Made by a program: the position numbers and the translations under genes. Positions 1 through 64,000 of a DNA stretch of 64,000 bases are shown piece after piece. The DNA lies in contig NZ_JACJQN010000001.1 in NCBI RefSeq assembly GCF_014696675.1, positions 248,001 to 312,000 on the forward strand, in the 5' to 3' direction. How positions within the stretch are numbered: position 1 is the first letter of the stretch; every line of letters starts with the position of its first letter. The DNA is from Phormidium tenue FACHB-1052. Its GTDB lineage: Bacteria; Cyanobacteriota; Cyanobacteriia; Phormidesmidales; Phormidesmidaceae. Under the pieces are notes generated by a model. The model did no database searches, was not told the origin of the DNA, and saw only the letters and a program-made list of their open reading frames with translations.

Positions 1-1
1 G

Positions 2-1021
2 TCTGCCCTGGCGATCTTTGGGGTGTTTTGTGCCCTGGCCGGGGCCAACCCTCTGGCCGTGTATGCCTCTATTTATCGGGCCGCCTTTGGCAGCTGGAGC
101 GCCTGGCAAAACACTTTGCTGCGCGCTTCACCGCTGATGCTGACGGCCCTGTGCACGGCCCTACCGGCCCGGCTGGGGCTGGTGATTATCGGCAACGAAG
201 GGGCGCTGGTGATAGGGGGCTTAGCGGCGGTGCTGGTGGGTCTGGCCCTGGGGACGAGCCTGCCGGGGAGCCTGGTGCTACTGGCCATGGCCCTGGGCAG
301 CTTAGTGGCCGGTGGCCTGTGGATCATGGCGGCGGGGGCACTGCGCCACTATCGGGGGGTGAATGAAACCATCAGCAGCCTGCTGCTGAACTACGTGGCG
401 ATCGCCCTGATGAACCACCTTGTGCAAGGCCCCCTGCGCGACCCCGCCTTTGTTAGCAAGCCCTCCAGCTTTGAGATTGCCCCGGCGGCCTGGCTGGGCA
501 GCCTGCCCGACACGCGGGTGCACTGGGGATTGATCTACGGCCTGGTGGCCTCGGCACTGGCCTACATTTTGATGCAGCGCACCACCTTTGGCTTTGCCGC
601 CCGCACCGCTGGGGGCAACGTGCGCGCCGCCCGCATCGCCGGTCTGCCCGTGGGCAAGCTCACCCTGGCGGTGTGTTTCTTAGCGGGCTCCTGTGCTGGG
701 CTGGCGGGCATGGTTGAGGTCGCTGCCGTACAAAAGCGGCTGAATGAGTCGATTGTGTCAAACTACGGCTACGCCGGGATTTTGGTCGCCTTTGTGGCCC
801 GCCACAACCCTTTGGCTACGGTGCTGGTGTCGGTGCTGCTGGGGGGCATTTTGGCCAGTGGCGGCATTTTGCAGCGATCGCACAACCTGCCCGACGCCAC
901 CGTCATGGTCTTCCAAGGCATCGTCTTTCTCTGTGTGCTCTACAGCGAATCCCTCTACGGGCGCTTCGCGGTGTTTCAGGAGCGGGAGGCCGAAGCTGAA
1001 GGTGCGGTTGTCGCCGGTTAG
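2..1021 (+). CDS. ABC transporter permease, nucleoside/BMP type (5' partial)
   Basis: Membrane permease subunit of an ABC importer of the BPD_transp_2 family, whose best-known members import purine nucleosides (NupP/YufP type). The reading frame is open to the left edge (residues SALAIFGVF precede the first possible GTG at 23), so the N-terminus lies outside the window. Family motifs are visible: [16 protein letters not shown] in the first third and [16 protein letters not shown] a little later. The rest is a run of hydrophobic helices ending in a short charged tail. The next gene is a second permease of the same family, so the two should form the heterodimeric channel. The ATPase and substrate-binding lipoprotein are probably upstream. 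The substrate is inferred from family only. Confidence 0.87.
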
Positions 1022-1045
1022 ATGGGTGGATAGGTGGCCGGGTAA

Positions 1046-1126
1046 ATGGGTGGATGGGTGGATGGGTGGATGCGTGGATGGGTGGATGCGTGGATGCGTG
1101 GATGCGTGGATGCGTGGATGAGTAGG
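1046..1126 (+). repeat. 8-bp tandem repeat (minisatellite) between the permease genes
   Basis: Nine consecutive 8-bp units, ATGGGTGG or ATGCGTGG, run from 1046 to 1117 and are followed by a degenerate unit (ATGAGTAGG). They begin just after the first permease stop (1019-1021). They end just before the GGGGAGGAG ribosome binding site (1124-1132) of the second permease. Because the unit is not a multiple of three, copy-number change would alter intergenic length only. Confidence 0.93.
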
Positions 1127-1140
1127 GGAGGAGATCAGTA

Positions 1141-2088
1141 ATGGCGACGGAAGCACTGGGCTGGTGGGGCGTGCCCCTAGGCATTTTGGCCGGTACCCTG
1201 CGGGGCAGCGTGCCCTTTTTGCTGGTCAGTTTGGGCGAATGCCTGACGGAGAAAAGCGGCAAAATCAACCTCGGACTGGAAGGCACTCTGCTGATGGGAG
1301 CGATGAGCGCCTACGCCGTCTCCTACCTGAGTTCGGGCGTTGTTGGCCCCACCTTGGCCCCCTGGCTGGGAGTACTGACGGCGGGGGTGGCGGGCATGGG
1401 GCTGGGGGCAATCCACGGCTGGCTAGCACAGCAGCCTCGGGTCAACGACGTGGCGGTGGGCATCGCCATGATTATCTTTGGTGGCGGACTGGCCAACTTT
1501 TTTGGCAAGCCGTTCATTCAGCCCCAGGCTCCCCAATTGCCCACCCTGGCGGCTGGCGGCTGGAGCAGCCTACCCCAGGTGCAGTCGGCACTGCAAATTA
1601 GCCCGCTGTTTTTGCTGGGGGTGGCGATCGTCCCGTTGATGAGCTGGTTTTTCAAATCAACTCGCTGGGGCCTCTATGTGCGGGCCGTGGGCGATAGTCC
1701 CGATGCCGCTCTGGCGATGGGCATTTCGATTTTTTGGGTGCGCATGGCCAGCATTGTGGCGGGCAGCTTTTTGGCGGGCATTGGCGGAGCCAGTCTGTCG
1801 CTGTTTTACCCCGGCGTCTGGACTGAGCGCATCTCCAGCGGGCAAGGGTTGATGGCGGTGGCCCTGGTGATTTTTGCTCGCTGGCAACCGTGGCAATGTC
1901 TGTGGGCCTCACTGCTGTTTGGCGGGGCGCAGGCGCTAGGGCCAGCGTTTCAGTCGGTGGGTATTGACTCGTACTATTACTTGTTCAACGCTGCCCCGTA
2001 CATTTTGACTCTGCTGATCATGATTGTCACCTGCTCACCCAAGCGCACCCTGACTGGTGCTCCGGGGGCGTTGGGCCAGAGTGACTAG
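1141..2088 (+). CDS. ABC transporter permease, nucleoside/BMP type (second subunit)
   Basis: Second membrane subunit of the importer, resembling NupQ/YufQ of the BPD_transp_2 family. Near the N-terminus it carries the family signature GECLTEKSGKINLGLEGTLL, followed by VNDVAVGIAMIIFGGGLANF, then several hydrophobic helices and a short hydrophilic C-terminus. At 315 aa it has normal family length. The ATG at 1141 has a strong purine-rich ribosome binding site (GGGGAGGAG, 8 nt upstream). It lies 119 bp after the first permease, separated only by the minisatellite, so the two are probably co-transcribed. The stop codon lies inside a 13-bp triplication. The likely role is import of purine nucleosides or bases; the exact substrate is not visible. 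Confidence 0.88.
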   Translation: MATEALGWWGVPLGILAGTLRGSVPFLLVSLGECLTEKSGKINLGLEGTLLMGAMSAYAVSYLSSGVVGPTLAPWLGVLTAGVAGMGLGAIHGWLAQQPRVNDVAVGIAMIIFGGGLANFFGKPFIQPQAPQLPTLAAGGWSSLPQVQSALQISPLFLLGVAIVPLMSWFFKSTRWGLYVRAVGDSPDAALAMGISIFWVRMASIVAGSFLAGIGGASLSLFYPGVWTERISSGQGLMAVALVIFARWQPWQCLWASLLFGGAQALGPAFQSVGIDSYYYLFNAAPYILTLLIMIVTCSPKRTLTGAPGALGQSD

Positions 2089-2113
2089 CCAGAGTGATCA
2101 GCCAGAGTGAAAA
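2075..2113 (+). repeat. Three tandem 13-bp repeats across the permease stop codon
   Basis: The units GCCAGAGTGACTA, GCCAGAGTGATCA and GCCAGAGTGAAAA follow each other without gaps (2075-2087, 2088-2100, 2101-2113). The permease stop TAG (2086-2088) straddles the first unit boundary, so the later copies are untranslated. This looks like local slippage duplication. Confidence 0.9.
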
Positions 2114-2246
2114 CTGTTTGCCTCCCCAGCCAAGGTCAGGTATATGCGAAGGATCATTGCGGTGGGATAATGAGAAACGCTGGAAACCCAACGGCCTTTG
2201 CCCTTTGGCCCATAACCACCCCTACACCTAGCCTGAGACAGTCCCT

Positions 2247-2657
2247 ATGACCCAAGCTGAGCAGCTCATTCGCATGGCAGAAGACGAGCTGACAGAGTAC
2301 AGCACCGACGCCCGCAAGATTGAGAAATTGCGCCGCAAGTTTAGCTTTGCCGTACCCTACCCCCAGCAGCAAGCCGTGCGGGATGAGGTGGCGGCGAGCA
2401 TTCCCAACAACTTCGTCGCCAAGCTGATTGAAGAAAACCGCCAAACAGTGGCCCTACCCTTTTGGGGCATTGGCGGGCTGGGGCTGCTGCTGGGTATTTC
2501 AGGTCAGCAGCCGCTGGATTTAATTGCTACGGGCATTGGATTTTACGTGGCGTTTCAAGTGCAAAAGCTGGGCTGGGAATTGCAGGCCAAACGGCTGGTG
2601 CTGCAAACGCTCGATGAGATCGATGCCAGCGTGAAGAATCCAGAGCCAGCCCCCTAG
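2247..2657 (+). CDS. Conserved hypothetical membrane protein
   Basis: A 136-aa protein that I cannot assign to a named family. The first 60 residues are charged and predicted helical (MTQAEQLIRMAEDELTEY and onward). Two hydrophobic segments follow (about residues 68-82 and 90-104, the second around IATGIGFYVAFQV), then a short acidic C-terminal helix. This suggests a small protein with both ends in the cytoplasm and a membrane hairpin. Codon usage resembles its neighbours. The start ATG follows a weak ribosome binding site (GACAGTCCCT). It is the only gene between the permease and the SDR, so context gives no functional clue. Confidence 0.7.
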   Translation: MTQAEQLIRMAEDELTEYSTDARKIEKLRRKFSFAVPYPQQQAVRDEVAASIPNNFVAKLIEENRQTVALPFWGIGGLGLLLGISGQQPLDLIATGIGFYVAFQVQKLGWELQAKRLVLQTLDEIDASVKNPEPAP

Positions 2658-2919
2658 GGCGTTTTCGTACGCCGTTCCCCCCCATGCGGAGGCGTGAAGT
2701 CTGCGCCCTTGAGCAGAAGCAAAACGGTTGGATAGTTTCGCTGCCAGAAGGGTTTTCTGAGGGCAGAGCATTGCACCAAGTCCTGAGCTGGATGCGTTAC
2801 GCTGACGCGATGGCGCGTTCTACACAACCCTAAAACCTACCTCAATCACAATCCGCTGGTTTATGGTGGGGGCTGTTGCCAAGGCGACATGGACTACTAG
2901 CATTTAATTTTTCTCTGCT

Positions 2920-3699
2920 ATGGCCACCTCGATCGCAAACCAAACCGTTCTGATTACTGGCGCTAGCAGCGGCATTGGGGCCGCCTGTGCCCGCCAGCTC
3001 GCCGCCGCTGGAGCGAGGCTGATTTTAGCGGCCCGTCGCCAGTCACCCCTGGAGATGTTGGCCGCAGAGCTTCAGCAGCAGCACTCCACGGAAGTGTTGA
3101 CGGTGGTGCTAGATGTGCGCCAGTCGGAGGCTGTCAGTGGGGCGATCGCAGGATTACCAGAGGCTTGGCAGGCGATCGACATCTTGATCAACAACGCCGG
3201 GCTCAGCCGGGGGCTCGACAAACAGTACGAAGCGCCCCTAGACGATTGGGAAGCCATGATCGACACCAACGTCAAAGGATTGCTCTACGTAACGCGGGCA
3301 GTGGTGCCGGGCATGGTGGCGCGGGGGCGCGGCCACGTGGTGAATGTGGGGTCGATCGCCGGGCGGCAGACCTATCCGGGCGGCAGCGTTTACTGCGCCA
3401 CTAAGGCCGCCGTTAGATCTCTATCAGAGGGTCTCAAGCTCGACCTGCTAGGCACGCCAGTACGGGTGACTAACATTGACCCCGGCCTGGTTGAAACTGA
3501 GTTCAGCGTGGTGCGCTTTGGGGGCGATCGCGATCGCGCCCAGGGCGTCTATCAAGGCATGACACCTCTGACCGGCGACGATGTAGCCGATGTGATTGTT
3601 TTTGCCGTCACGCGCCCGCCCCACGTTAACATCAGCGACGTCATGCTGCTACCAACCGATCAATCTTCCGTTTTTCACACCCATCGTCGGGTTGAATGA
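2920..3699 (+). CDS. Short-chain dehydrogenase/reductase (SDR)
   Basis: Classical SDR oxidoreductase using NAD(P)H on an unidentified alcohol or carbonyl substrate. The Rossmann cofactor motif TGASSGIG is at residues 13-20, the NNAG structural motif begins near residue 90, and the catalytic Ser145, Tyr158 and Lys162 follow the standard spacing (YCATK). The length of 259 aa is normal. The overall pattern, including the PGLVETEFS segment, resembles the YdfG/serine 3-dehydrogenase-like branch that oxidises 3-hydroxy acids. A basic residue at the end of beta-2 (LAARRQ) favours NADP. The stop is followed 93 bp later by the peroxiredoxin gene on the same strand. Confidence 0.9.
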   Translation: MATSIANQTVLITGASSGIGAACARQLAAAGARLILAARRQSPLEMLAAELQQQHSTEVLTVVLDVRQSEAVSGAIAGLPEAWQAIDILINNAGLSRGLDKQYEAPLDDWEAMIDTNVKGLLYVTRAVVPGMVARGRGHVVNVGSIAGRQTYPGGSVYCATKAAVRSLSEGLKLDLLGTPVRVTNIDPGLVETEFSVVRFGGDRDRAQGVYQGMTPLTGDDVADVIVFAVTRPPHVNISDVMLLPTDQSSVFHTHRRVE

Positions 3700-3791
3700 T
3701 GCTTTTGCATCAGCGACAACCACCTGAGCAGATGACCACCGCTATACAATGGGCGATGGCACAAATCGTCCCTTCATTTGCAAGACCGACT

Positions 3792-4256
3792 ATGACCCTT
3801 TCCGTTGGCGACCCTGCTCCTGACTTTAGCCTGCCCGATGCTACCGGCAAGACCTATAGCCTGGCCGACCTCAAGGGTCAGCGAGTGGTGCTCTACTTTT
3901 ACCCCCGCGACAACACCCCCGGCTGCACTAAAGAGGCCTGTGGATTCCGCGATCGCTACGCCGACTACCAGGGCAAAGATGCGATCGTGCTGGGGGTGAG
4001 CACCGACGACGCCAAGTCTCACAGCAAATTCATTGACAAGTTCAGCTTGCCCTTTCCGCTGCTGGTGGACGAGGGCGGCGAAGTGGCCAGCCGCTACGGC
4101 GTTTATGGCCTGAAAAAGTTCATGGGTAAAGAATATATGGGTATTACCCGCAGCACCTTTATCATCGGCCCCGACGGCAACCTGGAGAAAACCTACCTCA
4201 AGGTCAAAGCCGAAACCCATGCCGACGAGGTGCTAGCCGACTTGGAAACCCTCTAG
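3792..4256 (+). CDS. bcp: Peroxiredoxin Q / BCP, thiol peroxidase
   Basis: Thioredoxin-dependent peroxidase of the BCP/PrxQ group, reducing H2O2 and organic peroxides in the cytoplasm. From the ATG at 3792 the protein is 154 aa and begins MTLSVGDPAPDFSLPD, the normal N-terminus. The peroxidatic Cys45 and resolving Cys50 lie in PGCTKEACGF, matching E. coli BCP numbering. An upstream in-frame ATG at 3696 overlaps the SDR stop, but the 32 extra residues do not look like family sequence. The TRSTFIIGPDG segment near the C-terminus is typical. The Nudix gene starts 3 bp after its stop, suggesting co-transcription. Confidence 0.92.
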   Translation: MTLSVGDPAPDFSLPDATGKTYSLADLKGQRVVLYFYPRDNTPGCTKEACGFRDRYADYQGKDAIVLGVSTDDAKSHSKFIDKFSLPFPLLVDEGGEVASRYGVYGLKKFMGKEYMGITRSTFIIGPDGNLEKTYLKVKAETHADEVLADLETL

Positions 4257-4259
4257 CCC

Positions 4260-4715
4260 ATGGCTTACTTCGCCCATATTTTACGTACCCTGCTGGGGCT
4301 GTTGCTGCGCCGCCCCATTCTCGGTACCTGCGTCATTCCGCTGCTGGCCAATGGCAATATTGTGCTGGTGCGCCGCCGCGACAACGGGCTGTGGAGCCTG
4401 CCCGGCGGCATTGTTGACTGGGGCGAAGATGTGATCACCGCTGCCGCCCGCGAACTCAAAGAAGAAGCCGGGCTCCAAACCGTGGGGCTAGAGCGTTTGG
4501 TGGGGGTATACTCCCAGCCAGGACGCGATCCCCGATTTCATTCGGTGTGTGTGACGGTGGCGGTGCGGGTGACAGGCAAGCCCTATCCAGCTGATCCCCG
4601 TGAAATTCTAGAGGCGTCATCCTTTAGCCGCGACGAACTGCCGTGGGATCGCCTCTCCCACGACCACCGTCAGCATTTGCAAGATTTCTTTAAGGGAGAA
4701 ACGGTTTTAGCCTAA
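4260..4715 (+). CDS. Nudix hydrolase
   Basis: Nudix-family pyrophosphohydrolase of 151 aa. The Nudix box starts at Gly50: G, five residues, E56, seven residues, then RELKEEAGL. This supplies the metal-binding glutamates. A hydrophobic N-terminal stretch (LLGLLLRRPILGTCVIPLL) precedes it. The start ATG (4260) lies 3 bp after the peroxiredoxin stop, so the pair is probably one transcript, consistent with an oxidative-damage or nucleotide-cleaning role. The substrate (nucleoside diphosphate derivative or oxidised dNTP) cannot be read from the sequence. Confidence 0.9.
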   Translation: MAYFAHILRTLLGLLLRRPILGTCVIPLLANGNIVLVRRRDNGLWSLPGGIVDWGEDVITAAARELKEEAGLQTVGLERLVGVYSQPGRDPRFHSVCVTVAVRVTGKPYPADPREILEASSFSRDELPWDRLSHDHRQHLQDFFKGETVLA

Positions 4716-4796
4716 GCTTTTGGGTAAGTTTGCTGGGTCTGACGGACTGGGCACTGCCCTCCGGTTACCCTAGTGCCATCTACCCACCGAGTCCCT

Positions 4797-5663
4797 ATGC
4801 CGTTACCTGCCGAGATTCCCATTCGCACTGGCCGCATGAAGCTTCCCAGCGGCAACGTGTTTTGGCATGAGGGCGGCAAAACCCAGGCAGAAACAGTAAT
4901 TTTCTTACATGGGTCTTGGCAAGACAGCACCCAGTGGCTAGCGGCCATGCAGTGCTTGGCTCCTCAATATCACTGCCTAGCCCCCGATCTGCTGGGTTTT
5001 GGCGAGTCGTGGCACGAGGGAAACGCTTACTCGGTAGCCCTTCAGGTAGAAGCACTGCACAGTTTGCTGAGCGCCCTGCGCATCCATCGCTTTCGACTGG
5101 TGGGCCATTCTCTAGGGGCCTGGGTGGCGGGACAGTACGCCCTCACCTACCCCGAGCAGGTGCAGAGCCTAACGGTGTTGGCCCCTGAGGGCGTGAGCGA
5201 TCGCACCTTACGAGGCCGCTGGCAGCGCGATCGCTGGCTGGTTGCCCCCTGGTCACCTCTGCCTCTGATGCTGCCCTGGCTAGGGAAAGCCCCTTGGGCT
5301 AGGGCGTTGCGCGATCGCCGCCGCTGTCTGCGCCAGTCTCCTGCCGCCTGCAAAACGCTCTTTCAGCGCCGCACCGCCGCCATCAATGGCGAACTGCTGC
5401 ACCAGGGGCTAGGACAACTGTGGCTACCGATCCTGGTATTAGAGGCTGCCGCCGCTGACTCGGTAACCCACCAGCTCACCCACGCCTGGCTGCGCCTCCT
5501 GCCCGATCCGCAGTACCGCGAACTCACCGCCGCCAACACACCGTTGGGCGTGGATGAGCAGGAGTTTGCAGCGGCCCTCGGTCAGCTCAAGCTCCCCGAG
5601 GTACCCTTCCATACGCGTAAGACAACCCCCACACCCACTCAGCCCAGCTCAACGGTGTCCTAG
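4797..5663 (+). CDS. Alpha/beta hydrolase fold protein, catalytic His apparently missing
   Basis: Alpha/beta-hydrolase fold. The oxyanion-hole motif FLHGSWQDS and the nucleophile elbow GHSLGAW (Ser105 from the 4797 start) are intact, and a likely acidic residue lies in AAAADSVTHQ. In the C-terminal position where the family has Gly-His followed by a helix, the sequence reads ELTAANTPLGVDEQEFA, with no histidine. The only later His is in an unusual proline/threonine-rich tail. The protein may therefore be inactive as a classical hydrolase or use another residue. An in-frame GTG at 4773 is a possible longer start. Its last 4 bp overlap the convergent hydrolase at 5660. The substrate is unknown. 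Confidence 0.82.
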   Translation: MPLPAEIPIRTGRMKLPSGNVFWHEGGKTQAETVIFLHGSWQDSTQWLAAMQCLAPQYHCLAPDLLGFGESWHEGNAYSVALQVEALHSLLSALRIHRFRLVGHSLGAWVAGQYALTYPEQVQSLTVLAPEGVSDRTLRGRWQRDRWLVAPWSPLPLMLPWLGKAPWARALRDRRRCLRQSPAACKTLFQRRTAAINGELLHQGLGQLWLPILVLEAAAADSVTHQLTHAWLRLLPDPQYRELTAANTPLGVDEQEFAAALGQLKLPEVPFHTRKTTPTPTQPSSTVS

Positions 5664-6400
5664 CATTCTGTGGGGCTAGTGGCCAGCGTCGCCATCAGCA
5701 GTTGAGACAGTTCTTCGGCCCGGTTGAGCACCATCAGATGACCACCGTTGGGCACGACCACATCGGCACTGCGGTAGCCAAAGGGAAAGACGCGATCGCT
5801 ACTGCCGTGTATATGAACTAAATGGGCGGGCACCACCTGATTGCGCCAGCCCACCACCTGATTGATGGCCCACTTGAGAAAACAGGGGTCGGTATCGACC
5901 AACACCTGCTTAAACAGGGAGCAGTCATCGCGATTGTTGAGGCCAAACAGCCAGGTTAAAAGCCCGTGTAACGCCCACAGCAGCTGTTTAAAGGGCACCA
6001 CTAGCTGCACCGGCAGCCAGCGAAAGACCTTAAAGTAGGCCGGAATTTCTGCCCCCGTGGTCGCACTAGAAATCACAATCACCTGCGCTGGATGGCAGAG
6101 CTTCGCCATTTCGATCGCCATCAGCCCGCCAAAGGAAAGCCCCACAAGAATCGGGTTTTCTACCGTGACCTGAGTCAGCAACCGCTGGGCATACTGCTCG
6201 ATGGATTCGTGGCGATCGGGACGCTGCCAAAGAATATGCACCGGTCGATAACCCTCTAGCTGCAAGCGCTGAAACACACGCCAGTCGGCACCCAGACCGC
6301 TGATGAAGTAGATTTCGCGCTCGGCGATCGCCAGATCGCTATCCTTTGCGATCGCCGGAGCTGCTTTGCCCTCTGGGGATGATGTGGCAGTGCCAGCCAT
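5660..6400 (-). CDS. Alpha/beta hydrolase
   Basis: Alpha/beta-hydrolase fold protein with a complete triad: nucleophile in VGLSFGGLMA, Asp in HGSSDRVFPFG and His in NGGHLMVLNRAEE. The region EIYFISGLGADWRVF forms the first strand and oxyanion turn. I favour the ATG at 6400 (MAGTATSSPEG, 246 aa). It follows AGGGCAAGC and avoids the overlap with the upstream gene that the longer start (6427) would create. A low-complexity N-terminus of about 25 residues precedes the fold. It lies 7 bp downstream of the helical protein at 6408-6785, so the two are probably co-transcribed. The substrate is not evident. Confidence 0.85.
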   Translation of the reverse strand: MAGTATSSPEGKAAPAIAKDSDLAIAEREIYFISGLGADWRVFQRLQLEGYRPVHILWQRPDRHESIEQYAQRLLTQVTVENPILVGLSFGGLMAIEMAKLCHPAQVIVISSATTGAEIPAYFKVFRWLPVQLVVPFKQLLWALHGLLTWLFGLNNRDDCSLFKQVLVDTDPCFLKWAINQVVGWRNQVVPAHLVHIHGSSDRVFPFGYRSADVVVPNGGHLMVLNRAEELSQLLMATLATSPTEC

Positions 6401-6407
6401 GCTTGCC

Positions 6408-6785
6408 CTAGCCCTTGAGCGCTTCAATCTCGCGGCGAATTGCCGCCAGCTCTAGGGTCAGTGCCTCTAGATCGCTCTGCACAGCGGTGTCAACCACGGG
6501 GCTAGCCACAGTGGTGATTGTGGTCTCACTGGCTGCTGAGTTAGAGCCGCCAAAGGGGTTAGGCATTTGGCTGAGCAACCCATCCACAAACTGCCGAGCC
6601 TCGCGCTCGGTGACCTCGCCTTTGACCTCTAGCTCTTCGGTGAGGCGGTTGACGTCGCCACCCAGCTCAGAAAATTTTTGGCTTGAGGTTTCGGGATCCT
6701 GTAGGGCTTCAATTAACGATGCGGTGGCCCCAAGGGTAACGCGAATTCCCTTCTGCAAGGTTTGAGACAGGTCATCAGGGTTCAT
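6408..6785 (-). CDS. Conserved hypothetical helical protein (phasin-like)
   Basis: About 125 aa from the ATG at 6785 (MNPDDLSQTLQKGIRVTLGA), which is preceded by AAGGCAGC as ribosome binding site; an ATG at 6809 gives eight extra residues. The protein is almost entirely predicted helix. A central segment (KGEVTEREARQFVDGLLSQM) recalls the regulatory helix of phasin-type granule proteins. A Ser/Thr/Ala linker and a C-terminal coiled coil (LEALTLELAAIRREIEAL) follow. The relationship to phasins is a guess from composition. It sits directly upstream of the intact alpha/beta hydrolase on the same strand. Confidence 0.68.
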   Translation of the reverse strand: MNPDDLSQTLQKGIRVTLGATASLIEALQDPETSSQKFSELGGDVNRLTEELEVKGEVTEREARQFVDGLLSQMPNPFGGSNSAASETTITTVASPVVDTAVQSDLEALTLELAAIRREIEALKG

Positions 6786-6964
6786 AGCTTGCTGCCTTAA
6801 AAACTTCAAATCAAGCGCTTGAGGGTCAAAGCAGACCGTTCTAAACGCAACCAGTACCGATTTGGCGGCCTTTGGCGCTCATATTCTATCGCGCCCCTCC
6901 CGCAGGATGTAGCATCTCAGGCTACTATCCCACCTGGGGTATAGAGAGGCAACTTAGCCACCCC

Positions 6965-7303
6965 TTAGCCCAGGTAGGTGATCACGTCGTCGTAGATCTG
7001 CGATAGCTCGGCCTCAGTGGTGACGCGAATGCGATCGTCCCGCAGGGTGAGCAGCACCTTGGCCGCAAAGGGGCTGGGCCAAATATTGGGATTGCAAAAC
7101 ACCTCCAGAAACACCTCGCCGCTGTGGCGATATTCCATCGGCGGCTGGGGAGTCCGACGACCGGCATCTCCTCCCTGAGCAGCGGCGCTTTTCAGCATCG
7201 TCATCAGCTCGTCTAGGGAGGTCTTGAGGGACTGGGCCGCTTCGACAGAAAAGATAAAGCGAACAGATCCCTGGGATAGGTTGAGGGTAAGGGGGGCGCT
7301 CAT
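6965..7303 (-). CDS. Conserved hypothetical protein
   Basis: A 112-aa protein of unknown function with no transmembrane segment. It starts with a beta-like stretch (MSAPLTLNLSQGSVRFIFS). A helix (SLKTSLDELMTMLKSAAAQ) follows, then a Gly/Pro-rich loop. A mixed alpha/beta half with hydrophobic strands ends in EAELSQIYDDVITYLG. It has the codon usage of the surrounding genes and an ATG start. The 179-bp gap to the helical protein downstream makes an independent transcript possible. I do not recognise the family. Confidence 0.62.
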   Translation of the reverse strand: MSAPLTLNLSQGSVRFIFSVEAAQSLKTSLDELMTMLKSAAAQGGDAGRRTPQPPMEYRHSGEVFLEVFCNPNIWPSPFAAKVLLTLRDDRIRVTTEAELSQIYDDVITYLG

Positions 7304-7824
7304 GGGTACAGTACTCGTTGCGATCGGTAATGGGGCGGTCAGATTGTCTCAAGTCAGTCAGGCCAAAAACGCTTTACTCGCTGGAGCTAATTCAGCCAAA
7401 CGGCAAGGCTACCCCATTGTGTCACCTGGGTGTCACTGGGCGGTCAGGTTGAGCATCGAGCCTGGCGATCGCCATCACCATCCCACCTTTGTCACCCCAG
7501 CGTTGCCCCAAGCCCCTATCGACAAATGTAACGATAGGTTACGTTGTGTGTCTTGCTACGGCACAAAGCCAGTTTCTGTATAGCCCCCCAGCACGACATT
7601 CGAATCCCAAAGAAAACCCTAAAGCTTTACCAGATCAAGGGTTGACCTCTCTAAAGTGGTAAGCAACAACCCAGGTATGAGGACTAAGGTAGGTATTTAG
7701 TTCTGTAACCATACCTCTGAGTGTTTACTCCTACGGGTCTTCGTTTGGCTTAGCAGATTGGTTTAACCCCCAACCGCCATTCGAAGCCCGTCCCCAGACC
7801 GCACTGCTCACCGCTGGAGATGGC
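7304..7824. other. 521-bp intergenic region upstream of ctaA
   Basis: No convincing gene is present. It separates a leftward gene from rightward ctaA, so it should hold two divergent promoters, but I see no strong -35/-10 pair. A small palindrome, GTAAC-5 nt-GTTAC, lies at 7528-7542. GTGTCACCTGG and GTGTCACTGGG form an imperfect direct repeat at about 7419-7440. A 119-aa open frame (7224-7583) overlaps the 6965 gene antisense and looks like chance. Confidence 0.6.
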
Positions 7825-8856
7825 ATGGCCGCAAATTTCCCCTCGTTGTTATCCCCGGCTACGGCCCGTGAAGCGCTGTGGCCTAGCAATAATGCTGCTC
7901 CTACCCCGGTCGATCGCATTCGCCGACTGGTTTGGAAGATTGCCGTAGCCACCCTCGCCCTCATGGCCGTCGGTAGCGCCACCCGGGTAATGAATGCGGG
8001 TCTGGCCTGCCCCGACTGGCCCCTGTGCTACGGCCAACTGGTGCCTCAGCAGCAGATGAACCTCCAGGTGTTCTTAGAGTGGTTCCACCGGCTTGATGCC
8101 GCCCTAATTGGTCTCAGCACCCTGTGGCTGGTCGCCCTCAGCCTGTGGTATCGGCGGCAGGTGCCCGGCTGGCTGCCCTGGGCATCAGTGGGGGCGCTGG
8201 CGCTCATTGGCGTGCAGGGAGCGCTCGGCGGCCTGACAGTAACTCAGCTGCTGCGCTTCGACATTGTCACCGCCCACCTAGGTACGGCGCTGTTGTTCTT
8301 TAGCGCCATGCTGGTGATTGCCTGTTGCCTGCTGCCCTACCGCAGCACCGGCACTGTGGGTCGCTTGCCCTGGCTTGGCTTGGCAGCACTGACCGTGGTC
8401 TATACCCAGTGCCTGTTAGGGGGATTAGTGGGGTCACGCTGGGCGGCGCACCAGTGCTTGGGGCTCAAGGAGCTATGCCAGGTGATGAATAGCCATCTAC
8501 TGGGCATTGTGCCCACCACTGCCATGGTGCTGGCTCTCACCTGGACGGTGTGGCGCACTCCGGCACTAACGTATCCATTGCGGCGGCTGGGCAGCCTGGT
8601 TAGCGTGCTGCTAGTGCTTCAGCTCGTGATGGGCATTGCCACCTTTCGACTCCGGCTACAGATTGAGCCGCTGACGGTGGCTCATCACACCCTGGGGGCA
8701 GCGCTGGTGGGCACTCTGGTGTGCTTTACGGTGCTGGCTTGGCGCGATGCACGCAGCGATTTGTCCCAAAATCGGCTAGAGTCGCTCCCTAGCGATGCTC
8801 GCCTCGGCTCCGCCGAAAAACCCTCTACTCCCACAGTTTCTACCGCCGAGGCCTAA
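7825..8856 (+). CDS. ctaA: Heme A synthase, COX15/CtaA family
   Basis: Integral membrane heme A synthase, converting heme O to heme A for aa3-type cytochrome oxidase. The 343-aa protein has about eight hydrophobic helices. Conserved histidines are visible in EWFHRLDAALIG, DIVTAHLGTALL, AAHQCLG and TVAHHTLGAAL, and a Cys pair in ACPDWPLCYG near the first loop. The Ser/Glu-rich C-terminal tail after the last helix is probably disordered. The ATG at 7825 gives a plausible 36-residue cytoplasmic N-terminus. ctaB begins 88 bp downstream on the same strand, the usual cyanobacterial order, so the pair should be co-transcribed. No oxidase structural genes lie in the window. Confidence 0.93.
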   Translation: MAANFPSLLSPATAREALWPSNNAAPTPVDRIRRLVWKIAVATLALMAVGSATRVMNAGLACPDWPLCYGQLVPQQQMNLQVFLEWFHRLDAALIGLSTLWLVALSLWYRRQVPGWLPWASVGALALIGVQGALGGLTVTQLLRFDIVTAHLGTALLFFSAMLVIACCLLPYRSTGTVGRLPWLGLAALTVVYTQCLLGGLVGSRWAAHQCLGLKELCQVMNSHLLGIVPTTAMVLALTWTVWRTPALTYPLRRLGSLVSVLLVLQLVMGIATFRLRLQIEPLTVAHHTLGAALVGTLVCFTVLAWRDARSDLSQNRLESLPSDARLGSAEKPSTPTVSTAEA

Positions 8857-8944
8857 TGTTTGCCATCACGACGCGGTTAATATCAACTCTTTTAAGCCGA
8901 TTGAGCTGACAGCTACGGTTTTAGAACCATTTAGGATCTTTTGC

Positions 8945-9925
8945 ATGAATCAGACCACCACATGGAATGCCCCTACTCGGCACCACGAGACCTTTAGGGC
9001 CGTTGTGCAGAGCTATGTGCAGCTCACCAAGCCTCGCATCATCCCCCTGCTGCTGATTGAGACTGCGGCAGCGATGTGGGTAGCGAGTCAGGGGGAGATC
9101 GACCCGGTGCTGCTGATGGTGACCCTGCTGAGCGGCACCCTGGCGGCGGCTTCGGCCCAGACCATCAACTGCATCTACGATCGCGACATCGACTTTGACA
9201 TGGAGCGCACTCGTCACCGTCCTATTCCCTCTGGGCGCATTCAGGTGCGCGACGCGCTGGTGTTTGCTGGGGTGCTGGCGGCGCTGTCGTTTGGACTCCA
9301 AGTTTGGGTGGCCAACCTGCTCAGCGCCGGGCTAGCCATGTTAGGCATTGCCATTTACGTGGGGGTCTATACCCTCTGGCTAAAGCGCTCTTCACCTCAA
9401 AACATCGTCATCGGCGGCGCTGCTGGAGCGATTCCGCCCCTGGTGGGCTGGGCTGCGGTGACGGGCGATCTGCCCCTGGCGGCATGGCTATTCTTTGCGA
9501 TCGTGTTTATCTGGACGCCGCCCCACTTTTGGGGACTGGCCATGCTCATTCAAGATGAATATGCCAAGGTCAACGTGCCGATGATGCCGGTGATCGCAGG
9601 CGACGAGGCCACGGCGCAGCAGATCTGGTACTACACCCTGGTGTTGGTGCCCCTGACACTGATGATGACGTTTCCCCTGGGAGCGACTGGTGCGGTGTAT
9701 GCGGCGATCGCCCTAGTGCTGGGCGGCATGTTTATTCAGCGGGCCTGGGCATTGCTGAATGAGCCGAGCGATCGCGACCTAGCAAAAGGACTATTCAAGT
9801 TCTCGATTCTCTACATGATGCTGCTGTCGGCGGGCATGGTAGTCGATAGCTGGCCCGTGACCCGTGCCCTGGTAGCCAGCGTATCGGGTCATTTAAAGCC
9901 GCTGGTGAGTATGCTGCCGTTCTAG
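8945..9925 (+). CDS. ctaB: Protoheme IX farnesyltransferase (heme O synthase)
   Basis: UbiA-superfamily prenyltransferase that adds a farnesyl group to heme B to make heme O, the substrate of CtaA. The Asp-rich prenyl-diphosphate motif NCIYDRDIDFDMERTRHRP is complete, with a second Asp-containing loop around LIQDEYAKVNVPMMPV, and about nine hydrophobic helices. The open frame extends up to 8795, overlapping ctaA. However, the 50 extra residues are not family-like, and the ATG at 8945 gives a normal 326-aa protein. It follows ctaA directly and precedes an ABC-2 exporter pair. Confidence 0.94.
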   Translation: MNQTTTWNAPTRHHETFRAVVQSYVQLTKPRIIPLLLIETAAAMWVASQGEIDPVLLMVTLLSGTLAAASAQTINCIYDRDIDFDMERTRHRPIPSGRIQVRDALVFAGVLAALSFGLQVWVANLLSAGLAMLGIAIYVGVYTLWLKRSSPQNIVIGGAAGAIPPLVGWAAVTGDLPLAAWLFFAIVFIWTPPHFWGLAMLIQDEYAKVNVPMMPVIAGDEATAQQIWYYTLVLVPLTLMMTFPLGATGAVYAAIALVLGGMFIQRAWALLNEPSDRDLAKGLFKFSILYMMLLSAGMVVDSWPVTRALVASVSGHLKPLVSMLPF

Positions 9926-10131
9926 TGGAATGGGTGGAGCAATCCCTGCATTTCTCGCAGATCTAAACAAATAGGTCGTTGCGGTAGACCATCCCCCGTG
10001 TGGGGGTGAATGGCTGGGTCACTGGGTAAAATCCAAAATTCTTGATTTAGAAAATCCTGCCCCCCTTCGCCCAAAGGAGTTCTGTAGAATAACCAATGTA
10101 GGAACCAATACGTTTGGGGTTAGCTCTACAG

Positions 10132-11157
10132 ATGGCCGCGGCGGTAACAATTCAAAACTTGAAGAAGTCCTACGGGGCGGTGGAAGCGGTGCGTGATGTA
10201 TCGCTTACCATCGAACCTGGCGAAATTTTTGGCCTGCTGGGGCCGAACGGAGCGGGCAAAACCACCACCATCCGCTGCCTCTGCACTCTGGCCACCCCCG
10301 ACAGCGGCACCCTTGAAGTAATGGGGGTTTCGGTGGTCGAGCAGCCTCGGCTGGTGCGCCAATATCTTGGCTATATCGCCCAGGAAGTTGCCCTGGACAA
10401 GGTGCTGACCGGACGCGAGCTGTTGCGGCTACAGGCCGATATCTACCACATGCCTAAGGGTGTCTCTGGCCCTCGCATTAACCAGATGATCGACCTGCTA
10501 GAGCTAGGCGACTGGGCCGACAAAAAGACTGGCACCTATTCTGGGGGATTGAGAAAGCGCCTAGATTTGGCCCTGGGGCTGCTGCATCAGCCCGATTTGC
10601 TGGTGCTGGACGAGCCCACGGTTGGCCTTGATATTGAGACGCGATCGGCGGTGTGGAGCTTTTTGCGGCAGCTACGGGCGGCGGGCACCACGATTTTAAT
10701 TACCAGCCACTACCTCGAAGAAGTCGACGCCTTGGCTGACCGAGTAGCGATTATTGACCGAGGCCGAGTAATTTCAGCCGGCACCCCCAGCGATCTGAAG
10801 GATAAGATTGGGGGCGATCGCATCACTCTGCGCATTCGCGAGTTCACCTCTGACTACGAGGCCGCCAACGCCCGCGCCATGCTAGCTGAGCTGCCCTTTG
10901 TGCGCGAGGTGATCGTCAACACGGCCCAGGGAAATTCTCTCAATCTAGTCGTTGATCGGCAGCCCGATGTGCTGTTGACGGTACAGCAGGCGCTCAAAGC
11001 CGCCGATCTGCCTGTGTTTGGCATTGCCCAATCGCGCCCTAGCCTTGACGATGTGTATCTGGCCGCCACAGGCCGCACCTTGATGGATGCGGAGCTAGCC
11101 GCCGTCGGCCAGCGCGACCTCAAGAAAGAAAAGAAACAGGCCATGAAGGGACGCTAG
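10132..11157 (+). CDS. ABC transporter ATP-binding protein, DrrA/CcmA type
   Basis: Cytoplasmic ATPase of an ABC-2 exporter. Walker A is GPNGAGKTTT, the signature is YSGGLRKRLDLALGL and Walker B is LLVLDEPTVG, followed by the switch His in ITSHYLEE. A C-terminal extension of about 100 residues, ending in a lysine-rich tail, follows the nucleotide-binding domain, as in DrrA-like proteins. The ATG at 10132 (MAAAVTIQNLKKSYG) is preferred; a TTG at 10114 is also in frame. The partner permease starts 9 bp after the stop, so they form one operon. Proximity to ctaA/ctaB raises a link to heme or oxidase assembly, but the family mostly exports lipophilic compounds. Confidence 0.92.
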   Translation: MAAAVTIQNLKKSYGAVEAVRDVSLTIEPGEIFGLLGPNGAGKTTTIRCLCTLATPDSGTLEVMGVSVVEQPRLVRQYLGYIAQEVALDKVLTGRELLRLQADIYHMPKGVSGPRINQMIDLLELGDWADKKTGTYSGGLRKRLDLALGLLHQPDLLVLDEPTVGLDIETRSAVWSFLRQLRAAGTTILITSHYLEEVDALADRVAIIDRGRVISAGTPSDLKDKIGGDRITLRIREFTSDYEAANARAMLAELPFVREVIVNTAQGNSLNLVVDRQPDVLLTVQQALKAADLPVFGIAQSRPSLDDVYLAATGRTLMDAELAAVGQRDLKKEKKQAMKGR

Positions 11158-11166
11158 GATAACACC

Positions 11167-12084
11167 ATGAGCACCACTATTCCCACCCCATCCCCCCGGC
11201 GCGAGGCTGCCCCCAGCCTTGAAAATTCAGACCTCAAAGCCTGGAAGGCTGACCTGATCAAATCCCAAGGGCTGGTCTCTGGAGCCTTTGTGCAAGAGAC
11301 CTTGGCCATGACCCGGCGACTATTTATTCAGCTTCAGCGTCGCCCGACCACTCTGGTGGCCGGAGTCATTCAGCCGCTGATTTGGCTGGTGCTGTTTGGG
11401 GCACTGTTTCAAAACGTGCCCGCTGGGCTATTTGGCGAAAGCCGCAACTACGGCCAGTTCTTAGGGGCAGGCATCATTGTGTTTACCGCCTTTGGGGGGG
11501 CGCTCAACGCCGGGCTGCCGGTGATGTTTGACCGCGAGTTTGGCTTTTTGAACCGATTTTTGGTGGCACCCTTGGCCTCGCGCTACTCCATTGTGGTGGC
11601 GTCGGCGCTATTTATTGCCGCCCTGAGCCTAGTCCAGACGGCGGCGATTTTAGCTCTTAGCGCTGTGCTGGGTGCCGGGTTGCCGAGCCTGCCGGGATTA
11701 CTGCTAGTGCTGTTTATTGTCATGGCGCTGGTGCTGGGTGTGACGGCCCTCAGCCTAGGATTAACCTTTGCGCTACCCGGCCACATTGAGTTGATTGGGG
11801 TGATCTTTGTGACTAACCTGCCCCTGCTGTTTTCGAGTACGGCTCTGGTGCCGCTAGACTTTATGCCCCAGTGGCTTCAGGTGGTAGCTAGCTTAAACCC
11901 ACTCACCTATGCTATCGAGCCCATTCGCTATGTCTACCTGCACCCAGCTTGGAGTTTCGGTGACACAGTGCTGCAAACCCCTTTTGCAGCCGTTTCGCTG
12001 GGGGCTTGCCTGGCGGTTTTGGTGGTTTTCTGCGGTCTGTCGTTAGGGCTAATTCAGCCTCTGCTGCGCCGTCGGATCGCTTAG
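11167..12084 (+). CDS. ABC-2 type transporter permease, DrrB type
   Basis: Membrane subunit paired with the upstream ATPase. The 305-aa protein has a cytoplasmic N-terminus of about 60 residues, then an amphipathic region (ETLAMTRRLFIQLQRRPTTL) and six hydrophobic helices. The ABC-2 signature region near the C-terminus reads FSSTALVPLDFMPQWLQ, then ASLNPLTYAIEPIRYV. Spacing of 9 bp from the ATPase and a good start context (GGATAACACCATG) support translational coupling. The substrate is unknown; the family exports drugs, lipids and polysaccharide precursors. Confidence 0.91.
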   Translation: MSTTIPTPSPRREAAPSLENSDLKAWKADLIKSQGLVSGAFVQETLAMTRRLFIQLQRRPTTLVAGVIQPLIWLVLFGALFQNVPAGLFGESRNYGQFLGAGIIVFTAFGGALNAGLPVMFDREFGFLNRFLVAPLASRYSIVVASALFIAALSLVQTAAILALSAVLGAGLPSLPGLLLVLFIVMALVLGVTALSLGLTFALPGHIELIGVIFVTNLPLLFSSTALVPLDFMPQWLQVVASLNPLTYAIEPIRYVYLHPAWSFGDTVLQTPFAAVSLGACLAVLVVFCGLSLGLIQPLLRRRIA

Positions 12085-12225
12085 TGGCTAGCTCTGGTGA
12101 GCCAGTCGCAGAGCTGGTCTGTAGGGGTCGGCAGCTAGCGAGTTAGCCGCTACAATGGCAAGCGTAGGTAGCACAGTCGCCCTGTGCCCAAAGTTTTAGT
12201 TGTTATGGTGTCAAGGAGTGCTCCT

Positions 12226-12612
12226 ATGGCTTACCCAATTTTTTCCCCTAAACCGGTAGCGGTTGCGATCGCCGCTGCCAGTCTCTTAGTTCTAGCTCCA
12301 GCGGCCTTAGCCCAGTCTACGGCTACCGACCCTAGCCGCACCCCCCGCGTCGACACCAATGAAGGCTTTGGCGACAGCGATGCCAACGGCGGCATTTTTG
12401 GCGAGAGCAGCAGCCCCTTCGATCTGATTCACCGGGCGGTGCTGATGAACGACCGCAGCCCTAGCGACTTTAGCCGCCAGCATCGGGGCCGCATCAGCGA
12501 CGAGGCCCTTAATTTCCGCACCCTTCAGCAGAATGCCCTGCGCCGTCAGCAGTCTCAGCCTACCCAAACCGAGGCGACCGAGGCAGTTCCTTCCGAAACT
12601 GGAGAAGAGTAA
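12226..12612 (+). CDS. Small secreted protein of unknown function
   Basis: The ATG at 12226 is preceded by AAGGAG seven nt upstream, which decides the start over a GTG at 12184. The 128-aa protein opens with a signal peptide: a hydrophobic core (AVAIAAASLLVLAPA) ending in a probable cleavage at ALA-QS. The mature part is hydrophilic, rich in Ser, Asp, Arg and Gln, without cysteines. It contains GGIFGESSSPFDLIHRAVLM and a Gln/Thr/Glu tail, so it may be largely disordered and periplasmic. A strong terminator (12684-12716) follows. I do not recognise a functional family. Confidence 0.7.
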   Translation: MAYPIFSPKPVAVAIAAASLLVLAPAALAQSTATDPSRTPRVDTNEGFGDSDANGGIFGESSSPFDLIHRAVLMNDRSPSDFSRQHRGRISDEALNFRTLQQNALRRQQSQPTQTEATEAVPSETGEE

Positions 12613-12683
12613 GCCATTCTTCCTAGGGCAAAAGGCAGCAGGTCTATCTGCTCGGCGAAAAAGACACACTTCAAAACAACAAG

Positions 12684-12716
12684 AATCGCCGTTGAGAGTT
12701 TAACGGCGATTTTTTT
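12684..12716 (+). terminator. Rho-independent terminator
   Basis: A perfect 10-bp stem, AATCGCCGTT (12684-12693) with AACGGCGATT (12702-12711), has an 8-nt loop and is followed by a run of T residues. It ends the rightward transcript of the secreted protein. The A-rich flank on the other side may let it serve the convergent GUN4-domain gene too. Confidence 0.85.
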
Positions 12717-12800
12717 AATACCTGCTTCGAGTAGCTACATGAAAGACGGAATGCAGGCTTGGCATCCCGGCACTTTCTAAGTTTTACCACTGTCCGCCCG

Positions 12801-13391
12801 CTACAGCTGGCAGGTAAACAGGCGGCTGAGAAAATAGTTGACCATTTTGGCACCATAGGGAGAATCCCACCAGACAATCGGGTAGCAGCCGACGGGGTCA
12901 TCAAGGTCATGGCGGGCTTGGTCAATCGTTTTCCACTGGTCATCTTGACGCCAGCCTACCTGTTCGGCCAGGCGATTTAGGATGGCGGCGTCTTGAATCA
13001 GCGCTGATTCAAGGGTGCCACCCACGGCTTGGTAGATCTGGAGCTGTACGCTAAAGCCAAACCGACCGCCCGTGTAGGTCGTCCACAAACGATCTACCAC
13101 CCGCAGCACGCTGCAAGGAAACAGGCGGATGGCATCGGGGGTGAGATCTTCGCGATCGGGGGTGCCGGCTTCCTGCAAAATCACCCGCACGGTTTCTTCG
13201 TCAGCCTCTCTCAGCTTGCCAGTCTTTAGCAGCCGCTGAAGGGGTTGATAGCGTTCCACATCGGTGACTAAAGTGAGCGCGTCTTCCAAGCGAGCGATGC
13301 GCTCCGTTATCCCCTGCTGAATAAAGCCTTCTACCCTGGCCTCTAGAGCCTCTAGGCGAGCAGCCAGTTCAACGTGTGACCCTTCATCCAT
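12801..13391 (-). CDS. GUN4-domain protein
   Basis: The C-terminal two thirds match the GUN4 domain, which in Gun4 binds protoporphyrin IX and Mg-protoporphyrin and stimulates the magnesium chelatase H subunit. Visible signatures are YQPLQRLLKTGKLREADEET, then LFPCSVLRVVDRLW and YTGGRFGFSVQLQIYQ. The N-terminus (VELAARLEALEARVEGFIQQ) is a short coiled coil rather than the helical bundle of canonical Gun4. The ATG at 13391 has AAGGAG five nt upstream and gives 197 aa. Cyanobacteria often carry several GUN4-domain proteins, so this may be a porphyrin-binding paralogue rather than the chelatase activator itself. Confidence 0.85.
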   Translation of the reverse strand: MDEGSHVELAARLEALEARVEGFIQQGITERIARLEDALTLVTDVERYQPLQRLLKTGKLREADEETVRVILQEAGTPDREDLTPDAIRLFPCSVLRVVDRLWTTYTGGRFGFSVQLQIYQAVGGTLESALIQDAAILNRLAEQVGWRQDDQWKTIDQARHDLDDPVGCYPIVWWDSPYGAKMVNYFLSRLFTCQL

Positions 13392-13504
13392 ATCCACTCC
13401 TTACAAGTATTGAGAGCCAGAGCCTCGGTCACCGGATACCAAACGAACTTGGTCAAGGCTATAAATTCTAGTATTGCTTGGTCGCAACGATTGCGATCGC
13501 CACC

Positions 13505-16500
13505 CTAGGCGGGGTTCTCCCCCTGCGATTCCCGGGGAGATTGCTCCGTAAATCGCATTGGTGCCATAGCCTCGTCTTCGTCTAGGACTCCGGAACCGCC
13601 CTTGCTGAAGCCACTTGAGGTAGTCACAGTCGGGGGTGCCCCTGGACCTCCGTGAAACAGCCGATCTTCTAGGCCCTTAAGCAGCACGTAGAGCACCGGC
13701 ACCACTAGCAAGCTCAGCACTGTCGCCACCAGCAGCCCCCCAAACACCGTGTAGCCGACCGACCAGCGGCTGGCGCTACCCGCCCCAGTAGCAATTAGCA
13801 GTGGAAAGAAGCCCACTAGTGATGAGATCGCCGTCATAATAATTGGGCGAAATCGCTGTTCGGCGGCAGCAATTGCAGCGGGCACCAGTCCCAAACCCTG
13901 ACTTCTGGCCTGGTTGGCAAATTCCACAATCAGAATGGCATTTTTGCTGGCGAGGCCAATCAGCATGACCATCCCCACCTGAGCATAGACATTGAGCTCC
14001 AGGCCTCGGAAGAACAAGAACGTCAGCGCTCCCAGCACCGCCAGAGGCACCGTCAGCAGAATAATGATGGGATCGACGTAGTTTTCGTACTGGGCCGCTA
14101 GCACCAGAAACACCACCAGCACCCCAAGCCCAAAGATTAGGATCGAGAGACCGCCAGAGGCCAATTCTTCCCGAGCTGTGCCCTGCCAGGCCTGCCCTAC
14201 CACCGGCAGAGCGGCTTGGGCATGGGCTTCAGTCATGTCCGCAATTAGCTGGCCTGAGCTTGCCCCAGGGGCGGGCAGTCCCTCCAGCTTGATTGCCCGC
14301 AGCAGGTTGAAGTGGTTAATGGTAGACGGCCCGACTATCTCCTTGAGAGTGACGACTTCTCCTAGGGATACCATGGTGCCCTGGCGCGATCGCACATAGA
14401 TGGCGTTGATGTCGCTGGGCTCATTGCGGAAGCTTTCGTCAGCCTGTACGTAGACGCGGTAGTTGCGTCCACCGGAGGTGTAGTCGTTGACGTAGCGGGA
14501 GCCCAGGTAGGTACTAACGGTGGTAAGCGCCTCGCTAACATCCACGTCTAGAGCTTTGAGGCGATCGCGATTGAGTTCCACCTGCACCTGGGGTGAACTG
14601 GCTGTAAACTGCGTAAACACCCCCGCTGAGGCAGGCGACTGGTTGGCCGCCCCCATGATCTCGTAGGCGTTAGCCAAAAACTGGTCAATGGTCATCTGGC
14701 TACCGCTGCGATCTTGCAGCTGCATCTCCAGGGAACCGGTAGGGCTAAAGCCGGGCACCGGCGGAGCATTAAAAGCTATTACCAGCGCCTCCTGAATCGC
14801 CGAGAGCCCCCCGTTAACCTTGGGCAAGAGCCCTGCGATCGTCGCCTCAGGGGCGCGGCGCTCCTCCCACGGAGCCAGGGTGACAAAAAACACTCCTCGG
14901 TTAGGCGAGGGCCCGTCAAAACCAAACCCCGACAGCATAAAGGTACTCGTCACCTCTGGAAACTGTGACAGGATGGTGTCGGCCTTGGCCATTACCGATT
15001 TGGTGTATTCCAGTGATACCCCATCAGGGGCCTGAACAATGCCCAGGAAGTAGCCCTGATCTTCTTCGGGCACAAAGCCCGTCGGTACCAGGCGAAACAT
15101 GAATACCATGAGCATTAGCCCCACCACAAACAGGGCCACAACGCCGTAGCGCAGCCGAATCAACATTCGCACAGCCCGCCGGTAGCGCTCTACAATCCAC
15201 GCCAGCATCCGGTTAAATCGGTTAAAGAAGCCGGCTAGGGGGCCGCGCCGCTGCCCTGGGGCGGACGGGCGCAGCAGCAGAGCCGACATGGCGGGCGAAA
15301 AGCTGAGGGCGTTGAAAGTCGAAATGATGATGGTAAACGCAATGGTGAGGGCAAACTGCTGGTAGATCTTGCCGGTACTGCCCGGGAAAAACGCCACCGG
15401 CACAAACACCGCAACGAGAACCAGCGAGGTGGCGATTACTGCCCCCGAGAGCTCCTGCATGGTGTCAAAGGCGGCTAGGCGCGGGCGCATGCCCTGGTCA
15501 ATTTTGGCAGCAATGGCTTCTACCACAATGATTGCATCGTCAACCACTAGACCGGTGGCCAGAATGCAGCCAAACAGGGTCAAGGTATTGATCGAAAACC
15601 CAAAGAGCAGCAAGAAGGCCATGGCTCCAATCAGCGAGACCGGAATTGCGATCGCGGGGATAATGGTCGACCGCCAGTCCTGCAGAAACAAGAACAAAAT
15701 CAGCAGCACTAGAGCAATGGCGATGGCTAGGGTGATTAACACCTCTTCCAGTGACACCTTCACAAATTCAGTGGTGTCAAACACCAGTTCCGCCCGGTAG
15801 CCAGGCGGAAACGACTGCTGGAGTTCAGTGATGCGATCGCGCACTGCCTCGGCCACCTGCAGGGCGTTACTGCCCGGCAGCTGGTAGATAATTAATCCTG
15901 CTGCCACCTTGCCCTGGGTCTTGGCGTCAAAGCTATAGTCCTGAGCCCCAACTTCAGCCCGCCCCACGTCACGCAGGCGCACCAGGTTGCCATTGGCCCC
16001 CACCTTGACTACCAGGTTCTCAAACTCTTCGGCCTCCTCCAGACGACCCGGCAGACGCACAGTGTACTGATAGGCCTGATCAACGCTGGTCGGGGAAGCG
16101 CCGACCGACCCAGCCCCCACCTGAATGTTTTGCTCTTGCAGGGCCGCCACCACATCGCCGGGGGTAATTGACTGACTAGCCAGGGCGGTAGGATCGAGCC
16201 AGAGTCGCATGGCGTAGCGACCCGACCCAAATATCTCGGCGCTGCCGACGCCGTCGATCTGCTTCATCTCGTCGAGAATGAACAGATCGGCGTAGTTGCT
16301 CAGGAACAGTGCATCGTAGCGATCGTCATCGGTAAAGAAGCGGTACACCAGCAAAATACTCGGTGACTGAGCCGTTACTGTCACCCCTAGTTGGCTGACC
16401 TCTGGCGGCAGTAGGGGTGTTGCTCGCGACACCCGGTTTTGCACGTTCACCTGGGATATATCTTTGTCTTGCCCAGGGCCAAACACTACGTTAATGGTGC

Positions 16501-16777
16501 TTTGGCCAGTGTTAGTGCTACTGGAAGTAATGTACTGCATCCCTTCCACGCCGTTGATTTCGCGCTCCAGCACCGTGGTGACGTTACTCTCTACGGTTTC
16601 AGCGTCGGCCCCGTTATAATTAGCCGCCACCGAGATCTGTAGAGGCGCAATTTCGGGCAGTTGCTCAATCGGTAGTTGCGGAATCGCGATCGCCCCCGCC
16701 AGCACAATCAGCACAGTGCACACGGTGGTCAGTACCGGGCGACGAATAAAGTTGTCGGCAATAGAGAACAGCGCCAT
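13505..16777 (-). CDS. RND efflux pump, HAE1/AcrB-type inner-membrane transporter
   Basis: Proton-driven multidrug efflux transporter of 1090 aa, normal for the HAE1 family. It has the typical N-terminus (FIRRPVLTTVCTVLIVLAGA), two large periplasmic loops and twelve hydrophobic helices. The proton-relay aspartates sit in TGLVVDDAIIVVEAIAAK, followed by GAVIATSLVLVAVFVPVAFF. The second half repeats the pattern with MLIGLASKNAILIVEFANQ. A hydrophilic tail of about 50 residues, Gly/Ser- and acid-rich, ends the protein. It lies 110 bp downstream of the periplasmic adaptor on the same strand. No outer-membrane TolC-type gene is adjacent, so a distant one is probably shared. Confidence 0.95.
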   Translation of the reverse strand: MALFSIADNFIRRPVLTTVCTVLIVLAGAIAIPQLPIEQLPEIAPLQISVAANYNGADAETVESNVTTVLEREINGVEGMQYITSSSTNTGQSTINVVFGPGQDKDISQVNVQNRVSRATPLLPPEVSQLGVTVTAQSPSILLVYRFFTDDDRYDALFLSNYADLFILDEMKQIDGVGSAEIFGSGRYAMRLWLDPTALASQSITPGDVVAALQEQNIQVGAGSVGASPTSVDQAYQYTVRLPGRLEEAEEFENLVVKVGANGNLVRLRDVGRAEVGAQDYSFDAKTQGKVAAGLIIYQLPGSNALQVAEAVRDRITELQQSFPPGYRAELVFDTTEFVKVSLEEVLITLAIAIALVLLILFLFLQDWRSTIIPAIAIPVSLIGAMAFLLLFGFSINTLTLFGCILATGLVVDDAIIVVEAIAAKIDQGMRPRLAAFDTMQELSGAVIATSLVLVAVFVPVAFFPGSTGKIYQQFALTIAFTIIISTFNALSFSPAMSALLLRPSAPGQRRGPLAGFFNRFNRMLAWIVERYRRAVRMLIRLRYGVVALFVVGLMLMVFMFRLVPTGFVPEEDQGYFLGIVQAPDGVSLEYTKSVMAKADTILSQFPEVTSTFMLSGFGFDGPSPNRGVFFVTLAPWEERRAPEATIAGLLPKVNGGLSAIQEALVIAFNAPPVPGFSPTGSLEMQLQDRSGSQMTIDQFLANAYEIMGAANQSPASAGVFTQFTASSPQVQVELNRDRLKALDVDVSEALTTVSTYLGSRYVNDYTSGGRNYRVYVQADESFRNEPSDINAIYVRSRQGTMVSLGEVVTLKEIVGPSTINHFNLLRAIKLEGLPAPGASSGQLIADMTEAHAQAALPVVGQAWQGTAREELASGGLSILIFGLGVLVVFLVLAAQYENYVDPIIILLTVPLAVLGALTFLFFRGLELNVYAQVGMVMLIGLASKNAILIVEFANQARSQGLGLVPAAIAAAEQRFRPIIMTAISSLVGFFPLLIATGAGSASRWSVGYTVFGGLLVATVLSLLVVPVLYVLLKGLEDRLFHGGPGAPPTVTTSSGFSKGGSGVLDEDEAMAPMRFTEQSPRESQGENPA

Positions 16778-16887
16778 GGGTAAACCGGGGGCTTAGAGGG
16801 TTGAGAAAGATTGTGACTCCGGAAAGAATCGCTTTACAAATGACGCCTTGCAGACGCCAAACCGTCGTCAGGAAACAAATGTTTTCA

Positions 16888-18189
16888 TCAATTGGGCACG
16901 GGCGTGGCTGAAGCTTGAGCCTCAGGGTCAATGGGTCTGCCATCTTGCAACTGGAGAATGTTGGTCACAATCACCTCATCTCCGGCTGCTAAACCATCAA
17001 TTACCTGGTAGTTGCCTCCCTGAATGGATCCCAGTTGCACCGGTCGCTGGGTGGCTACCCGCAGGGTCTGGCCGTCTTCCTGAGGCTGATCGGTGGCCAC
17101 AAACACAAAACTCTGCCCAGCAATGCGAGTAACCGCTACCGTGGGCACCAGCAGCGTAGCGGTGGTGCTCCAGATCAGTCGCGCTCGCACAAACTGACCA
17201 TCGCGCAAATTGCCCGCCTCATTAGGAAAGCGAGCTTTGATCAAAATCGATTGCCCCTCGCCGTCTACCTCGGGCGAAATAAAACTGACGCTCCCCGTAG
17301 CCAAGGGTTCACCTGTGTCAGGGCTAAGCAGCTCGACCGGAATTCCCGTTCGCAACTGGCTGGCTCGGGTGGTCGGCACCTGAATGCGCAAGAACAGCTC
17401 GCTGTTTTGGGTAATGGTGGCCAGGCTATCCCCCGCCTGCACATAGTCGCCGACTTTTAGGGATACATCACCCAAAAAGCCTGCCACCGGAGCCACCACC
17501 TGCTTAAAGCCTAAGTTTGCCTGGCTGACATCCACCTGGGCCTGGGCCTGTTCAAAGGTCGAGAGCGCCTGCTGAAGCTGAGCCTGGGCAGCCCGGACAT
17601 TGTCTGAGGCCTGACGTTGGGCAGCCTGGGCAACATCGAGTTGGTTTTGAGCATTGTCTAACTCTTGGCGGCTCAGCGCCCCCGCCTCCACTAGCCGTTC
17701 GGTACGGCCAAAGTCAACTATGGCCAATTCGACATCGGCTTGGGCACGGGCCAGCCCTGCCTGAGCCGCATCGACCTGGGCCTGGGCGGCATTGCGGCCA
17801 AAACCAGCCGCCTGGGCAGCTGACTGGTTTACCGCCACCTCAGACTGCACTTGGTCGGTGCTGAGTTGCACCACGGGCTGACCTTGCGCAACAGCACTGC
17901 CAGAGCTAGCCAATACCTGAGTGACGCGGCCGTCAACCTCCGGTTTGAGCTCAATGCGCTGCTCAGCCTCTAGAGACCCAACAAAATCAGAGCTTTCCTC
18001 AAAGGTGCCACGCTGAAGCACCTGCACCTGCACCTGCACCGCTGGGGGGCCTGTCATGGCGTCTGGTGCTGGTCGACTACAGGCCGCTACGGCGAGCGAC
18101 AGGGTGAGGGCAGCCCCCCAACCCTGTCGCGATCGACGAGTATTCACTGGCAGCATAGGATAACTAAACTTTGAGTGCTGGTTAGACAT
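16888..18189 (-). CDS. RND efflux periplasmic adaptor (membrane fusion protein)
   Basis: AcrA/HlyD-type adaptor linking the RND transporter to an outer-membrane channel. A lipoprotein signal is visible: basic residues (RRSRQGWG), a hydrophobic stretch and lipobox LAVAAC around residue 37, so it should be tethered to a membrane. A lipoyl half-motif (GRVTQVLASSGSAVAQGQPV) is followed by a long Ala/Gln-rich coiled coil. The second lipoyl half (VVAPVAGFLGDVSLKVGDYV), a beta-barrel and a membrane-proximal domain complete the 433-aa protein. It is first in the transporter pair and lies downstream of the TetR gene on the same strand. Confidence 0.94.
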   Translation of the reverse strand: MSNQHSKFSYPMLPVNTRRSRQGWGAALTLSLAVAACSRPAPDAMTGPPAVQVQVQVLQRGTFEESSDFVGSLEAEQRIELKPEVDGRVTQVLASSGSAVAQGQPVVQLSTDQVQSEVAVNQSAAQAAGFGRNAAQAQVDAAQAGLARAQADVELAIVDFGRTERLVEAGALSRQELDNAQNQLDVAQAAQRQASDNVRAAQAQLQQALSTFEQAQAQVDVSQANLGFKQVVAPVAGFLGDVSLKVGDYVQAGDSLATITQNSELFLRIQVPTTRASQLRTGIPVELLSPDTGEPLATGSVSFISPEVDGEGQSILIKARFPNEAGNLRDGQFVRARLIWSTTATLLVPTVAVTRIAGQSFVFVATDQPQEDGQTLRVATQRPVQLGSIQGGNYQVIDGLAAGDEVIVTNILQLQDGRPIDPEAQASATPVPN

Positions 18190-18258
18190 CGGATGCCATT
18201 GCTTAATGGTAATTCAGAGAACTTAGAATCATGGCGTCGTCACCGCTTGGGCTAACAA

Positions 18259-18273
18259 ACGACGTCCCGTCGT
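18259..18273. promoter_or_regulatory. Short inverted repeat between tetR and the adaptor gene
   Basis: ACGAC-5 nt-GTCGT forms a perfect dyad, ACGACGTCCCGTCGT, in the 112-bp gap before the adaptor gene. It could be an operator for the adjacent TetR regulator or a small attenuating hairpin. There is no T-run. The assignment is speculative. Confidence 0.3.
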
Positions 18274-18301
18274 CTCCAACTTGTTGAAAAGTCAGGGTTG
18301 C

Positions 18302-18892
18302 TCAATTCAGCGAACGTAGCGAACCTCCGTCGGTAAGGTAGAGCTTTAACAGGTCAATCAGCAAACGGGCATGGTCACGAAACGAGCAGGTTTGCGGTTC
18401 GTAGATGCGGTGCAGCAAAATGCCATCTACTACGCAGCTGAGAAACCCTACCAACTTTGGATCGTCTAGTCCTAGCAGGGCAGCTACATGCTGCTCGCTC
18501 TCTTGCCAAACCTCACGAAATACATCGGTCGGGACACCGCTCTCTCGGTGCTGATGCTGATAAAACTCAATCCAAATCAGCGTCTTCTTTCTTAAAAAGT
18601 CCTCGTTTTGAGCGACGTACTCTAGGGCGGCCTCGACGCGGCCTAATACACACTTTTCTTGGCTCGCGACGGCGATCGCGCTCTGAATATCTTGTAGCGT
18701 AGTTTCACGCACCAGTTGCTCAAACAGCCCTTCTTTACTGGGGAAGTAGTGATAAAGCGTGCCTGTTGACACCCCCAGTCCCTGAGCAATTTGGCGCATG
18801 GTCAGCGCAGCATAGCCCTTTTCAGCAAATAGATCAAAGCATTGGTTCAACAGCTCCCTGCGGTATTGGTCATGATCAACAATCTTGGGCAT
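18302..18892 (-). CDS. TetR/AcrR family transcriptional regulator
   Basis: DNA-binding repressor of 196 aa. The N-terminal TetR helix-turn-helix is clear: ALTMRQIAQGLGVSTGTLYH, then YFPSKEGLFEQLV. The C-terminal domain is a helical ligand-binding region (TetR_C) without recognisable specificity. It is the first gene of the leftward unit tetR-adaptor-RND, so it most likely represses the pump and itself, with induction by a pump substrate. A GACGGTC near-palindrome at 18966-18979 upstream of its start is a candidate operator. Confidence 0.93.
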   Translation of the reverse strand: MPKIVDHDQYRRELLNQCFDLFAEKGYAALTMRQIAQGLGVSTGTLYHYFPSKEGLFEQLVRETTLQDIQSAIAVASQEKCVLGRVEAALEYVAQNEDFLRKKTLIWIEFYQHQHRESGVPTDVFREVWQESEQHVAALLGLDDPKLVGFLSCVVDGILLHRIYEPQTCSFRDHARLLIDLLKLYLTDGGSLRSLN

Positions 18893-19337
18893 ACACGCTC
18901 AGGCACTGCGGCCTAACCTCTAAGCAGCTTCAAAAGCCTACCCCCATAACCACAAATTTTATGTTGGACGGTCGGTATAAAAACCATATCCCCTTTATTT
19001 CGCCCTGTAAACCCTTTACGCTTGGCAGCCTGCGGGTCTTCCTGCATTTTTGCCAACGGCCTCTAACTTCGATACAAAACAAATCTGTGGAAGCCTAGAC
19101 GCCTGAACTGAATGGAACGATAGACGAACTACAGGGTACCTCGATTAATTGAGCTTTTTAGAGGAGACGTGTCCCATTTGAGATAGGTAAGACAATCCGG
19201 ATGTCTCGTGACACCGCAACGACTTGAGGTGTCGATTTTTGCTGCAACACAATGGGGTTGGAAGACTGCCCTTGGGAGCATTGACTGGCTTCAGGTCTGA
19301 TTCCCCGGCCAAGTTCGCCGCCATCGTTAGTCTGGGT
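18893..19337. other. Intergenic region upstream of tetR, next to IS remnant
   Basis: No gene is recognisable. Nearest to tetR it contains the operator-like sequence at 18966-18979, flanked by A/T-rich DNA that reads as a -10-like TAAAAT on the minus strand. The part from about 19150 is probably the 3' flank or end of the decayed IS5-type element, but I could not define a terminal inverted repeat. Confidence 0.5.
18966..18979 (-). promoter_or_regulatory. Candidate TetR operator upstream of tetR
   Basis: GGACGGTCGGTATA contains the near-dyad GACGGTC, a core seen in several TetR-family operators. It lies about 75 bp upstream of the tetR start. On the minus strand it is followed by ACATAAAAT, a plausible -10 region, so a bound repressor would cover the promoter. 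Identification rests on resemblance only. Confidence 0.35.
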
Positions 19338-20267
19338 TTACAAATACACGCAGCGTTTCAGGTTAAATACCAAATTTTTCAGCTCCAGTTGAGTTTTGGC
19401 ACGGGCCAGTCCGATGCTACGCACCACCTCGCTCCCTATGCTGGTCACCAAGTCACCAAAGATATGCTCCACTTCGGCACGGGTTTTAGAGCGCTTCCGA
19501 TTGGCCGCTTGCTGCTCCTGCGTCAAGAGCCGATTCCGCTAGACTCGTTCATTGATGTCAAACCCCGTCAGCATCAACACCTCGACAATCAGCACCGATA
19601 AGTAAGCGCTATCTGCCCAGAATCCATCACCCGTATTGTCGGCATCCAGCAATTCCCCCAGCACCTGCGAATCGTGCACTGCCACATCCGTGACGTGATA
19701 GCGGCGAATAAAGCCAAAGCCCAGGTCACTGCTGACATGGTTTTTGTAGCTGTAATGAGAGCCTCAGTTCTTCTTAGTCCAGCGAGCACCCTGCCCTGCT
19801 TGATAGCTTGGTTCTCGTCCCGGGTATTTCGCTGCTTGAGCACCAGAATCAACGTCGCATCCACAATTTAAACATCCTTGGCTTTATAGCCCGCCCCTTG
19901 GAGATAGTGGTCAAACTACTCGAACAATTCCTCCACTAAACCGTTTTGCTGCAACTGCTCTCGAAACAATCATACTGTCGTGGCATCGGGCACCCCATCC
20001 TCCAGCCCCAGAAACTGCATGAAGGAAAATCGGTCATTCACTTGATATCCCGAAGCCTCATTACTAATATCGGATAGCTTTTGGAACCCCAGCATTTTGA
20101 ACAGCAACAGCGCATCGGTCGGTTTGCGACCCGCGCTATTTTTGCGAACCTTCCCAGAAATCCACATGAGCGTAGGCCGGAAGGTCTCCCAGTTAATTCA
20201 GGACGTCCTTCTTCTGCTCCGATTTTCGCTGACGAGCCTCCACATCCCAGAATCCTTGCTGTCCCAT
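19338..20267 (-). pseudogene. Decayed IS5-family (DDE) transposase
   Basis: Remnant of an IS5-type transposase readable in pieces across frames. It begins MGQQGFWDVEARQRKSEQ at 20267 and meets an in-frame TAA after about 24 codons. The N-terminal domain continues (GRKPTDALLLFKMLGFQKLS, then VNDRFSFMQFLGLEDGVPDA). The catalytic-region fragment is VDATLILVLKQRNTRDENQA-like. The C-terminus reads KTRAEVEHIFGDLVTSIGSE, RSIGLARAKTQLELKNLVF and ends at 19338. At least one stop and several frame changes separate the pieces, so the gene is inactive. It marks the left border of an A+T-richer polysaccharide block. Confidence 0.85.
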
Positions 20268-20634
20268 TAGCCCTGTATTCTTCGCAAGATTGGCCTTATG
20301 ATTTCATATTGAGGTCGCTCTGGTCATCTTTTGATGTGCCCTAAAGTATTAGCTTACTAATCATAGGTGCATAGGTTCGCAATGATGTTCTCCACCCAGT
20401 CATTAGCAGCAACACAACTCAGCTACTAATAACCAGCTAACTTCCGGTGCCAACATTTCTATGGTTTCACGCTTTTCTGCCCAACATATTACCAGATAAA
20501 CGTTTGGCAAAATAGAAACGGATACTGTGTTGGCTATAAATCTTTAAGCTACATTCAAACCCAGAATTTTCTTTAAATAGGCGCGGGGAATAGGCTATCA
20601 TGAACCATCCCCCAGGCTATGTTAGAGTACTTTT
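20268..20634. other. A+T-rich intergenic region downstream of rfbA
   Basis: No gene is seen in this 367-bp stretch. It lies downstream of both the leftward rfbA stop and the 5' end of the IS remnant. The sequence is much more A+T-rich than the genes before 19 kb. I see no T-run terminator. Confidence 0.5.
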
Positions 20635-21549
20635 CTAAACAGCTCCCAAAACAGGAACTTTTGCCGGAATAGGATAATACAAATTTTCGTCTATAAGCTG
20701 CATGAGATAGGTACCATAATCGCTTTTAGCTAGAGGTTTAGCCAAGTGATAGAGCTGCTCACCAGAAATATAACCTTTCTGATAAGCAATCTCCTCCACA
20801 CAAGCAATCTTTAGACCCTGACGTTCTTCCAATGTCTGAATAAAGCTAGACGCTTGGTGAAGAGATTCGTGGGTGCCGGTGTCCAGCCAAGCATAACCGC
20901 GGCCCAACAGCTCAACCTGTAGCTCGCCCTGTTCAAGATAGCAACGGTTTAGATCAGTAATTTCTATTTCTCCCCGTGCAGAAGGTGTTAGAGTAGCCGC
21001 CAAATCGCAAGCTTGGGAGTCATAGAAATAAATACCTGGGATAGCATAAGGTGATTTGGGAAACTGAGGTTTTTCTTCAAAACCCAGCACTCGCCCACCC
21101 TGGTCAAACTCAATTACACCGTAGCGCTGTGGGTTTGCGACCTGATAACCAAAGATTAAAGCTCCCCGCTGTAGACGAGCGGCCTGCTGCAATAGTCCTC
21201 CCAAACCATCACCGTAGAGGATGTTATCGCCTAGCACCAAACAAGCTGGTTCACCATTCAGAAATGAGCGGCCAAGAATAAAAGCTTCGGCGACACCTCC
21301 GGGATAGGGTTGCTCTATGTAGCTAAACTGCAAACCCCATTGGCCGCCATCACCAAATAATTGTTGAAACAAAGGTAACGATTCAGGGGTAGAAATCACC
21401 AAAATCTCTCGAATACCAGCTAACATCAATACCGAGAGAGGGTAATAAATCATCGGCTTGTTGTAGACAGGCATAAGCTGCTTGTTTACGGTAAGCGTAA
21501 GAGGGTAGAGACGAGTTCCAGTTCCACCAGCCAGGATGATGCCTTTCAT
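20635..21549 (-). CDS. rfbA: Glucose-1-phosphate thymidylyltransferase
   Basis: First enzyme of dTDP-deoxysugar synthesis: dTTP plus glucose-1-phosphate gives dTDP-glucose and diphosphate. The nucleotide-binding signature GGTGTRLYPLT is at residues 8-18, followed by VNKQLMPVYNKPMIYYPLS. The conserved VLGDNILYGDGL, FEEKPQFPKSPYAIPG and RGYAWLDTGTHESL segments are all present, and 304 aa is full length. GGAGGATTCTCT gives a strong ribosome binding site before ATG 21549. It is downstream of rfbB on the same strand with a 57-bp gap, so one transcript is likely. rfbC and rfbD are not nearby. Confidence 0.95.
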   Translation of the reverse strand: MKGIILAGGTGTRLYPLTLTVNKQLMPVYNKPMIYYPLSVLMLAGIREILVISTPESLPLFQQLFGDGGQWGLQFSYIEQPYPGGVAEAFILGRSFLNGEPACLVLGDNILYGDGLGGLLQQAARLQRGALIFGYQVANPQRYGVIEFDQGGRVLGFEEKPQFPKSPYAIPGIYFYDSQACDLAATLTPSARGEIEITDLNRCYLEQGELQVELLGRGYAWLDTGTHESLHQASSFIQTLEERQGLKIACVEEIAYQKGYISGEQLYHLAKPLAKSDYGTYLMQLIDENLYYPIPAKVPVLGAV

Positions 21550-21606
21550 AGAGAATCCTCCAAAGTTTTATAAGCGCAGTGATAAAAATCTTTCTCAGAA
21601 TATGTA

Positions 21607-22683
21607 CTAGCTTTTAACTAACCGACTTGCATAGTTTTCATGAAGCCAATCACGATAATCATCAGATTGCACTTGCTTAACCCAGTCAAAATTTTCGAGG
21701 TACCATTTAACGGTCTTCAACAGGCCGCTAGCAAAGCTTTCCTTAGGCTCCCAACCCAATTCAGCATAAATTTTTTGGCAGTTAATAGCATAGCGCTTGT
21801 CGTGGCCAGGGCGATCTTTAACGAAGGTGATTAACGAGGAATGTTTGATGTCAGGATTGGGAGCTAGCTCGTCCAATAAAGCACAAATAGATTCGACTAC
21901 TGAAAGATTTGTTTTCTCATTAAGACCACCAATATTATAAGTTTCGCCTATTTTTCCCTGTTGAAGAACTTGATGAATTGCATCACAATGATCTTCGACA
22001 TAAAGCCAATCTCTAATATTCTGACCATCTCCATAAATTGGTAGTGGCTTACCTTCAAGCGCACTAAGGATAGTCAAAGGAATTAGTTTTTCTGGAAATT
22101 GGTAAGGACCATAGTTATTTGAGCAATTAGTGGTCAGAGTAGGCAGTCCGTAAGTATGATGATAGGCTCGAACTAAGTGATCTGATGCTGCTTTACTCGC
22201 AGAGTACGGGCTGTTAGGTGCGTAGGGAGTATCTTCACGAAAAGGTGCATCTTCAGGGCCGAGAGAGCCATACACTTCATCGGTAGAAACATGTAGAAAA
22301 CGAAATGCACGCTGAGCGTCTAGAGGTAACTCGTTCCAATAACTACGAGTAGCCTCTAGCAATCGGAAAGTGCCTAAAATGTTAGTCTGAATAAATGCCT
22401 CAGGCCCAATGATAGAGCGATCAACATGGCTCTCCGCAGCAAAATTTAGAATGGCATCAGGACGGTGGCGAAGCAAGATACTAGAAACCAACTCAAGATC
22501 GCCAATATCTCCGCGAATAAGTTGGTAGCCCGGATCATCCTTCAAAACCGCTAGGCTATTAGGATTACTAGCATAGGTAAGCTGATCTAGGTTAATAATA
22601 TTAGCCCATTGTCCCTGGCGGGCTTTGATCACAAAATTGGCACCAATAAAACCAGCACCACCAGTAACTAAGAAAGTTTTCAT
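21607..22683 (-). CDS. rfbB: dTDP-glucose 4,6-dehydratase
   Basis: Extended-SDR enzyme converting dTDP-glucose to dTDP-4-keto-6-deoxyglucose. The NAD-binding motif [10 protein letters not shown] is at the N-terminus. The STDEVYGSL segment provides the active-site Thr-Asp-Glu, and the [12 protein letters not shown] motif provides Tyr and Lys. The C-terminal [17 protein letters not shown] region is typical. The ATG at 22683 (MKTFLVTGG) gives 358 aa; a TTG two codons upstream is less likely. Its product is the common branch point used by WecE, encoded in the same block. Confidence 0.95.
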
Positions 22684-22788
22684 ACACAATTTAATGACAT
22701 TAAAGAACAGGGGTAGAAAGTCAAAAGAGAATGCAATCTGACTGCCTGGTATATCTCTGAAAACCCGTGATTTCTCGTCGGGGGGTTG

Positions 22789-22877
22789 CCCAAAAGTTCC
22801 TTAGATCAAGCTTTTCAGCTCAGAGCTATGAACCATGAGCCTCAGCTCTGAGGTAACTTATTTTCAAGGCTTTTGGG
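22789..22877. repeat. 89-bp intergenic dyad element between rfbB and the GT4 gene
   Basis: Nested inverted repeats: outer arms CCCAAAAG (22789-22796) and CTTTTGGG (22870-22877), inner arms CTCAGAGCT (22819-22827) and AGCTCTGAG (22844-22852). The whole could fold into one long interrupted hairpin. It has no open frame. It may be a small non-autonomous repeat or an attenuating structure in the operon. Confidence 0.6.
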
Positions 22878-22960
22878 ATTTGTGTCAGGCAACTAGGAAT
22901 GCAATTACTCATGCTGCGTTGACAGTTGCTACTGCCATAGACAGCTTTAGCATCGGTAGA

Positions 22961-24172
22961 CTACGCTGCCGCCAGTTGCTTAGTAGCATTAGCCAAACTG
23001 TGACTAGCTAACCATTGCTGATCACTTTCAGTGTGACTAAGCCATCGAGTAGCTAAATCGGCCCATTTCACAGGTAAGCGTAGCTGGTGCCAAGTCTCAT
23101 GGGAGATTTCAGAAATACGCTCATAGAGCTTTGTGCTGGTTAGTATTTCTTCAACACAGTTTGACAAAGCCAGGTCATTACCTTCAGGAAAAATCATAGC
23201 GTTGACACCATGCTGTAGGTAGCCCTCAAACATAGGATGATCAGAGGCAACTATGGGAGTACAAGCTCTTAATGCATGATGAATAACTAGAGGAAACCCT
23301 TCAGGATAGGTGTGGCGACTAGGAACGACTACCAGATCAGCTTGATTCATCAAAGGTTCAACAGTGTGGTTGGGAACGAAGCCCAACAATTCCACATTAT
23401 CTTTTATATCAAGTTTTAAAATCAAATCTTTGGCGAAGTTTGAGTGATCTGAGCCTACTATATTGAGATGAACAGAGAAGCATTTTTCTTTTAATCTCTT
23501 GACTGCTTTAAGCAAATCGCCAACTCCTTTGCTTTCACTAATGCTGCCGACATAGCATAGGTTCCAGCTACTTTTGTTCAAAGGGGAAGCCTTAGGCAAA
23601 AATCCTCCAGGATAAGAATCAACCAAAAAGTCCCAAGGTATTATTTTTTCCGACTTTACTCCTAAGCGTTTCAACCTGCGTGATGAATTAACACCATAGC
23701 TGCCAACCCACTGAACATTTGATTTATTTAACAGCCTAATGATTTTCTGATTTTTAATTCTTCGAACTGCACTATGCAAAATGCTAAAATTTCGGGTCGG
23801 GACTGTGCCAAGGAACGTAGTAAGTGTTGGAATATTATGACCAGCCGCCCAACTTAATATATCTGTATCAAATAGGGAAATGATCAAGTGGGTCGGGTTA
23901 TACCCTTCAATATGCTGAATTAATTTTTGAGCAGTGATGTCTTGGTACTCACGGAATCCGCAGCCAATCACTCGAACACCATTAGGCAATTTTACGTTGT
24001 AAGATTCTTGCGTTATATAAACGAGAACTGCAACTTCATCTGCATACTGTTTAAGTCCCGCATAAGCCTCGAGGGAATATTTTTGAGCGTAGTATGTTTC
24101 GTCACCGCCAGAGGCAAGGCGGTGAAAATCTGCGCGAATATCACCAGCAAAGTTAACGATTAAAAGTCGCAT
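22961..24172 (-). CDS. Glycosyltransferase, family 4 (GT-B fold)
   Basis: Predicted GT4-type glycosyltransferase of 403 aa, cytoplasmic or membrane-associated. The C-terminal donor-binding domain is recognisable from LCYVGSISESKGVGDLLKAV, NVELLGFVPNHTVEPLMNQA and the E-x7-E region starting EGFPLVIHHALRACTPIVAS. The N-terminal half (MRLLIVNFAGDIRADFHRLA) is the more variable acceptor domain. Donor and acceptor cannot be read directly. Lying between wecE and rfbB, it is a good candidate to transfer a dTDP-linked deoxy- or amino-sugar to a polysaccharide or lipid. Base composition is more A+T-rich than the flanking chromosomal genes. Confidence 0.85.
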   Translation of the reverse strand: MRLLIVNFAGDIRADFHRLASGGDETYYAQKYSLEAYAGLKQYADEVAVLVYITQESYNVKLPNGVRVIGCGFREYQDITAQKLIQHIEGYNPTHLIISLFDTDILSWAAGHNIPTLTTFLGTVPTRNFSILHSAVRRIKNQKIIRLLNKSNVQWVGSYGVNSSRRLKRLGVKSEKIIPWDFLVDSYPGGFLPKASPLNKSSWNLCYVGSISESKGVGDLLKAVKRLKEKCFSVHLNIVGSDHSNFAKDLILKLDIKDNVELLGFVPNHTVEPLMNQADLVVVPSRHTYPEGFPLVIHHALRACTPIVASDHPMFEGYLQHGVNAMIFPEGNDLALSNCVEEILTSTKLYERISEISHETWHQLRLPVKWADLATRWLSHTESDQQWLASHSLANATKQLAAA

Positions 24173-24238
24173 CTGAATTCACTTTCTTCAAATATTTAAA
24201 GTACTTTCTGAGCAGTTCAAGGCTGGCTTTAACAATTT

Positions 24239-25399
24239 CTAAATCAATGATTGCTGAACTATAGAAATGATAAAATCTGCTTCTTCAAAGGTCAGATCGG
24301 CGAAGAGAGGCAGCCGGACAATGCGATCGCAAATGTCCTCCGTAACTATTAATTCACCTGACTGTCGGCCATATTTTCGTCCTGCTGGAGCACTGTGTAA
24401 GGGAACATAGTGAAAGGTTGCTTGCACACCATGGCGTTTTAAGTTGGCAAGAATTTTAGAACGAGTTTCCAAACTATTTACTAAGAGATAATAAATATGG
24501 GCGTTGTGTTGACATGACTGAGGAATGAGAGGACGCTGAACCTTCTGATCCGTCTCAAGCCTTTCAAAGGCATGGTGATATCGGTTCCAGATATCTAGCC
24601 GATGTTGGGTGATGGTATCAGCATGTTGAAGTTGCGACCACAAAAATGCGGCAAGAATATCGCTAGGAAGATAGGATGAACCAATGTCAACCCAGGTGTA
24701 CTTATCTACATCACCTCGGAAAAATTGACTGCGATTAGTACCTTTCTCCCAAATTATTTCTGCTCGATCTACCAGTGAAGGATCATTGACGGCTAGTGCA
24801 CCCCCTTCACCGGATACGATATTCTTCGTTCCATGGAAGCTAAACGCAGCCGTGTTTCCAAAGCTTCCAACCGGCTTACCATCGTATTTAGAGCAAATTC
24901 CTTGGGCTGCATCCTCAATTACCTGAAGACCATGCTGATGAGCTAGTTCAAGAATTGTGGGCATTTCACAGCTAAGTCCAGCATAGTGAACAGGCGCGAT
25001 CGCCTTTGTTCTATCTGTGATTGCAGCTTTGAGCTTGGCTTCATCCAAATTTAGAGTATCTGGTCGGATATCGACAAAGACAGGAACACCTCCCCTAAGG
25101 ACTACAGCATTTGCGGTCGATACAAATGTATAAGACGGCATAATTACTTCATCACCTGGCTGAATATCAGCCAGAATAAAAGCCATCTCTAGGGCTGCTG
25201 TACATGAATGAGTTAGCAGCACTTTCTCTGCGCCGAGATATTCTTTCAGCCATATCTGACAAAGTTTTGTGTAGTGACCATCACCTATGATCTGACCGCT
25301 ATCAATGGCCTCTTTGATATGAAATAACTCCTCTCCACTAGTGCTCAATTTGCTAAAAGGAATATTCTTAATTGCTTGATCTTGAGGTATAGATATCAT
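24239..25399 (-). CDS. wecE: dTDP-4-amino-4,6-dideoxygalactose transaminase
   Basis: PLP-dependent sugar aminotransferase of the DegT/DnrJ/EryC1/StrS family, close to WecE/RffA. WecE transfers an amino group from glutamate to dTDP-4-keto-6-deoxyglucose to give dTDP-Fuc4N. Matching stretches include GDEVIMPSYTFVSTANA, RPDTLNLDEAKLKAAITDRT, VIEDAAQGICSKY and SFHGTKNIVSGEGG with the PLP lysine, then EKGTNRSQFFRGDVDKYTWV. From ATG 25399 it is 386 aa, full length. It is the first gene of the leftward block wecE-GT4-rfbB-rfbA, and rfbA and rfbB supply its substrate. No WecD-like acetyltransferase is adjacent. Confidence 0.9.
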   Translation of the reverse strand: MISIPQDQAIKNIPFSKLSTSGEELFHIKEAIDSGQIIGDGHYTKLCQIWLKEYLGAEKVLLTHSCTAALEMAFILADIQPGDEVIMPSYTFVSTANAVVLRGGVPVFVDIRPDTLNLDEAKLKAAITDRTKAIAPVHYAGLSCEMPTILELAHQHGLQVIEDAAQGICSKYDGKPVGSFGNTAAFSFHGTKNIVSGEGGALAVNDPSLVDRAEIIWEKGTNRSQFFRGDVDKYTWVDIGSSYLPSDILAAFLWSQLQHADTITQHRLDIWNRYHHAFERLETDQKVQRPLIPQSCQHNAHIYYLLVNSLETRSKILANLKRHGVQATFHYVPLHSAPAGRKYGRQSGELIVTEDICDRIVRLPLFADLTFEEADFIISIVQQSLI

Positions 25400-25971
25400 C
25401 ACAACGCAAATTCACGAACGATTATTGAACGAAACAAGTAGTTAAAAGGAAATGCTTCACAAGGCTTGCATCTAAAACCCTGTCACTCAAACCACCAAAA
25501 CAAAGCGTTGATAACGCCATATCTTCAGGAGAGGATTTCAGCAAATACCTTCGCAGGCTTTGCTACAAGCACTATTTTTGGTTTTACAGACGAAGTCGAC
25601 TAACTATCTAGATCAAGACTCAAGTTTCGTCGTAATTCTTAGAATTTAATCTTTGATTCAAAAGGACTTTAATCTTGCTTAAAGAGCCGACGGCCAGCAG
25701 TGCAGCGGAAGATATTAATTCCGTTAGAAAAGGAATAGACTATTGAGTCTATATCTGAACTGAGAGAGAAGCTTTCTCATCGCACTCCATTGGGAACTAG
25801 CCTATGTAATGTGTCTGACAATACTGAATATGCACCGCAATTAGTATGATCAAACTGATTGTTTCAGAAATAGACAGTTCATTTACAATTTCACTTCAAT
25901 AGATAAAAGCTTGATGAAGCCTAAGCAATTTCTAGTTAGTTGTTTATCATTGTTGCGGTCAAGCAATATAA
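25400..25971. other. A+T-rich region between wecE and the IS630 element
   Basis: No gene is recognisable in about 570 bp. It must contain the leftward promoter of the wecE block. The IS630-type element is inserted at its right end, and a further 210 bp (27119-27328) of similar sequence without a gene follows the element. The original intergenic region was therefore about 0.8 kb. Confidence 0.5.
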
Positions 25972-26017
25972 TACCAAATCCGACTTATATGACCCTGAAA
26001 TAGTGTAGGTTTGAGGA

Positions 26018-26533
26018 ATGGCTAGACCCCTCCATCTCGAACCTCATTTTTCAGCCGACGAGCTGAAAGCGCGATATCGCGCTAGCGGTGACCCGGTTGA
26101 GTCTCGACGTTGGCATCTGCTGTGGCTGGTTCACACGGAAACGTCCCTGACGGATGCGGCAAAAGCCGTGGGCTTAAACTACGACTATGCCCGAGCGGTC
26201 GTGAAAGACTACAACCGTGATGGTGCTGATGGCCTGCGTAATCGACGGAAAGACCAGCGACCGCAACAGTCTCGGAGTCTGCTCAACCCCGAGCAACTCG
26301 AAGCCTTAGAGGCTCGATTGCAATCGCCCCCGGACGATGACGGGGTCTGGAGTGGACCTAAGGTGGCGCGCGTCATCGCTGAGGTAACTGGAGTCCCTAA
26401 GGTCTGGCCCCAACGGGGGTGGGACTATCTCAAGCGCTTGGAGCAATCCCTGCAGGTGCCTCGTCCCCGGCATCGCAAAGGGGACCCTGAGGCCCAGGAG
26501 GCCTTTAAAAAAACTCCCGGAGCGCAAGGCTGA
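26018..26533 (+). CDS. IS630-type transposase, N-terminal ORF (orfA)
   Basis: The 171-aa first part of an IS630-family transposase. It carries the DNA-binding helix-turn-helix region (ETSLTDAAKAVGLNYDYARA, then VVKDYNRDGADGLRNRRKDQ) and a second helical segment around GPKVARVIAEVTGVPKVWPQ. The frame stays with the transposase through EAFKK, enters a run of seven A residues (26507-26513) and ends soon after at TGA 26531-26533 in non-family residues. Full-length transposase needs a change to the +1 frame at or near the A-run. Confidence 0.88.
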   Translation: MARPLHLEPHFSADELKARYRASGDPVESRRWHLLWLVHTETSLTDAAKAVGLNYDYARAVVKDYNRDGADGLRNRRKDQRPQQSRSLLNPEQLEALEARLQSPPDDDGVWSGPKVARVIAEVTGVPKVWPQRGWDYLKRLEQSLQVPRPRHRKGDPEAQEAFKKTPGAQG

Positions 26534-27077
26534 ACTGGAGCAGCAATATCCTGAAGCCCTCGTCGAAGCCTGGTCGTTTGATGAGCATCGCCTGGGTTTG
26601 AAACCGATTATTCGTAAAGTGTGGGCCAAAGTCGGGCAGCGACCGTTGGCCTGGGTGAATCCACGCTATGAGTGGACGTACCTCTACGGGTTTGTTCATC
26701 CAACAACCGGCGATACCGAATGGCTCATTCTGCCTCGAGTGAATGGTTCTTGGTTTAATCAAGCCCTGGCCGCCTTTGCTGAGCAAGTTGGGGCTGGCCC
26801 GCATAAGCAGATCCTGTTGGTGGTTGATGGGGCCGGATGGCACAACTGCAAAGACCTCGTGATACCCGAGGGCATTCATCTGGAGGTGTTACCGCCTTAC
26901 TCACCCGAGTTGCAGCCAGCAGAACGACTCTGGCGACTAGCCGATGAACCTTTAGTCAATCGCTGCTTTGGCGCCCTCAGTGATCTCGAAGAGGTTCTTG
27001 AGGCTCGCTGCCGCACGTTGCTGTCGATGCAATCCGAGATTAAAGCCTTGACCAATTATCACTGGTGGCCCGCATGA
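26511..27077 (+). CDS. IS630-type transposase, catalytic ORF (orfB)
   Basis: Catalytic DDE half in the +1 frame relative to orfA. Reading directly from the A-run gives KLPERKAELEQQYPEALVEA, then WSFDEHRLGLKP with the first catalytic Asp. Later come LLVVDGAGWHNCKD with the second Asp and LEVLPPYSPELQPAERLW with the final Glu. The first start codon inside the frame (TTG 26598) lies after the first catalytic Asp, so independent translation would give an inactive protein. One A fewer in the run would fuse the two ORFs perfectly. The element is therefore either using slippage or broken by a one-base insertion. Confidence 0.87.
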   Translation, partial: KLPERKAELEQQYPEALVEAWSFDEHRLGLKPIIRKVWAKVGQRPLAWVNPRYEWTYLYGFVHPTTGDTEWLILPRVNGSWFNQALAAFAEQVGAGPHKQILLVVDGAGWHNCKDLVIPEGIHLEVLPPYSPELQPAERLWRLADEPLVNRCFGALSDLEEVLEARCRTLLSMQSEIKALTNYHWWPA

Positions 27078-27328
27078 AACGCCTAATCGTTTCGGGGGTA
27101 ATCTATTCGGATTTAGTATAAGTAGATTTTCTATTGCCATTACATCGAACTGTTTATCTAACAACGTCGACCAAGTGCTTATACCTACTCAATCCGAAGG
27201 CAAACAAATGTCGGACATAGGATGAAGAAGCACGATCGCAAAGAAAGGATTTCAGCTTGACACGATGAATTTAGCGGATTTTGGAGAAATTTTAGGGTTA
27301 AAGCATACCTTACTGACTTTAAAGGCCC

Positions 27329-28276
27329 CTACAACCCTAGTCGGGCGCTAATGGTAGCTAGCACTGACTGACTTAACGCATCGTAATCGTAGCCGCCTTC
27401 AAGGCCAAACAGAATTTGGTCGGTAACACTCAGGCATTGCTGGGTAAATGTGCCGTAGTCCTCGGGGTTTAGGTTGATATTGGCCAGCGGGTCGGCGGCG
27501 TTGGCGTCATACCCAGCGCTAATAATGAGCAGATCGGGATTGAATGCCTTGAGAAAGGGAATTACCTTTTGTTCGAACTGCATCTGATAAGTGTCGCTAG
27601 CGCTGCCAGGGGGCATGGGTAGGTTGAGGACATTTTGGTGAAAGCCAGTTTCACTGCTGTGGCCAGTGCCAGGGTAGGCGGGGAGCTGATGGAGCGAGCA
27701 GTAGGCGATCGCAGCATTCCCCTCTACCAAAGCTTGCGTTCCATTGCCGTGGTGTACATCCCAATCAAGGATAGCAACGCGATTGATCGTGGATTGGTTT
27801 AGAGCGTAGTGAGCCGCGATCGCCGCATTGGAAAACAGACAAAACCCCATGCCGCGATCGCGTACTGCATGATGCCCCGGTGGTCGTGCCAGGACAAAGG
27901 CCGATTGCCCCGTCTCAAGCACATAATCGACCCCGTCAAGCCAAGCACTCACCGCCAGCTGCGCAACGGCATAGCTCTCCTCAGACACCACCGTATCGCC
28001 ATCGATGTGGCCACCGCCAGTGTGGGCAATCTCCCGCAGAGCCCTGACGTAGCGAGGGTTATGAAGCTGGGCGATTAGGGTGTCCACATCGGCCCGCTGA
28101 GCCACCGGAGTTGGTTCGCGCCAGTCAAGATGGTCGACCCAAGAGACCTTCTCCAAAGCGGCTACGATCGCCGTCAACCGTCCCGCATTTTCGGGGTGAA
28201 AACTACCCGTATCGTGGGCCAAAAAGGCAGGTGAATAGATAACAGCAAAATCGGCCAGGGTAAGAGCATAGTGCAC
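27329..28276 (-). CDS. Histone deacetylase-like amidohydrolase (class II HDAC/AcuC family)
   Basis: Zinc-dependent deacetylase of the arginase/deacetylase fold; bacterial members act on acetylated proteins, polyamines or small amides. Characteristic stretches are HDTGSFHPENAGRL at the N-terminus, RPPGHHAVRDRGMGFCLFSN with the catalytic His pair, and LDWDVHHGNGTQ with the zinc Asp and His. The second zinc Asp is in ISAGYDANAADP, followed by LEGGYDYDALS. At 315 aa it has standard length. The start is GTG 28276. It is divergent from gyrA, and context does not indicate a substrate. Confidence 0.92.
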   Translation of the reverse strand: MHYALTLADFAVIYSPAFLAHDTGSFHPENAGRLTAIVAALEKVSWVDHLDWREPTPVAQRADVDTLIAQLHNPRYVRALREIAHTGGGHIDGDTVVSEESYAVAQLAVSAWLDGVDYVLETGQSAFVLARPPGHHAVRDRGMGFCLFSNAAIAAHYALNQSTINRVAILDWDVHHGNGTQALVEGNAAIAYCSLHQLPAYPGTGHSSETGFHQNVLNLPMPPGSASDTYQMQFEQKVIPFLKAFNPDLLIISAGYDANAADPLANINLNPEDYGTFTQQCLSVTDQILFGLEGGYDYDALSQSVLATISARLGL

Positions 28277-28447
28277 GGCAAACTCAGGGGTAGTGAACTA
28301 CTACGAATTAAAGATTTGGCCGGGGCGGCGAAACAACGCCAAATCAAGCCTCTTGTGCCCCTGCATCTACCATAGCGCCCGCCTATTTGAACCGGGGAAT
28401 TCGTGCTAAAATATAACTCACATGAGTCCGCAAAAAACATACTGATC

Positions 28448-28492
28448 AAGCGCTATTCAGCACCGCTCGGTGCGAGGGTCTGACTAGCGCTT
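28448..28492 (+). promoter_or_regulatory. Hairpin in the gyrA leader
   Basis: AAGCGCTA (28448-28455) pairs with TAGCGCTT (28485-28492), and an inner GCACC (28460-28464) pairs with GGTGC (28469-28473). The two-tier structure ends 31 nt before the gyrA ATG. A TAAAAT/TATAAC promoter-like region is just upstream at 28407-28417. It is probably in the transcribed leader and might tune gyrA expression. Confidence 0.5.
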
Positions 28493-28523
28493 TGTTGTTC
28501 GCAAATTCGGAGTTTTTGAGCCT

Positions 28524-31127
28524 ATGGCGACCCCAGAAGAGCGCATCGTCCCTACCGATCTGCGCGTTGAAATGCAAAGCTCTTACCTGGAATACGCCAT
28601 GAGCGTAATCGTAGGTCGAGCGCTGCCAGACGCCAGGGACGGACTCAAGCCGGTGCACCGCCGCATTCTCTACGCCATGCACGAGCTGGGTTTAGCCGCC
28701 GATCGCCCCTTTCGTAAGTGCGCCCGTGTGGTGGGTGAAGTGCTCGGTAAGTATCACCCCCACGGCGACACAGCGGTGTACGACGCCCTGGTGCGCATGG
28801 CCCAAGACTTTTCCATGCGGGTGCCGCTGATCAACGGCCACGGCAACTTTGGCTCCATCGACAACGACCCCCCAGCGGCGATGCGATATACCGAGTGTCG
28901 CCTGCAATCGCTGACCAGCGACTCGCTGCTGCAAGACATTGAGTCTGACACGGTCGATTTCGCCGACAACTTTGATGGTTCCCAGCAGGAACCGGTGGTG
29001 ATGCCCTCGCGGCTGCCCCAGCTATTGCTCAACGGCTCTTCGGGCATTGCCGTGGGCATGGCCACCAACATTCCCCCCCACAACCCCGGTGAGCTGATTG
29101 ACGGTGTGATTGCCCTGATCAATAACCCCGACATCTCCACTGCCGAGCTGATGGAGATCATCCCTGGCCCCGACTTCCCCACGGGCGGGCAGATCTTGGG
29201 CCGCAGCGGCATTCGCGATGCCTATATGACCGGGCGCGGCTCGGTGACCATGCGCGGCGTGGCCAGCATGGAAACCATTGAGCACCGGGGACGGCCCGAT
29301 CGCGAAGCCATTATCATCACCGAGCTGCCCTACCAGACCAACAAGGCGGGCATGATCGAGCGGATCGCCGAAATGGTGAACGAGCGCCGCCTGGAGGGCA
29401 TTTCGGACATCAGGGATGAGAGCGATCGCGACGGCATGCGCATCGTCATCGAGTTAAAGCGCGATGCCTATCCGCGGGTGGTGCTCAACAACCTCTACAA
29501 GCAGACGCCCCTGCAAAACAACTTCGGCGTCAACATGCTGGCCCTGGTTAACGGCGAGCCTCAGCTCCTCGGCATCAAGCGCATGCTGGAGGTCTTCCTT
29601 GAGTTTCGCGAAGAAACCATCGTTCGCCGCACCCGGTACGAATTGCGGCGAGCCGAAGAAAAAGATCACATTCTCCAGGGCTACCTAATTGCCCTGACGA
29701 ATTTGGATGCCATCATTGCGCTGATTCGCGGGGCTGCCGACACCCCTGCCGCCAAGCAAGAGCTGATGGACACCTACAGCCTGTCAGACTTGCAGGCCGA
29801 TGCCATTTTACAAATGCAGCTGCGCCGCCTCACTGCCCTAGAAGCCGACAAAATTCAGCAAGAGCACGAAGAGCTGGTTGCCAAAATCACTGATTTGCAA
29901 GACATTTTGGCCCGGCGCGAGCGCATTCTCGAAATCATCACTACCGAGCTGGGGGAGCTCAAAGCCAAGCACGACAGTCCCCGCCGCACCGTGATCGAGA
30001 TGGACGACGGGGAACTCACCGATATCTCCCTAATCGCCAACGAGCAGGTGGTCATTTTGGTCACCGATCAGGGCTATATCAAGCGCATGCCGGTGGCCAC
30101 CTTTGAGGCCCAAAGTCGCGCTACCCGAGGCAAGGCCGGGGCCAAAATGAAGGAAGACGACGGCGTGCAGCACTTCATCACTTGCTACACCCACGACTAC
30201 TTGCTGTTCTTTAGCGATCGCGGCGTCACTTACGCCCTGCGGGCTTACCAGATCGCCGAAGGCTCCCGCGCTGCTCGGGGTATGCCCATTGTGCAAATGC
30301 TGCCCATTCCCAAAGAAGAGGCGATCACCTCGGTGCTGGCGGTGCGTGAGTTCACCGACGAAGATTACCTGGTGATGCTCACCCAGGGCGGCTTTGTGAA
30401 GAAAACGGCCCTATCAGCCTTTAGCAACATTCGCACCAACGGGTTAATTGCCATTTCCCTCGAAGAGGGTGACCACCTACGGTGGGTGCGCCTAGCCCGC
30501 AATACCGACAGCATTTTGATCGGTTCACGGCGGGGCATGACCATTCACTTTAAGGCCAATGACGACCAGTTGCGGCCCCTGGGTCGCCCCACCCGCGGCG
30601 TGCGCGCGATGTCTCTGCGCGACGGCGACGAGCTGATCAGCATGGATATTCTGCCTAGCCAGGTGGTCGAAGCGGTGCAGGCCGCCGAAAACGATGACGA
30701 TGATGACGATACGATCACCAATGGCAGCGAGAGCGGCCCCTGGGTGCTCGTGATCACTGCATCGGGCCTTGGCAAACGGGTGCCGGTAGCCAAGTTCCGC
30801 CTGCAAAACCGGGCCGGTATGGGCCTGATGGCGATCAAGTTCCGCAAGCGTGACGACACTCTGGCCTCGCTGCTAGTGGTGGGCGAGGGCGACGAGCTGA
30901 TGTTGGTCACTAACCGGGGCATCATCATCCGCCAGCGGGTGAACGACATTTCGATTCAGTCGCGACCGGCGACCGGGGTGCGGTTGCAGCGGCTTGATGC
31001 GGAGGATGCGATCGCGGCGGTTGCCGTCGTCCCCCCGGCGTTGCAGGAGGAACCCTTTGAGGACACAGTAGAAGCGATTGTGGAAGCAATCGAGGAGGCT
31101 GCCGAAGCCCCTGCTCAGGAGGAGTGA
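28524..31127 (+). CDS. gyrA: DNA gyrase subunit A
   Basis: Type IIA topoisomerase subunit that breaks and rejoins DNA and, with GyrB, introduces negative supercoils. The N-terminal catalytic core is intact: [20 protein letters not shown], the helix [10 protein letters not shown] and the active Tyr122 in MRYTE. Residue 83, a Ser in E. coli, is Thr here. The C-terminal beta-pinwheel follows, with a GyrA-box-like [10 protein letters not shown]. An acidic insert of six Asp ([10 protein letters not shown]) lies between blades, and an acidic Glu/Ala tail ends the 867 aa. It is preceded by a structured leader. Confidence 0.96.
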
Positions 31128-31277
31128 ACTTGTAGGTTTGCCACCACGCCGTCTAGGCAGCTATGGAGGTGCTCTACCCTCGGGTTTATCAAACTACGCA
31201 AGTCATGGGGTGTATCTGACCACATACGCCCTTTTGCGATCGCGCTGACTCAGTAAGACCCAATCCGAATCACATAA

Positions 31278-31362
31278 CCCCGATTCCCTAAAGGCTAAAC
31301 CGTAGGGGCGTAGGCGTCGCCGAACAGGCTCGCTCTATGGCATTCGCCCTGCTGAATCGGGG
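31278..31362. repeat. Dyad element with G+C-rich interior
   Basis: CCCCGATTC (31278-31286) and GAATCGGGG (31354-31362) are perfect inverted arms around 67 bp that include the small palindrome GGCGTCGCC. The size and structure resemble small intergenic repeats of cyanobacteria. I cannot assign it to a family. Confidence 0.5.
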
Positions 31363-31374
31363 ATAGCCTCAACA

Positions 31375-31425
31375 GCAGCCCCTGGTTAGGCAGCGATTGT
31401 TGACCGCTGCCTAACCAGGGGCTGC
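31375..31425. terminator. Perfect 21-bp hairpin between convergent genes
   Basis: GCAGCCCCTGGTTAGGCAGC plus G (31375-31395) and its exact complement (31405-31425) flank a 9-nt loop, ATTGTTGAC. It lies between the ends of gyrA and the SRPBCC gene, as a bidirectional terminator would. Neither side has a T-run, so it may stop or protect transcripts by structure alone. Confidence 0.55.
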
Positions 31426-31477
31426 GATCGCTCATGAGCGCCATCAGCCAAACCCTTTGACATGCTGAAAGAACGAA

Positions 31478-32044
31478 TTAACCGCCAGAAAGCATGAGGG
31501 TGCGATCGCTAATTGCTTTTAAGTTGCGGCTTAGATCATTGCGAATGTGCCGCTCGATCAGCGCTACCGGCATCGCGCGGGGAGGACGAATCACCAGGTC
31601 ATAGCCCAGGCAAACCAACTCACCAGCAACATCCTTAACAGGCTCTAACGTCCATTTGCCCTCAAACTGGCGAAAATCACCTTCCACCATTGAAAAGCGC
31701 AGTTCTCTGGGGAAAGCCTCGACCATATCGAGCACCACACGGGCGCAAAACTTGATGTTGAGAAAGCACTGGGAGCCAATTTGCTCTAGCCGAATGCCGC
31801 CGTCGGGATGACTCAACCGCTGACTGTGGGAGAGGTTTGGAATAAAGCTCGACAGGTTGTTGTAGTCTGTCAGCACCTGCCAGACCTGATCGACCGTAGC
31901 AGAAATCTGGGTTGACGCCACAATACGGCGCTGCTGCCCCTCCAGCTTTTCAGTACGGACGATGACGCCTGACACCTGAGCAAAAACCTCAGCGTCTAGG
32001 AGCGCCGATTCATGGTTGTTGGTTTCGGGGGTTGTCGCAGTCAT
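31478..32044 (-). CDS. SRPBCC (START-like) family protein
   Basis: A 188-aa protein of the polyketide cyclase/dehydrase-like SRPBCC group, a fold that binds hydrophobic ligands in a deep cavity. The core segment reads ASTQISATVDQVWQVLTDYN, then LSSFIPNLSHSQRL, followed by alternating strands and a long C-terminal helix (PVALIERHIRNDLSRNLKAI). These are typical of the coenzyme Q-binding/cyclase subfamily found widely in cyanobacteria. There is no signal peptide. No partner gene is adjacent, since the histidine kinase upstream is separately spaced. Its ligand is unknown. Confidence 0.86.
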   Translation of the reverse strand: MTATTPETNNHESALLDAEVFAQVSGVIVRTEKLEGQQRRIVASTQISATVDQVWQVLTDYNNLSSFIPNLSHSQRLSHPDGGIRLEQIGSQCFLNIKFCARVVLDMVEAFPRELRFSMVEGDFRQFEGKWTLEPVKDVAGELVCLGYDLVIRPPRAMPVALIERHIRNDLSRNLKAISDRTLMLSGG

Positions 32045-32150
32045 AGGTCAAAACCAGCCGCTAAGGGTGTAGTTTGGCCAGGCCACTACGCCTGTGCCCA
32101 GAATACCAGCAAATTTTGCTGGTATGGTGTTGCCCCTATGAATTTTGGCC

Positions 32151-33500
32151 CTACGAATTGGGGATAGATTTGTCATGGCGTTCAAACTCAAGGGTAAAAC
32201 AGGTTTGCCAGAGTTGGTCGTTGACGGGCTGGCTCGACACCTTTATAGTGCCCCCCAGCTGCTCCACTAGCCCACGGGCGAGGGCCAGTCCGGTGCCAGT
32301 GCCAGCAATGCCCTCTTTGGTGGCACTGGCACCCCGGCGAAACTTATCAAAGATGTGGGGCAAGTCGTCTGCCTCAATGGCTTGCCCTAGATTGCTAACT
32401 TGCAGAGTGACACGCCCGTTTTGGGCCTGATTGTCTGCCAAGGCAAAGGTCACAACCGTTTTAGGGGTTGAGTACTTGCGGGCGTTATTCACCAGCTCTT
32501 TTAGCACTTTGGTCAACCGCTCTGGATCGGTGGCTAACAATACTGGTCGAGACGGTAACTGTAGTGCCAGCGTTAGCTGAGCCTGGTGAAGCTGTTCCTG
32601 GGATTGATTGGCCAAATCAGTGAGCAGCTGCCCTAAATCCGTAGATTGGCGAACTTCTACAGGAACCTTAGATTCAAGGGTTTGCAGCATCAGCAGGTCG
32701 TTCACCAGGTTAATTTCGCGGGTGCACTGCTGTTCCAAAATATCTAAATACATGGCCGATCGCTCGGGGGTGAGATCGGGGCGGCGCAGCATGCGAATGG
32801 CCAGCATCATGCTGGTCAGGGGGGTGCGTAGCTCGTGGTTGAGGGTGCTGAGAAAGTCTTCTTTCAGGTAGTTGAGATAGCGCAGCTGCTCGGCATGGTG
32901 CTGGGCTTGCCCCTGGAGGTAGTGCTGGTGAAAGGCGATCGAACCTAAGCTAGCCAAGTTGGTCTGGACAGTGGGCTCAAGGCTCAACCCCTTAGTCCCC
33001 AGTAGTAGCATAGCGCCCTGCAACCCTGCCCCATCTACAGCAATGGCCGTGCAGTGCGAAATGGTGCGTAGCCAGGCAGGCGTCTCTGCTTCATTCCGCA
33101 ACAGCCCTGCTAACCCCTTTTGCCAAGACAGCCGAGCCTTGCCAGCCGCTTGGGCAATGGTTTGCTGAATAAGATCTAGGGCTACCCGGCGCTGCCGGTC
33201 TAGAGTCAAGCCGATTGGGGCGTCACCAAACTGGTAGCTAGTAGTGGCTCCCCCCTGATGCCAACAGGTGTAAGTCAACCCGTGGTCAGGATAGTGGCAG
33301 AGCAGCAGACAAGCCCCTGCTCCCAAGTGGGTGCCCAGCACCTCCGCTAGGGACGGCAACATGTCAGGCTCATTGAGCGTAGCGGCTAGGGCATGAACCA
33401 GCGGCCAGGTTTCGCGACCTTCACAAAGATTAGGGTAGGTAGAGGCTAACCCCTCGGGTGGGCGAGCCTGGAACAAAACCGTCGGATTTTCCGAAGCCAT
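32151..33500 (-). CDS. Sensor histidine kinase with N-terminal GAF-like region
   Basis: Two-component sensor kinase of about 449 aa from the ATG at 33500. The first 200 residues resemble a GAF-type sensory domain (ACLLLCHYPDHGLTYTCWHQ and similar strands). The HisKA dimerisation domain has the phospho-acceptor His in FLSTLNHELRTPLTSMMLAI. The HATPase domain shows the N-box LKELVNNARKYS and the G-boxes DLPHIFDKFRRG and GTGTGLALARGLVEQLGG. No transmembrane segments are seen, so it should be cytosolic. No response regulator is next to it, making it an orphan kinase. The input signal is unknown. Confidence 0.92.
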   Translation of the reverse strand: MASENPTVLFQARPPEGLASTYPNLCEGRETWPLVHALAATLNEPDMLPSLAEVLGTHLGAGACLLLCHYPDHGLTYTCWHQGGATTSYQFGDAPIGLTLDRQRRVALDLIQQTIAQAAGKARLSWQKGLAGLLRNEAETPAWLRTISHCTAIAVDGAGLQGAMLLLGTKGLSLEPTVQTNLASLGSIAFHQHYLQGQAQHHAEQLRYLNYLKEDFLSTLNHELRTPLTSMMLAIRMLRRPDLTPERSAMYLDILEQQCTREINLVNDLLMLQTLESKVPVEVRQSTDLGQLLTDLANQSQEQLHQAQLTLALQLPSRPVLLATDPERLTKVLKELVNNARKYSTPKTVVTFALADNQAQNGRVTLQVSNLGQAIEADDLPHIFDKFRRGASATKEGIAGTGTGLALARGLVEQLGGTIKVSSQPVNDQLWQTCFTLEFERHDKSIPNS

Positions 33501-33818
33501 GGGCAACCATCCAGCGAACTGTTCCTGACCTCCTGAGCCGAAGGTGAAGTCTGGGCTAGCCTGACCTCACCCCCGACTACCCCTAGCTTATCCACTGACT
33601 TGCAAGCCAGTATCCGTGAATACGCCAATTTTTTGCTTGCTGCCGCTTGGTAATATCCGCAATCTCGCCGCGACCGTGAGTTCAGATTTGCATCGTTTTC
33701 ATCGGCTGATGACGTTGCCTCTACCCTAATCGTCAGCAGGACATTAGTATTAATGAAGTCAGGGCCGGGGATGACTAGCTCGCCACCTTGGCAAAAATTC
33801 TTTTCCTAACGGGTTCCT
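33501..33818. other. 318-bp divergent intergenic region
   Basis: It lies between the leftward histidine kinase and the rightward HerA-like gene and should hold both promoters. A TATTAAT at about 33749-33755 could be a -10 element for the ATPase gene, but no good -35 lies at the right distance. No small gene or stable hairpin stands out. Confidence 0.45.
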
Positions 33819-35507
33819 ATGGCACGGTCAAAGCAACCTTCGGCTTCTCCGGTAATTGGCACCGTCAAGGGGCCGGGGGAAAACGGCAACCAGTACGTGT
33901 TCATTACTGCCGACAACCGTCAGGTGAAAATTGGTGAGTTTGTCTACTACACCGTCGATCTAGCGGATATCCCCAGAGCCCAAATCCTAGGCAAGATCTC
34001 CGATCGCCGCCTGATCGACCACCTGCCCGATCGCATCTTTGCCGACCCTGATATTGACCCTGAGGCGATCGCGGCCCTGGTCGGTTTCGCCCATCCCAAC
34101 CCTGAAATTTACGAAGTCACCGTTGATGTGGTGGGCCACTTCCACCCCGCCCTAGGCTTTATGAACCCTCGCATCGCCCCCGACCCGGGGGCTAAGGTTA
34201 CCCTAGCCGACGATGACAGCCTGCGCCAGATCATCAATAAAAAGCAGCGGGAAGAAATCGGCTCGGCTCACATCGGCTCCCTGCTGCTGCGCCCTGGCGA
34301 TCGGGTACCCGTAACCCTGGATGTGAAGGAACTGGTCAGTACCCACATGGCCATTTTGGCGGGCACCGGTTCCGGCAAATCCTACACGGCTGGGGTGCTG
34401 ATCGAGGAACTGCTCCGGCCTTACAATCGGGCAGCCGTGCTGATCTTTGACCCCCATGGCGAGTACGGCACCCTAACAGACATACTCGGGCATCCCAGCT
34501 TTGCTGCGGAGGATGGTTACAGCCCAGAGGTGAAAATCCTGACCCCGGATCAAATCCGCATTCGGATGTCGTCCCTCGATTACTACGACATTCTGACGTT
34601 GCTGCCAGATATGAGCGATCGCCAGCAGGCAATTCTCAACAAAGCCTTTAGCCTTTTAGGCAAACATAAGTTTAACAACCAACGTTGGGACGCGCAGGAT
34701 CTGATCGCCGCCTGTTATGAGTCAGATCGTACTACCGACGACGAAGGTAACGAAAAAACTGGATCCTCTGCACCAGCTTTAGAGTGGAAGCTCAGCAAGC
34801 TGGAGCGCTCAGAGTATTTCCATCGTATGGAGCACCTTGCTCCAAAAGATCTCTTTGCCCCTGGACAAGTCACAGTTCTCCAGATGAACGAAATCAGCCA
34901 GGAGGAGCAGCAGGTAATCTGTGCAGCGGTACTGCGTCAAAGTTATCAGGCTCGCATGAACACCGCTAAGGACAAAATCACTGCCGAAGACGAAAACTAC
35001 CTGCCCTACCCAGTCTTCATTGTGATCGAAGAGGCCCACCGATTTGCCCCCGCCAACGATCCTGCCCGCTGTAAACAGATTCTACGCACCATTCTCAGCG
35101 AGGGCCGCAAGTTTGGCATGGGGGTAGGGCTGATTACCCAACGCCCTGGCAAGCTTGACTCTGACGTGCTGAGTCAGTGCATGAGCCAGTTCCTCATGCG
35201 CATCGTCAACCCAGTGGATCAAGATAGCCTCAAGTATGGAGTCGAAGCCGCTGGGCGCGACTTGCTCAAAGAGCTGCCTTCGCTCACCAAAGGTCAGGTG
35301 ATTGTCTCTGGAGCCTGCGTCAACACGCCAGTACTTTGCCAGGTGCGCAAGCGGTTGACCAAGCATGGCGGCGAAACGATGAATGCCCCAGAGGCCTGGC
35401 TCAGCCACTTTCAAGGCCATCGTCAGCAGGCCCGTCAGCTAGAAAAAGCTGCTCCTGCAAGCGTTGGCAAAAAGGCTGAAACCTTCAGCGGTGTGAGTAT
35501 CGAATAG
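33819..35507 (+). CDS. HerA-like ATPase / DNA translocase (DUF87)
   Basis: FtsK/HerA-superfamily ATPase of 562 aa. An N-terminal HAS-barrel-like beta domain (VIGTVKGPGENGNQYVFITA and onward) is followed by the ATPase core. Walker A is AGTGSGKSYTAGVLIEEL, then LIFDPHGEYGTL. Walker B is VFIVIEEAHRFAPAND, followed by an arginine-containing SEGRKFGMGVGLITQRPGKL motif. Archaeal HerA works with the nuclease NurA in DNA end resection; bacterial relatives also occur in defence or conjugation modules. No NurA-like gene is next to it: smpB lies convergent downstream and a kinase divergent upstream. The cellular role is therefore open. Confidence 0.88.
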   Translation: MARSKQPSASPVIGTVKGPGENGNQYVFITADNRQVKIGEFVYYTVDLADIPRAQILGKISDRRLIDHLPDRIFADPDIDPEAIAALVGFAHPNPEIYEVTVDVVGHFHPALGFMNPRIAPDPGAKVTLADDDSLRQIINKKQREEIGSAHIGSLLLRPGDRVPVTLDVKELVSTHMAILAGTGSGKSYTAGVLIEELLRPYNRAAVLIFDPHGEYGTLTDILGHPSFAAEDGYSPEVKILTPDQIRIRMSSLDYYDILTLLPDMSDRQQAILNKAFSLLGKHKFNNQRWDAQDLIAACYESDRTTDDEGNEKTGSSAPALEWKLSKLERSEYFHRMEHLAPKDLFAPGQVTVLQMNEISQEEQQVICAAVLRQSYQARMNTAKDKITAEDENYLPYPVFIVIEEAHRFAPANDPARCKQILRTILSEGRKFGMGVGLITQRPGKLDSDVLSQCMSQFLMRIVNPVDQDSLKYGVEAAGRDLLKELPSLTKGQVIVSGACVNTPVLCQVRKRLTKHGGETMNAPEAWLSHFQGHRQQARQLEKAAPASVGKKAETFSGVSIE

Positions 35508-35517
35508 ACCTTAGTCA

Positions 35518-35555
35518 GCAACCTAGGCGTTAAGCAAAGGAAAGGCTTAGGTTGC
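35518..35555. terminator. Hairpin between convergent herA-like and smpB genes
   Basis: GCAACCTA (35518-35525) pairs with TAGGTTGC (35548-35555) around a 22-nt loop. It fills the 56-bp gap between the two stop codons. No T-run is present, so the terminator call is tentative. Confidence 0.4.
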
Positions 35556-35563
35556 GACCTGAA

Positions 35564-36034
35564 TTAATCCCGTCCGCTGAGGGCGCGGGCAGTTTCGCGG
35601 GATTCTTGCTTACGCTTAAGGCTTTCACGCTTGTCGTGGAGTTTCTTCCCCTTGGCTAGGGCGATCGTGGCTTTCACCCAGCCCCGCTGAAGATAGAGCT
35701 TAAGCGGCACCAGGGTAAGCCCCTTTTGCTCGACTTTGCCAATCAGCTTACGGATTTCATCGCGGTGCAGCAGCAGTTTGCGGGTGCGCTTGGCCTCATG
35801 GTTGTAGGCCTTATTAGTCATAGTGTGGGGCGAAATATGTACGTTGTGCAGCCACAGTTCCCCGTCTTTGATAAGAGCGTAGCCGTCGCGCAGGTTGACC
35901 TTACCCTGGCGAATTGACTTGACCTCTGAACCCATTAGCTCTAGACCGGCTTCGTAGGTTTCAAGAATTTCGTACTCATGACGGGCCTGGCGGTTGTCAC
36001 TGACAATTTTGTATCCATCACTTGAATCGGCCAC
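35564..36034 (-). CDS. smpB: SsrA-binding protein SmpB
   Basis: Essential partner of tmRNA in trans-translation, which rescues stalled ribosomes. The 156-aa protein has the complete OB-like core: [39 protein letters not shown] and [20 protein letters not shown]. The basic C-terminal tail ([20 protein letters not shown]) inserts into the mRNA channel. The start is GTG 36034, supported by a strong AGGAGG seven nt upstream. It lies 11 bp downstream of the YciI-like gene on the same strand, so the two may share a transcript. The tmRNA gene is not in the window. Confidence 0.96.
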
Positions 36035-36045
36035 CGTGTGTCCTC

Positions 36046-36312
36046 CTATTCAACCACCACCCGCCATTCATGCAGTTCATACTCGACACAGTGATGCTGA
36101 ATCAGCGGGTCGGCTGCCACGATGACGCGGGCTTCATCGATAGAATTGGCCCGGAATAATAGCATACCACCCCCATATTCGGCCCAGTAGCCGCTCTTGG
36201 CAGCATGGCCTTGGGCAATGAGGTCTTTAACATAGGCCACATGGGCCGGTACATGTTGGTCAAAGATGGCTTTGTTAACAACACCTTTTTCGATTTTAAC
36301 GAACCAGGGCAT
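36046..36312 (-). CDS. YciI-family protein
   Basis: Small 88-aa protein with the YciI fold (dimeric ferredoxin-like alpha/beta). It starts [20 protein letters not shown], followed by [20 protein letters not shown] with the conserved Gly/His region. It ends with the [20 protein letters not shown] segment typical of the family. The family has been proposed to contain muconolactone-isomerase-like or hydrolytic enzymes with a conserved His/Asp, but function is largely unknown. It is placed between the GT2 and smpB on the same strand with short gaps (25 and 11 bp), suggesting an operon of unrelated functions. Confidence 0.85.
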
Positions 36313-36337
36313 AGCAGAAATTTGTCTTATAGCTGAC

Positions 36338-37774
36338 CTAGGGTAGATCGACTTGAAGATCGTCTTCGCTACCCAGGTGGATAGTTTTCACCCAGCGCAG
36401 TCGCTTGGGTCGCACCGACAGGCGCATTGCCATAGTAGCGATAACTAGTAGCCAGTGCAGCATGTACAGGTTACCCCACAGGGTTTGTAAACCACTTACC
36501 CAGATGGGCTGCTGCCGAATCCGCCGCAAACCACAAAACATACCCACCATAGAAAGCGTCAGCGCCAGGCTGGATACGGGTAAAAACAGCGGCAGACGGT
36601 GGCGCAGCATGGCCATGGCGAAGTCGGGTAGAGCCACCGTGGGCAGGCCGTACTGAATCATCCAGAAAGCGGCCATATCAAAGGTCTTGGTCGGAGGCAA
36701 GCGGTGCTGGGCAATGAGTCGCCAGTAGTCGAGGTAGCGCTGGTAGCCTCCTTCGGCCCAGCGATTGCGCTGGTGCCACAGGGCCAGGGGTCGCTCAACT
36801 CCCTCTTCGCCCACGGCAGGGTGCAGCAAAAACTGAATCTCCCAGCCGCTAAAGTGCAGGCGCAGGGTGAGATCGAGGTCATCGGTAATGGTTTCTTCGT
36901 TCCAGCCGCCGCACTGGGCTAGGGCGACCCGCCGCACAAACTGGCCGTTGCCCCGCAGTTCGCCAATGCCGCCAAGGCTGATGCGCTGCTGCTGAAAGTA
37001 GCTATCGAGGGCCATCTCAGCCTGCTGACCACGGGTCCAAAGATTTTTGGCTCGGTTGACCACCGCTTTTTGCAGTTGCACAGCGCCAACCTCAGCTTGG
37101 TCGAACAGGGGCACCAGGTGGCGCAACAGATCTTTGGGCACACGGGCATCGGCATCAAATACGCCAATGATGTCCCCTTTGGTATTGGGCCATACCTGGT
37201 TCAGCGCCCCTGACTTACCCCCGCTAGCCCCAGCGGGCCGACGCAACACCCGCAGTTGAGGATAACGGGTAGTGAGGTTTTGCAGCCGCTGATGGGTGCC
37301 ATCGGTGCTGTTATCGTCAATAATCCAGACTTCGTATCGGCAGGCGGGGTAGTCTAGCTGGCAGAGGGCTGCAACTAAAGGTTCTATGACGGTTTCTTCG
37401 TTTTTAGCGGCCACCAGGAGCGAGATGTAGGGCCAAGTGTCCCAGGGAGAGCCGACAATGACCGAAGACTGACTTTCGGCGATCGCATCATTAATCTGAG
37501 GTTCTTGGGTGGTCGAGGGTAGCGGCGGCGACGGCAGCAGAGGTCGGCCCAACACAATTCGCAGAGCGTGAGTGGTGAGGATGGCCGTTAACCCCAGCAC
37601 GACCCAACTGCCCCAAGAGACTAGGTGCAGCACAACGGTAAGACCCCAAAGCACAGTTAAGGTCAAGGCCGCCTTGGAGCGGCGACCGGCAAATCCCGGA
37701 AAATCTTCGATTTCTAACTCTTTTAGCGGAGTGTGGAAGCGCCTAGGAGAAAAGCGTCCGGGAAAATCAACCAT
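36338..37774 (-). CDS. Membrane glycosyltransferase, family 2 (processive type)
   Basis: GT-A fold polymerase-like transferase of 478 aa from the ATG at 37774 (MVDFPGRFSPRRFHTPL). Two N-terminal hydrophobic helices are followed by the catalytic domain. This has WIIDDNSTDGTHQRLQNL, the DXD-type GVFDADARVPKDLL, the acceptor-site ITDDLDLTLRLHFSGW and the processivity motif HQRNRWAEGGYQRYL (a Q-x-x-R-W pattern). Three to four C-terminal membrane helices follow. The layout matches cellulose synthase/hyaluronan synthase-like enzymes and cyanobacterial GT2 proteins making exopolysaccharide or glycolipid. The product is unknown. A longer in-frame start at 37834 is unlikely. Confidence 0.9.
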   Translation of the reverse strand: MVDFPGRFSPRRFHTPLKELEIEDFPGFAGRRSKAALTLTVLWGLTVVLHLVSWGSWVVLGLTAILTTHALRIVLGRPLLPSPPLPSTTQEPQINDAIAESQSSVIVGSPWDTWPYISLLVAAKNEETVIEPLVAALCQLDYPACRYEVWIIDDNSTDGTHQRLQNLTTRYPQLRVLRRPAGASGGKSGALNQVWPNTKGDIIGVFDADARVPKDLLRHLVPLFDQAEVGAVQLQKAVVNRAKNLWTRGQQAEMALDSYFQQQRISLGGIGELRGNGQFVRRVALAQCGGWNEETITDDLDLTLRLHFSGWEIQFLLHPAVGEEGVERPLALWHQRNRWAEGGYQRYLDYWRLIAQHRLPPTKTFDMAAFWMIQYGLPTVALPDFAMAMLRHRLPLFLPVSSLALTLSMVGMFCGLRRIRQQPIWVSGLQTLWGNLYMLHWLLVIATMAMRLSVRPKRLRWVKTIHLGSEDDLQVDLP

Positions 37775-38043
37775 GAACTCAGGTGGGGAGCACAACAAAA
37801 ACGACGATGGCCAGACCATGACCCAGATCAGCACCTCATGCCAGCATGGCTTCGGCCTAGGTCTATCATCCTCGATTTTGCGGAAAATTTTAGTGATACC
37901 CCCAATACCATCCTGGGGAATGCTAGCTCTAAGGTCGCGTCATCATCGGCAACCCGGCGAGGTTGGTATCCAGTATCCTAAGCATCTAACCCCGATGACC
38001 GTCCGAAGATTCGTTTGTTGACACTTGACCTAAGGCCAGACCC

Positions 38044-38424
38044 ATGAGTTTGACGTTTGAGGCAATTCAGCCCGCAGGCAAGCAGGATATCAGCGTTTAC
38101 ATGCCCTACTACCAGGGCAATAAGCGAAACGCGCTGCCTTACGCCATTTCTCTTTATAAGCAGGGCAATCTGGAGGGAGAGCGGCAAATTGAGGGCAGCG
38201 ATAGTATTGCCTTTATAGCCACCTGGAATGTGTCTGTACTACCGGCAGACTTGACCCGTTGTCGCATGCAGTTTGAGGGTGACAACGATCTCAGCTACGA
38301 GATTACGATGGCGACCTTTGAGTTTGTAGATTTTTTGTTTGACGTGATTGTGGCGCTGCGCCAGAAGCGCCCGGCAGACTTTTCCCAGGGGTTTTATCGC
38401 AAACTGTTGCGCTTGGATGAGTAG
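38044..38424 (+). CDS. ebsA: Probable type IV pilus biogenesis protein EbsA
   Basis: A 126-aa protein that I recognise, with moderate confidence, as EbsA, a cyanobacterial factor first linked to biofilm self-suppression and needed for type IV pilus assembly. Family-like features are VYMPYYQGNKRNALPYAISL, then GERQIEGSDSIAFIATWNVS, VLPADLTRCRMQFEGDND and the C-terminal FVDFLFDVIVAL. It has no signal peptide or clear membrane helix, so it should act in the cytoplasm beside the pilus ATPases. No other pilus genes are adjacent. If the name is wrong, it is still a conserved cyanobacterial small protein. Confidence 0.65.
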   Translation: MSLTFEAIQPAGKQDISVYMPYYQGNKRNALPYAISLYKQGNLEGERQIEGSDSIAFIATWNVSVLPADLTRCRMQFEGDNDLSYEITMATFEFVDFLFDVIVALRQKRPADFSQGFYRKLLRLDE

Positions 38425-38610
38425 GTCAACCGCAAGGCCAGTCAGACTCTAAGTGCGGTTGAGCGGAGGGGTTGTGAGATGCCTGACGCTGACATCCGTA
38501 ATAAGGTGGCAGAATGGGAGAGGTGCTGTGCCCTCAGACGTGTTTGACCGAATTGCTTTGTAGCGTCGAGGTCAGGGAACAGCGCATTACCCCCATGGAG
38601 GACTTGTGGC

Positions 38611-39693
38611 GTGCCCAGTTCAGCGAAGCGTTTGGTGATTGGTTCAACCGAGTCGTATAGCGGCAAATCGGCAATTTTACTGGGTGTGGGGCTCCAGCTT
38701 CAGGGATTGGGCGTGGACATTGGGTTTGGGAAACCCATGGGCAACTCGGTCAACGGAGATGGGAAAGACCCAGACTTAGACTTTATTGTCAATACGCTTA
38801 AGTTGCCAGCGGCGCGATTTTACCCACCAGCGATCTCGTTGACCGAAGCTACGGTGGCCGATCGCCTAGTGCTTGACGAGCAGTCTCCAGCCAGCTACAG
38901 CTTGCTGCAGTACGCCGAACAGCGGGGCGAAGATTTATTGCTGCTTGAAGGGCCTGGCAATCTAACTGAGGGGACGCTGCTGAACTTGTCTGTAGCCCAC
39001 ATTGCTGCCGATATTGACGCGGCGGTGGTGCTGGTAACACGCTATGATTCGCTGCTGCTGGTCGATCGCCTATTAGCTGCCAAGGCTCAACTAGGAGCAC
39101 GCCTGATTGGGGTGATTATCAACGATGTACCGAAGGATGCGGCTGAGGCCTGTGCTGAGTTAGCCCGTCCTTTCTTGGAGAACCAGGGCATTCCGGTGCT
39201 GGCGGTGCTGCCGCGATCGCCCATCATGCGCAGCATCACCGTGCGCGAAATTGTCGCTCGGCTCGATGCTGAGGTGCTGTGCTGCTCCAACCGCCTTGAC
39301 CTAATGGTGGAAACCCTCACGATTGGGGCTATGAACGTGAACTCGGCCCTGCGGTACTTCCGCAAAGCCACCAACATGGCCGTGGTGACGGGGGGCGATC
39401 GCACCGATATCCAGTTTGCGGCGCTAGAAACCTCCACCCAATGTTTGGTGCTAACGGGTCAAATTCCTCCTTCCCCAGAAATTTTAGAGCGAGCTTCGGA
39501 TTTGGAAGTACCGATTGTCTCCGTTGACTCTGACACCCTGTCTACCGTGGAGCGCATTGACGAGCTGTTTGGTCAGGTGCGCCTACACGAGCCCATCAAG
39601 GTACAGTGCATTCAAGAGTTAGTAGCTGACCACTTTGACCTAGACCGTCTGCTGCACTTGCTCGATCTCAAACTGCCGGTTTCGGCCACCTGA
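38611..39693 (+). CDS. Phosphotransacetylase-like protein with BioD-type ATPase and DRTGG domains
   Basis: A 360-aa two-domain protein. The N-terminal half is a dethiobiotin-synthetase-like P-loop NTPase: VIGSTESYSGKSAILLGVGL contains the Walker A, and LLLEGPGNLTEGTLL, VVLVTRYDSLLLVDRLLAAK and GVIINDVPKDA follow. The C-terminal half is a DRTGG domain (VTGGDRTDIQFAALETSTQC, LVLTGQIPPSPEILERASDL). These domains make up the N-terminal part of long Pta phosphotransacetylases, but the acetyltransferase domain is missing. It is probably regulatory. The start is GTG 38611 with GGAGG nine nt upstream. No acetate genes are nearby. Confidence 0.87.
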   Translation: MPSSAKRLVIGSTESYSGKSAILLGVGLQLQGLGVDIGFGKPMGNSVNGDGKDPDLDFIVNTLKLPAARFYPPAISLTEATVADRLVLDEQSPASYSLLQYAEQRGEDLLLLEGPGNLTEGTLLNLSVAHIAADIDAAVVLVTRYDSLLLVDRLLAAKAQLGARLIGVIINDVPKDAAEACAELARPFLENQGIPVLAVLPRSPIMRSITVREIVARLDAEVLCCSNRLDLMVETLTIGAMNVNSALRYFRKATNMAVVTGGDRTDIQFAALETSTQCLVLTGQIPPSPEILERASDLEVPIVSVDSDTLSTVERIDELFGQVRLHEPIKVQCIQELVADHFDLDRLLHLLDLKLPVSAT

Positions 39694-39716
39694 GGTCTGC
39701 TGACCTTAGGGACAGA

Positions 39717-39747
39717 TTGTAGCCAGACCCATTTGGTCTGATACAAT
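39717..39747 (+). promoter_or_regulatory. Possible sigma70-type promoter for the 39792 gene
   Basis: TTGTAG (39717-39722) and TACAAT (39742-39747) are separated by 19 bp, a little longer than ideal. The -10 is good. The predicted start of transcription near 39754 would give a short leader. Confidence 0.45.
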
Positions 39748-39791
39748 GAAGCGCGTTATTCTCGCATTCGGTGCAGCCTTTGAGTCAGTCC

Positions 39792-40295
39792 ATGGAAGCG
39801 TCGCTCGAATCCGCTAAAGTCGACACGTTTTTACAGGAACTTGCGGCTATTCAACAGTCAGGTTCCAAGCGGGTGGCCATTTTGGGGTCGCGCCATGTGC
39901 CGATTACCCACCAGCAACTCATCGAGCTGATGACCTATGCGCTGGCCCTCGGGGGTAATCGCATCATCACCTCTGGGGCGACTGGCACCAACTCCGCCGC
40001 CATTAAGGGGGCCATGCAAGCCGACCCTAACCTGCTGACCGTAATTTTGCCCCAGAGCCTGGAACGCCAGCCTCGCGAGTCACGCGATCAGTTAGAGCAG
40101 GTCATGCACCTGGTCGAAAACCCAGCCAACGATGCCATGGCTTTGGCCGAGGCAAGCGCGCTGTGCAACCAGGAGATTATTTCTCGCTGTCAACAGCTGG
40201 TTTGCTTTGCCTTTCATGACAGCCATACCCTGCTGAAAACCTGTCAGGATGCAGAAGACCAGCGCAAGATTGTGACATTGTTCTACTTCGACTAG
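39792..40295 (+). CDS. SLOG/Rossmann-type nucleotide-binding protein (DprA-like)
   Basis: A small protein of 167 aa from ATG 39792 (or 174 from GTG 39771) with a DprA/LOG-like Rossmann fold. The first strand and loop are RVAILGSRHVPITHQQLIEL, followed by NRIITSGATGTNSAAIKGAM, the glycine-rich nucleotide loop of the SLOG superfamily. The end reads QQLVCFAFHDSHTLLKTCQD. DprA proteins load RecA on incoming DNA, but this one is shorter and lacks the usual N- and C-terminal extensions. A different nucleotide-sensing role is equally likely. No partner gene is obvious. Confidence 0.75.
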   Translation: MEASLESAKVDTFLQELAAIQQSGSKRVAILGSRHVPITHQQLIELMTYALALGGNRIITSGATGTNSAAIKGAMQADPNLLTVILPQSLERQPRESRDQLEQVMHLVENPANDAMALAEASALCNQEIISRCQQLVCFAFHDSHTLLKTCQDAEDQRKIVTLFYFD

Positions 40296-40407
40296 CGATG
40301 CTTGGGAAGTGGAAGTTGATGGGTTCAGAGCATTCCAGCGTTCTCACTTGCCAACCCGCTAATGTCTCATGTGTTCCCCACAGCAAAAAATTAGCGAGGA
40401 GTAATTT

Positions 40408-40824
40408 ATGGCATCTTTGATCGCTATGCCAGGTTTTTTGCTGGTTAGTATTGGGCTGGCGGCGTTGCTGGTTTATCTGCCCTTCTTTGTGGTGGGCTAC
40501 GGACGGTTTGCGGTGGGCTATGACCAGGCCGCCCCTCGGGCCATGCTGGCTAAATTGCCCCCCTACGCACAGCGGGCTACCTGGGCCCATGAAAATGCCT
40601 TTGAATCGATGATTTTGTTCGCCCCGGCGGCGCTGATGGCCTATGTCACCCAACAGCAGTCGGGACTGGCGTTGGGGGCTGCGATCGCCTACCTGACTGC
40701 CCGCACCCTGTACCCAGTGGCGTACATTTTGAATGTGCCAATTGGGCGATCGCTGATGTTTGGGGTCGCCAACCTGAGCACCTTCACCCTCTATGTCTTG
40801 AGCTGTCGGTCGGCCTTGATGTAA
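40408..40824 (+). CDS. MAPEG-family membrane protein
   Basis: A 138-aa integral membrane protein with four hydrophobic helices, matching the MAPEG family (membrane-associated eicosanoid/glutathione metabolism proteins). Family features are the conserved [20 protein letters not shown] after the first loop and the [19 protein letters not shown] stretch between the last helices. Bacterial members are of uncertain function; some have glutathione transferase or peroxidase activity. ATG 40408 has GAGGAG about eight nt upstream. The YajQ gene begins 31 bp after its stop, so both may be co-transcribed. Confidence 0.88.
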
Positions 40825-40855
40825 TCTGTTGGTACGCAGATACTCAACGGTACCT

Positions 40856-41347
40856 ATGGCTTCTAGCTTTTCCTTTGATATCGTCAGCGATTTCGATCGC
40901 CAGGAACTGGTCAACGCCCTCGACCAGACCCGGCGGGATGTAATTAGCCGTTACGACCTGAAAGACACCAAGACCACCATTGACCTGGCAGACAACACCA
41001 TCACCATTGAAACTGCCAGTGACATGACCCTAGACGCGGTCAAAGATTTGTTGTATCAGAAAGCAGCCAAGCGCAATCTTTCCCTCAAGATCTTTGAGTT
41101 TGGTGATGTGGAAGCGGCCAGCGGCACCCGCGTACGCCAGACCATCACCCTGAAAAAGGGCATTGAGCAGGAGATGGGTAAACAAATCACCAAGCTGATC
41201 CGCGACAACCTCAAAAAGGTAACCGCTGCAATTCAAGGGGATGCGGTGCGGGTGACCGGCAAGTCTAAGGATGACCTGCAACAGGCGATGCAGCTAGTGA
41301 AGCAGGAAGACTGGCCCGTGGCGGTGCAGTTTACCAACTATCGGTAG
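40856..41347 (+). CDS. YajQ-family nucleotide-binding protein
   Basis: A 163-aa protein of the YajQ family, which has two ferredoxin-like (RNP-type) half domains and in some bacteria binds cyclic di-GMP or tRNA/GTP. The N-terminal [40 protein letters not shown] and C-terminal [20 protein letters not shown] plus QFTNYR are diagnostic. The start is ATG 40856; the reading frame extends 9 codons upstream in non-family sequence. It follows the MAPEG gene by 31 bp and precedes yraN-like DNA. The cyclic di-GMP function in cyanobacteria is inferred only. Confidence 0.93.
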
Positions 41348-41419
41348 AAACCATGGGTAGGGCGATCGCCCCTCACCCCTTGGGCACGCTAAAGAATGCT
41401 GCCCTGGGAAAATCCTGCC

Positions 41420-41872
41420 ATGACCGCCGAACTCAGCAAAACCGAACTGGGCACCTTAGGGGAAACTCTAGCGGCCAACTGGCTGGCGACCCAGGGATGG
41501 CGACAGTGCGATCGCCAGTGGCACTGCCGCTGGGGCGAGCTGGATCTGGTGATGGCCCAAGGAGCCGCTAACGCCTGCGGTCAGCTTGCCTTTGTCGAAG
41601 TCAAAACTCGCAGCCAGGGCAACTGGGATGCCTATGGCCTCATAGCCATTACCCGCAGCAAGCAGGCCAAACTGTGGAAAGCGGCCCAGCTCTACCTGCT
41701 CAAGCATCCCCAGTGGGCAGAAGCCACCTGCCGCTTTGACGTGGCCCTAGTGGCATGCCGCAGTGGTCAGCAACCGCCAACCAACCCAGCCAAGCACCTG
41801 CCTGTAGATGATGCCCGCTATCTGGTGCTACAAGACTATATCGAAAATGCGTTTGACGGAACCGATCGCTGA
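41420..41872 (+). CDS. YraN/UPF0102 family protein (nuclease-like fold)
   Basis: A 150-aa member of the UPF0102 family, which has a PD-(D/E)XK-type endonuclease fold related to archaeal Hjc-like resolvases but no settled function. Visible features are LGETLAANWLATQGWRQCDR, the acid in HCRWGELDLVM and the E-x-K in QLAFVEVKTRSQ, followed by SKQAKLWKAAQLYLLKHPQW and CRFDVALV. These residues would form the metal site. ATG 41420 gives the usual N-terminus; an upstream frame to 41396 is unsupported. It lies downstream of the YajQ gene by 72 bp. Confidence 0.9.
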   Translation: MTAELSKTELGTLGETLAANWLATQGWRQCDRQWHCRWGELDLVMAQGAANACGQLAFVEVKTRSQGNWDAYGLIAITRSKQAKLWKAAQLYLLKHPQWAEATCRFDVALVACRSGQQPPTNPAKHLPVDDARYLVLQDYIENAFDGTDR

Positions 41873-42054
41873 GAACCGCAGGGTTAAACAACTGCGGCCT
41901 CAACCAAGGCAATTCTTAATTAAATAATAACGCCCTGTTGGCAGCATTCAGGCATTCATAGTCTAAGCTGCTATGTAGAGGTATAGTCGTTGTCCTGCCT
42001 CTATCCCTAGCGTCTGCATCCAGCCAGTGGGCTAGAGCAGGTCGCCTACCATAC

Positions 42055-42080
42055 TTCCCAGTTCGCTGTTTCTCTGGGAA
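42055..42080 (+). promoter_or_regulatory. Hairpin overlapping the ribosome binding site of the 42087 gene
   Basis: TTCCCAG (42055-42061) is perfectly complementary to CTGGGAA (42074-42080), with a 12-nt loop, and the stem ends 6 nt before the ATG. GGGA within the right arm is the only Shine-Dalgarno-like sequence, so the hairpin could block translation. Upstream, TAGAGG (41976-41981) and CCTCTA (41998-42003) form another small dyad. Confidence 0.55.
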
Positions 42081-42086
42081 TGCCCT

Positions 42087-42656
42087 ATGACCAAGTTTGC
42101 AATTTATGTCTGCCCGACCGGAAGCCTAGCCGAGCAGATCAAGCGGTTCTTAGCGGAGCACAGAGAGACAGCAGCACCCCTTCAGCAAGGCCCAGATGCC
42201 TGTTGCTTGCTAATCGAAGGCTTTGAAGAACAATCTGGCGCGGCCCCGATCTATACCCGGAGCCTCGATCGCGCCTACAACCGCGGCCTCAAAGCGCGCC
42301 CGACTCCGGTCGTGACCCTAGAGGGCCTGGTGGCTAAACCCGACTGGAGTGGTCTGGCGATTACTTCTCCCTGGCTGAAGCAGGTGATGGTAAATTTTGC
42401 CTGCACCGTGAAGTCGCCCACCCGCAAAATGCCGCTCCGCATTCAGGACGAGCTGGGTCTACCCCTGGCCTATGGTCCTAACCGCAAAGACAATAAGGCC
42501 ATAGTCACCCAGGCGAAAGCAGCCATTGACTGGAAAACTCCCACCCAGTGGGAAATGCGGTTTTATCAGCAGTTGACCAATCAAAGCTGGAAATGCCACA
42601 GCAGTTGGGATTTAGGTGAAGGCCAGCCTGCGGTCTTAGAGGCCTCGGTAAACTAG
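42087..42656 (+). CDS. Conserved hypothetical protein
   Basis: A 189-aa soluble protein I do not recognise by name. The N-terminus MTKFAIYVCPTGSLAEQIKR looks like a small alpha/beta 2H-phosphoesterase-like fold start. The centre contains the conserved-looking PIYTRSLDRAYNRGLKARPT and WLKQVMVNFACTVKSPTRKM, and the end reads WKCHSSWDLGEGQP. Codon usage is that of the neighbours and there is no signal peptide or membrane segment. A hairpin covers its ribosome binding site. The next gene starts 24 bp after its stop, so it may head a small operon with the RibD-type reductase and the acyltransferase-like gene. Confidence 0.7.
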   Translation: MTKFAIYVCPTGSLAEQIKRFLAEHRETAAPLQQGPDACCLLIEGFEEQSGAAPIYTRSLDRAYNRGLKARPTPVVTLEGLVAKPDWSGLAITSPWLKQVMVNFACTVKSPTRKMPLRIQDELGLPLAYGPNRKDNKAIVTQAKAAIDWKTPTQWEMRFYQQLTNQSWKCHSSWDLGEGQPAVLEASVN

Positions 42657-42680
42657 AGGTACGCTTCCTAGCCCTGACCC

Positions 42681-43439
42681 TTGGCGATTGCCCCCAACCC
42701 AACCCTGCCCCACATCACCCTGGTGCTGGCCATGAGCCTGGACGGCAAAATTGCCGATGCCCAGCGCAGTGCCGCCCGGTTTTCCTCAGCGGCCGACCTG
42801 GCTCACCTCGAGGAAAAAGTGGCAGCAGCGGACGGGGTGCTGTTTGGGGGGGGCACCCTGCGGGCCTACGGCACCACCTTGAGCGTGCGCAACCCAGACC
42901 TTTTGGCCCAGCGGCGACAGCGACACCAACCGAACCAACCCGTGCAGATTGTCTGGTCGCCCTCGGGCAATCTCGACCCCAAGTTTCGGTACTTTCAGCA
43001 GCCGGTACCGAGGGGGTTAGTCACGACGGTCGCTGGGGCTCAGCGTTGGGCAGAAACGGGACTGTTCGAGCACATTTGGACAGTGCCCGAAGCCAAAACC
43101 CAGCCCTGGGATTGGCCTTGGATTTTAGCCCAGTTGAAAGCGGCGGGCATTCACCATCTGGCCCTCCTAGGCGGGGGCGGGCTGGTGGCAGAGCTCCTGG
43201 GCCACCACTGCGTCCATGACATTTTCATAACGGTGTGTCCGCTGATTTTGGGGGGCGCAACGGCCCCGACCCCGGTAGATGGAGCCGGTTTTTTGTCGGC
43301 GATCGCCCCCCAGCTCCAGTTGCTCTCCCATCGAGCGGTGGCAGGGGAGGTGTTTTTGCACTATCGGGTTCTGCCCCCACTGCAAGGGGCTGGAAATTCC
43401 TTTACCCTGGAGAATAACCATCCCTCTCCTACTGACTAA
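42681..43439 (+). CDS. RibD C-terminal-type reductase
   Basis: A 252-aa protein with the dihydrofolate-reductase-like fold of the RibD C-terminal domain. In RibD this domain reduces 5-amino-6-ribosylamino-pyrimidinedione phosphate with NADPH in riboflavin synthesis. Visible features are HITLVLAMSLDGKIADAQRS, then ADGVLFGGGTLRAYGTTLSV, HHLALLGGGGLVAELLGHHC and FITVCPLILGGATAPTPVDG. The deaminase domain of full RibD is missing, so it is a stand-alone reductase that could act in flavin or another pathway. A TTG (42681) is the best start that keeps the first strand. The next gene begins 6 bp after its stop. Confidence 0.85.
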   Translation: MAIAPNPTLPHITLVLAMSLDGKIADAQRSAARFSSAADLAHLEEKVAAADGVLFGGGTLRAYGTTLSVRNPDLLAQRRQRHQPNQPVQIVWSPSGNLDPKFRYFQQPVPRGLVTTVAGAQRWAETGLFEHIWTVPEAKTQPWDWPWILAQLKAAGIHHLALLGGGGLVAELLGHHCVHDIFITVCPLILGGATAPTPVDGAGFLSAIAPQLQLLSHRAVAGEVFLHYRVLPPLQGAGNSFTLENNHPSPTD

Positions 43440-43445
43440 TCTTCC

Positions 43446-44645
43446 ATGGGCTATCCCTCTGTGCCGTCGCTGACCGCCACCTGGCTGCGCTCCATTGATG
43501 AGATTCCCGAGGCCGTATGGGACGAACTGGCCCAGCCCCTAGTCACACCGTTTCTGGAGTGGAGCTGGCTGCACAACATGGAGCGATCGGGCAGCGTGGG
43601 GGCCAATGCGGGCTGGTTGCCCTGCCATCTGGCTCTCTGGCAGGGTAAAACCCTGGTCGGGGCAGCCCCCATGTACCTCAAGGGCCACAGCCGGGGCGAA
43701 TTTGTATTTGACCACCAGTGGGCCGATTTGGCTGAGCGTCTGGGGGTAGAGTACTATCCCAAACTGCTGGGCATGGCGCCCTTTACCCCGACGGAGGGCT
43801 ATCGGTTTTTGATTGCCCCCGACGCTGACGAAGCAATCGTGACTCGGGCCATGGTAGAAGTAATTGACGGGTTTTGCGATCGCAACAATATCTCCGGCTG
43901 CCACTTTCTCTACGTCGACCCCGAGTGGCGGGCCACCATGACCCAGCTAGGTTTTGCGGAATGGTTGCACCACAGCTACGTGTGGCAGAACCAAGGCTTC
44001 AAAGACTTTGACGACTACCTGGGCATGTTTAACGCCAACCAGCGCCGCAACATCAAGCGCGAGCGCAAGTCGATGGCGACGGCGGGCCTGCGTCTGGAGG
44101 CGATCGCCGGAGATGCCATCAGTAATTCCTTGTGCGACCAAATGTACGACTTTTACGCCGACACCTGCGACAAGTTTGGCTGGTGGGGCAGCAAGTACCT
44201 AAGCCGCAAATTCTTTCACCTGCTGCACCACGACTACCGCCACCGCATGGTGTTTTTTGCCGCCTATAGCGAAGACGATAGCAACCCAGTGGGCATGTCG
44301 TTTTGCCTGACCAAGGGCGATCGCCTCTACGGTCGCTACTGGGGCTCAACGATGGAGATGAACAATCTGCACTTTAACGCCTGTTACTACGCGCCGATCG
44401 AGTGGGCGATCGCTAACGACATTACCCTCTTTGACCCTGGGGCCGGGGGCCGCCACAAAAAACGGCGGGGCTTTCCGGCCCTGGGCAACTATAGCCTGCA
44501 CCGGTTCTATGCACCGCGCATGAAAACGCTGCTGACCCGCTACATCGCTGAGGTCAACGAGCTCGAGCAGCAGGAAATTGACGCTATCAACGCCGAGCTA
44601 CCGCTCAAACTGCTGCCGGGAGACAGTCCTGACCCTGAAGCGTAG
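43446..44645 (+). CDS. GNAT/FemAB-like protein, DUF482 family
   Basis: A 399-aa member of the DUF482 family (PF04339), annotated as peptidogalycan biosynthesis-like or N-acetyltransferase-like. The N-terminal half has LEWSWLHNMERSGSVGANAG, LVGAAPMYLKGHSRGEFVFD and YYPKLLGMAPFTPTEGYRFL. The C-terminal half carries MFNANQRRNIKRERKSMATA, KFGWWGSKYLSRKFFHLLHH and FDPGAGGRHKKRRGFPALGN, the family core. The fold suggests two GNAT modules as in Fem aminoacyl transferases. The substrate is unknown. It starts 6 bp after the RibD-type gene, so co-transcription is likely. Confidence 0.88.
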   Translation: MGYPSVPSLTATWLRSIDEIPEAVWDELAQPLVTPFLEWSWLHNMERSGSVGANAGWLPCHLALWQGKTLVGAAPMYLKGHSRGEFVFDHQWADLAERLGVEYYPKLLGMAPFTPTEGYRFLIAPDADEAIVTRAMVEVIDGFCDRNNISGCHFLYVDPEWRATMTQLGFAEWLHHSYVWQNQGFKDFDDYLGMFNANQRRNIKRERKSMATAGLRLEAIAGDAISNSLCDQMYDFYADTCDKFGWWGSKYLSRKFFHLLHHDYRHRMVFFAAYSEDDSNPVGMSFCLTKGDRLYGRYWGSTMEMNNLHFNACYYAPIEWAIANDITLFDPGAGGRHKKRRGFPALGNYSLHRFYAPRMKTLLTRYIAEVNELEQQEIDAINAELPLKLLPGDSPDPEA

Positions 44646-44765
44646 AGCTAAACTAACGCAGCCGATCTATGAGCATCGAAGGCTGACTTGCTTAGTAGAG
44701 AACTGGGGCGGCAGCTCACGCTACCATAGAGAGTCCTAATGTTGTAATGCCAGGCCGCGATCGCA

Positions 44766-45188
44766 ATGGCCTCACCCACGATGACTCTACCCCCTAGCAC
44801 CCAACCCATCGACAAAGCCCAGCGCCAGGCCCTCGACGACCAGCTCTCGAAGCGCTACATTGAGCTAGACCCGGCAGGCTATTTTCTAATTTATTTAGAC
44901 CTGGAGCAGGGGCTAATTTGCGCCAAGCACTTTGCCAACATCATCAACGACAAAGGGCTGGCCTGTGACCCCGCTACTGGCAAACCCTTGCCCGTGCGTG
45001 GCCCTGTAGAGCGTGTACCAACCTGCACCTACAGCGGTCGCACCGCCAAAGAACTCTGTATTGCTATTTTTGAAGATCCAGCTCGTCCCTGCCCGATCAC
45101 CTATCTCGATCATGCAGCCTACTTAGGGCGCGAATTTATGCGGGCCGAGGCAGCTCTCAGCGCTGGCGAATCCTATATTCAAGACTGA
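44766..45188 (+). CDS. DUF4346-family protein
   Basis: A 140-aa cyanobacterial protein that I place in the DUF4346 family. The conserved part starts at YIELDPAGYFLIYLDLEQGL, followed by ICAKHFANIINDKGLACDPA, YSGRTAKELCIAIFEDPARP and ITYLDHAAYLGREFMRAEAA. The first 20 residues are low-complexity and a second in-frame ATG (44781) is possible. No membrane segment is present. The domain is sometimes found fused to pterin-related proteins, but the role of the short stand-alone form is unknown. It lies on its own between the DUF482 gene and a convergent coiled-coil gene. Confidence 0.78.
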   Translation: MASPTMTLPPSTQPIDKAQRQALDDQLSKRYIELDPAGYFLIYLDLEQGLICAKHFANIINDKGLACDPATGKPLPVRGPVERVPTCTYSGRTAKELCIAIFEDPARPCPITYLDHAAYLGREFMRAEAALSAGESYIQD

Positions 45189-45266
45189 GCCTATGGGGCG
45201 AGGCTATCCAGTGAAGGGTATCGGCTCTATGTCTAGATTGCCCTTGCTGCCATTTCACGAGTTTAG

Positions 45267-45638
45267 CTAATGAACTCTAGAGGCTAATAGCTGCTCTTCG
45301 AGCGCTGCAATGCGGTTGTACGCGGCTGTGAGCTGAGCCGTTAGTCGCTGAATTTGTACGTCTTGAGAAAAATTAGTTTCGGTGCTTTGGCGGTCTAGAT
45401 CGAGGTAGCTGCTGTCTAGCAAAATATCTTTGTGCTCGCACACGCTGTCTAACATGCTGGGGCTGTGGCGAGGGGCATTGCCGTAGGCAAAGCGACTGAT
45501 GCCTGGCTCGCCGGGGGTAACCGAGCAGGCCTGGGTCGCGATCAGGGCTGCGACCTGCTCGTTGACCTGATCAATCATGTGATGCAGGGCGTCAATCTTA
45601 TTTGTCAGAAGAGTGACCTGGGTTTGCATAGAGTCCAT
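45267..45638 (-). CDS. Hypothetical coiled-coil protein
   Basis: A 123-aa protein with two heptad-rich helices at the ends (MQTQVTLLTNKIDALHHMID and VQIQRLTAQLTAAYNRIAAL). They are joined by a 50-residue polar linker containing two cysteines and an acidic Ser/Asp stretch. It probably forms a homodimer. I do not recognise the family. The ATG at 45638 is followed by another at 45629. The gene is convergent with the DUF4346 gene, and a long gap precedes it, so it should have its own promoter. Confidence 0.6.
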   Translation of the reverse strand: MDSMQTQVTLLTNKIDALHHMIDQVNEQVAALIATQACSVTPGEPGISRFAYGNAPRHSPSMLDSVCEHKDILLDSSYLDLDRQSTETNFSQDVQIQRLTAQLTAAYNRIAALEEQLLASRVH

Positions 45639-45980
45639 GTGACGCCTGGTTTTTAATTTTCCCCTCCCATCCTAGACTCAAGGTAATAGATCACATTGGG
45701 TCTCCTGAATCATTTAACCTTTATTCGCAAGGGTTGCTGTGATATTCACACCCGCTCTAAGGCAGCCTTAGTAATCTGAAAAGCGGCTAAGAAATGTCTG
45801 GCTTTGTAAACATATTTGCCGAGATTGTTACACCTGACTCATAAATAATTTGGGCCAGTAGATGGCTTTTTTATTCGGGGAAAAAATGATTTTTCCAAGC
45901 CGTCTCGCGCTTCTTAGCGGTGGTTTATTGTTGGCAGTCTACTGGGTTTGTGGCCGTGCGCTGAGTAGCCTAAGTTGCCG
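45639..45980. other. A+T-rich intergenic region, possible small ORF at its left-to-right end
   Basis: About 340 bp upstream of the coiled-coil gene and downstream of the first DUF202 gene. It holds the leftward promoter of the coiled-coil gene and a 40-codon rightward ORF (45862-45984), listed separately. No stable hairpin with a T-run was seen. Confidence 0.5.
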
Positions 45981-45984
45981 TTAA
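45862..45984 (+). CDS. Possible small membrane peptide
   Basis: A 40-codon frame, starting MAFLFGEKMIFPSRLALLSG and continuing through a hydrophobic segment (GGLLLAVYWVCG) to a basic end. It would make a single-span membrane peptide. Its stop overlaps the convergent DUF202 gene by 4 bp. A second ATG (45886) is in frame. There is no clear ribosome binding site, so this may be chance in A+T-rich DNA. Confidence 0.22.
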   Translation: MAFLFGEKMIFPSRLALLSGGLLLAVYWVCGRALSSLSCR

Positions 45985-46382
45985 GGCACTAGGGGACTAA
46001 TTAAAATGCCTACAAAGGCGATCGCTCCTAGCCCAGCCAAAATGTAGGCCACGACCAGGGCTGGAGACCGCCGCGATCGGTAGACTAAGTCGTTGCGCTG
46101 AATACGCTGGAGCTGGTGGTTATGGTCGAGGGCTGCGCCCAACAGGGCAAACGTACCCAAGGCCACGAAGGATAGGCCTAAAACACGGGTTAACCGCAGG
46201 GGGTTTACCGCGTCCCCCAACGTTTGGTGAATGGCCGCCACAATGCGCTCGATCCCGAAGCCGAAGCCAATTAGGGCCAAGGCCGTGCGAATCCAGGCCA
46301 TTAGAGTGCGTTCTTCGGCGGCACGATTGCGCTCTTTGGCCAGTTCTGTGGCTGGGTTAGGCTCTGGGGTAGACACACTCAT
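45981..46382 (-). CDS. DUF202 (YidH-like) membrane protein 1
   Basis: A 133-aa membrane protein of the DUF202/YidH family with three hydrophobic helices. The conserved N-terminal block reads ELAKERNRAAEERTLMAWIR, followed by TALALIGFGFGIERIV. A central helix (LGLSFVALGTFALLGAALDH) and a C-terminal helix (VAYILAGLGAIAFVGILISP) follow. The family's function is not established; eukaryotic relatives carry the same domain in vacuolar transporter chaperones. This is one of three family members within 1.4 kb. It is divergent from the next one. Confidence 0.9.
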   Translation of the reverse strand: MSVSTPEPNPATELAKERNRAAEERTLMAWIRTALALIGFGFGIERIVAAIHQTLGDAVNPLRLTRVLGLSFVALGTFALLGAALDHNHQLQRIQRNDLVYRSRRSPALVVAYILAGLGAIAFVGILISPLVP

Positions 46383-46599
46383 GGCAGCACCAGCAAGGGT
46401 AGACAGGCAATCGGGCTAGCGAAACTATCCTACGATCAGGTTGGCTTACTCTTGAGCCTGAATCACTGTCTAGTGCTGTGGGGTTACCCTATCCCAGGGA
46501 TAAAATCAGCGGCGAGCATGATTCTGATGTTTGCACTGCCCGTTTCAAACGCTCAACCTTTCAACCTGCAACCGATCGCTCCCACTGGAAAATTCACCC

Positions 46600-47001
46600 A
46601 TGAGTGATGCTCCCCTACCTCCTCTGGTAAACACGACCAACGAGCTCGCTCGGGAACGCAATCGCGCCGCTGCCGAACGTACCCTCAACGCCTGGACTAG
46701 AATCTGCCTGGGCTTGATTGGGTTTGGAGTGGCTTACGAGCAGATTGCCCATAGCCTGCGGCGGCAAGCGGCATCGGTAGCTATCATAGCCAGCCCAAAC
46801 CCTGCCCTGGTGGGCCTGGGGTTTGTGAGCCTAGGTCTATTGCTGCTGGGGTTGGCACTGGTGCAGCATCGGCTGACTCTCAGCACCCTCGAGCAACGGG
46901 GCGACGTGCTGCTATCGATTAAAACGCTGAATCGGTGGGCGGTGGTCGCCATTGTGCTGGTAGCAATCGCAGGGTTAGGGGTATCGCTAGGGCTGCCATA
47001 G
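46600..47001 (+). CDS. DUF202 membrane protein 2
   Basis: Second DUF202 paralogue, 133 aa from ATG 46600; the frame extends upstream to 46531 without family similarity. The conserved block is NELARERNRAAAERTLNAWT, then RICLGLIGFGVAYEQI. A polar loop, a hydrophobic helix (GLGFVSLGLLLLGLALVQHR) and a C-terminal helix (WAVVAIVLVAIAGLGVSLGL) follow. It is divergent from the first paralogue and convergent with the third, whose stop is 7 bp away. The three are clearly different in sequence outside the N-terminal block, so the duplication is old. Confidence 0.9.
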   Translation: MSDAPLPPLVNTTNELARERNRAAAERTLNAWTRICLGLIGFGVAYEQIAHSLRRQAASVAIIASPNPALVGLGFVSLGLLLLGLALVQHRLTLSTLEQRGDVLLSIKTLNRWAVVAIVLVAIAGLGVSLGLP

Positions 47002-47008
47002 CCGTTTC

Positions 47009-47395
47009 TTACCCCAACAGGTCAAACCCCAGCCAGCCCAAGGCCAGAACACCGGTCGCAAAAATGGCTAACCCCGTAGCGGCTGCCAAAGAGTGACGGG
47101 GCTGGTATCGATAGTGGGGCGATCGCAGGCGAGCCCTTTCAGCCTGACAGTCGGCGATCGCAAACCCCAGGCTCAGCACCCCCAGACCGACATACACCAG
47201 GCTGAGGCCATAGGCCCACCCGTCAATATTACGGTCACCATGATGGGCACTAAGCGCCGCCAAGATTTGCTCTAGCCCCAAACCTAGACCAATCAGCGTA
47301 AGGCTGTTGCGCACAAAGGACAGCAGGGAGCGATCGGCGGCTAAGCGGTTGCGATCGCGGGCCAGATCATCCTGGGCCTGGTAACGGCTCGACAT
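47009..47395 (-). CDS. DUF202 membrane protein 3
   Basis: Third DUF202 paralogue, 128 aa. Its conserved block, DLARDRNRLAADRSLLSFVR followed by NSLTLIGLGLGLEQIL, is more diverged than in the other two: Asp replaces Glu twice, and Trp is replaced by Phe. Hydrophobic helices near LVYVGLGVLSLGFAIA and the C-terminus (GLAIFATGVLALGWLGFDLL) give the family topology. It starts 46 bp before the end of the LCP-family gene on the same strand, so it may be co-transcribed with that gene, which lies upstream. Confidence 0.88.
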   Translation of the reverse strand: MSSRYQAQDDLARDRNRLAADRSLLSFVRNSLTLIGLGLGLEQILAALSAHHGDRNIDGWAYGLSLVYVGLGVLSLGFAIADCQAERARLRSPHYRYQPRHSLAAATGLAIFATGVLALGWLGFDLLG

Positions 47396-47440
47396 GGATA
47401 GGCCAGAGCTACTAACGAAAACGAGGTGCCATCCAACCGA

Positions 47441-48871
47441 TTACTGGGGCTGGGTCTCTGACAGTTGGCTGGCCTGCTCAACCCAGTCTTGCCCCACCCG
47501 AATCGTAATGTCAGAGTTGAGGTCACCGGTTGACTCAGACAGAGCCAGCCCTACTCCTAGCAATGACTCGACCGTACGGGCACTGTCGACATCGCCGCGC
47601 TGAGCCACAACTTCGGTGCGAGCCATGGTGATTGATAAGTCGTCGATAATGTAGACATTGCTAAAGCCGTTCTCGCGCAGGTAGTCGGCGACCGAGGCGG
47701 CCTGATCGGGCTGGCCAGAGGCATTTTGCACTGCAATAGACAGATCAGCCACATAGTTGCCCTGGGAATTGTCGGCGTAGATGCTCACCCCTTCAGCCTG
47801 AAAAAAGTTTTGCATAATGGTGGCCGAGGCTTCCCAGTTGGGGAGCCAGTAGCTGGCATTAAACTCGGCTGGGGTGCTAAATCGACCGGGCAACATCACC
47901 ATTTGCAGCTGGTTAGACTCCATGTCGAGGCCGAAGTTGGCGATCGCCAGCATTTCCTCCAGGGTGAGGTTGGTGTCGACGTAGCGCTCCATCACCCGCA
48001 GCGCCTGGGGCAGCTTGGTCAGCACAGTGGGGTTAGTCAACCGCTCCCGCAGCGCCTTTAGCAGCATTTGCTGGCGCTGCACTCGGCCAATATCGCCGCT
48101 GTCTTTGCGGTAGCGAGCAAACTGCTCGGCTTGGTCGCCATTGAGGGTTTGCCAGCCGGGATACAGATCGATATAGAGGCCCTGGGTGCGATCGGTGTAT
48201 TCCATGCGGGTGGGCACATTGACCTCAATGCCCCCAACCAGGTCAACCATTTCCCGGAAGGCGCTGGTGTTGATGCGCACATAGCGATCGATCTGAAGGT
48301 TGCCCAGGTTGTAGCCTACGGTTTGAGCTACCAATTCTGGGCCACCCAACACGTTGGCCTGGTTAATTTTGTCCATCCCAAAGCCCGGAATTTGCACGCG
48401 GGTATCGCGGGGGATAGACATGACATTGAGGGTGCCGGCTTCGGCATCGACCCGCACCAGCAGCAGCGTATCGGTTCGCCCCGCAAAGGTGTCTGCGGAG
48501 TTGGGCTGGGCGTTGGGCACCTCGTCAATGCCCATCACCAGAATGTTGACCGGGCGGGTCACCTGATAGCGAAAACCCGCCTGCCACAGATCGCCAAAGT
48601 TAGCGGCGCGGTTGGCGTTGCCGCCCATAAAGCCGGGTAAGGGCACCGTGAGGGCGATCGCCGCCCCCACCACAGCCGAAGCCGCCGCCGTCCCCACAAA
48701 CAGGCTTCCCCACAGCAGCGACTTGATCAGGCGGCGAGCCACCCCAGCAGATGATTCATCGGCAAAGGGGGCAGACTCGGTTGGCTGACTGTCTGAAGCT
48801 GCCTCCTCTGCCTGTTCAGCGTCGGAAGATCGGCTTTCTGTAGAGTCGACGTTCTGCAAAGGGGTTGTCAT
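47441..48871 (-). CDS. LCP-family (LytR-CpsA-Psr) cell-wall glycopolymer transferase with LytR_C domain
   Basis: Membrane-anchored phosphotransferase family that attaches glycopolymers to peptidoglycan. From ATG 48871 the 476-aa protein has an acidic disordered N-terminus (about 50 residues), one membrane helix (LLWGSLFVGTAAASAVVGAA) and the periplasmic LCP domain. The LCP domain shows VNILVMGIDEVPNA, RTDTLLLVRVDAEAGTLNVM, SIPRDTRVQIPGFGMDKINQ, LVGGIEVNVPTRMEY and the arginine-rich FARYRKDSGDIGRVQRQQML. A C-terminal LytR_C-like domain (LSIAVQNASGQPDQAASVAD) follows. It is divergent from the mannose-1-phosphate guanylyltransferase gene, which supports a polysaccharide role. Confidence 0.93.
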   Translation of the reverse strand: MTTPLQNVDSTESRSSDAEQAEEAASDSQPTESAPFADESSAGVARRLIKSLLWGSLFVGTAAASAVVGAAIALTVPLPGFMGGNANRAANFGDLWQAGFRYQVTRPVNILVMGIDEVPNAQPNSADTFAGRTDTLLLVRVDAEAGTLNVMSIPRDTRVQIPGFGMDKINQANVLGGPELVAQTVGYNLGNLQIDRYVRINTSAFREMVDLVGGIEVNVPTRMEYTDRTQGLYIDLYPGWQTLNGDQAEQFARYRKDSGDIGRVQRQQMLLKALRERLTNPTVLTKLPQALRVMERYVDTNLTLEEMLAIANFGLDMESNQLQMVMLPGRFSTPAEFNASYWLPNWEASATIMQNFFQAEGVSIYADNSQGNYVADLSIAVQNASGQPDQAASVADYLRENGFSNVYIIDDLSITMARTEVVAQRGDVDSARTVESLLGVGLALSESTGDLNSDITIRVGQDWVEQASQLSETQPQ

Positions 48872-49087
48872 GAATACCTGCTTAACTTGCTGCGACGCCC
48901 TACCACCATAGCCCCTGCCACAACTGGCCGATGTAGCCTCAGCATGGGTTTTAGACCCAACTTCCACCACTCACAGGCAGGATCGGGGACACCCCCCAAC
49001 ACCCCACTAAAACTTCGCAGCAGGTTAATGTGTTAATCAATATTAAGCGAATTTTGCTCTGAAATCCCATCCCAAAGGATAGGATTG

Positions 49088-49107
49088 AGCCACTTATGCG
49101 AGTGGCT
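49088..49107. promoter_or_regulatory. Inverted repeat in the LCP/manC divergent region
   Basis: AGCCACT (49088-49094) and AGTGGCT (49101-49107) form a perfect 7-bp dyad with a 6-nt spacer, 42 bp before the manC ATG. It may be a regulator site in the shared upstream region. No protein is assigned. Confidence 0.4.
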
Positions 49108-49149
49108 GCGAGGCCGCCGTTATGACTTAAACGTCTAGGGGAAATTTTT

Positions 49150-50211
49150 ATGGCGGCGCTAATTCCTATTATTTTGGCGGGAGGAAAGGGCGAGCGGTTT
49201 TGGCCGGTGAGCCGATTGGCCCGCCCCAAACAGTTTTTGTGTCTAGACGGCAGTGATCGCAGCCTGCTGCAAGCCACCGCCGATCGCCTGCTCCCCCTGG
49301 CAAACGGCTGGGGAAATATGTGGGTGATTACCGCCGCTCACCTGGCCGAGCGGGTACGTGAACAGCTGCCTGAACTACCCGCAGCCAATCTGCTGGTCGA
49401 GCCAGTGGGTCGCGATACCGCTCCGGCGGTGGCCTGGGGCACCCTGGAGGTCGCCCAGCGCTACGGCGATGACGCCCTAGTGGGGTTTTTCCCAGCTGAC
49501 CACTGGATTGCTGACGAAGCCGCGTTTTGCCAGACCCTAACCGCAGCGGCGGAGCTGGCCGCGAGTCAGGGGGCGATCGCCACCCTTGGCATTACCCCCA
49601 CCTACCCCGCCACCGGCTACGGCTACATCGAACAAGGAGAGGCCACCGGCGCCTACGGCAGCCTCAACGCCTACACCGTTAGCCGCTTCACCGAAAAGCC
49701 CGACGCCCCCACCGCCCAAACCTTCATTGACAGCGGTCGCTTTAGCTGGAACAGCGGTATGTTCATCTTCCCTGCCGGGGTGATGGTCAACGAGCTAAAA
49801 ACCCACGCCCCCGCTCTGATGCAGGCTCTGATCGCTGACGGGGTTGACGCCTACCCCAGCCTAGATAAGCTCAGCATTGACTACGCCGTCATGGAGCACA
49901 CCGATCGCGCCCAGGTTATGCCCGTCACCTTTGGCTGGGATGACCTAGGCGACTGGAATGCGGTAGAGCGCCTGCTGAAGCAGCCCGGCGAGAAAAACGT
50001 CGATTTAGCCACCCACGTTGCCCTCGATACCGAAGGCAGCATTGTTTACTCCGCCGACCCCGATGAGGTCATTGTCACCATTGGCCTAGAAGATGTGGTG
50101 ATTGTGCGCGACGGCAACGCCACTCTAATTGTGCGCAAGGATCGTACTCAGGACATTAAGGCAGCGGTGAAGCAGATCGGTGCAGAAAACCGTTTTCAGC
50201 ACCTGCTATAA
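49150..50211 (+). CDS. manC: Mannose-1-phosphate guanylyltransferase
   Basis: Enzyme making GDP-mannose from GTP and mannose-1-phosphate, precursor of mannose, fucose and rhamnose residues in envelope polysaccharide. The pyrophosphorylase signature IILAGGKGERFWPVSRLARP is followed by KQFL. Family motifs VEPVGRDTAPAVAWGTL, FFPADHWIAD, ITPTYPATGYGYIEQGEA, FTEKPDAPTAQTFIDSG and WNSGMFIFPAGVM are all present. At 353 aa it is the short form lacking the mannose-6-phosphate isomerase domain. ATG 49150 is clear. It is divergent from the LCP-family gene. Confidence 0.93.
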   Translation: MAALIPIILAGGKGERFWPVSRLARPKQFLCLDGSDRSLLQATADRLLPLANGWGNMWVITAAHLAERVREQLPELPAANLLVEPVGRDTAPAVAWGTLEVAQRYGDDALVGFFPADHWIADEAAFCQTLTAAAELAASQGAIATLGITPTYPATGYGYIEQGEATGAYGSLNAYTVSRFTEKPDAPTAQTFIDSGRFSWNSGMFIFPAGVMVNELKTHAPALMQALIADGVDAYPSLDKLSIDYAVMEHTDRAQVMPVTFGWDDLGDWNAVERLLKQPGEKNVDLATHVALDTEGSIVYSADPDEVIVTIGLEDVVIVRDGNATLIVRKDRTQDIKAAVKQIGAENRFQHLL

Positions 50212-50321
50212 ACCCTGAGCGCTAACGGCCACGGACTTCCCTACACCGGATGCAGCTTAGAGAAAGTTGCCCAGGGATCCTGTGCCTTTAGAGAGAACGT
50301 TCCAGGTTGGACAGCGGTTGA

Positions 50322-50327
50322 TATAAT
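50322..50327 (+). promoter_or_regulatory. Consensus -10 element upstream of the 50394 gene
   Basis: TATAAT at 50322-50327 matches the -10 consensus perfectly. GTTCCA lies 17 bp upstream as a weak -35. It is about 65 bp ahead of the ORF and after manC, so it may give the downstream gene its own promoter. Confidence 0.4.
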
Positions 50328-50393
50328 TTCGGGATCAGCCGTTTATACCTGCGCTGTGCTGCGGAACTCCGTGGCATGCGGCAGCTTGGAATC

Positions 50394-51233
50394 ATGCATC
50401 CAACCATCGACGACATCGACTTTCAGGCCCGCCAGGGGAGTGTAGCCGCCATCATTCAAATTTTGAATGATCACTTTGCTGACGAGGGCATTCGCACCCG
50501 CGCCATTCAAGACAGCGGCATTTTGCAGCTGCTGGTTGAGGCCCCCAGCGCCGATGCCCTGCCTCGGGAGACAGTGGTTGACCAAGTGCGCCACGTGCTG
50601 GAATCGATTAGCCCCCGAGGTATCAATCGGGTAAATATCAACAGCCGCATCGTGCAAGAGCAGCAGCTACTGTGGCTAGACGAAATTAAACGTGACCCCA
50701 AAAACAGCCTGCTCTGGTCAGAGCCAATTGTGCTCAAACAGCCCAACCCGGTAGCCCGGCTGTGGCGTGACCTGCGCTCTCCTCGCCAGCGCAACCCGTT
50801 CTTGGATGATGTATACAAAAGAAAGCCGGCCTCAAGCCGCAGCGCTTTCTGGCGCGGGTTAGTGGGCGGTGCCAGTCTGGCGCTGCTGCTGCTGCTGGTG
50901 GGATGGGCGACTAAAGACTGGCTGGGCGTTGACCTGCCGCTGGGGTCGCAGGCCACCCCCCCCAGCGAACCAACTCCAACCCCGGCTCCAGCAGTGCCCA
51001 CAGGGCAGGATCCCTTTGTGCTGGCGGTGCGCATTGCTGAGCAGTCATCGGCAGATGGTAAATCGGCTACCACCGCTGCCGCCTGGCTAGATCTGGCGGT
51101 GCGCTGGCAGCGGGCGGCCGATCTGATGTCTGAGGTACCGCCTGAGGACGAGCGCTATCCCATTGCCCAAGATCGGGTGCAGCTCTACACCGCCAATAAG
51201 GCCATGGCCCTCGCCGAAGCCGAAAAATTCTAA
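50394..51233 (+). CDS. Conserved hypothetical protein with one membrane helix
   Basis: A 279-aa protein of unknown function; ATG 50376 six codons upstream is also possible. The N-terminal domain (HPTIDDIDFQARQGSVAAII, QILNDHFADEGIRTRAIQDS) is alpha/beta. It looks like a cyanobacterial domain I have seen repeated in larger proteins, but I cannot name it. A basic linker, one membrane helix (LVGGASLALLLLLVGWATKD), a Pro/Thr-rich stretch and a C-terminal helical domain (WLDLAVRWQRAADLMSEVPP and onward) follow. The topology suggests a cytoplasmic N-terminus and a periplasmic helical tail. Confidence 0.68.
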   Translation: MHPTIDDIDFQARQGSVAAIIQILNDHFADEGIRTRAIQDSGILQLLVEAPSADALPRETVVDQVRHVLESISPRGINRVNINSRIVQEQQLLWLDEIKRDPKNSLLWSEPIVLKQPNPVARLWRDLRSPRQRNPFLDDVYKRKPASSRSAFWRGLVGGASLALLLLLVGWATKDWLGVDLPLGSQATPPSEPTPTPAPAVPTGQDPFVLAVRIAEQSSADGKSATTAAAWLDLAVRWQRAADLMSEVPPEDERYPIAQDRVQLYTANKAMALAEAEKF

Positions 51234-51393
51234 GGGAATCAACACAAACTTGCGCGATTTCCGTGGAGGAGGCTGCGCGATCGCCGGGCGCTATGCAGGT
51301 CTCAAGCAGGCCAATGCAGAGGGCGCATAATGGCGTGGCTGGCACCTTGGCAAATTTGCTATATCAAGGATATTAGCAACTCTGTATAGCCCC

Positions 51394-51540
51394 ATGACCA
51401 CCCTAAAAACCTCGCAATCGACCTCTGCCTCCTCTTCAGCCCGCAACGCTTTAGAAAACCGAGAAGACTTCAGCCTCTGGGCTGAAGCCGTCAAGCAGCA
51501 GATGCTGGAGGCGCTGCAAAAGCGTCAGCGCACCAACTAG
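51394..51540 (+). CDS. Small conserved-looking protein, 48 aa
   Basis: A 48-codon frame from ATG 51394 to TAG 51538-51540. The sequence has a Ser/Thr-rich start (MTTLKTSQSTSASSSARNAL) followed by EDFSLWAEAVKQQMLEALQK, an amphipathic helix ending in KRQRTN. The helix pattern F-x-x-W-A-x-x-V-x-x-Q-M resembles short cyanobacterial proteins I have seen, though I cannot name a family. A strong terminator lies 120 bp downstream. The start lacks a clear ribosome binding site. Confidence 0.5.
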   Translation: MTTLKTSQSTSASSSARNALENREDFSLWAEAVKQQMLEALQKRQRTN

Positions 51541-51660
51541 GGTTATTTGCTGAGCCGATCGCTGAAGCTCCTGTTGCCCAGGTCAGGCCAACTGTTTGAG
51601 GCCGCGATCGCGCCAGTGTCTTCATCATTCAACCGCTTGAAAGCTAGCTGAATTCCATCA

Positions 51661-51709
51661 AAATCCCCTGGGGTGCCTCTATGAAGGCATTTAACCCAGG
51701 GGATTTTTT
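51661..51709. terminator. Strong bidirectional terminator
   Basis: AAATCCCCTGGG (51661-51672) is perfectly complementary to CCCAGGGGATTT (51695-51706). An inner TGCCT/AGGCA pair extends the stem and a T-run follows on the plus strand; the minus strand ends in TTTT. It separates the convergent small gene and EF-G-like gene and should stop both. Confidence 0.85.
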
Positions 51710-51724
51710 AGGTAGAGTCAGGGT

Positions 51725-53752
51725 TTAGCGATCGCTCCCCGTACTCGCCAAAATGCGCTCGGTGAGTTTCTCCGGCACCGGGTCGAGGTGGTCGTAGGTC
51801 CACTTGAAAAAGCCGACGCCCATGGTCAGCGACCGCAGTTCCAAGATCATGGTCTGCATTTCGGCCTGGGGCAGGTGGCCAGTGACCACATCCCAGCCGG
51901 GCCAGTCGGCTTTGGCCTCGTAGCCCAGAATTTGCCCGCGTCTGCCGGTGATCAGCTTCAGCACGTTGGAGGTATAGCTGCTAGGCACCGAAATTTCTAC
52001 CAGGTCAATGGGTTCGAGCAAGGTAGGGGTGCAAGCCGCCAAGCCCTCTTGCATAGCGATGCGGGCCGCCTGTTTAAAGGCGTTGTCGGAGCTGTCGACA
52101 TTGTGGTAGGAGCCGTTGGTTAGCGTCACCGCCACATCCACCACCGGAAAGCCTAGGGGGCCGTGGTCAAGGTATTCGCGCACGCCGGTCTCGACACTGG
52201 GGATGTACTGCTTGGGCACCACGCCGCCCACAATGGTATCGCTAAAGGCAAAGCCATCGCCGCGCGGCAGCGGCTGAATGGACAGGTAAACGTCACCAAA
52301 CTGACCATGGCCGCCGCTCTGGTGCTTATAGCGTCCGTGGACGGCTTCTTTGGCCTGACGGATAGTTTCTTTGTAGGGCACCTGGGGCAGGTGGGTGGAC
52401 ATGGGTAAGTTGTACTTGCGGCTGAGGCGATCGATCGCCAAATTTAAGTGCACATCCCCCTGCCCCCAGAGAATCACCTCGTGGGTATCGCCGTGCTGCT
52501 CCCAAAAGAGCGAGGGGTCTTCTTCGAGCAGCTTGGTGAGGGCGGCGCTGAGTTTAACCTCATCGCTGCGCTTGACGGAGGTGATGGCCAGGGCATAGAC
52601 CGGCTCAATGACTGGAGCTTTGGGCAGCAGAGTTTTAAGGGTGCCGGTTGTCAGGGTATCGCCGGTTTGAGCCCCCTCCAGGCGGGCAACGGCGACAATG
52701 CGACCAGCCTCTGCTCTGGTGAGGCTGTTTTGCTGGGTGCCCGTCAGGTCGTAGAGGCCGCCCATGCGATCGCCGTTCAGGCTATCCCCATCCTTGAGTT
52801 CGCCACACCAGACCCGCACCAGGGAGAGCTTGCCGCCCTGGGGGGTGTAATAGGTTTTGAGCACCTGGGCTAGAGTGTCGGTCTCGCAGGTGATGCCCCG
52901 CTTTTCGCAGGTGACATCTGGGGCCGGGGCTTCCTTCACCAGGGCATTGAGCAGGGGCCGCACGCCGTAGTCATTCAGGGCCACACCGATGAATACCGGA
53001 ACGATGAGGTCGGCTCCCAGCTCCATTCTCAGGTCACGGAAAATTTCCTCTTCGGGGGGCGCAATATCCTCCAGCAGTTCTTCTAATAGATGATCGTCAT
53101 AGTCAGCTAGGGCTTCCAGCATTTCAGCGCGGGCGATCTGTTCCTCGGCTTGCAGTGCGGCGGGCAGCGGCACGGGGTCAGCGGGAGCGCCGGGATGGTA
53201 GTGGAAGGCTTGTTCGGTAACGAGATCAATAAAGCCCACTAACTCGTGGTTTTGACGAATTGGGTACTGCTGGGGAATCACGGGTCGGGAAGAGATCTGA
53301 CGCAGGGCCGCCAGCACTTCAGCAAAGGTGCCGTTGGCGCGATCGAGCTTGTTGATCCAGATCAGGTGGGGAATTTCCCAGGTATCTAAAAATTGCAGCA
53401 GGGGCGAGAGGGTGAGCACTTTGTTGGGGTCGGCTTCGCAGACCACGATCGCCGCATCGACCCCCATCAGGGCATGGTTAGTTTCCTGCTGCAGCTCCAC
53501 CGAGCCGGGGCAATCGACAAACGTAAAACAAATGCCGCCGTACTGAGTACTGGCGGCATTGAGTTCTACGGTCATGTGGCGGGTGCGGGCCTCCGGGGAG
53601 CTATCGCCGAGGGTGTTGCCCTCATCGACGCTGCCCTTGCGAGTTGTGGCCCCAGTGACAGACATAATGCTCTCTAAAAGAGTTGTTTTGCCGCTGGAAT
53701 AGGTGCCGACCAGCGCTACATTACGTCGGCCTGAAAGGACGTTTTGAGCCAT
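51725..53752 (-). CDS. Elongation factor G-like translational GTPase, divergent G motifs
   Basis: EF-G-type GTPase of 675 aa from ATG 53752, which has AAGGAG six nt upstream. Domain I carries the P-loop GTYSSGKTT (16-24), NKLD and switch regions. Domain II to V follow, including LPMSTHLPQVPYKETIRQA, SGGHGQFGDVYLSIQPLPRG, PKQYIPSVETGVREYLDHGP and the C-terminal ribosome-contact region EISVPSSYTSNVLKLITGRR. Two GTPase motifs depart from canonical EF-G. The usual DxPGH is DCPGS (80-84), so the catalytic His is Ser, and RGIT is RHMT. It matches the EF-G-like paralogue family, whose role in cyanobacteria is unclear. It is not the main EF-G. Confidence 0.9.
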   Translation of the reverse strand: MAQNVLSGRRNVALVGTYSSGKTTLLESIMSVTGATTRKGSVDEGNTLGDSSPEARTRHMTVELNAASTQYGGICFTFVDCPGSVELQQETNHALMGVDAAIVVCEADPNKVLTLSPLLQFLDTWEIPHLIWINKLDRANGTFAEVLAALRQISSRPVIPQQYPIRQNHELVGFIDLVTEQAFHYHPGAPADPVPLPAALQAEEQIARAEMLEALADYDDHLLEELLEDIAPPEEEIFRDLRMELGADLIVPVFIGVALNDYGVRPLLNALVKEAPAPDVTCEKRGITCETDTLAQVLKTYYTPQGGKLSLVRVWCGELKDGDSLNGDRMGGLYDLTGTQQNSLTRAEAGRIVAVARLEGAQTGDTLTTGTLKTLLPKAPVIEPVYALAITSVKRSDEVKLSAALTKLLEEDPSLFWEQHGDTHEVILWGQGDVHLNLAIDRLSRKYNLPMSTHLPQVPYKETIRQAKEAVHGRYKHQSGGHGQFGDVYLSIQPLPRGDGFAFSDTIVGGVVPKQYIPSVETGVREYLDHGPLGFPVVDVAVTLTNGSYHNVDSSDNAFKQAARIAMQEGLAACTPTLLEPIDLVEISVPSSYTSNVLKLITGRRGQILGYEAKADWPGWDVVTGHLPQAEMQTMILELRSLTMGVGFFKWTYDHLDPVPEKLTERILASTGSDR

Positions 53753-53991
53753 AATAAACTCCTTGCCATGGTGCGATGGCATGTAGAGAAAAGCCTATAG
53801 CTTGAAGGCGTGACGAGCGTGATATGAAGTGACTCAGCTGTGTCTAACCCCAGATTAACGCGACCTTAACTCCCTGCTTGATCAGGTTCTAGAAAGTTCA
53901 CCTGTTGAAGTTTTGTGCCTAGTTTTGTCGATCTGTAACAGTAGATTCTTAGGGTTTAAGGTCAAGGGTCTAAGGCTGTTCTCTAAGCCTT

Positions 53992-56052
53992 TCACCCTGC
54001 CCCCGTCTCGCCATCCAACACCTGTCGCACTTTTTGGGCCAGCGTCGATGGGGTAAAGGGCTTTTGCAAAAAGGCTACGTCGGCCTTTAAAACGCCGTGG
54101 TGAATCACGGCATCGTCGGTGTAGCCAGAGAGAAACAACACCTTACAGTGGGGATGGGTGCGGGTCACCTGGGCAGCTAGTTCGCGCCCCCCCAGGTGGG
54201 GCATCACCACATCGGACATCAGCAGGTGAATGGGGTCGGGCTCATGCTCGACCAGGTGCAGAGCATCTTGGCCATTGGTAGCCTCTAAGACTCGATAGCC
54301 ACACCGCTGCAAAACATAAATTTCTAGGGCGCGCACGGCATCTTCATCTTCGACCACCAGGATGGTTTCAGTGCCCTGGGGCAGGGTAGACAATCGCCCC
54401 TGCGATCGCCCCTCAGGCACCGACTCCGCCACCAGCGGCAGGTAGATCTGAAACCTCGTTCCTTGGCCCACTGCACTCTCTACCGCGATGTAGCCCCCCG
54501 ACTGCTTGACAATGCCATGCACCGTGGCCAGCCCCAGGCCGGTGCCCTTACCCACGGGCTTGGTGGTAAAAAAGGGTTCAAACATTCTGGCCTGGGTCGC
54601 CGCGTCAATGCCGCAGCCGGTGTCGCTCACCGTGAGCAGCACGTAATTTCCGGGGCCCAAGCCAGCCAGTTGGCGGCATTGGGCTTCGTCTAGCTGCACA
54701 GTCTGGGTGGCCAGGGTCAGGGTGCCGCCCTGGGGCATGGCGTCGCGGGCGTTGACCGCCAGGTTCATCAACACCTGCTCGATTTGGCCGGGGTCAGCTT
54801 TAATGGGGCCGAGGGTAGGGCTCAGGGTGGTGACTAAAATAATGTCTTCACCGATCAGACGGCGCAGCATGGTTTCGGTATTGCTGACCACGGTGTTGAG
54901 GTTAAGCGCTTGGGGCGTTAGCACCTGCTGACGACTAAAGGCCAGCAGCTGACTGGTTAGCGCCCCAGCTCGTTCGCCCGCCTGGTAAATTTCACCCAGC
55001 AGCTGAGCGGCAGAGTCACTGGTGGGAATACGGCTCTGCAAAAGCTCGCTGTAGCCTTTAATCACCGTGATTAGGTTGTTAAAGTCGTGGGCAATCCCCC
55101 CCGCCAGCCGACCGATGGCCTCCATTTTTTGGGCTTGGCGAAACTGCTCTTCGAGCCGCTGCTGCTCGGTGACGTTGCGGGCCTGCACCAGGCAGGCGGG
55201 GCGATCGGCGAAGGTTAGACCGTAGGCGGAGAGTTCAACACTGATGATTTCACCAGTTTTCTTTTGGTGGCGCCAGACGCCATGACGTTCTAGGGATGAG
55301 CCTGACTGAGCCAACCGCTCCATTAGAGCGGGCACATCCTCGGGCGGATAAATAGCTTGCAGGGTCATGGTCAAAAACTCGTCGCGGCTGTAGCCATACT
55401 CAGCTACGGCGGCATCGTTGACGGCTAGGCAAGCTAGGGTTGTGCGATCGTAGACCAACACTGGGTCAGTGATGGCTTGAAATAGCTGGCGGTAGCGGGC
55501 TTCGCTGTCGCGCAGGGCGGCCTCAGTGCGCTTGCGTTCGGCAATTTCGGCCCCTAGCCGCCGGTTGGTTTGCTGTAGGCCCTCGATCTTTTTCTCCAGC
55601 TTGCGAAACAGGGCTTCGCTGTAGTCTTTGAGCAAAGCATTTTCTGCAAGCTGGGGCTGGCGCACCGAAGATTGGGCGGGGTCAAAGTGAGCCAGTAAAG
55701 CCGCGATGCTAACCATCAACGCCTCGGGTTCAGCAGGCTTGACCAAGAAGGCGTCGGCCCCCAGGTCAAAGGCCAGACGCTCATCTTTAATGTCGGTATA
55801 GGTGGCGGTGTAGACCATAAAGGGAATGGCCTTGAGCTGATCGTCGGCCTTCCACTGGCGCAGCAGAGTGTAGCCATCCATCACCGGCATCAGCAGGTCA
55901 GAGATGACCAAGATGGGGGGCTGCTGGCGAGCTTTAGCTAAGGCTTCCGCCCCGTGGCGGGCTTCTTCCACGGTGTAGCCATAGCCCTGAAGCAGCATGC
56001 GCAGCAGGTAGAGATTCTCAGCGTTATCGTCAACAACCAGCACTTGACTCAT
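53992..56052 (-). CDS. Hybrid histidine kinase: receiver-PAS-kinase-receiver
   Basis: A 686-aa cytosolic phosphorelay protein from ATG 56052. It has an N-terminal receiver ([20 protein letters not shown], phospho-Asp in [16 protein letters not shown], Lys in [10 protein letters not shown]). A coiled coil and PAS domain ([20 protein letters not shown]) come next. A HisKA-type domain with His in [16 protein letters not shown], and the HATPase motifs [15 protein letters not shown] and [20 protein letters not shown], follow. The C-terminal receiver has phospho-Asp in [16 protein letters not shown]. The ATG overlaps the stop of the response regulator (ATGA), indicating coupling. It is third in a kinase-receiver-hybrid operon. 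Confidence 0.93.
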
Positions 56053-56438
56053 AGGGCAACATCTCCTGGAGTGGCGAGGAAGAACCGCTCCACTTCGTCG
56101 CCGAATGATTCGGGGTCGATGGGTTTTTCGATGTAGCCTTCGGCTCCGGCGGCTAGGCATTTTTCGCGATCGCCCACCATGGCATAGGACGTAACCGCCA
56201 CAATCGGGATTGATTTGAGTTGGGGGTCGCTCTTGAGGGCATAGGCTACAGCATGGCCATCCATGCCGGGCAGCTGAATGTCGAGCAAAATTAGGTCGGG
56301 TTGGGCGATCGCCGCTAGTTCCAACCCCTGAAGACCGGTTTCTGCCTGAAGAATTTTATGGCCCCGCTGCTCCAGCAAAAACTGCACTAAGTAGCGGTTT
56401 TGGGGATTGTCTTCAATTAACAGAATGGTCTTTGTCAT
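56049..56438 (-). CDS. Single-domain response regulator
   Basis: A 129-aa receiver without output domain. Conserved residues are visible: acidic pocket in ILLIEDNPQNRYLVQFLLEQ, phospho-Asp in PDLILLDIQLPGMDGHAVAY, Thr in PIVAVTSYAM and Lys in GYIEKPIDPESF. Its start overlaps the stop of the upstream sensor kinase and its stop overlaps the start of the hybrid kinase, both as ATGA. It is therefore translated with both and probably shuttles phosphate between them, as in DivK/CheY-like relays. Confidence 0.94.
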   Translation of the reverse strand: MTKTILLIEDNPQNRYLVQFLLEQRGHKILQAETGLQGLELAAIAQPDLILLDIQLPGMDGHAVAYALKSDPQLKSIPIVAVTSYAMVGDREKCLAAGAEGYIEKPIDPESFGDEVERFFLATPGDVAL

Positions 56439-59266
56439 GGTGTCTCCGGTGCTTGCAGCGGCAGCGTCACGGTAAAGGTGCTGCCCATCCCCCAGGTGCT
56501 CTCGGCCTGAATGGTGCCCCCCATCAGCTCGACCAGGCGGCGACAGATCGCCAAGCCCAGCCCCGTACCCTCGTGGTTGCGGGTCAACCCCGAGTCGATC
56601 TGCCGAAAGGGTTGAAACAGAGCGGGCAGATCCTCCGCCTTGATGCCTATGCCCGTGTCAGAGACTCGCAGGCGCAGCGTCGCTGGGGCAGCCTCAGCTC
56701 TAGAGGGTTCATACAATTCTGCGGTCAGGGCGACGTTACCGCGATCGGTAAATTTAATGGCATTGCTCAGCAGATTGAGCAAGATCTGCTCAAACCGCCG
56801 CTGGTCAGTGATGGCTTCGCCCAGGGTGGGGGCTACCTCAACACGCAGGTCTAGCGCTTTAGCGACGGCCTGGGGCTGCACGATCGCCAGCACTTTAGCA
56901 ATCGACCGGGGCAGGTCAAAGGGCTCGCGGGCCACCTCTAACTGCCCAGCTTCAATTTTAGAAATATCGAGCACATCGTTGACCAGGGCCAGCAGGTGGC
57001 GAGCGCTGGTGCGCACCATGGCGAGCTGCTTGCTCTGCTCGGCGTTGAGTGGCCCGGCCAAGCCCTGCAAGATAATGCCGGTGAAGCCAATGATGGAGTT
57101 GAGCGGGGTGCGCAGCTCGTGACTCATGGTGGCGAGGAAGGCCGATTTGATGCGATCGGCGGCCTCAGCCTGGTGACGCTTCTCGCGCTCGGCCTCGGCC
57201 TGGCGGCGGGCGGTCATGTCGGTGCCAATGCTGAGAATTTCAACTACGTTGCCGATGGCGTCAAGCTCAATACGGTTGGTCCAGGCGACCCAGACGCGCT
57301 GGCCGTCGTGGCGCATATTTTCGTTGATGTTTTGCTCAAAGGCGCTGGGGTTGGCGCAGATGGCATCCATGAGCTGTTGCAGGTCGCGCCCACCACTTTC
57401 CATCGGCGGCACGATGGTTTCCATCACGTGGCGGCCAATGATTTCGGCTTCGCTATAGCCAAAGAAGCGCTGGCCATACTCATTGAGAAAGGTAATGCAG
57501 CCATCGGAGTTCCACCGCAGAATGATGCTGTTGGCATGCTCGACCAGTTCGCGATACTTGCGCTCGCTCTCGGCCAACCGGGTCTCGGCTCGCCGCCGAG
57601 CCGAAATATCAATGCCGACCCCCACCAGGCACCAGGTGTTCTCAAACTGAACCCGCTGCCCGGTAAAAAAATAGGGGGTGGTGGTACCGTCTTTGGCAAC
57701 AAAGTCTGCCTCCATGGAGGACTCACCGTCGGTAAACACCTGGGCGATGCGCTGCTCTAATCTGGCTCTGTCGTCACCGGCAAAAAAGTGAATAGGGTGC
57801 ATGTGGGCGATCTCATCGGCAGAGTAGCCAGAGACGCGCTCAAAATTTTGGTTCCAGCGCAGGAAGTGACCCTCGGTGTCGTAGAAGTACAGAATGCCGG
57901 GCATGCTCTCGATCATGATTTCGGTAAAGCGCATTTCGTCGCGCACAGCCTGCTCGGCCTGGCGGCGGGCCTCGTCACGGGCAAAGGCGCTAAGGGCAAA
58001 GGCGAGATCGCCAGCGGCCTCTTCGAGCAGGGCGATCTCTTTGTCGTGGAAAATGTTGGGCTGCTCGGCGTAGACGTTGAGCACCCCAACGATCTCCCCT
58101 TCGAGGATGATTGGGAAGTGGGCCGAGGCCCGAAACCGGCCCTCGGCGATCGCCCCGTGCCCAGCACGGGTGGCTGGGTCGGTGAGAGCGTCATTGCAAA
58201 TATAGGGCTGGTGCGATCGCAACACCATGGCGGCCAACTCTCCCGACAGATCCGCCGCCGGTTTTTGGCCCATCGCCCCTGGGTTGGACAGTAGACCTGC
58301 GCTGTCGCCCACCACCGCCACGGGCGTTAGTCCGTCGGGTTCTACCCCACGCCAGCCGATCCAGGCGAGACAAAAGCCGCCGTCATTCACCAGCGCCTGA
58401 CAGACTTTTTGAAACAGCTCGTCGCGGTCGGCAGTCCAGACAATGGCCTGGTTGATCTGGCTGAGGGCCGCGTAGAGCCGGGACATGCGGGCAATCTCGC
58501 GATCGCGCTCCTTCAGCGCCGTAATGTCGCGCACAATGGCCGAGGTGCCGATAATATTGCCCCGACTGTCTTTCAGCGGTGACGCAGCAATGCACACGTA
58601 GATGAGCTGCCCAGCTTTGGTATGGCGCTGGGTCTCCAGCCGCTCAATGCGCTCGCCCCGCTGAATTTTCTCCAGAATTAGGCTGGCTTCGCTCAGCTTG
58701 TCTACTGGATACAGCCGCGCCACGGGGGTGCCGAGCATGTCGGCGGCGGAGTAGCCGTAGATTGCCTCTGCTCCGGCATTCCAGCTCGTGACGATGCCGT
58801 TGAGGTCGGTGCTAATAATGGCATCAGAGGTCGATTCGACGATCGCCGCCATGCGATCGCGATAGGTCTGGGCCGCGTTGCGATCGCTCAAATCGCGAAT
58901 CAAGCCCAGCAGAGTGCCATCGGGCAGGAGCGTGGCGATCACCTCCGCCGTAAACACCGTGCCGTCCTTGCGGCGAAACTGCCATTCGCGGTGGTGATCG
59001 CGGCGAGTGTGAATTTGGCCCAGGGCCGAGTCAATGTGGGGCGCTTCGGTCTGCACCACAATATCTGAAGCATGCAGCCCAACGAACTCATCGCGGCTGT
59101 AGCCAAACATCTCACAGGCGCTGGCATTGACATCAACGTAGTAGCTCTCGGCGTCGGCCAGCACAATGCCCAACTGAGCATGGTCGAACAGCGTGCGGTA
59201 GCGGGCTTCACAGGCCTGTAGCTGCTGGGCTAGGGCGGCCATAGACGAGGAGGGGGACTGCGACAT
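56435..59266 (-). CDS. Multi-PAS/GAF sensor histidine kinase
   Basis: A 943-aa cytosolic sensor kinase. In order: PAS 1 (CEARYRTLFDHAQLGIVLAD), PAS 2 (IVESTSDAIISTDLNGIVTS), a GAF domain (HFPIILEGEIVGVLNVYAEQ), PAS 3 (EIMIESMPGILYFYDTEGHF), PAS 4 (ELVEHANSIILRWNSDGCIT), then HisKA with His in FLATMSHELRTPLNSIIGFT. The HATPase has LLNLLSNAIKFTDRG and GTGLGLAICRRLVELMGG. There is no membrane helix, so it senses intracellular redox, light or ligand signals through PAS/GAF cofactors. Cofactor residues cannot be judged by eye, and no bilin-binding Cys motif stood out in the GAF. It is first in the relay operon. Confidence 0.93.
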   Translation of the reverse strand: MSQSPSSSMAALAQQLQACEARYRTLFDHAQLGIVLADAESYYVDVNASACEMFGYSRDEFVGLHASDIVVQTEAPHIDSALGQIHTRRDHHREWQFRRKDGTVFTAEVIATLLPDGTLLGLIRDLSDRNAAQTYRDRMAAIVESTSDAIISTDLNGIVTSWNAGAEAIYGYSAADMLGTPVARLYPVDKLSEASLILEKIQRGERIERLETQRHTKAGQLIYVCIAASPLKDSRGNIIGTSAIVRDITALKERDREIARMSRLYAALSQINQAIVWTADRDELFQKVCQALVNDGGFCLAWIGWRGVEPDGLTPVAVVGDSAGLLSNPGAMGQKPAADLSGELAAMVLRSHQPYICNDALTDPATRAGHGAIAEGRFRASAHFPIILEGEIVGVLNVYAEQPNIFHDKEIALLEEAAGDLAFALSAFARDEARRQAEQAVRDEMRFTEIMIESMPGILYFYDTEGHFLRWNQNFERVSGYSADEIAHMHPIHFFAGDDRARLEQRIAQVFTDGESSMEADFVAKDGTTTPYFFTGQRVQFENTWCLVGVGIDISARRRAETRLAESERKYRELVEHANSIILRWNSDGCITFLNEYGQRFFGYSEAEIIGRHVMETIVPPMESGGRDLQQLMDAICANPSAFEQNINENMRHDGQRVWVAWTNRIELDAIGNVVEILSIGTDMTARRQAEAEREKRHQAEAADRIKSAFLATMSHELRTPLNSIIGFTGIILQGLAGPLNAEQSKQLAMVRTSARHLLALVNDVLDISKIEAGQLEVAREPFDLPRSIAKVLAIVQPQAVAKALDLRVEVAPTLGEAITDQRRFEQILLNLLSNAIKFTDRGNVALTAELYEPSRAEAAPATLRLRVSDTGIGIKAEDLPALFQPFRQIDSGLTRNHEGTGLGLAICRRLVELMGGTIQAESTWGMGSTFTVTLPLQAPETP

Positions 59267-59424
59267 AGCGAGAGTGCCCTCGGGAGTAGATGGTATTAGA
59301 CCGTTAAGGTCACCCTGTTGTCTGCGATCTTAGCCTTTAGATAGATGTGGTACGCCAGAATACATCACCTTTTTTGGGTCACGAATCAATTTTAGACATC
59401 AGTTTGAGCACAGCGGAGCAGAGG

Positions 59425-60210
59425 TTACAGAGGCACCTCAGCAATATCGGCGATCGCAGGCAAGGTCATTACCCCCTCCTGGCCAAAGCGCTCCGACCAC
59501 CGCTGGCAGCGCACCGCAAACGGGCACTGAGCACAGTAGCCCAGGGCCGGGTCAACCTTGGGCAGATCGACCTCGGTGGCCAGCAAGGTGGTCAAGGCGT
59601 CGGTCAACCCTTGCAGGTCGGCCTCGGTGCGGCGGTGCTGGGCGGCACCATAGCCAATGGTGATACTGCTGGGCGGTTTGGGCGCGGCCTGAGCCGTCGG
59701 AGGGGCGACAAACCAGTAGGTCATCGTCACCTGCTCTGGGGACAGGTGGCTGGTTTCGACCAGCAGATAGAGGTACAGGCGGGTCTGCCAATGCTGGGTT
59801 AGCTGGGTCTGCTGGGGCGGGTTTTGGTAAGTCTTCCAATCAACAATTTGGCCGCTGGTCGGCCCCATTACCAGCAGGTCGTAGATGGCGGTGAGGGTAT
59901 AGCCGTTAAAGGCCAGGGTGCGGCGGTGCTCGCTTTGGCGCAAGCCATTGACCTGAGGCAAAAACAGATCTGGCGCAGCGGCCAGCAAGCTATGCACCGC
60001 CGCATCAAGGGCGGCGTCTTCTTTTAACAAATTATCGACGGGCAGGCCCAAATCTCGCTGCTGCATCACCCGGTGAAACTCAGTGCCCCACCGCTGCCGC
60101 TCCGCCATAGCCGGATCCATAGGTGCCGTGTGGTGCTCTAGGTAGGTGTATTGGTAGCGCCGGGGGCAAATTTCCAGCAGGCTTAAATGGCCCTGGGTGA
60201 GAGAGAGCAT
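59425..60210 (-). CDS. PD-(D/E)XK nuclease with Cas4/RecB-like iron-sulphur cysteines
   Basis: A 261-aa nuclease of the RecB/Cas4 (PD-(D/E)XK) superfamily from ATG 60210. Nuclease residues: His in GTEFHRVMQQ, Glu/Asp in LTAIYDLLVMG, DWK in GQIVDWKTYQN, then QTRLYLYLL. Four cysteines fit an Fe-S cluster, one at residue 15 (LEICPRRY) and three near the C-terminus in YCAQCPFAVRCQRW (C-x2-C-x5-C), as in Cas4 and AddB. No CRISPR or RecBCD/AddAB helicase gene is near, so it is a stand-alone enzyme, probably in DNA repair. An upstream TTG (60225) is an alternative start. Confidence 0.87.
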   Translation of the reverse strand: MLSLTQGHLSLLEICPRRYQYTYLEHHTAPMDPAMAERQRWGTEFHRVMQQRDLGLPVDNLLKEDAALDAAVHSLLAAAPDLFLPQVNGLRQSEHRRTLAFNGYTLTAIYDLLVMGPTSGQIVDWKTYQNPPQQTQLTQHWQTRLYLYLLVETSHLSPEQVTMTYWFVAPPTAQAAPKPPSSITIGYGAAQHRRTEADLQGLTDALTTLLATEVDLPKVDPALGYCAQCPFAVRCQRWSERFGQEGVMTLPAIADIAEVPL

Positions 60211-60225
60211 AGAAAAGAGGCTCAA

Positions 60226-60300
60226 GGTTCAAGGGTTAGGGTTCAAGGCTTCATTTCAAACCTTGTACCTAAACCTTAAACCCTGCACCCCTCATCCAGC
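60226..60300. repeat. G-rich imperfect palindrome between hemE and the nuclease gene
   Basis: GGTTCAAGGGTTAGGGTTCA and, 20 bp later, the imperfect reverse complement CCTTGTACCTAAACCTTAAA form a loose dyad in the 109-bp gap. It has no coding potential and could help terminate hemE transcription or be a fragment of a repeat. Confidence 0.4.
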
Positions 60301-60319
60301 AGTCCTCTATGGCGTTGCG

Positions 60320-61381
60320 CTAAACAGTCGCCAGCAGCTTGTCAATGTTTTTGGCGGTCTCAAAGAAGTAGGCCGCGTTCTCTTCGGGGGTGCCGGGCAA
60401 AATACCGTGACCCAGGTTGAGAATGTGGCCACGATTGCCTGCTTTCTTGATGGTGTCAAGGATGCGATCGCGAATCAGATCCTGGGAACCAAACAGGATT
60501 GCCGGATCGATATTGCCCTGCACCCCAATGTTGGGGCCTAAGCGGCGGCGGGCCTCAGCCATGTCCATCGTCCAGTCCACGCTGACGATGTCAACGCCCG
60601 ACTCACCCATCAGGTCAAACACACCAGCGCTACCGCTGATGTAGAGAATCAGGGGGGTGTCGGGGTGGGTCTGCTTCACCTGCTGTACCACCCGCTGCTG
60701 GTAGGGCAGAGCAAAGGTGCGGTAGTCCATGGGGCTGAGCTGCCCAGCCCAGGAGTCAAACAGCTGCACCACCTGAGCACCGCAGTCGATTTGGTAGCGC
60801 ACGTAGGTGGCAATATTGTCGGCCAGCTTGCCCAGCAGGGTGTGCAGCATGGCGGGCTCGCTAAAGGCCATGCCTTTGATGTTGGTGTAGCTCTTGGAGG
60901 TTTTGCCCTCCACCGCGTAGGCCGCCAGAGTCCAGGGAGAGCCCACAAAGCCCAGCACGGCAGCGTCGTTGCCGACTTCTTGGCGCAGGGTTTGCAGAAT
61001 GGTGCGAATGTAGGGCAGCGCCGTTTCAGGATCCAGCTCATGCACCGCGTCGATCTGAGCCTGGGTACGAATGGGCGGCTCGATGATTGGCCCCTTGCTC
61101 TCGATGATGTCGAAGGGAATGCCCATGCCCGGCAGCGGCGTCAGAATGTCGGAGAACATAATCACCCCGTCAGGGCGAAAGGCGCGCCAGGGCTGGAGCG
61201 AGATCTCAATGGCCAAGTCGGCGTTTTCAGAGCGATCGCGAAAGGACGGATACTTATCGCGCAGATCGCGGTACACCTGCATGTAGCGCCCCGCCTGACG
61301 CATCATCCATACCGGGGGACGCTCTAGCACCTCGTGGCGGGCGGCGCGGAGCAACAAAGGTACCTGGTTCACTGCGGTCAT
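60320..61381 (-). CDS. hemE: Uroporphyrinogen decarboxylase
   Basis: Cytosolic enzyme converting uroporphyrinogen III to coproporphyrinogen III, shared by heme, chlorophyll and bilin synthesis. From ATG 61381 it is 353 aa, full length. The substrate-binding [14 protein letters not shown] signature is intact, followed by [17 protein letters not shown], the catalytic Asp in that segment, [20 protein letters not shown], and the [18 protein letters not shown] motif near the C-terminus. A GTG five codons upstream is also in frame. An 18-bp-spaced direct repeat lies 20-50 bp upstream. It is divergent from the phycobiliprotein lyase gene. Confidence 0.95.
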
Positions 61382-61400
61382 GGAAGGCGTCACCAATTTA

Positions 61401-61431
61401 CAAGAACAGCGTTTTTATCAAGAACAGCGTT
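61401..61431 (-). repeat. Direct repeats upstream of hemE
   Basis: CAAGAACAGCGTT occurs twice, at 61401-61413 and 61419-61431, with a period of 18 bp. It lies 20-50 bp upstream of the hemE ATG, in the hemE/lyase divergent region. The spacing is compatible with a dimeric regulator binding the two copies, but no regulator is known. Confidence 0.8.
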
Positions 61432-61674
61432 ACAAAAGCGCCCGCCCAAAAGCGAACTAAAGCGTAACCGTTAGCTTATCACTCTGTGATGCTTCTAAAT
61501 TCTTACGGGAAAAGGGGTTCAGCACTTTTTATGTCGCAACATTTGTACACAATTGCTCAGCGCTGGAAGGGCGTTCTTTATGGAGCTAGTGCCTCTCAAT
61601 CCATGGCCCAGAAAAGGAGCGCTTCGCCGTAGAATTAAAGACTGTGACTATTTGTCGAAACGCAGATTATCCCC

Positions 61675-62196
61675 ATGGAAATTGTGAACTTTTTTGAAAC
61701 CCTAGCCGGCAAGTGGTTTTCGCAACGCACCATTCACAACTTGGCGAGTCAGAGTTCCCAAGCGGGGCAGTCTAATCTGCTGATTGAGTTTCTGCCTGCC
61801 ACCGATACCGACCTGGCCCAGGTCTGCACCACCCTCGGCCACGACCCTAGCCAAATCGCCTGTGGCCTGCGGGTTCACCAGGACAGCCAGCTTGAGGGTG
61901 AAAGCCAAAAAATCCAGAGCAGTGCCCTGATGGTGATTATGACTCCCACCGATGGGGGGGATGGGATACTGGTGCAGGCCCCCACGGCGTCACCGGCGCT
62001 CCAGGGCAGCTACCGGGTTGAGGATGACGTGTTAACTATCGTGACCCCCACCGACGCAGGGCAGATAGAAGAACGCCTGTGGTTTGCAAACCCCAACCTG
62101 CGGATGCGTACCAGCGTGCTCAAAACTGGGGATGATGTGCAAATGGCATCGTTCTGCTCAGAAATTCGCATGGGCCTAGCCAAACCTGCCGCCTAA
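61675..62196 (+). CDS. Phycobiliprotein chromophore lyase, CpcS/CpeS family
   Basis: Lipocalin-like lyase of 173 aa that attaches phycocyanobilin or another bilin to Cys-84-type sites of phycobiliproteins. The N-terminus MEIVNFFETLAGKWFSQRTI is diagnostic. It is followed by LIEFLPATDTDLAQVCTTLG, ALMVIMTPTDGGDGILVQAP, and the C-terminal ERLWFANPNLRMRTSVLKTG plus SFCSEIRMG. CpcS, CpcU and CpeS types cannot be told apart by eye; a second paralogue elsewhere would be expected. TAGAAT at 61630-61635 may be its -10. Divergent hemE is functionally related, since bilins derive from the same tetrapyrrole pathway. Confidence 0.9.
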   Translation: MEIVNFFETLAGKWFSQRTIHNLASQSSQAGQSNLLIEFLPATDTDLAQVCTTLGHDPSQIACGLRVHQDSQLEGESQKIQSSALMVIMTPTDGGDGILVQAPTASPALQGSYRVEDDVLTIVTPTDAGQIEERLWFANPNLRMRTSVLKTGDDVQMASFCSEIRMGLAKPAA

Positions 62197-62435
62197 GCAC
62201 GTCGCCCCAAAAATCAGGAATCCCCGACTCCAGCCGAGGGATAAGAGTCACTGATGGTGAACACTGTTGAAGCAATTTAGGCGCGTCTGCTGTAGCTAGC
62301 AGGTGTAGGGTTGGCCTAAAAACCGCTGCTCTTTGAAACCCCTCTTCTCGTTGCCCTCTCTAGACAGGGAGAGTCACACTCAGCCTCAGTGACCTAACTA
62401 GGTTTGGCATCAGGACGAGCGCCATTGGAGATGAT

Positions 62436-62798
62436 TCAAATCAGGGGGTCTGGCAGAGTCACTTGCCCCTCGGAGCCGACTGCAACATTAGGCAGCTGAA
62501 GATTGGGTTGTGCCTCGGGCATCTTTTGCACGATGAGTTCGTTGCCGTCGCGACCCAAAACAGCCACGGTGTCGCCGGGCACCAGCGGTACTGCGGCGGA
62601 GGCGGCGATCGCAGTCCAGTAGACTCCTTCAAACTTGACCTGGTACTTTCGGCCCTCTAGAAGGTCTTGAACTAGAGCTGTTTTATCCGTCCAGGCTCCC
62701 TCTGGGAATGTCGGTTCATCAGCCGAGTCAGAGGCCCACTGAATATCCTGGGGCGAATCAGCTTCGGGAAAGACATCTTCTATCAGGTCGTCTGACAT
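62436..62798 (-). CDS. NfeD-like OB-fold protein without membrane domain
   Basis: A 120-aa protein. The first 45 residues are acidic and probably disordered (DVFPEADSPQDIQWASDSAD). The rest resembles the soluble C-terminal domain of NfeD, an OB-like barrel: YQVKFEGVYWTAIAASAAVP, then LVPGDTVAVLGRDGNELIVQ. Typical NfeD has several membrane helices before this domain and pairs with a stomatin-like protein; here neither helices nor partner are present. It may be a regulatory or scaffold form. There is no adjacent gene on its strand. Confidence 0.75.
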   Translation of the reverse strand: MSDDLIEDVFPEADSPQDIQWASDSADEPTFPEGAWTDKTALVQDLLEGRKYQVKFEGVYWTAIAASAAVPLVPGDTVAVLGRDGNELIVQKMPEAQPNLQLPNVAVGSEGQVTLPDPLI

Positions 62799-63000
62799 GG
62801 CTCAAACCTTTTGTAGGATAAGGACTAGTTTCGACGGGTTCTAGGGTTTAGAACTCATCCTTGAGATAGATAGCAGCTCAAAGGAGATAGCAACGTGTAA
62901 TAGATAGAATGTCACCATTAGAGCATGGGTGGTTGGGGTAGTTGGCAGGAGCATCGTTAAGTCGCTATGCTGCCCTGGAATGTGAGGACAAACAACGGCT

Positions 63001-64000
63001 ATGGCAGGGTCTCAGATCGAACAGTGGCACGAGCCAGAACTAAAAACCGACCCAGCGGTGGAGAGCGCGGCAACAGCGGCGGCTATCACCTTGGCGCCGT
63101 TGCCTACGCTGCCACCGCGCCCCCGGTGGCAGCGTAGGCTGGCGATCGCTGCTGGAGTAGGAGCCCTGGGCGGTCTCGGCGGTCTGCTGTGGTGGGTTTT
63201 GCGCACACCGCCCCATCCCTACGTGATGGATATTTCGCCCTCTCAAAGTGAGTATGCGATCGCCCGCGGAGAAAGCCCGAGCCTGAGCTGGCAGGTGAGC
63301 AACCCGCGCCAGGTGCAGACCATGCTGCTGCGCGGCTATGCCCCAGACGGCACCCTGGTGTTTGGCCCAGAAACCTACGACCTATCGGAAGGGCTGCCGG
63401 TTGGCCTGCTGCCCTACTGCGATCTGACCAGACGGCTGCTCACCTGTCGCGATGTGCCTCTCGAACTGCGGGAGCCGGGCCAGTACCGCTTTGAGCTGAC
63501 TTTGCTGCCCGATATGGATCTGAACTTGGCCCCCATCCAGGCCGAGAGCAGTCTAGTCACCGTGGCCGACCTACCCCAGCCCACCGTGGTCGAACTTGTC
63601 CCCGACCAGGTGATTTACTCCGAAGCTGGTACCCAAGTTTCGGCCAACACGCCAACCTTAGCCCCGCCGGTCACCGATGCTGGCATTCGCGTCAGCTGGA
63701 TTGTGACCAACCCTGCCAGCCTGCAAGACCTGCTGCTGGTGGTCAAGCGACCCGATGGTACAACCCTAGGGGGGCGGCGATTTGCCTTGCGCAAACCCGA
63801 TGGCCCAGCCCAGGTGTCTCTGCCCGAAGAGCTTCAGCCCTTTTGCAAACTTGAAGACCGGCTGATTTGCCAAGGAGTACCCAGCGGCATGCTGGAGGTG
63901 GGGCAGTACCAGTTTGAACTCACCCCGGTACCGGCTAACCTGGGCGATCGCGAGCTGCCGGCGGCTAAACAGAGCGAAGTGGTGAATATTCAGCCCCGCC
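63001..64000 (+). CDS. Membrane-anchored protein with tandem extracellular beta domains (3' partial)
   Basis: The frame opens at ATG 63001 and stays open to the window end (333 codons seen). A Pro/Ala-rich cytoplasmic N-terminus is followed by a basic stretch (RPRWQRRLAIAAG) and one membrane helix (GVGALGGLGGLLWWVL). Then a large extracytoplasmic part begins (VMDISPSQSEYAIARGESPS). Two tandem domains of about 130 residues share the pattern W-x-V-x-N-P, then PYCDLTRRLLTCRDVP or PFCKLEDRLICQGVPS, then EPGQYRFELTLLP or EVGQYQFELTPVP. These suggest Ig-like beta sandwiches with a paired Cys each. More repeats may follow. I do not know its function. Confidence 0.8.
   Translation, partial: MAGSQIEQWHEPELKTDPAVESAATAAAITLAPLPTLPPRPRWQRRLAIAAGVGALGGLGGLLWWVLRTPPHPYVMDISPSQSEYAIARGESPSLSWQVSNPRQVQTMLLRGYAPDGTLVFGPETYDLSEGLPVGLLPYCDLTRRLLTCRDVPLELREPGQYRFELTLLPDMDLNLAPIQAESSLVTVADLPQPTVVELVPDQVIYSEAGTQVSANTPTLAPPVTDAGIRVSWIVTNPASLQDLLLVVKRPDGTTLGGRRFALRKPDGPAQVSLPEELQPFCKLEDRLICQGVPSGMLEVGQYQFELTPVPANLGDRELPAAKQSEVVNIQPR

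Follow-up and report, generated by a model that had tools for sequence, protein, structure and literature searches.

The locus and its surroundings

The window, i.e. the whole stretch of 64,000 nucleotides analysed here, encodes on its minus strand a paralogue of elongation factor G (EF-G) of the EFG II type. The gene and its flanking signals are as follows.

51725–53752, minus strand: coding sequence, including the stop codon, of the EFG II-type EF-G paralogue, 675 residues (NF009379, 1028.5 bits)
53759–53764, minus strand: AAGGAG, Shine-Dalgarno-like, 6 nt ahead of the ATG at 53752 (read from the sequence)
51655–51712, minus strand: terminator-like hairpin, 13–70 nt past the stop codon (−30.8 kcal/mol, z −4.86)

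The 675-residue frame is unbroken on the minus strand, and the plus-strand reading of the same span contains stops. The mechanically called open reading frame (ORF) starts 30 bases further upstream, with an ATG at 53782 rather than at 53752. The strong hairpin 3′ of the stop codon, together with the spacing, suggests that the gene is probably monocistronic; the U-run of the hairpin lies mostly within the stem, and the hairpin was absent from the output of one separate scan.

The minus-strand region upstream of the EFG II gene (53992–59266) holds a hybrid histidine kinase with receiver domains, followed by two ORFs judged by eye, an overlapping one that resembles a receiver and one that resembles a PAS kinase. 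A 48-residue ORF on the plus strand (51394–51540), convergent to the EFG II gene, lies between it and a downstream gene of 285 residues; tblastn matches to this ORF were found in 8 of 133 loci, all from the same genus (50–98% identity), and a Pfam search with it gave no match. Three small neighbouring genes on alternating strands (45981–47395) each match DUF202. Of the 133 loci, 11 had a match to the upstream histidine kinase (seven from the same genus and four weak, distant matches) and eight, all from the same genus, had one to the 285-residue gene; these counts are underestimates because the flanks span only 1.5–2.5 kb and are shorter at contig ends. Conserved neighbours or an operon were considered as a functional clue, and no functional link is drawn from them.

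Family membership, distribution and fold

Judged by its sequence, the window protein belongs to EFG II in its cyanobacterial form and is an auxiliary EF-G whose five-domain body is intact. All five EF-G domains score above the Pfam gathering cut-offs, in agreement with a preliminary description of this DNA. The best NCBIfam match is NF009379 (PRK12740.1-3), with 1028.5 bits against a cut-off of 513 that is not discriminating by itself, as the canonical EF-G L002 of the same genome scores 529.2. The protein is also above the cut-offs of NF009891 (752.5) and NF009381 (583.0). The canonical EF-G model TIGR00484 gives 418.6 bits, below its cut-off of 659.4, and the DxPGH and RGIT motifs are likewise missing; the models for Bacteroides EF-G2 (NF058620, 334.6 bits, cut-off 1000) and for tetracycline ribosomal protection proteins (NF012153, 245.6 bits, cut-off 775) also stay below threshold. 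None of 115 relatives reaches the NF058620 cut-off, and the best match to this model in the window's genome is the canonical L002 gene, not the EFG II gene.

In a sample of 244 genomes spread evenly over the phylum, 63 contain a protein scoring above 950 bits, the next score being 581, and all 63 belong to the window's own class. By our own count, none of the 23 genomes of a small-genome family (f20) has an EFG II gene. Within the genus, a match is present in 24 of 26 genomes, including that of the window (two copies are partial). The gene is therefore, on these sequence counts, accessory and widespread. A plasmid search matched 1263 records, all at less than 60% identity, and the 30 of the 1263 that were listed are EF-G, tetracycline protection proteins or without annotation.

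The EFG II subfamily was described in 2011 by Margus, Remm and Tenson, and its loss of RGITI is already in print (PMC3150367). The same paper gives Gly16 and Leu25 of the P-loop as marks of EFG II, G2 as relaxed (R/HxMS/GV in alphaproteobacteria and cyanobacteria) and G3 as a conserved DxPG; no discussion of the loss of the histidine was found in its main text. Both marks, whose numbering is that of 1WDT as read off the alignment, are present in the window protein and in the 63 cyanobacterial homologues (Gly16 in 63, Leu25 in 62), and the canonical L002 and L003 of the same genome have Ala and Thr at these positions. G2 of the window protein reads RHMTV, so that RGITI is lost, and Thr stands at the Ser/Gly position of the published pattern. 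Additionally, the acidic L7/L12-contact region of the G′ domain is kept among the 63 (Asp219 and Asp220 in all, Glu224 in 60 and Glu228 in 62). The published alphaproteobacterial and cyanobacterial sub-subgroup (PMC3150367; UniRef50_Q55421) thus shares Gly16, Leu25 and a closely similar G2 with the window protein; it too is an extra EF-G beside a canonical one, and no structural difference was found.

From the 156 sequences gathered, 64 were used for a quick tree, computed without bootstrap, which split 60 EFG II-type rows from four EF-G I rows with a support of 100. In it, the window protein groups with two cyanobacterial sequences (support 100) within a cyanobacterial group (support 90). The AlphaFold2 model of the window protein, based on a 49-row alignment, has a mean pLDDT of 91.2 and a pTM of 0.87. 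Its top Foldseek match is EF-G2 of Thermus thermophilus (1wdt, E 3e-70). Ribosome-bound canonical EF-Gs head the VIA-align list (Z 49.8), with 1wdt in eighth place (Z 44.0), and phmmer gives 376 bits for canonical T. thermophilus EF-G versus 349 for 1wdt. Every structural comparison returns the EF-G fold, and the rank order of the matches is partly set by conformation; closeness to the EF-G2 structures is therefore not supported by all measures.

The GTPase site and its conservation

The nucleotide-binding motifs and the domain IV tip elements map to the following positions.

53684–53707, minus strand: G1 (P-loop) GTYSSGKT, with Lys22 and Thr23 kept, the canonical Asp replaced by Ser19 and the gate Ile/Val by Tyr18
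53570–53581, minus strand: G2 (switch I) RHMT in place of RGIT (sequence and alignment)
53501–53515, minus strand: G3 (switch II) DCPGS, with Ser84 (codon 53501–53503) at the canonical His position
53342–53353, minus strand: G4 NKLD, the guanine-specificity motif, retained (sequence and alignment)
52289–52333, minus strand: domain IV loop 1 RYKHQSGGHGQFGDV, with both tip glycines present (sequence and alignment)
52088–52114, minus strand: domain IV GSYHNVDSS, with the tip residue His550 (sequence and alignment)

The preliminary description had pointed out both DCPGS and RHMT, and its reading of the protein as a paralogue of EF-G in which the GTPase site is altered is upheld. L002 and L003 have DTPGH, RGIT and the P-loop Asp, all absent from the window protein. 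These two EF-Gs are 34% and 31% identical to the window protein, respectively, and have the five-domain length, NKxD and the domain IV tip in common with it; L002 is taken as the str-operon copy because it adjoins an EF-Tu-like frame. The description had also called DxPGH invariant; this holds for the canonical EF-Gs examined, whereas EFG II departs from it.

Lys22 and Thr23 of the P-loop and Asp80 are unchanged in all 63 cyanobacterial homologues, and Asn and Lys of NKxD are equally constant (its Asp is kept in 57). By contrast with these kept positions, the P-loop Asp is replaced in all 63 (by Leu, Ser, Gly and others), and Tyr18 for the gate Ile, Ser84 for His and Glu for Asp86 are each fixed. 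In switch I, Gly59 is gone in 60 of the 63, the gate residue Ile60 is Met in 61, and position 61, the Mg ligand, is Ser in 49, Thr in eight (as in the window protein) and Gly in six. The six loci with Gly are L046, L065, L066, L068, L069 and L070. The same change to Gly is found in 16 of the 55 non-cyanobacterial loci among the best 80 of 587 relatives, which are the nearest kin. The gate and monovalent-cation residues were assigned from published work (PMC4342817, PMC4532990) and placed here by alignment; an altered monovalent-cation site in EFG II had been noted in PMC4342817.

Conservation is highest in domain IV, where 44% of positions are invariant among the 63 cyanobacteria as compared with 19% for the G domain (with approximate domain borders), and the tip residues Gly480, Gly481 and His550 are kept in all 118 proteins tabulated (the 63 and the 55 from the best 80 of 587). 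The sequence thus shows preserved nucleotide-binding motifs, L7/L12-contact region and domain IV tip beside a rewired ribosome-triggered catalytic site. Among the cyanobacterial EFG II proteins, Cys81 is present in 62 and Cys105 in all 63. A redox-sensitive cysteine is known in cyanobacterial EF-G. A redox role was considered, but the canonical cysteine aligns one column away (106).

The alignment that the preliminary description had proposed as a check on whether Ser is fixed in cyanobacteria gave a clear answer for the sample, with Ser84 in 63 of 63 homologues. It is likewise present in all 25 cyanobacterial loci among the best 80 of 587 relatives and in all 24 genus copies (two partial), sets that overlap and partly comprise the same genomes. 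The 55 non-cyanobacterial loci from the best 80 have Ser (44), Ala (6) or Phe (5), and none has His. Ser84 is encoded by TCN in 54 and by AGY in nine of the 63; because a switch between these codon families needs two base changes, the serine is probably held by selection, rather than by shortage of time. At least five changes are needed at residue 84 on a tree built without the switch II columns. L072 and L073, two more distant EFG II-like proteins that come from other classes of the phylum and both have NF009381 as their best NCBIfam match, carry His and Ser, respectively, at this position.

The median dN/dS within the genus is 0.082, indicating purifying selection (215 of 231 pairs, after removal of those with dS outside 0.05–1.5; the two partial copies were omitted). 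The weakest constraint is on domain II (0.147). A pseudogene or a sequencing error was ruled out by this low ratio and by the constancy of Ser84 in the genus. Separately, NKxD is replaced by NGFD in L072 (1–2031) and by NGVE in L073 (1–2049), and their guanine specificity may therefore be altered; an Archangium EFG II-like protein (L148, 2501–4453) has NVLE for NKxD and DAPGA in switch II.

Comparison with characterised EF-Gs and proposed role

Three relatives without the switch II histidine are available for comparison. T. thermophilus EF-G2 (1WDT), an EFG II member of the same fold, is 35% identical to the window protein and has Tyr (DAPGY) in place of Ser84. It is reported to have ribosome-dependent GTPase activity and low elongation activity, and a higher intrinsic GTPase activity is described for it (PMC3150367, citing Connell 2007). 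Mycobacterium smegmatis EF-G2 (9K0Z), whose ribosome complex has been solved, differs from the window protein in DTPGY, with Tyr rather than Ser, and in QQRSV in G2; it is reported to lack GTPase activity and to be inactive in elongation and recycling.

Bacteroides thetaiotaomicron EF-G2, known from a ribosome-bound structure (8DMF/7UVP), has the same DCPGS in switch II as the window protein, but is only 28% identical to it, with YGYSV in G2 and a length of 718 residues; the chain common to 7UVP and 8DMF is labelled TetQ in the sequence file, and the title of 8DMF names the ribosome-bound B. thetaiotaomicron EF-G2. The sequence match to 7UVP is interrupted after chain residue 511, where the first of its two segments stops, and the NF058620 matches listed in relatives end at about 507–512 of 717. 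These breaks suggest an insert in domain IV of the Bacteroides protein. The window protein is 43 residues shorter than the 718-residue chain and, aligned with its own genome's EF-Gs in domain IV, shows one gap column each way and no insert. Han and colleagues (2023) reportedly attributed the missing GTPase activity of Bacteroides EF-G2 to a unique region of 26 residues. The shorter chain and the lack of a domain IV insert suggest that this region is probably absent from the window protein, which shares Ser84, so that the Bacteroides analogy is incomplete. Papers citing Han et al. 2023 report that Bacteroides EF-G2 translocates without GTP hydrolysis and supports GTP-independent translation.

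In E. coli EF-G, the H91A substitution is reported to lower hydrolysis from 202/s to 28/s (about sevenfold) and phosphate (Pi) release from 28/s to 0.32/s (about 90-fold), and older reports cited in the same paper describe the mutant as completely or significantly impaired (PMC4532990). The statement of the preliminary description that the histidine is required for ribosome-triggered hydrolysis holds only in part: H91A retains hydrolysis at 28/s, and the His-less Thermus EF-G2 is reported to be an active GTPase. Its suggestion of slow action is plausible as slow or absent ribosome-stimulated hydrolysis, given that the His-less M. smegmatis and Bacteroides EF-G2s are reported to be without GTPase activity. 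The open-licence literature searched yielded no paper describing the activity of an EFG II member from cyanobacteria. We take sll0830 to be the Synechocystis member of EFG II. Its expression is reported to fall modestly under iron depletion and to rise about 1.6-fold in a regulator mutant. Other literature used here comprises PMC6989115, PMC12775393, PMC10994844, PMC8446442, PMC10294740, PMC9067457, PMC3516471 and PMC4057619.

The reading that we favour, with a probability of about one half, is that the window protein is an auxiliary EFG II translocase. It would bind GTP and the ribosome and support slow translocation, with GTP hydrolysis and/or Pi release on the ribosome weak or absent, and would in consequence leave the ribosome slowly. 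In the rewired site, the P-loop Asp and the switch I Gly are lost, the gate Ile is changed to Tyr and the switch II His to Ser. As a back-up translocase, or one of low GTP cost, the protein would most plausibly serve when the cell is short of energy; that this happens in darkness or starvation is conjectured from the Bacteroides EF-G2 analogy. Speaking for this reading are the EFG II assignment by NF009379, P-loop marks and tree, the constancy of Ser84 under two codon families, the loss of the switch I Mg ligand to Gly in six of the 63 cyanobacteria and 16 of the 55 others, the unchanged domain IV tip, the top Foldseek rank of 1wdt and the DCPGS shared with Bacteroides EF-G2, for which hydrolysis-free translocation is reported. 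It is weakened by the reported ribosome-dependent GTPase of the equally His-less Thermus EF-G2, by the reported inactivity of the GTPase-deficient M. smegmatis EF-G2 in elongation and recycling, by the switch I Thr that the window protein itself keeps, by the switch II His kept in the remoter L072, by the probable absence of the Bacteroides 26-residue region, and by the phmmer and VIA-align ranks of canonical EF-Gs above 1wdt.

The main rival is a slow but working GTPase, in which Ser84, Tyr18 and Glu86 form an alternative catalytic site in a conventional GTP-hydrolysing back-up translocase. The Thermus enzyme, the residual hydrolysis of E. coli H91A and the fixation of all three residues in the sampled cyanobacteria speak for it; the switch I Thr/Ser is, however, changed to Gly in 22 of the 118 relatives (55 of them from the best 80 of 587), which is hard to reconcile with required hydrolysis there, and two other His-less EF-G2s are reported to be GTPase-dead, and we consider this rival possible, if somewhat unlikely. 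A ribosome-binding factor that does not translocate, but stays on the ribosome in its GTP form without turnover for protection, pausing or hibernation, would resemble M. smegmatis EF-G2, which is reported to be unable to take part in elongation or recycling and yet was solved in complex with the 70S ribosome (9k0z). The intact translocation tip and the strong conservation of domain IV make such a role doubtful in the window protein.

Recycling, which the preliminary description had offered as one role, is not favoured as the sole role. Some EF-G2s, of mitochondria and Borrelia, are reported as recycling factors, but the mitochondrial proteins derive from the spdEFG groups and not from EFG II (PMC4342817), and all 118 proteins retain the loop-1 glycine that is substituted in EF-G2mt. 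Moreover, ribosome disassembly is described as requiring Pi release (PMC4532990), a step that the missing His would impair. A dedicated recycling factor acting with RRF is accordingly very improbable.

A broader form of the favoured reading, that cyanobacterial and alphaproteobacterial EFG II are translocases no longer dependent on GTP hydrolysis, is put forward tentatively and as rather unlikely. It rests on the loss of the His in all 118 relatives tabulated, of the monovalent-cation site in most of them and of the switch I Mg ligand in the 22 noted above.

The EFG II subfamily and the G2 change are already known, and the interest here lies in the DCPGS common to Bacteroides EF-G2. According to the literature, it is still under debate which translocation events need EF-G to hydrolyse GTP, and EFG II proteins under purifying selection with Ser for the switch II His, in tractable cyanobacteria, are natural variants for this question. 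As the His-less relatives are reported to differ, being GTPase-active in Thermus, inactive in Mycobacterium and capable of GTP-independent translation in Bacteroides, residue 84 alone does not predict activity. Because it has the serine of Bacteroides EF-G2 and probably lacks its insert, the cyanobacterial protein would help to tell these two causes apart. If the broader reading is true, phototrophs would keep slow protein synthesis of low energy cost in the dark, and the behaviour of Bacteroides EF-G2 would be more widespread.
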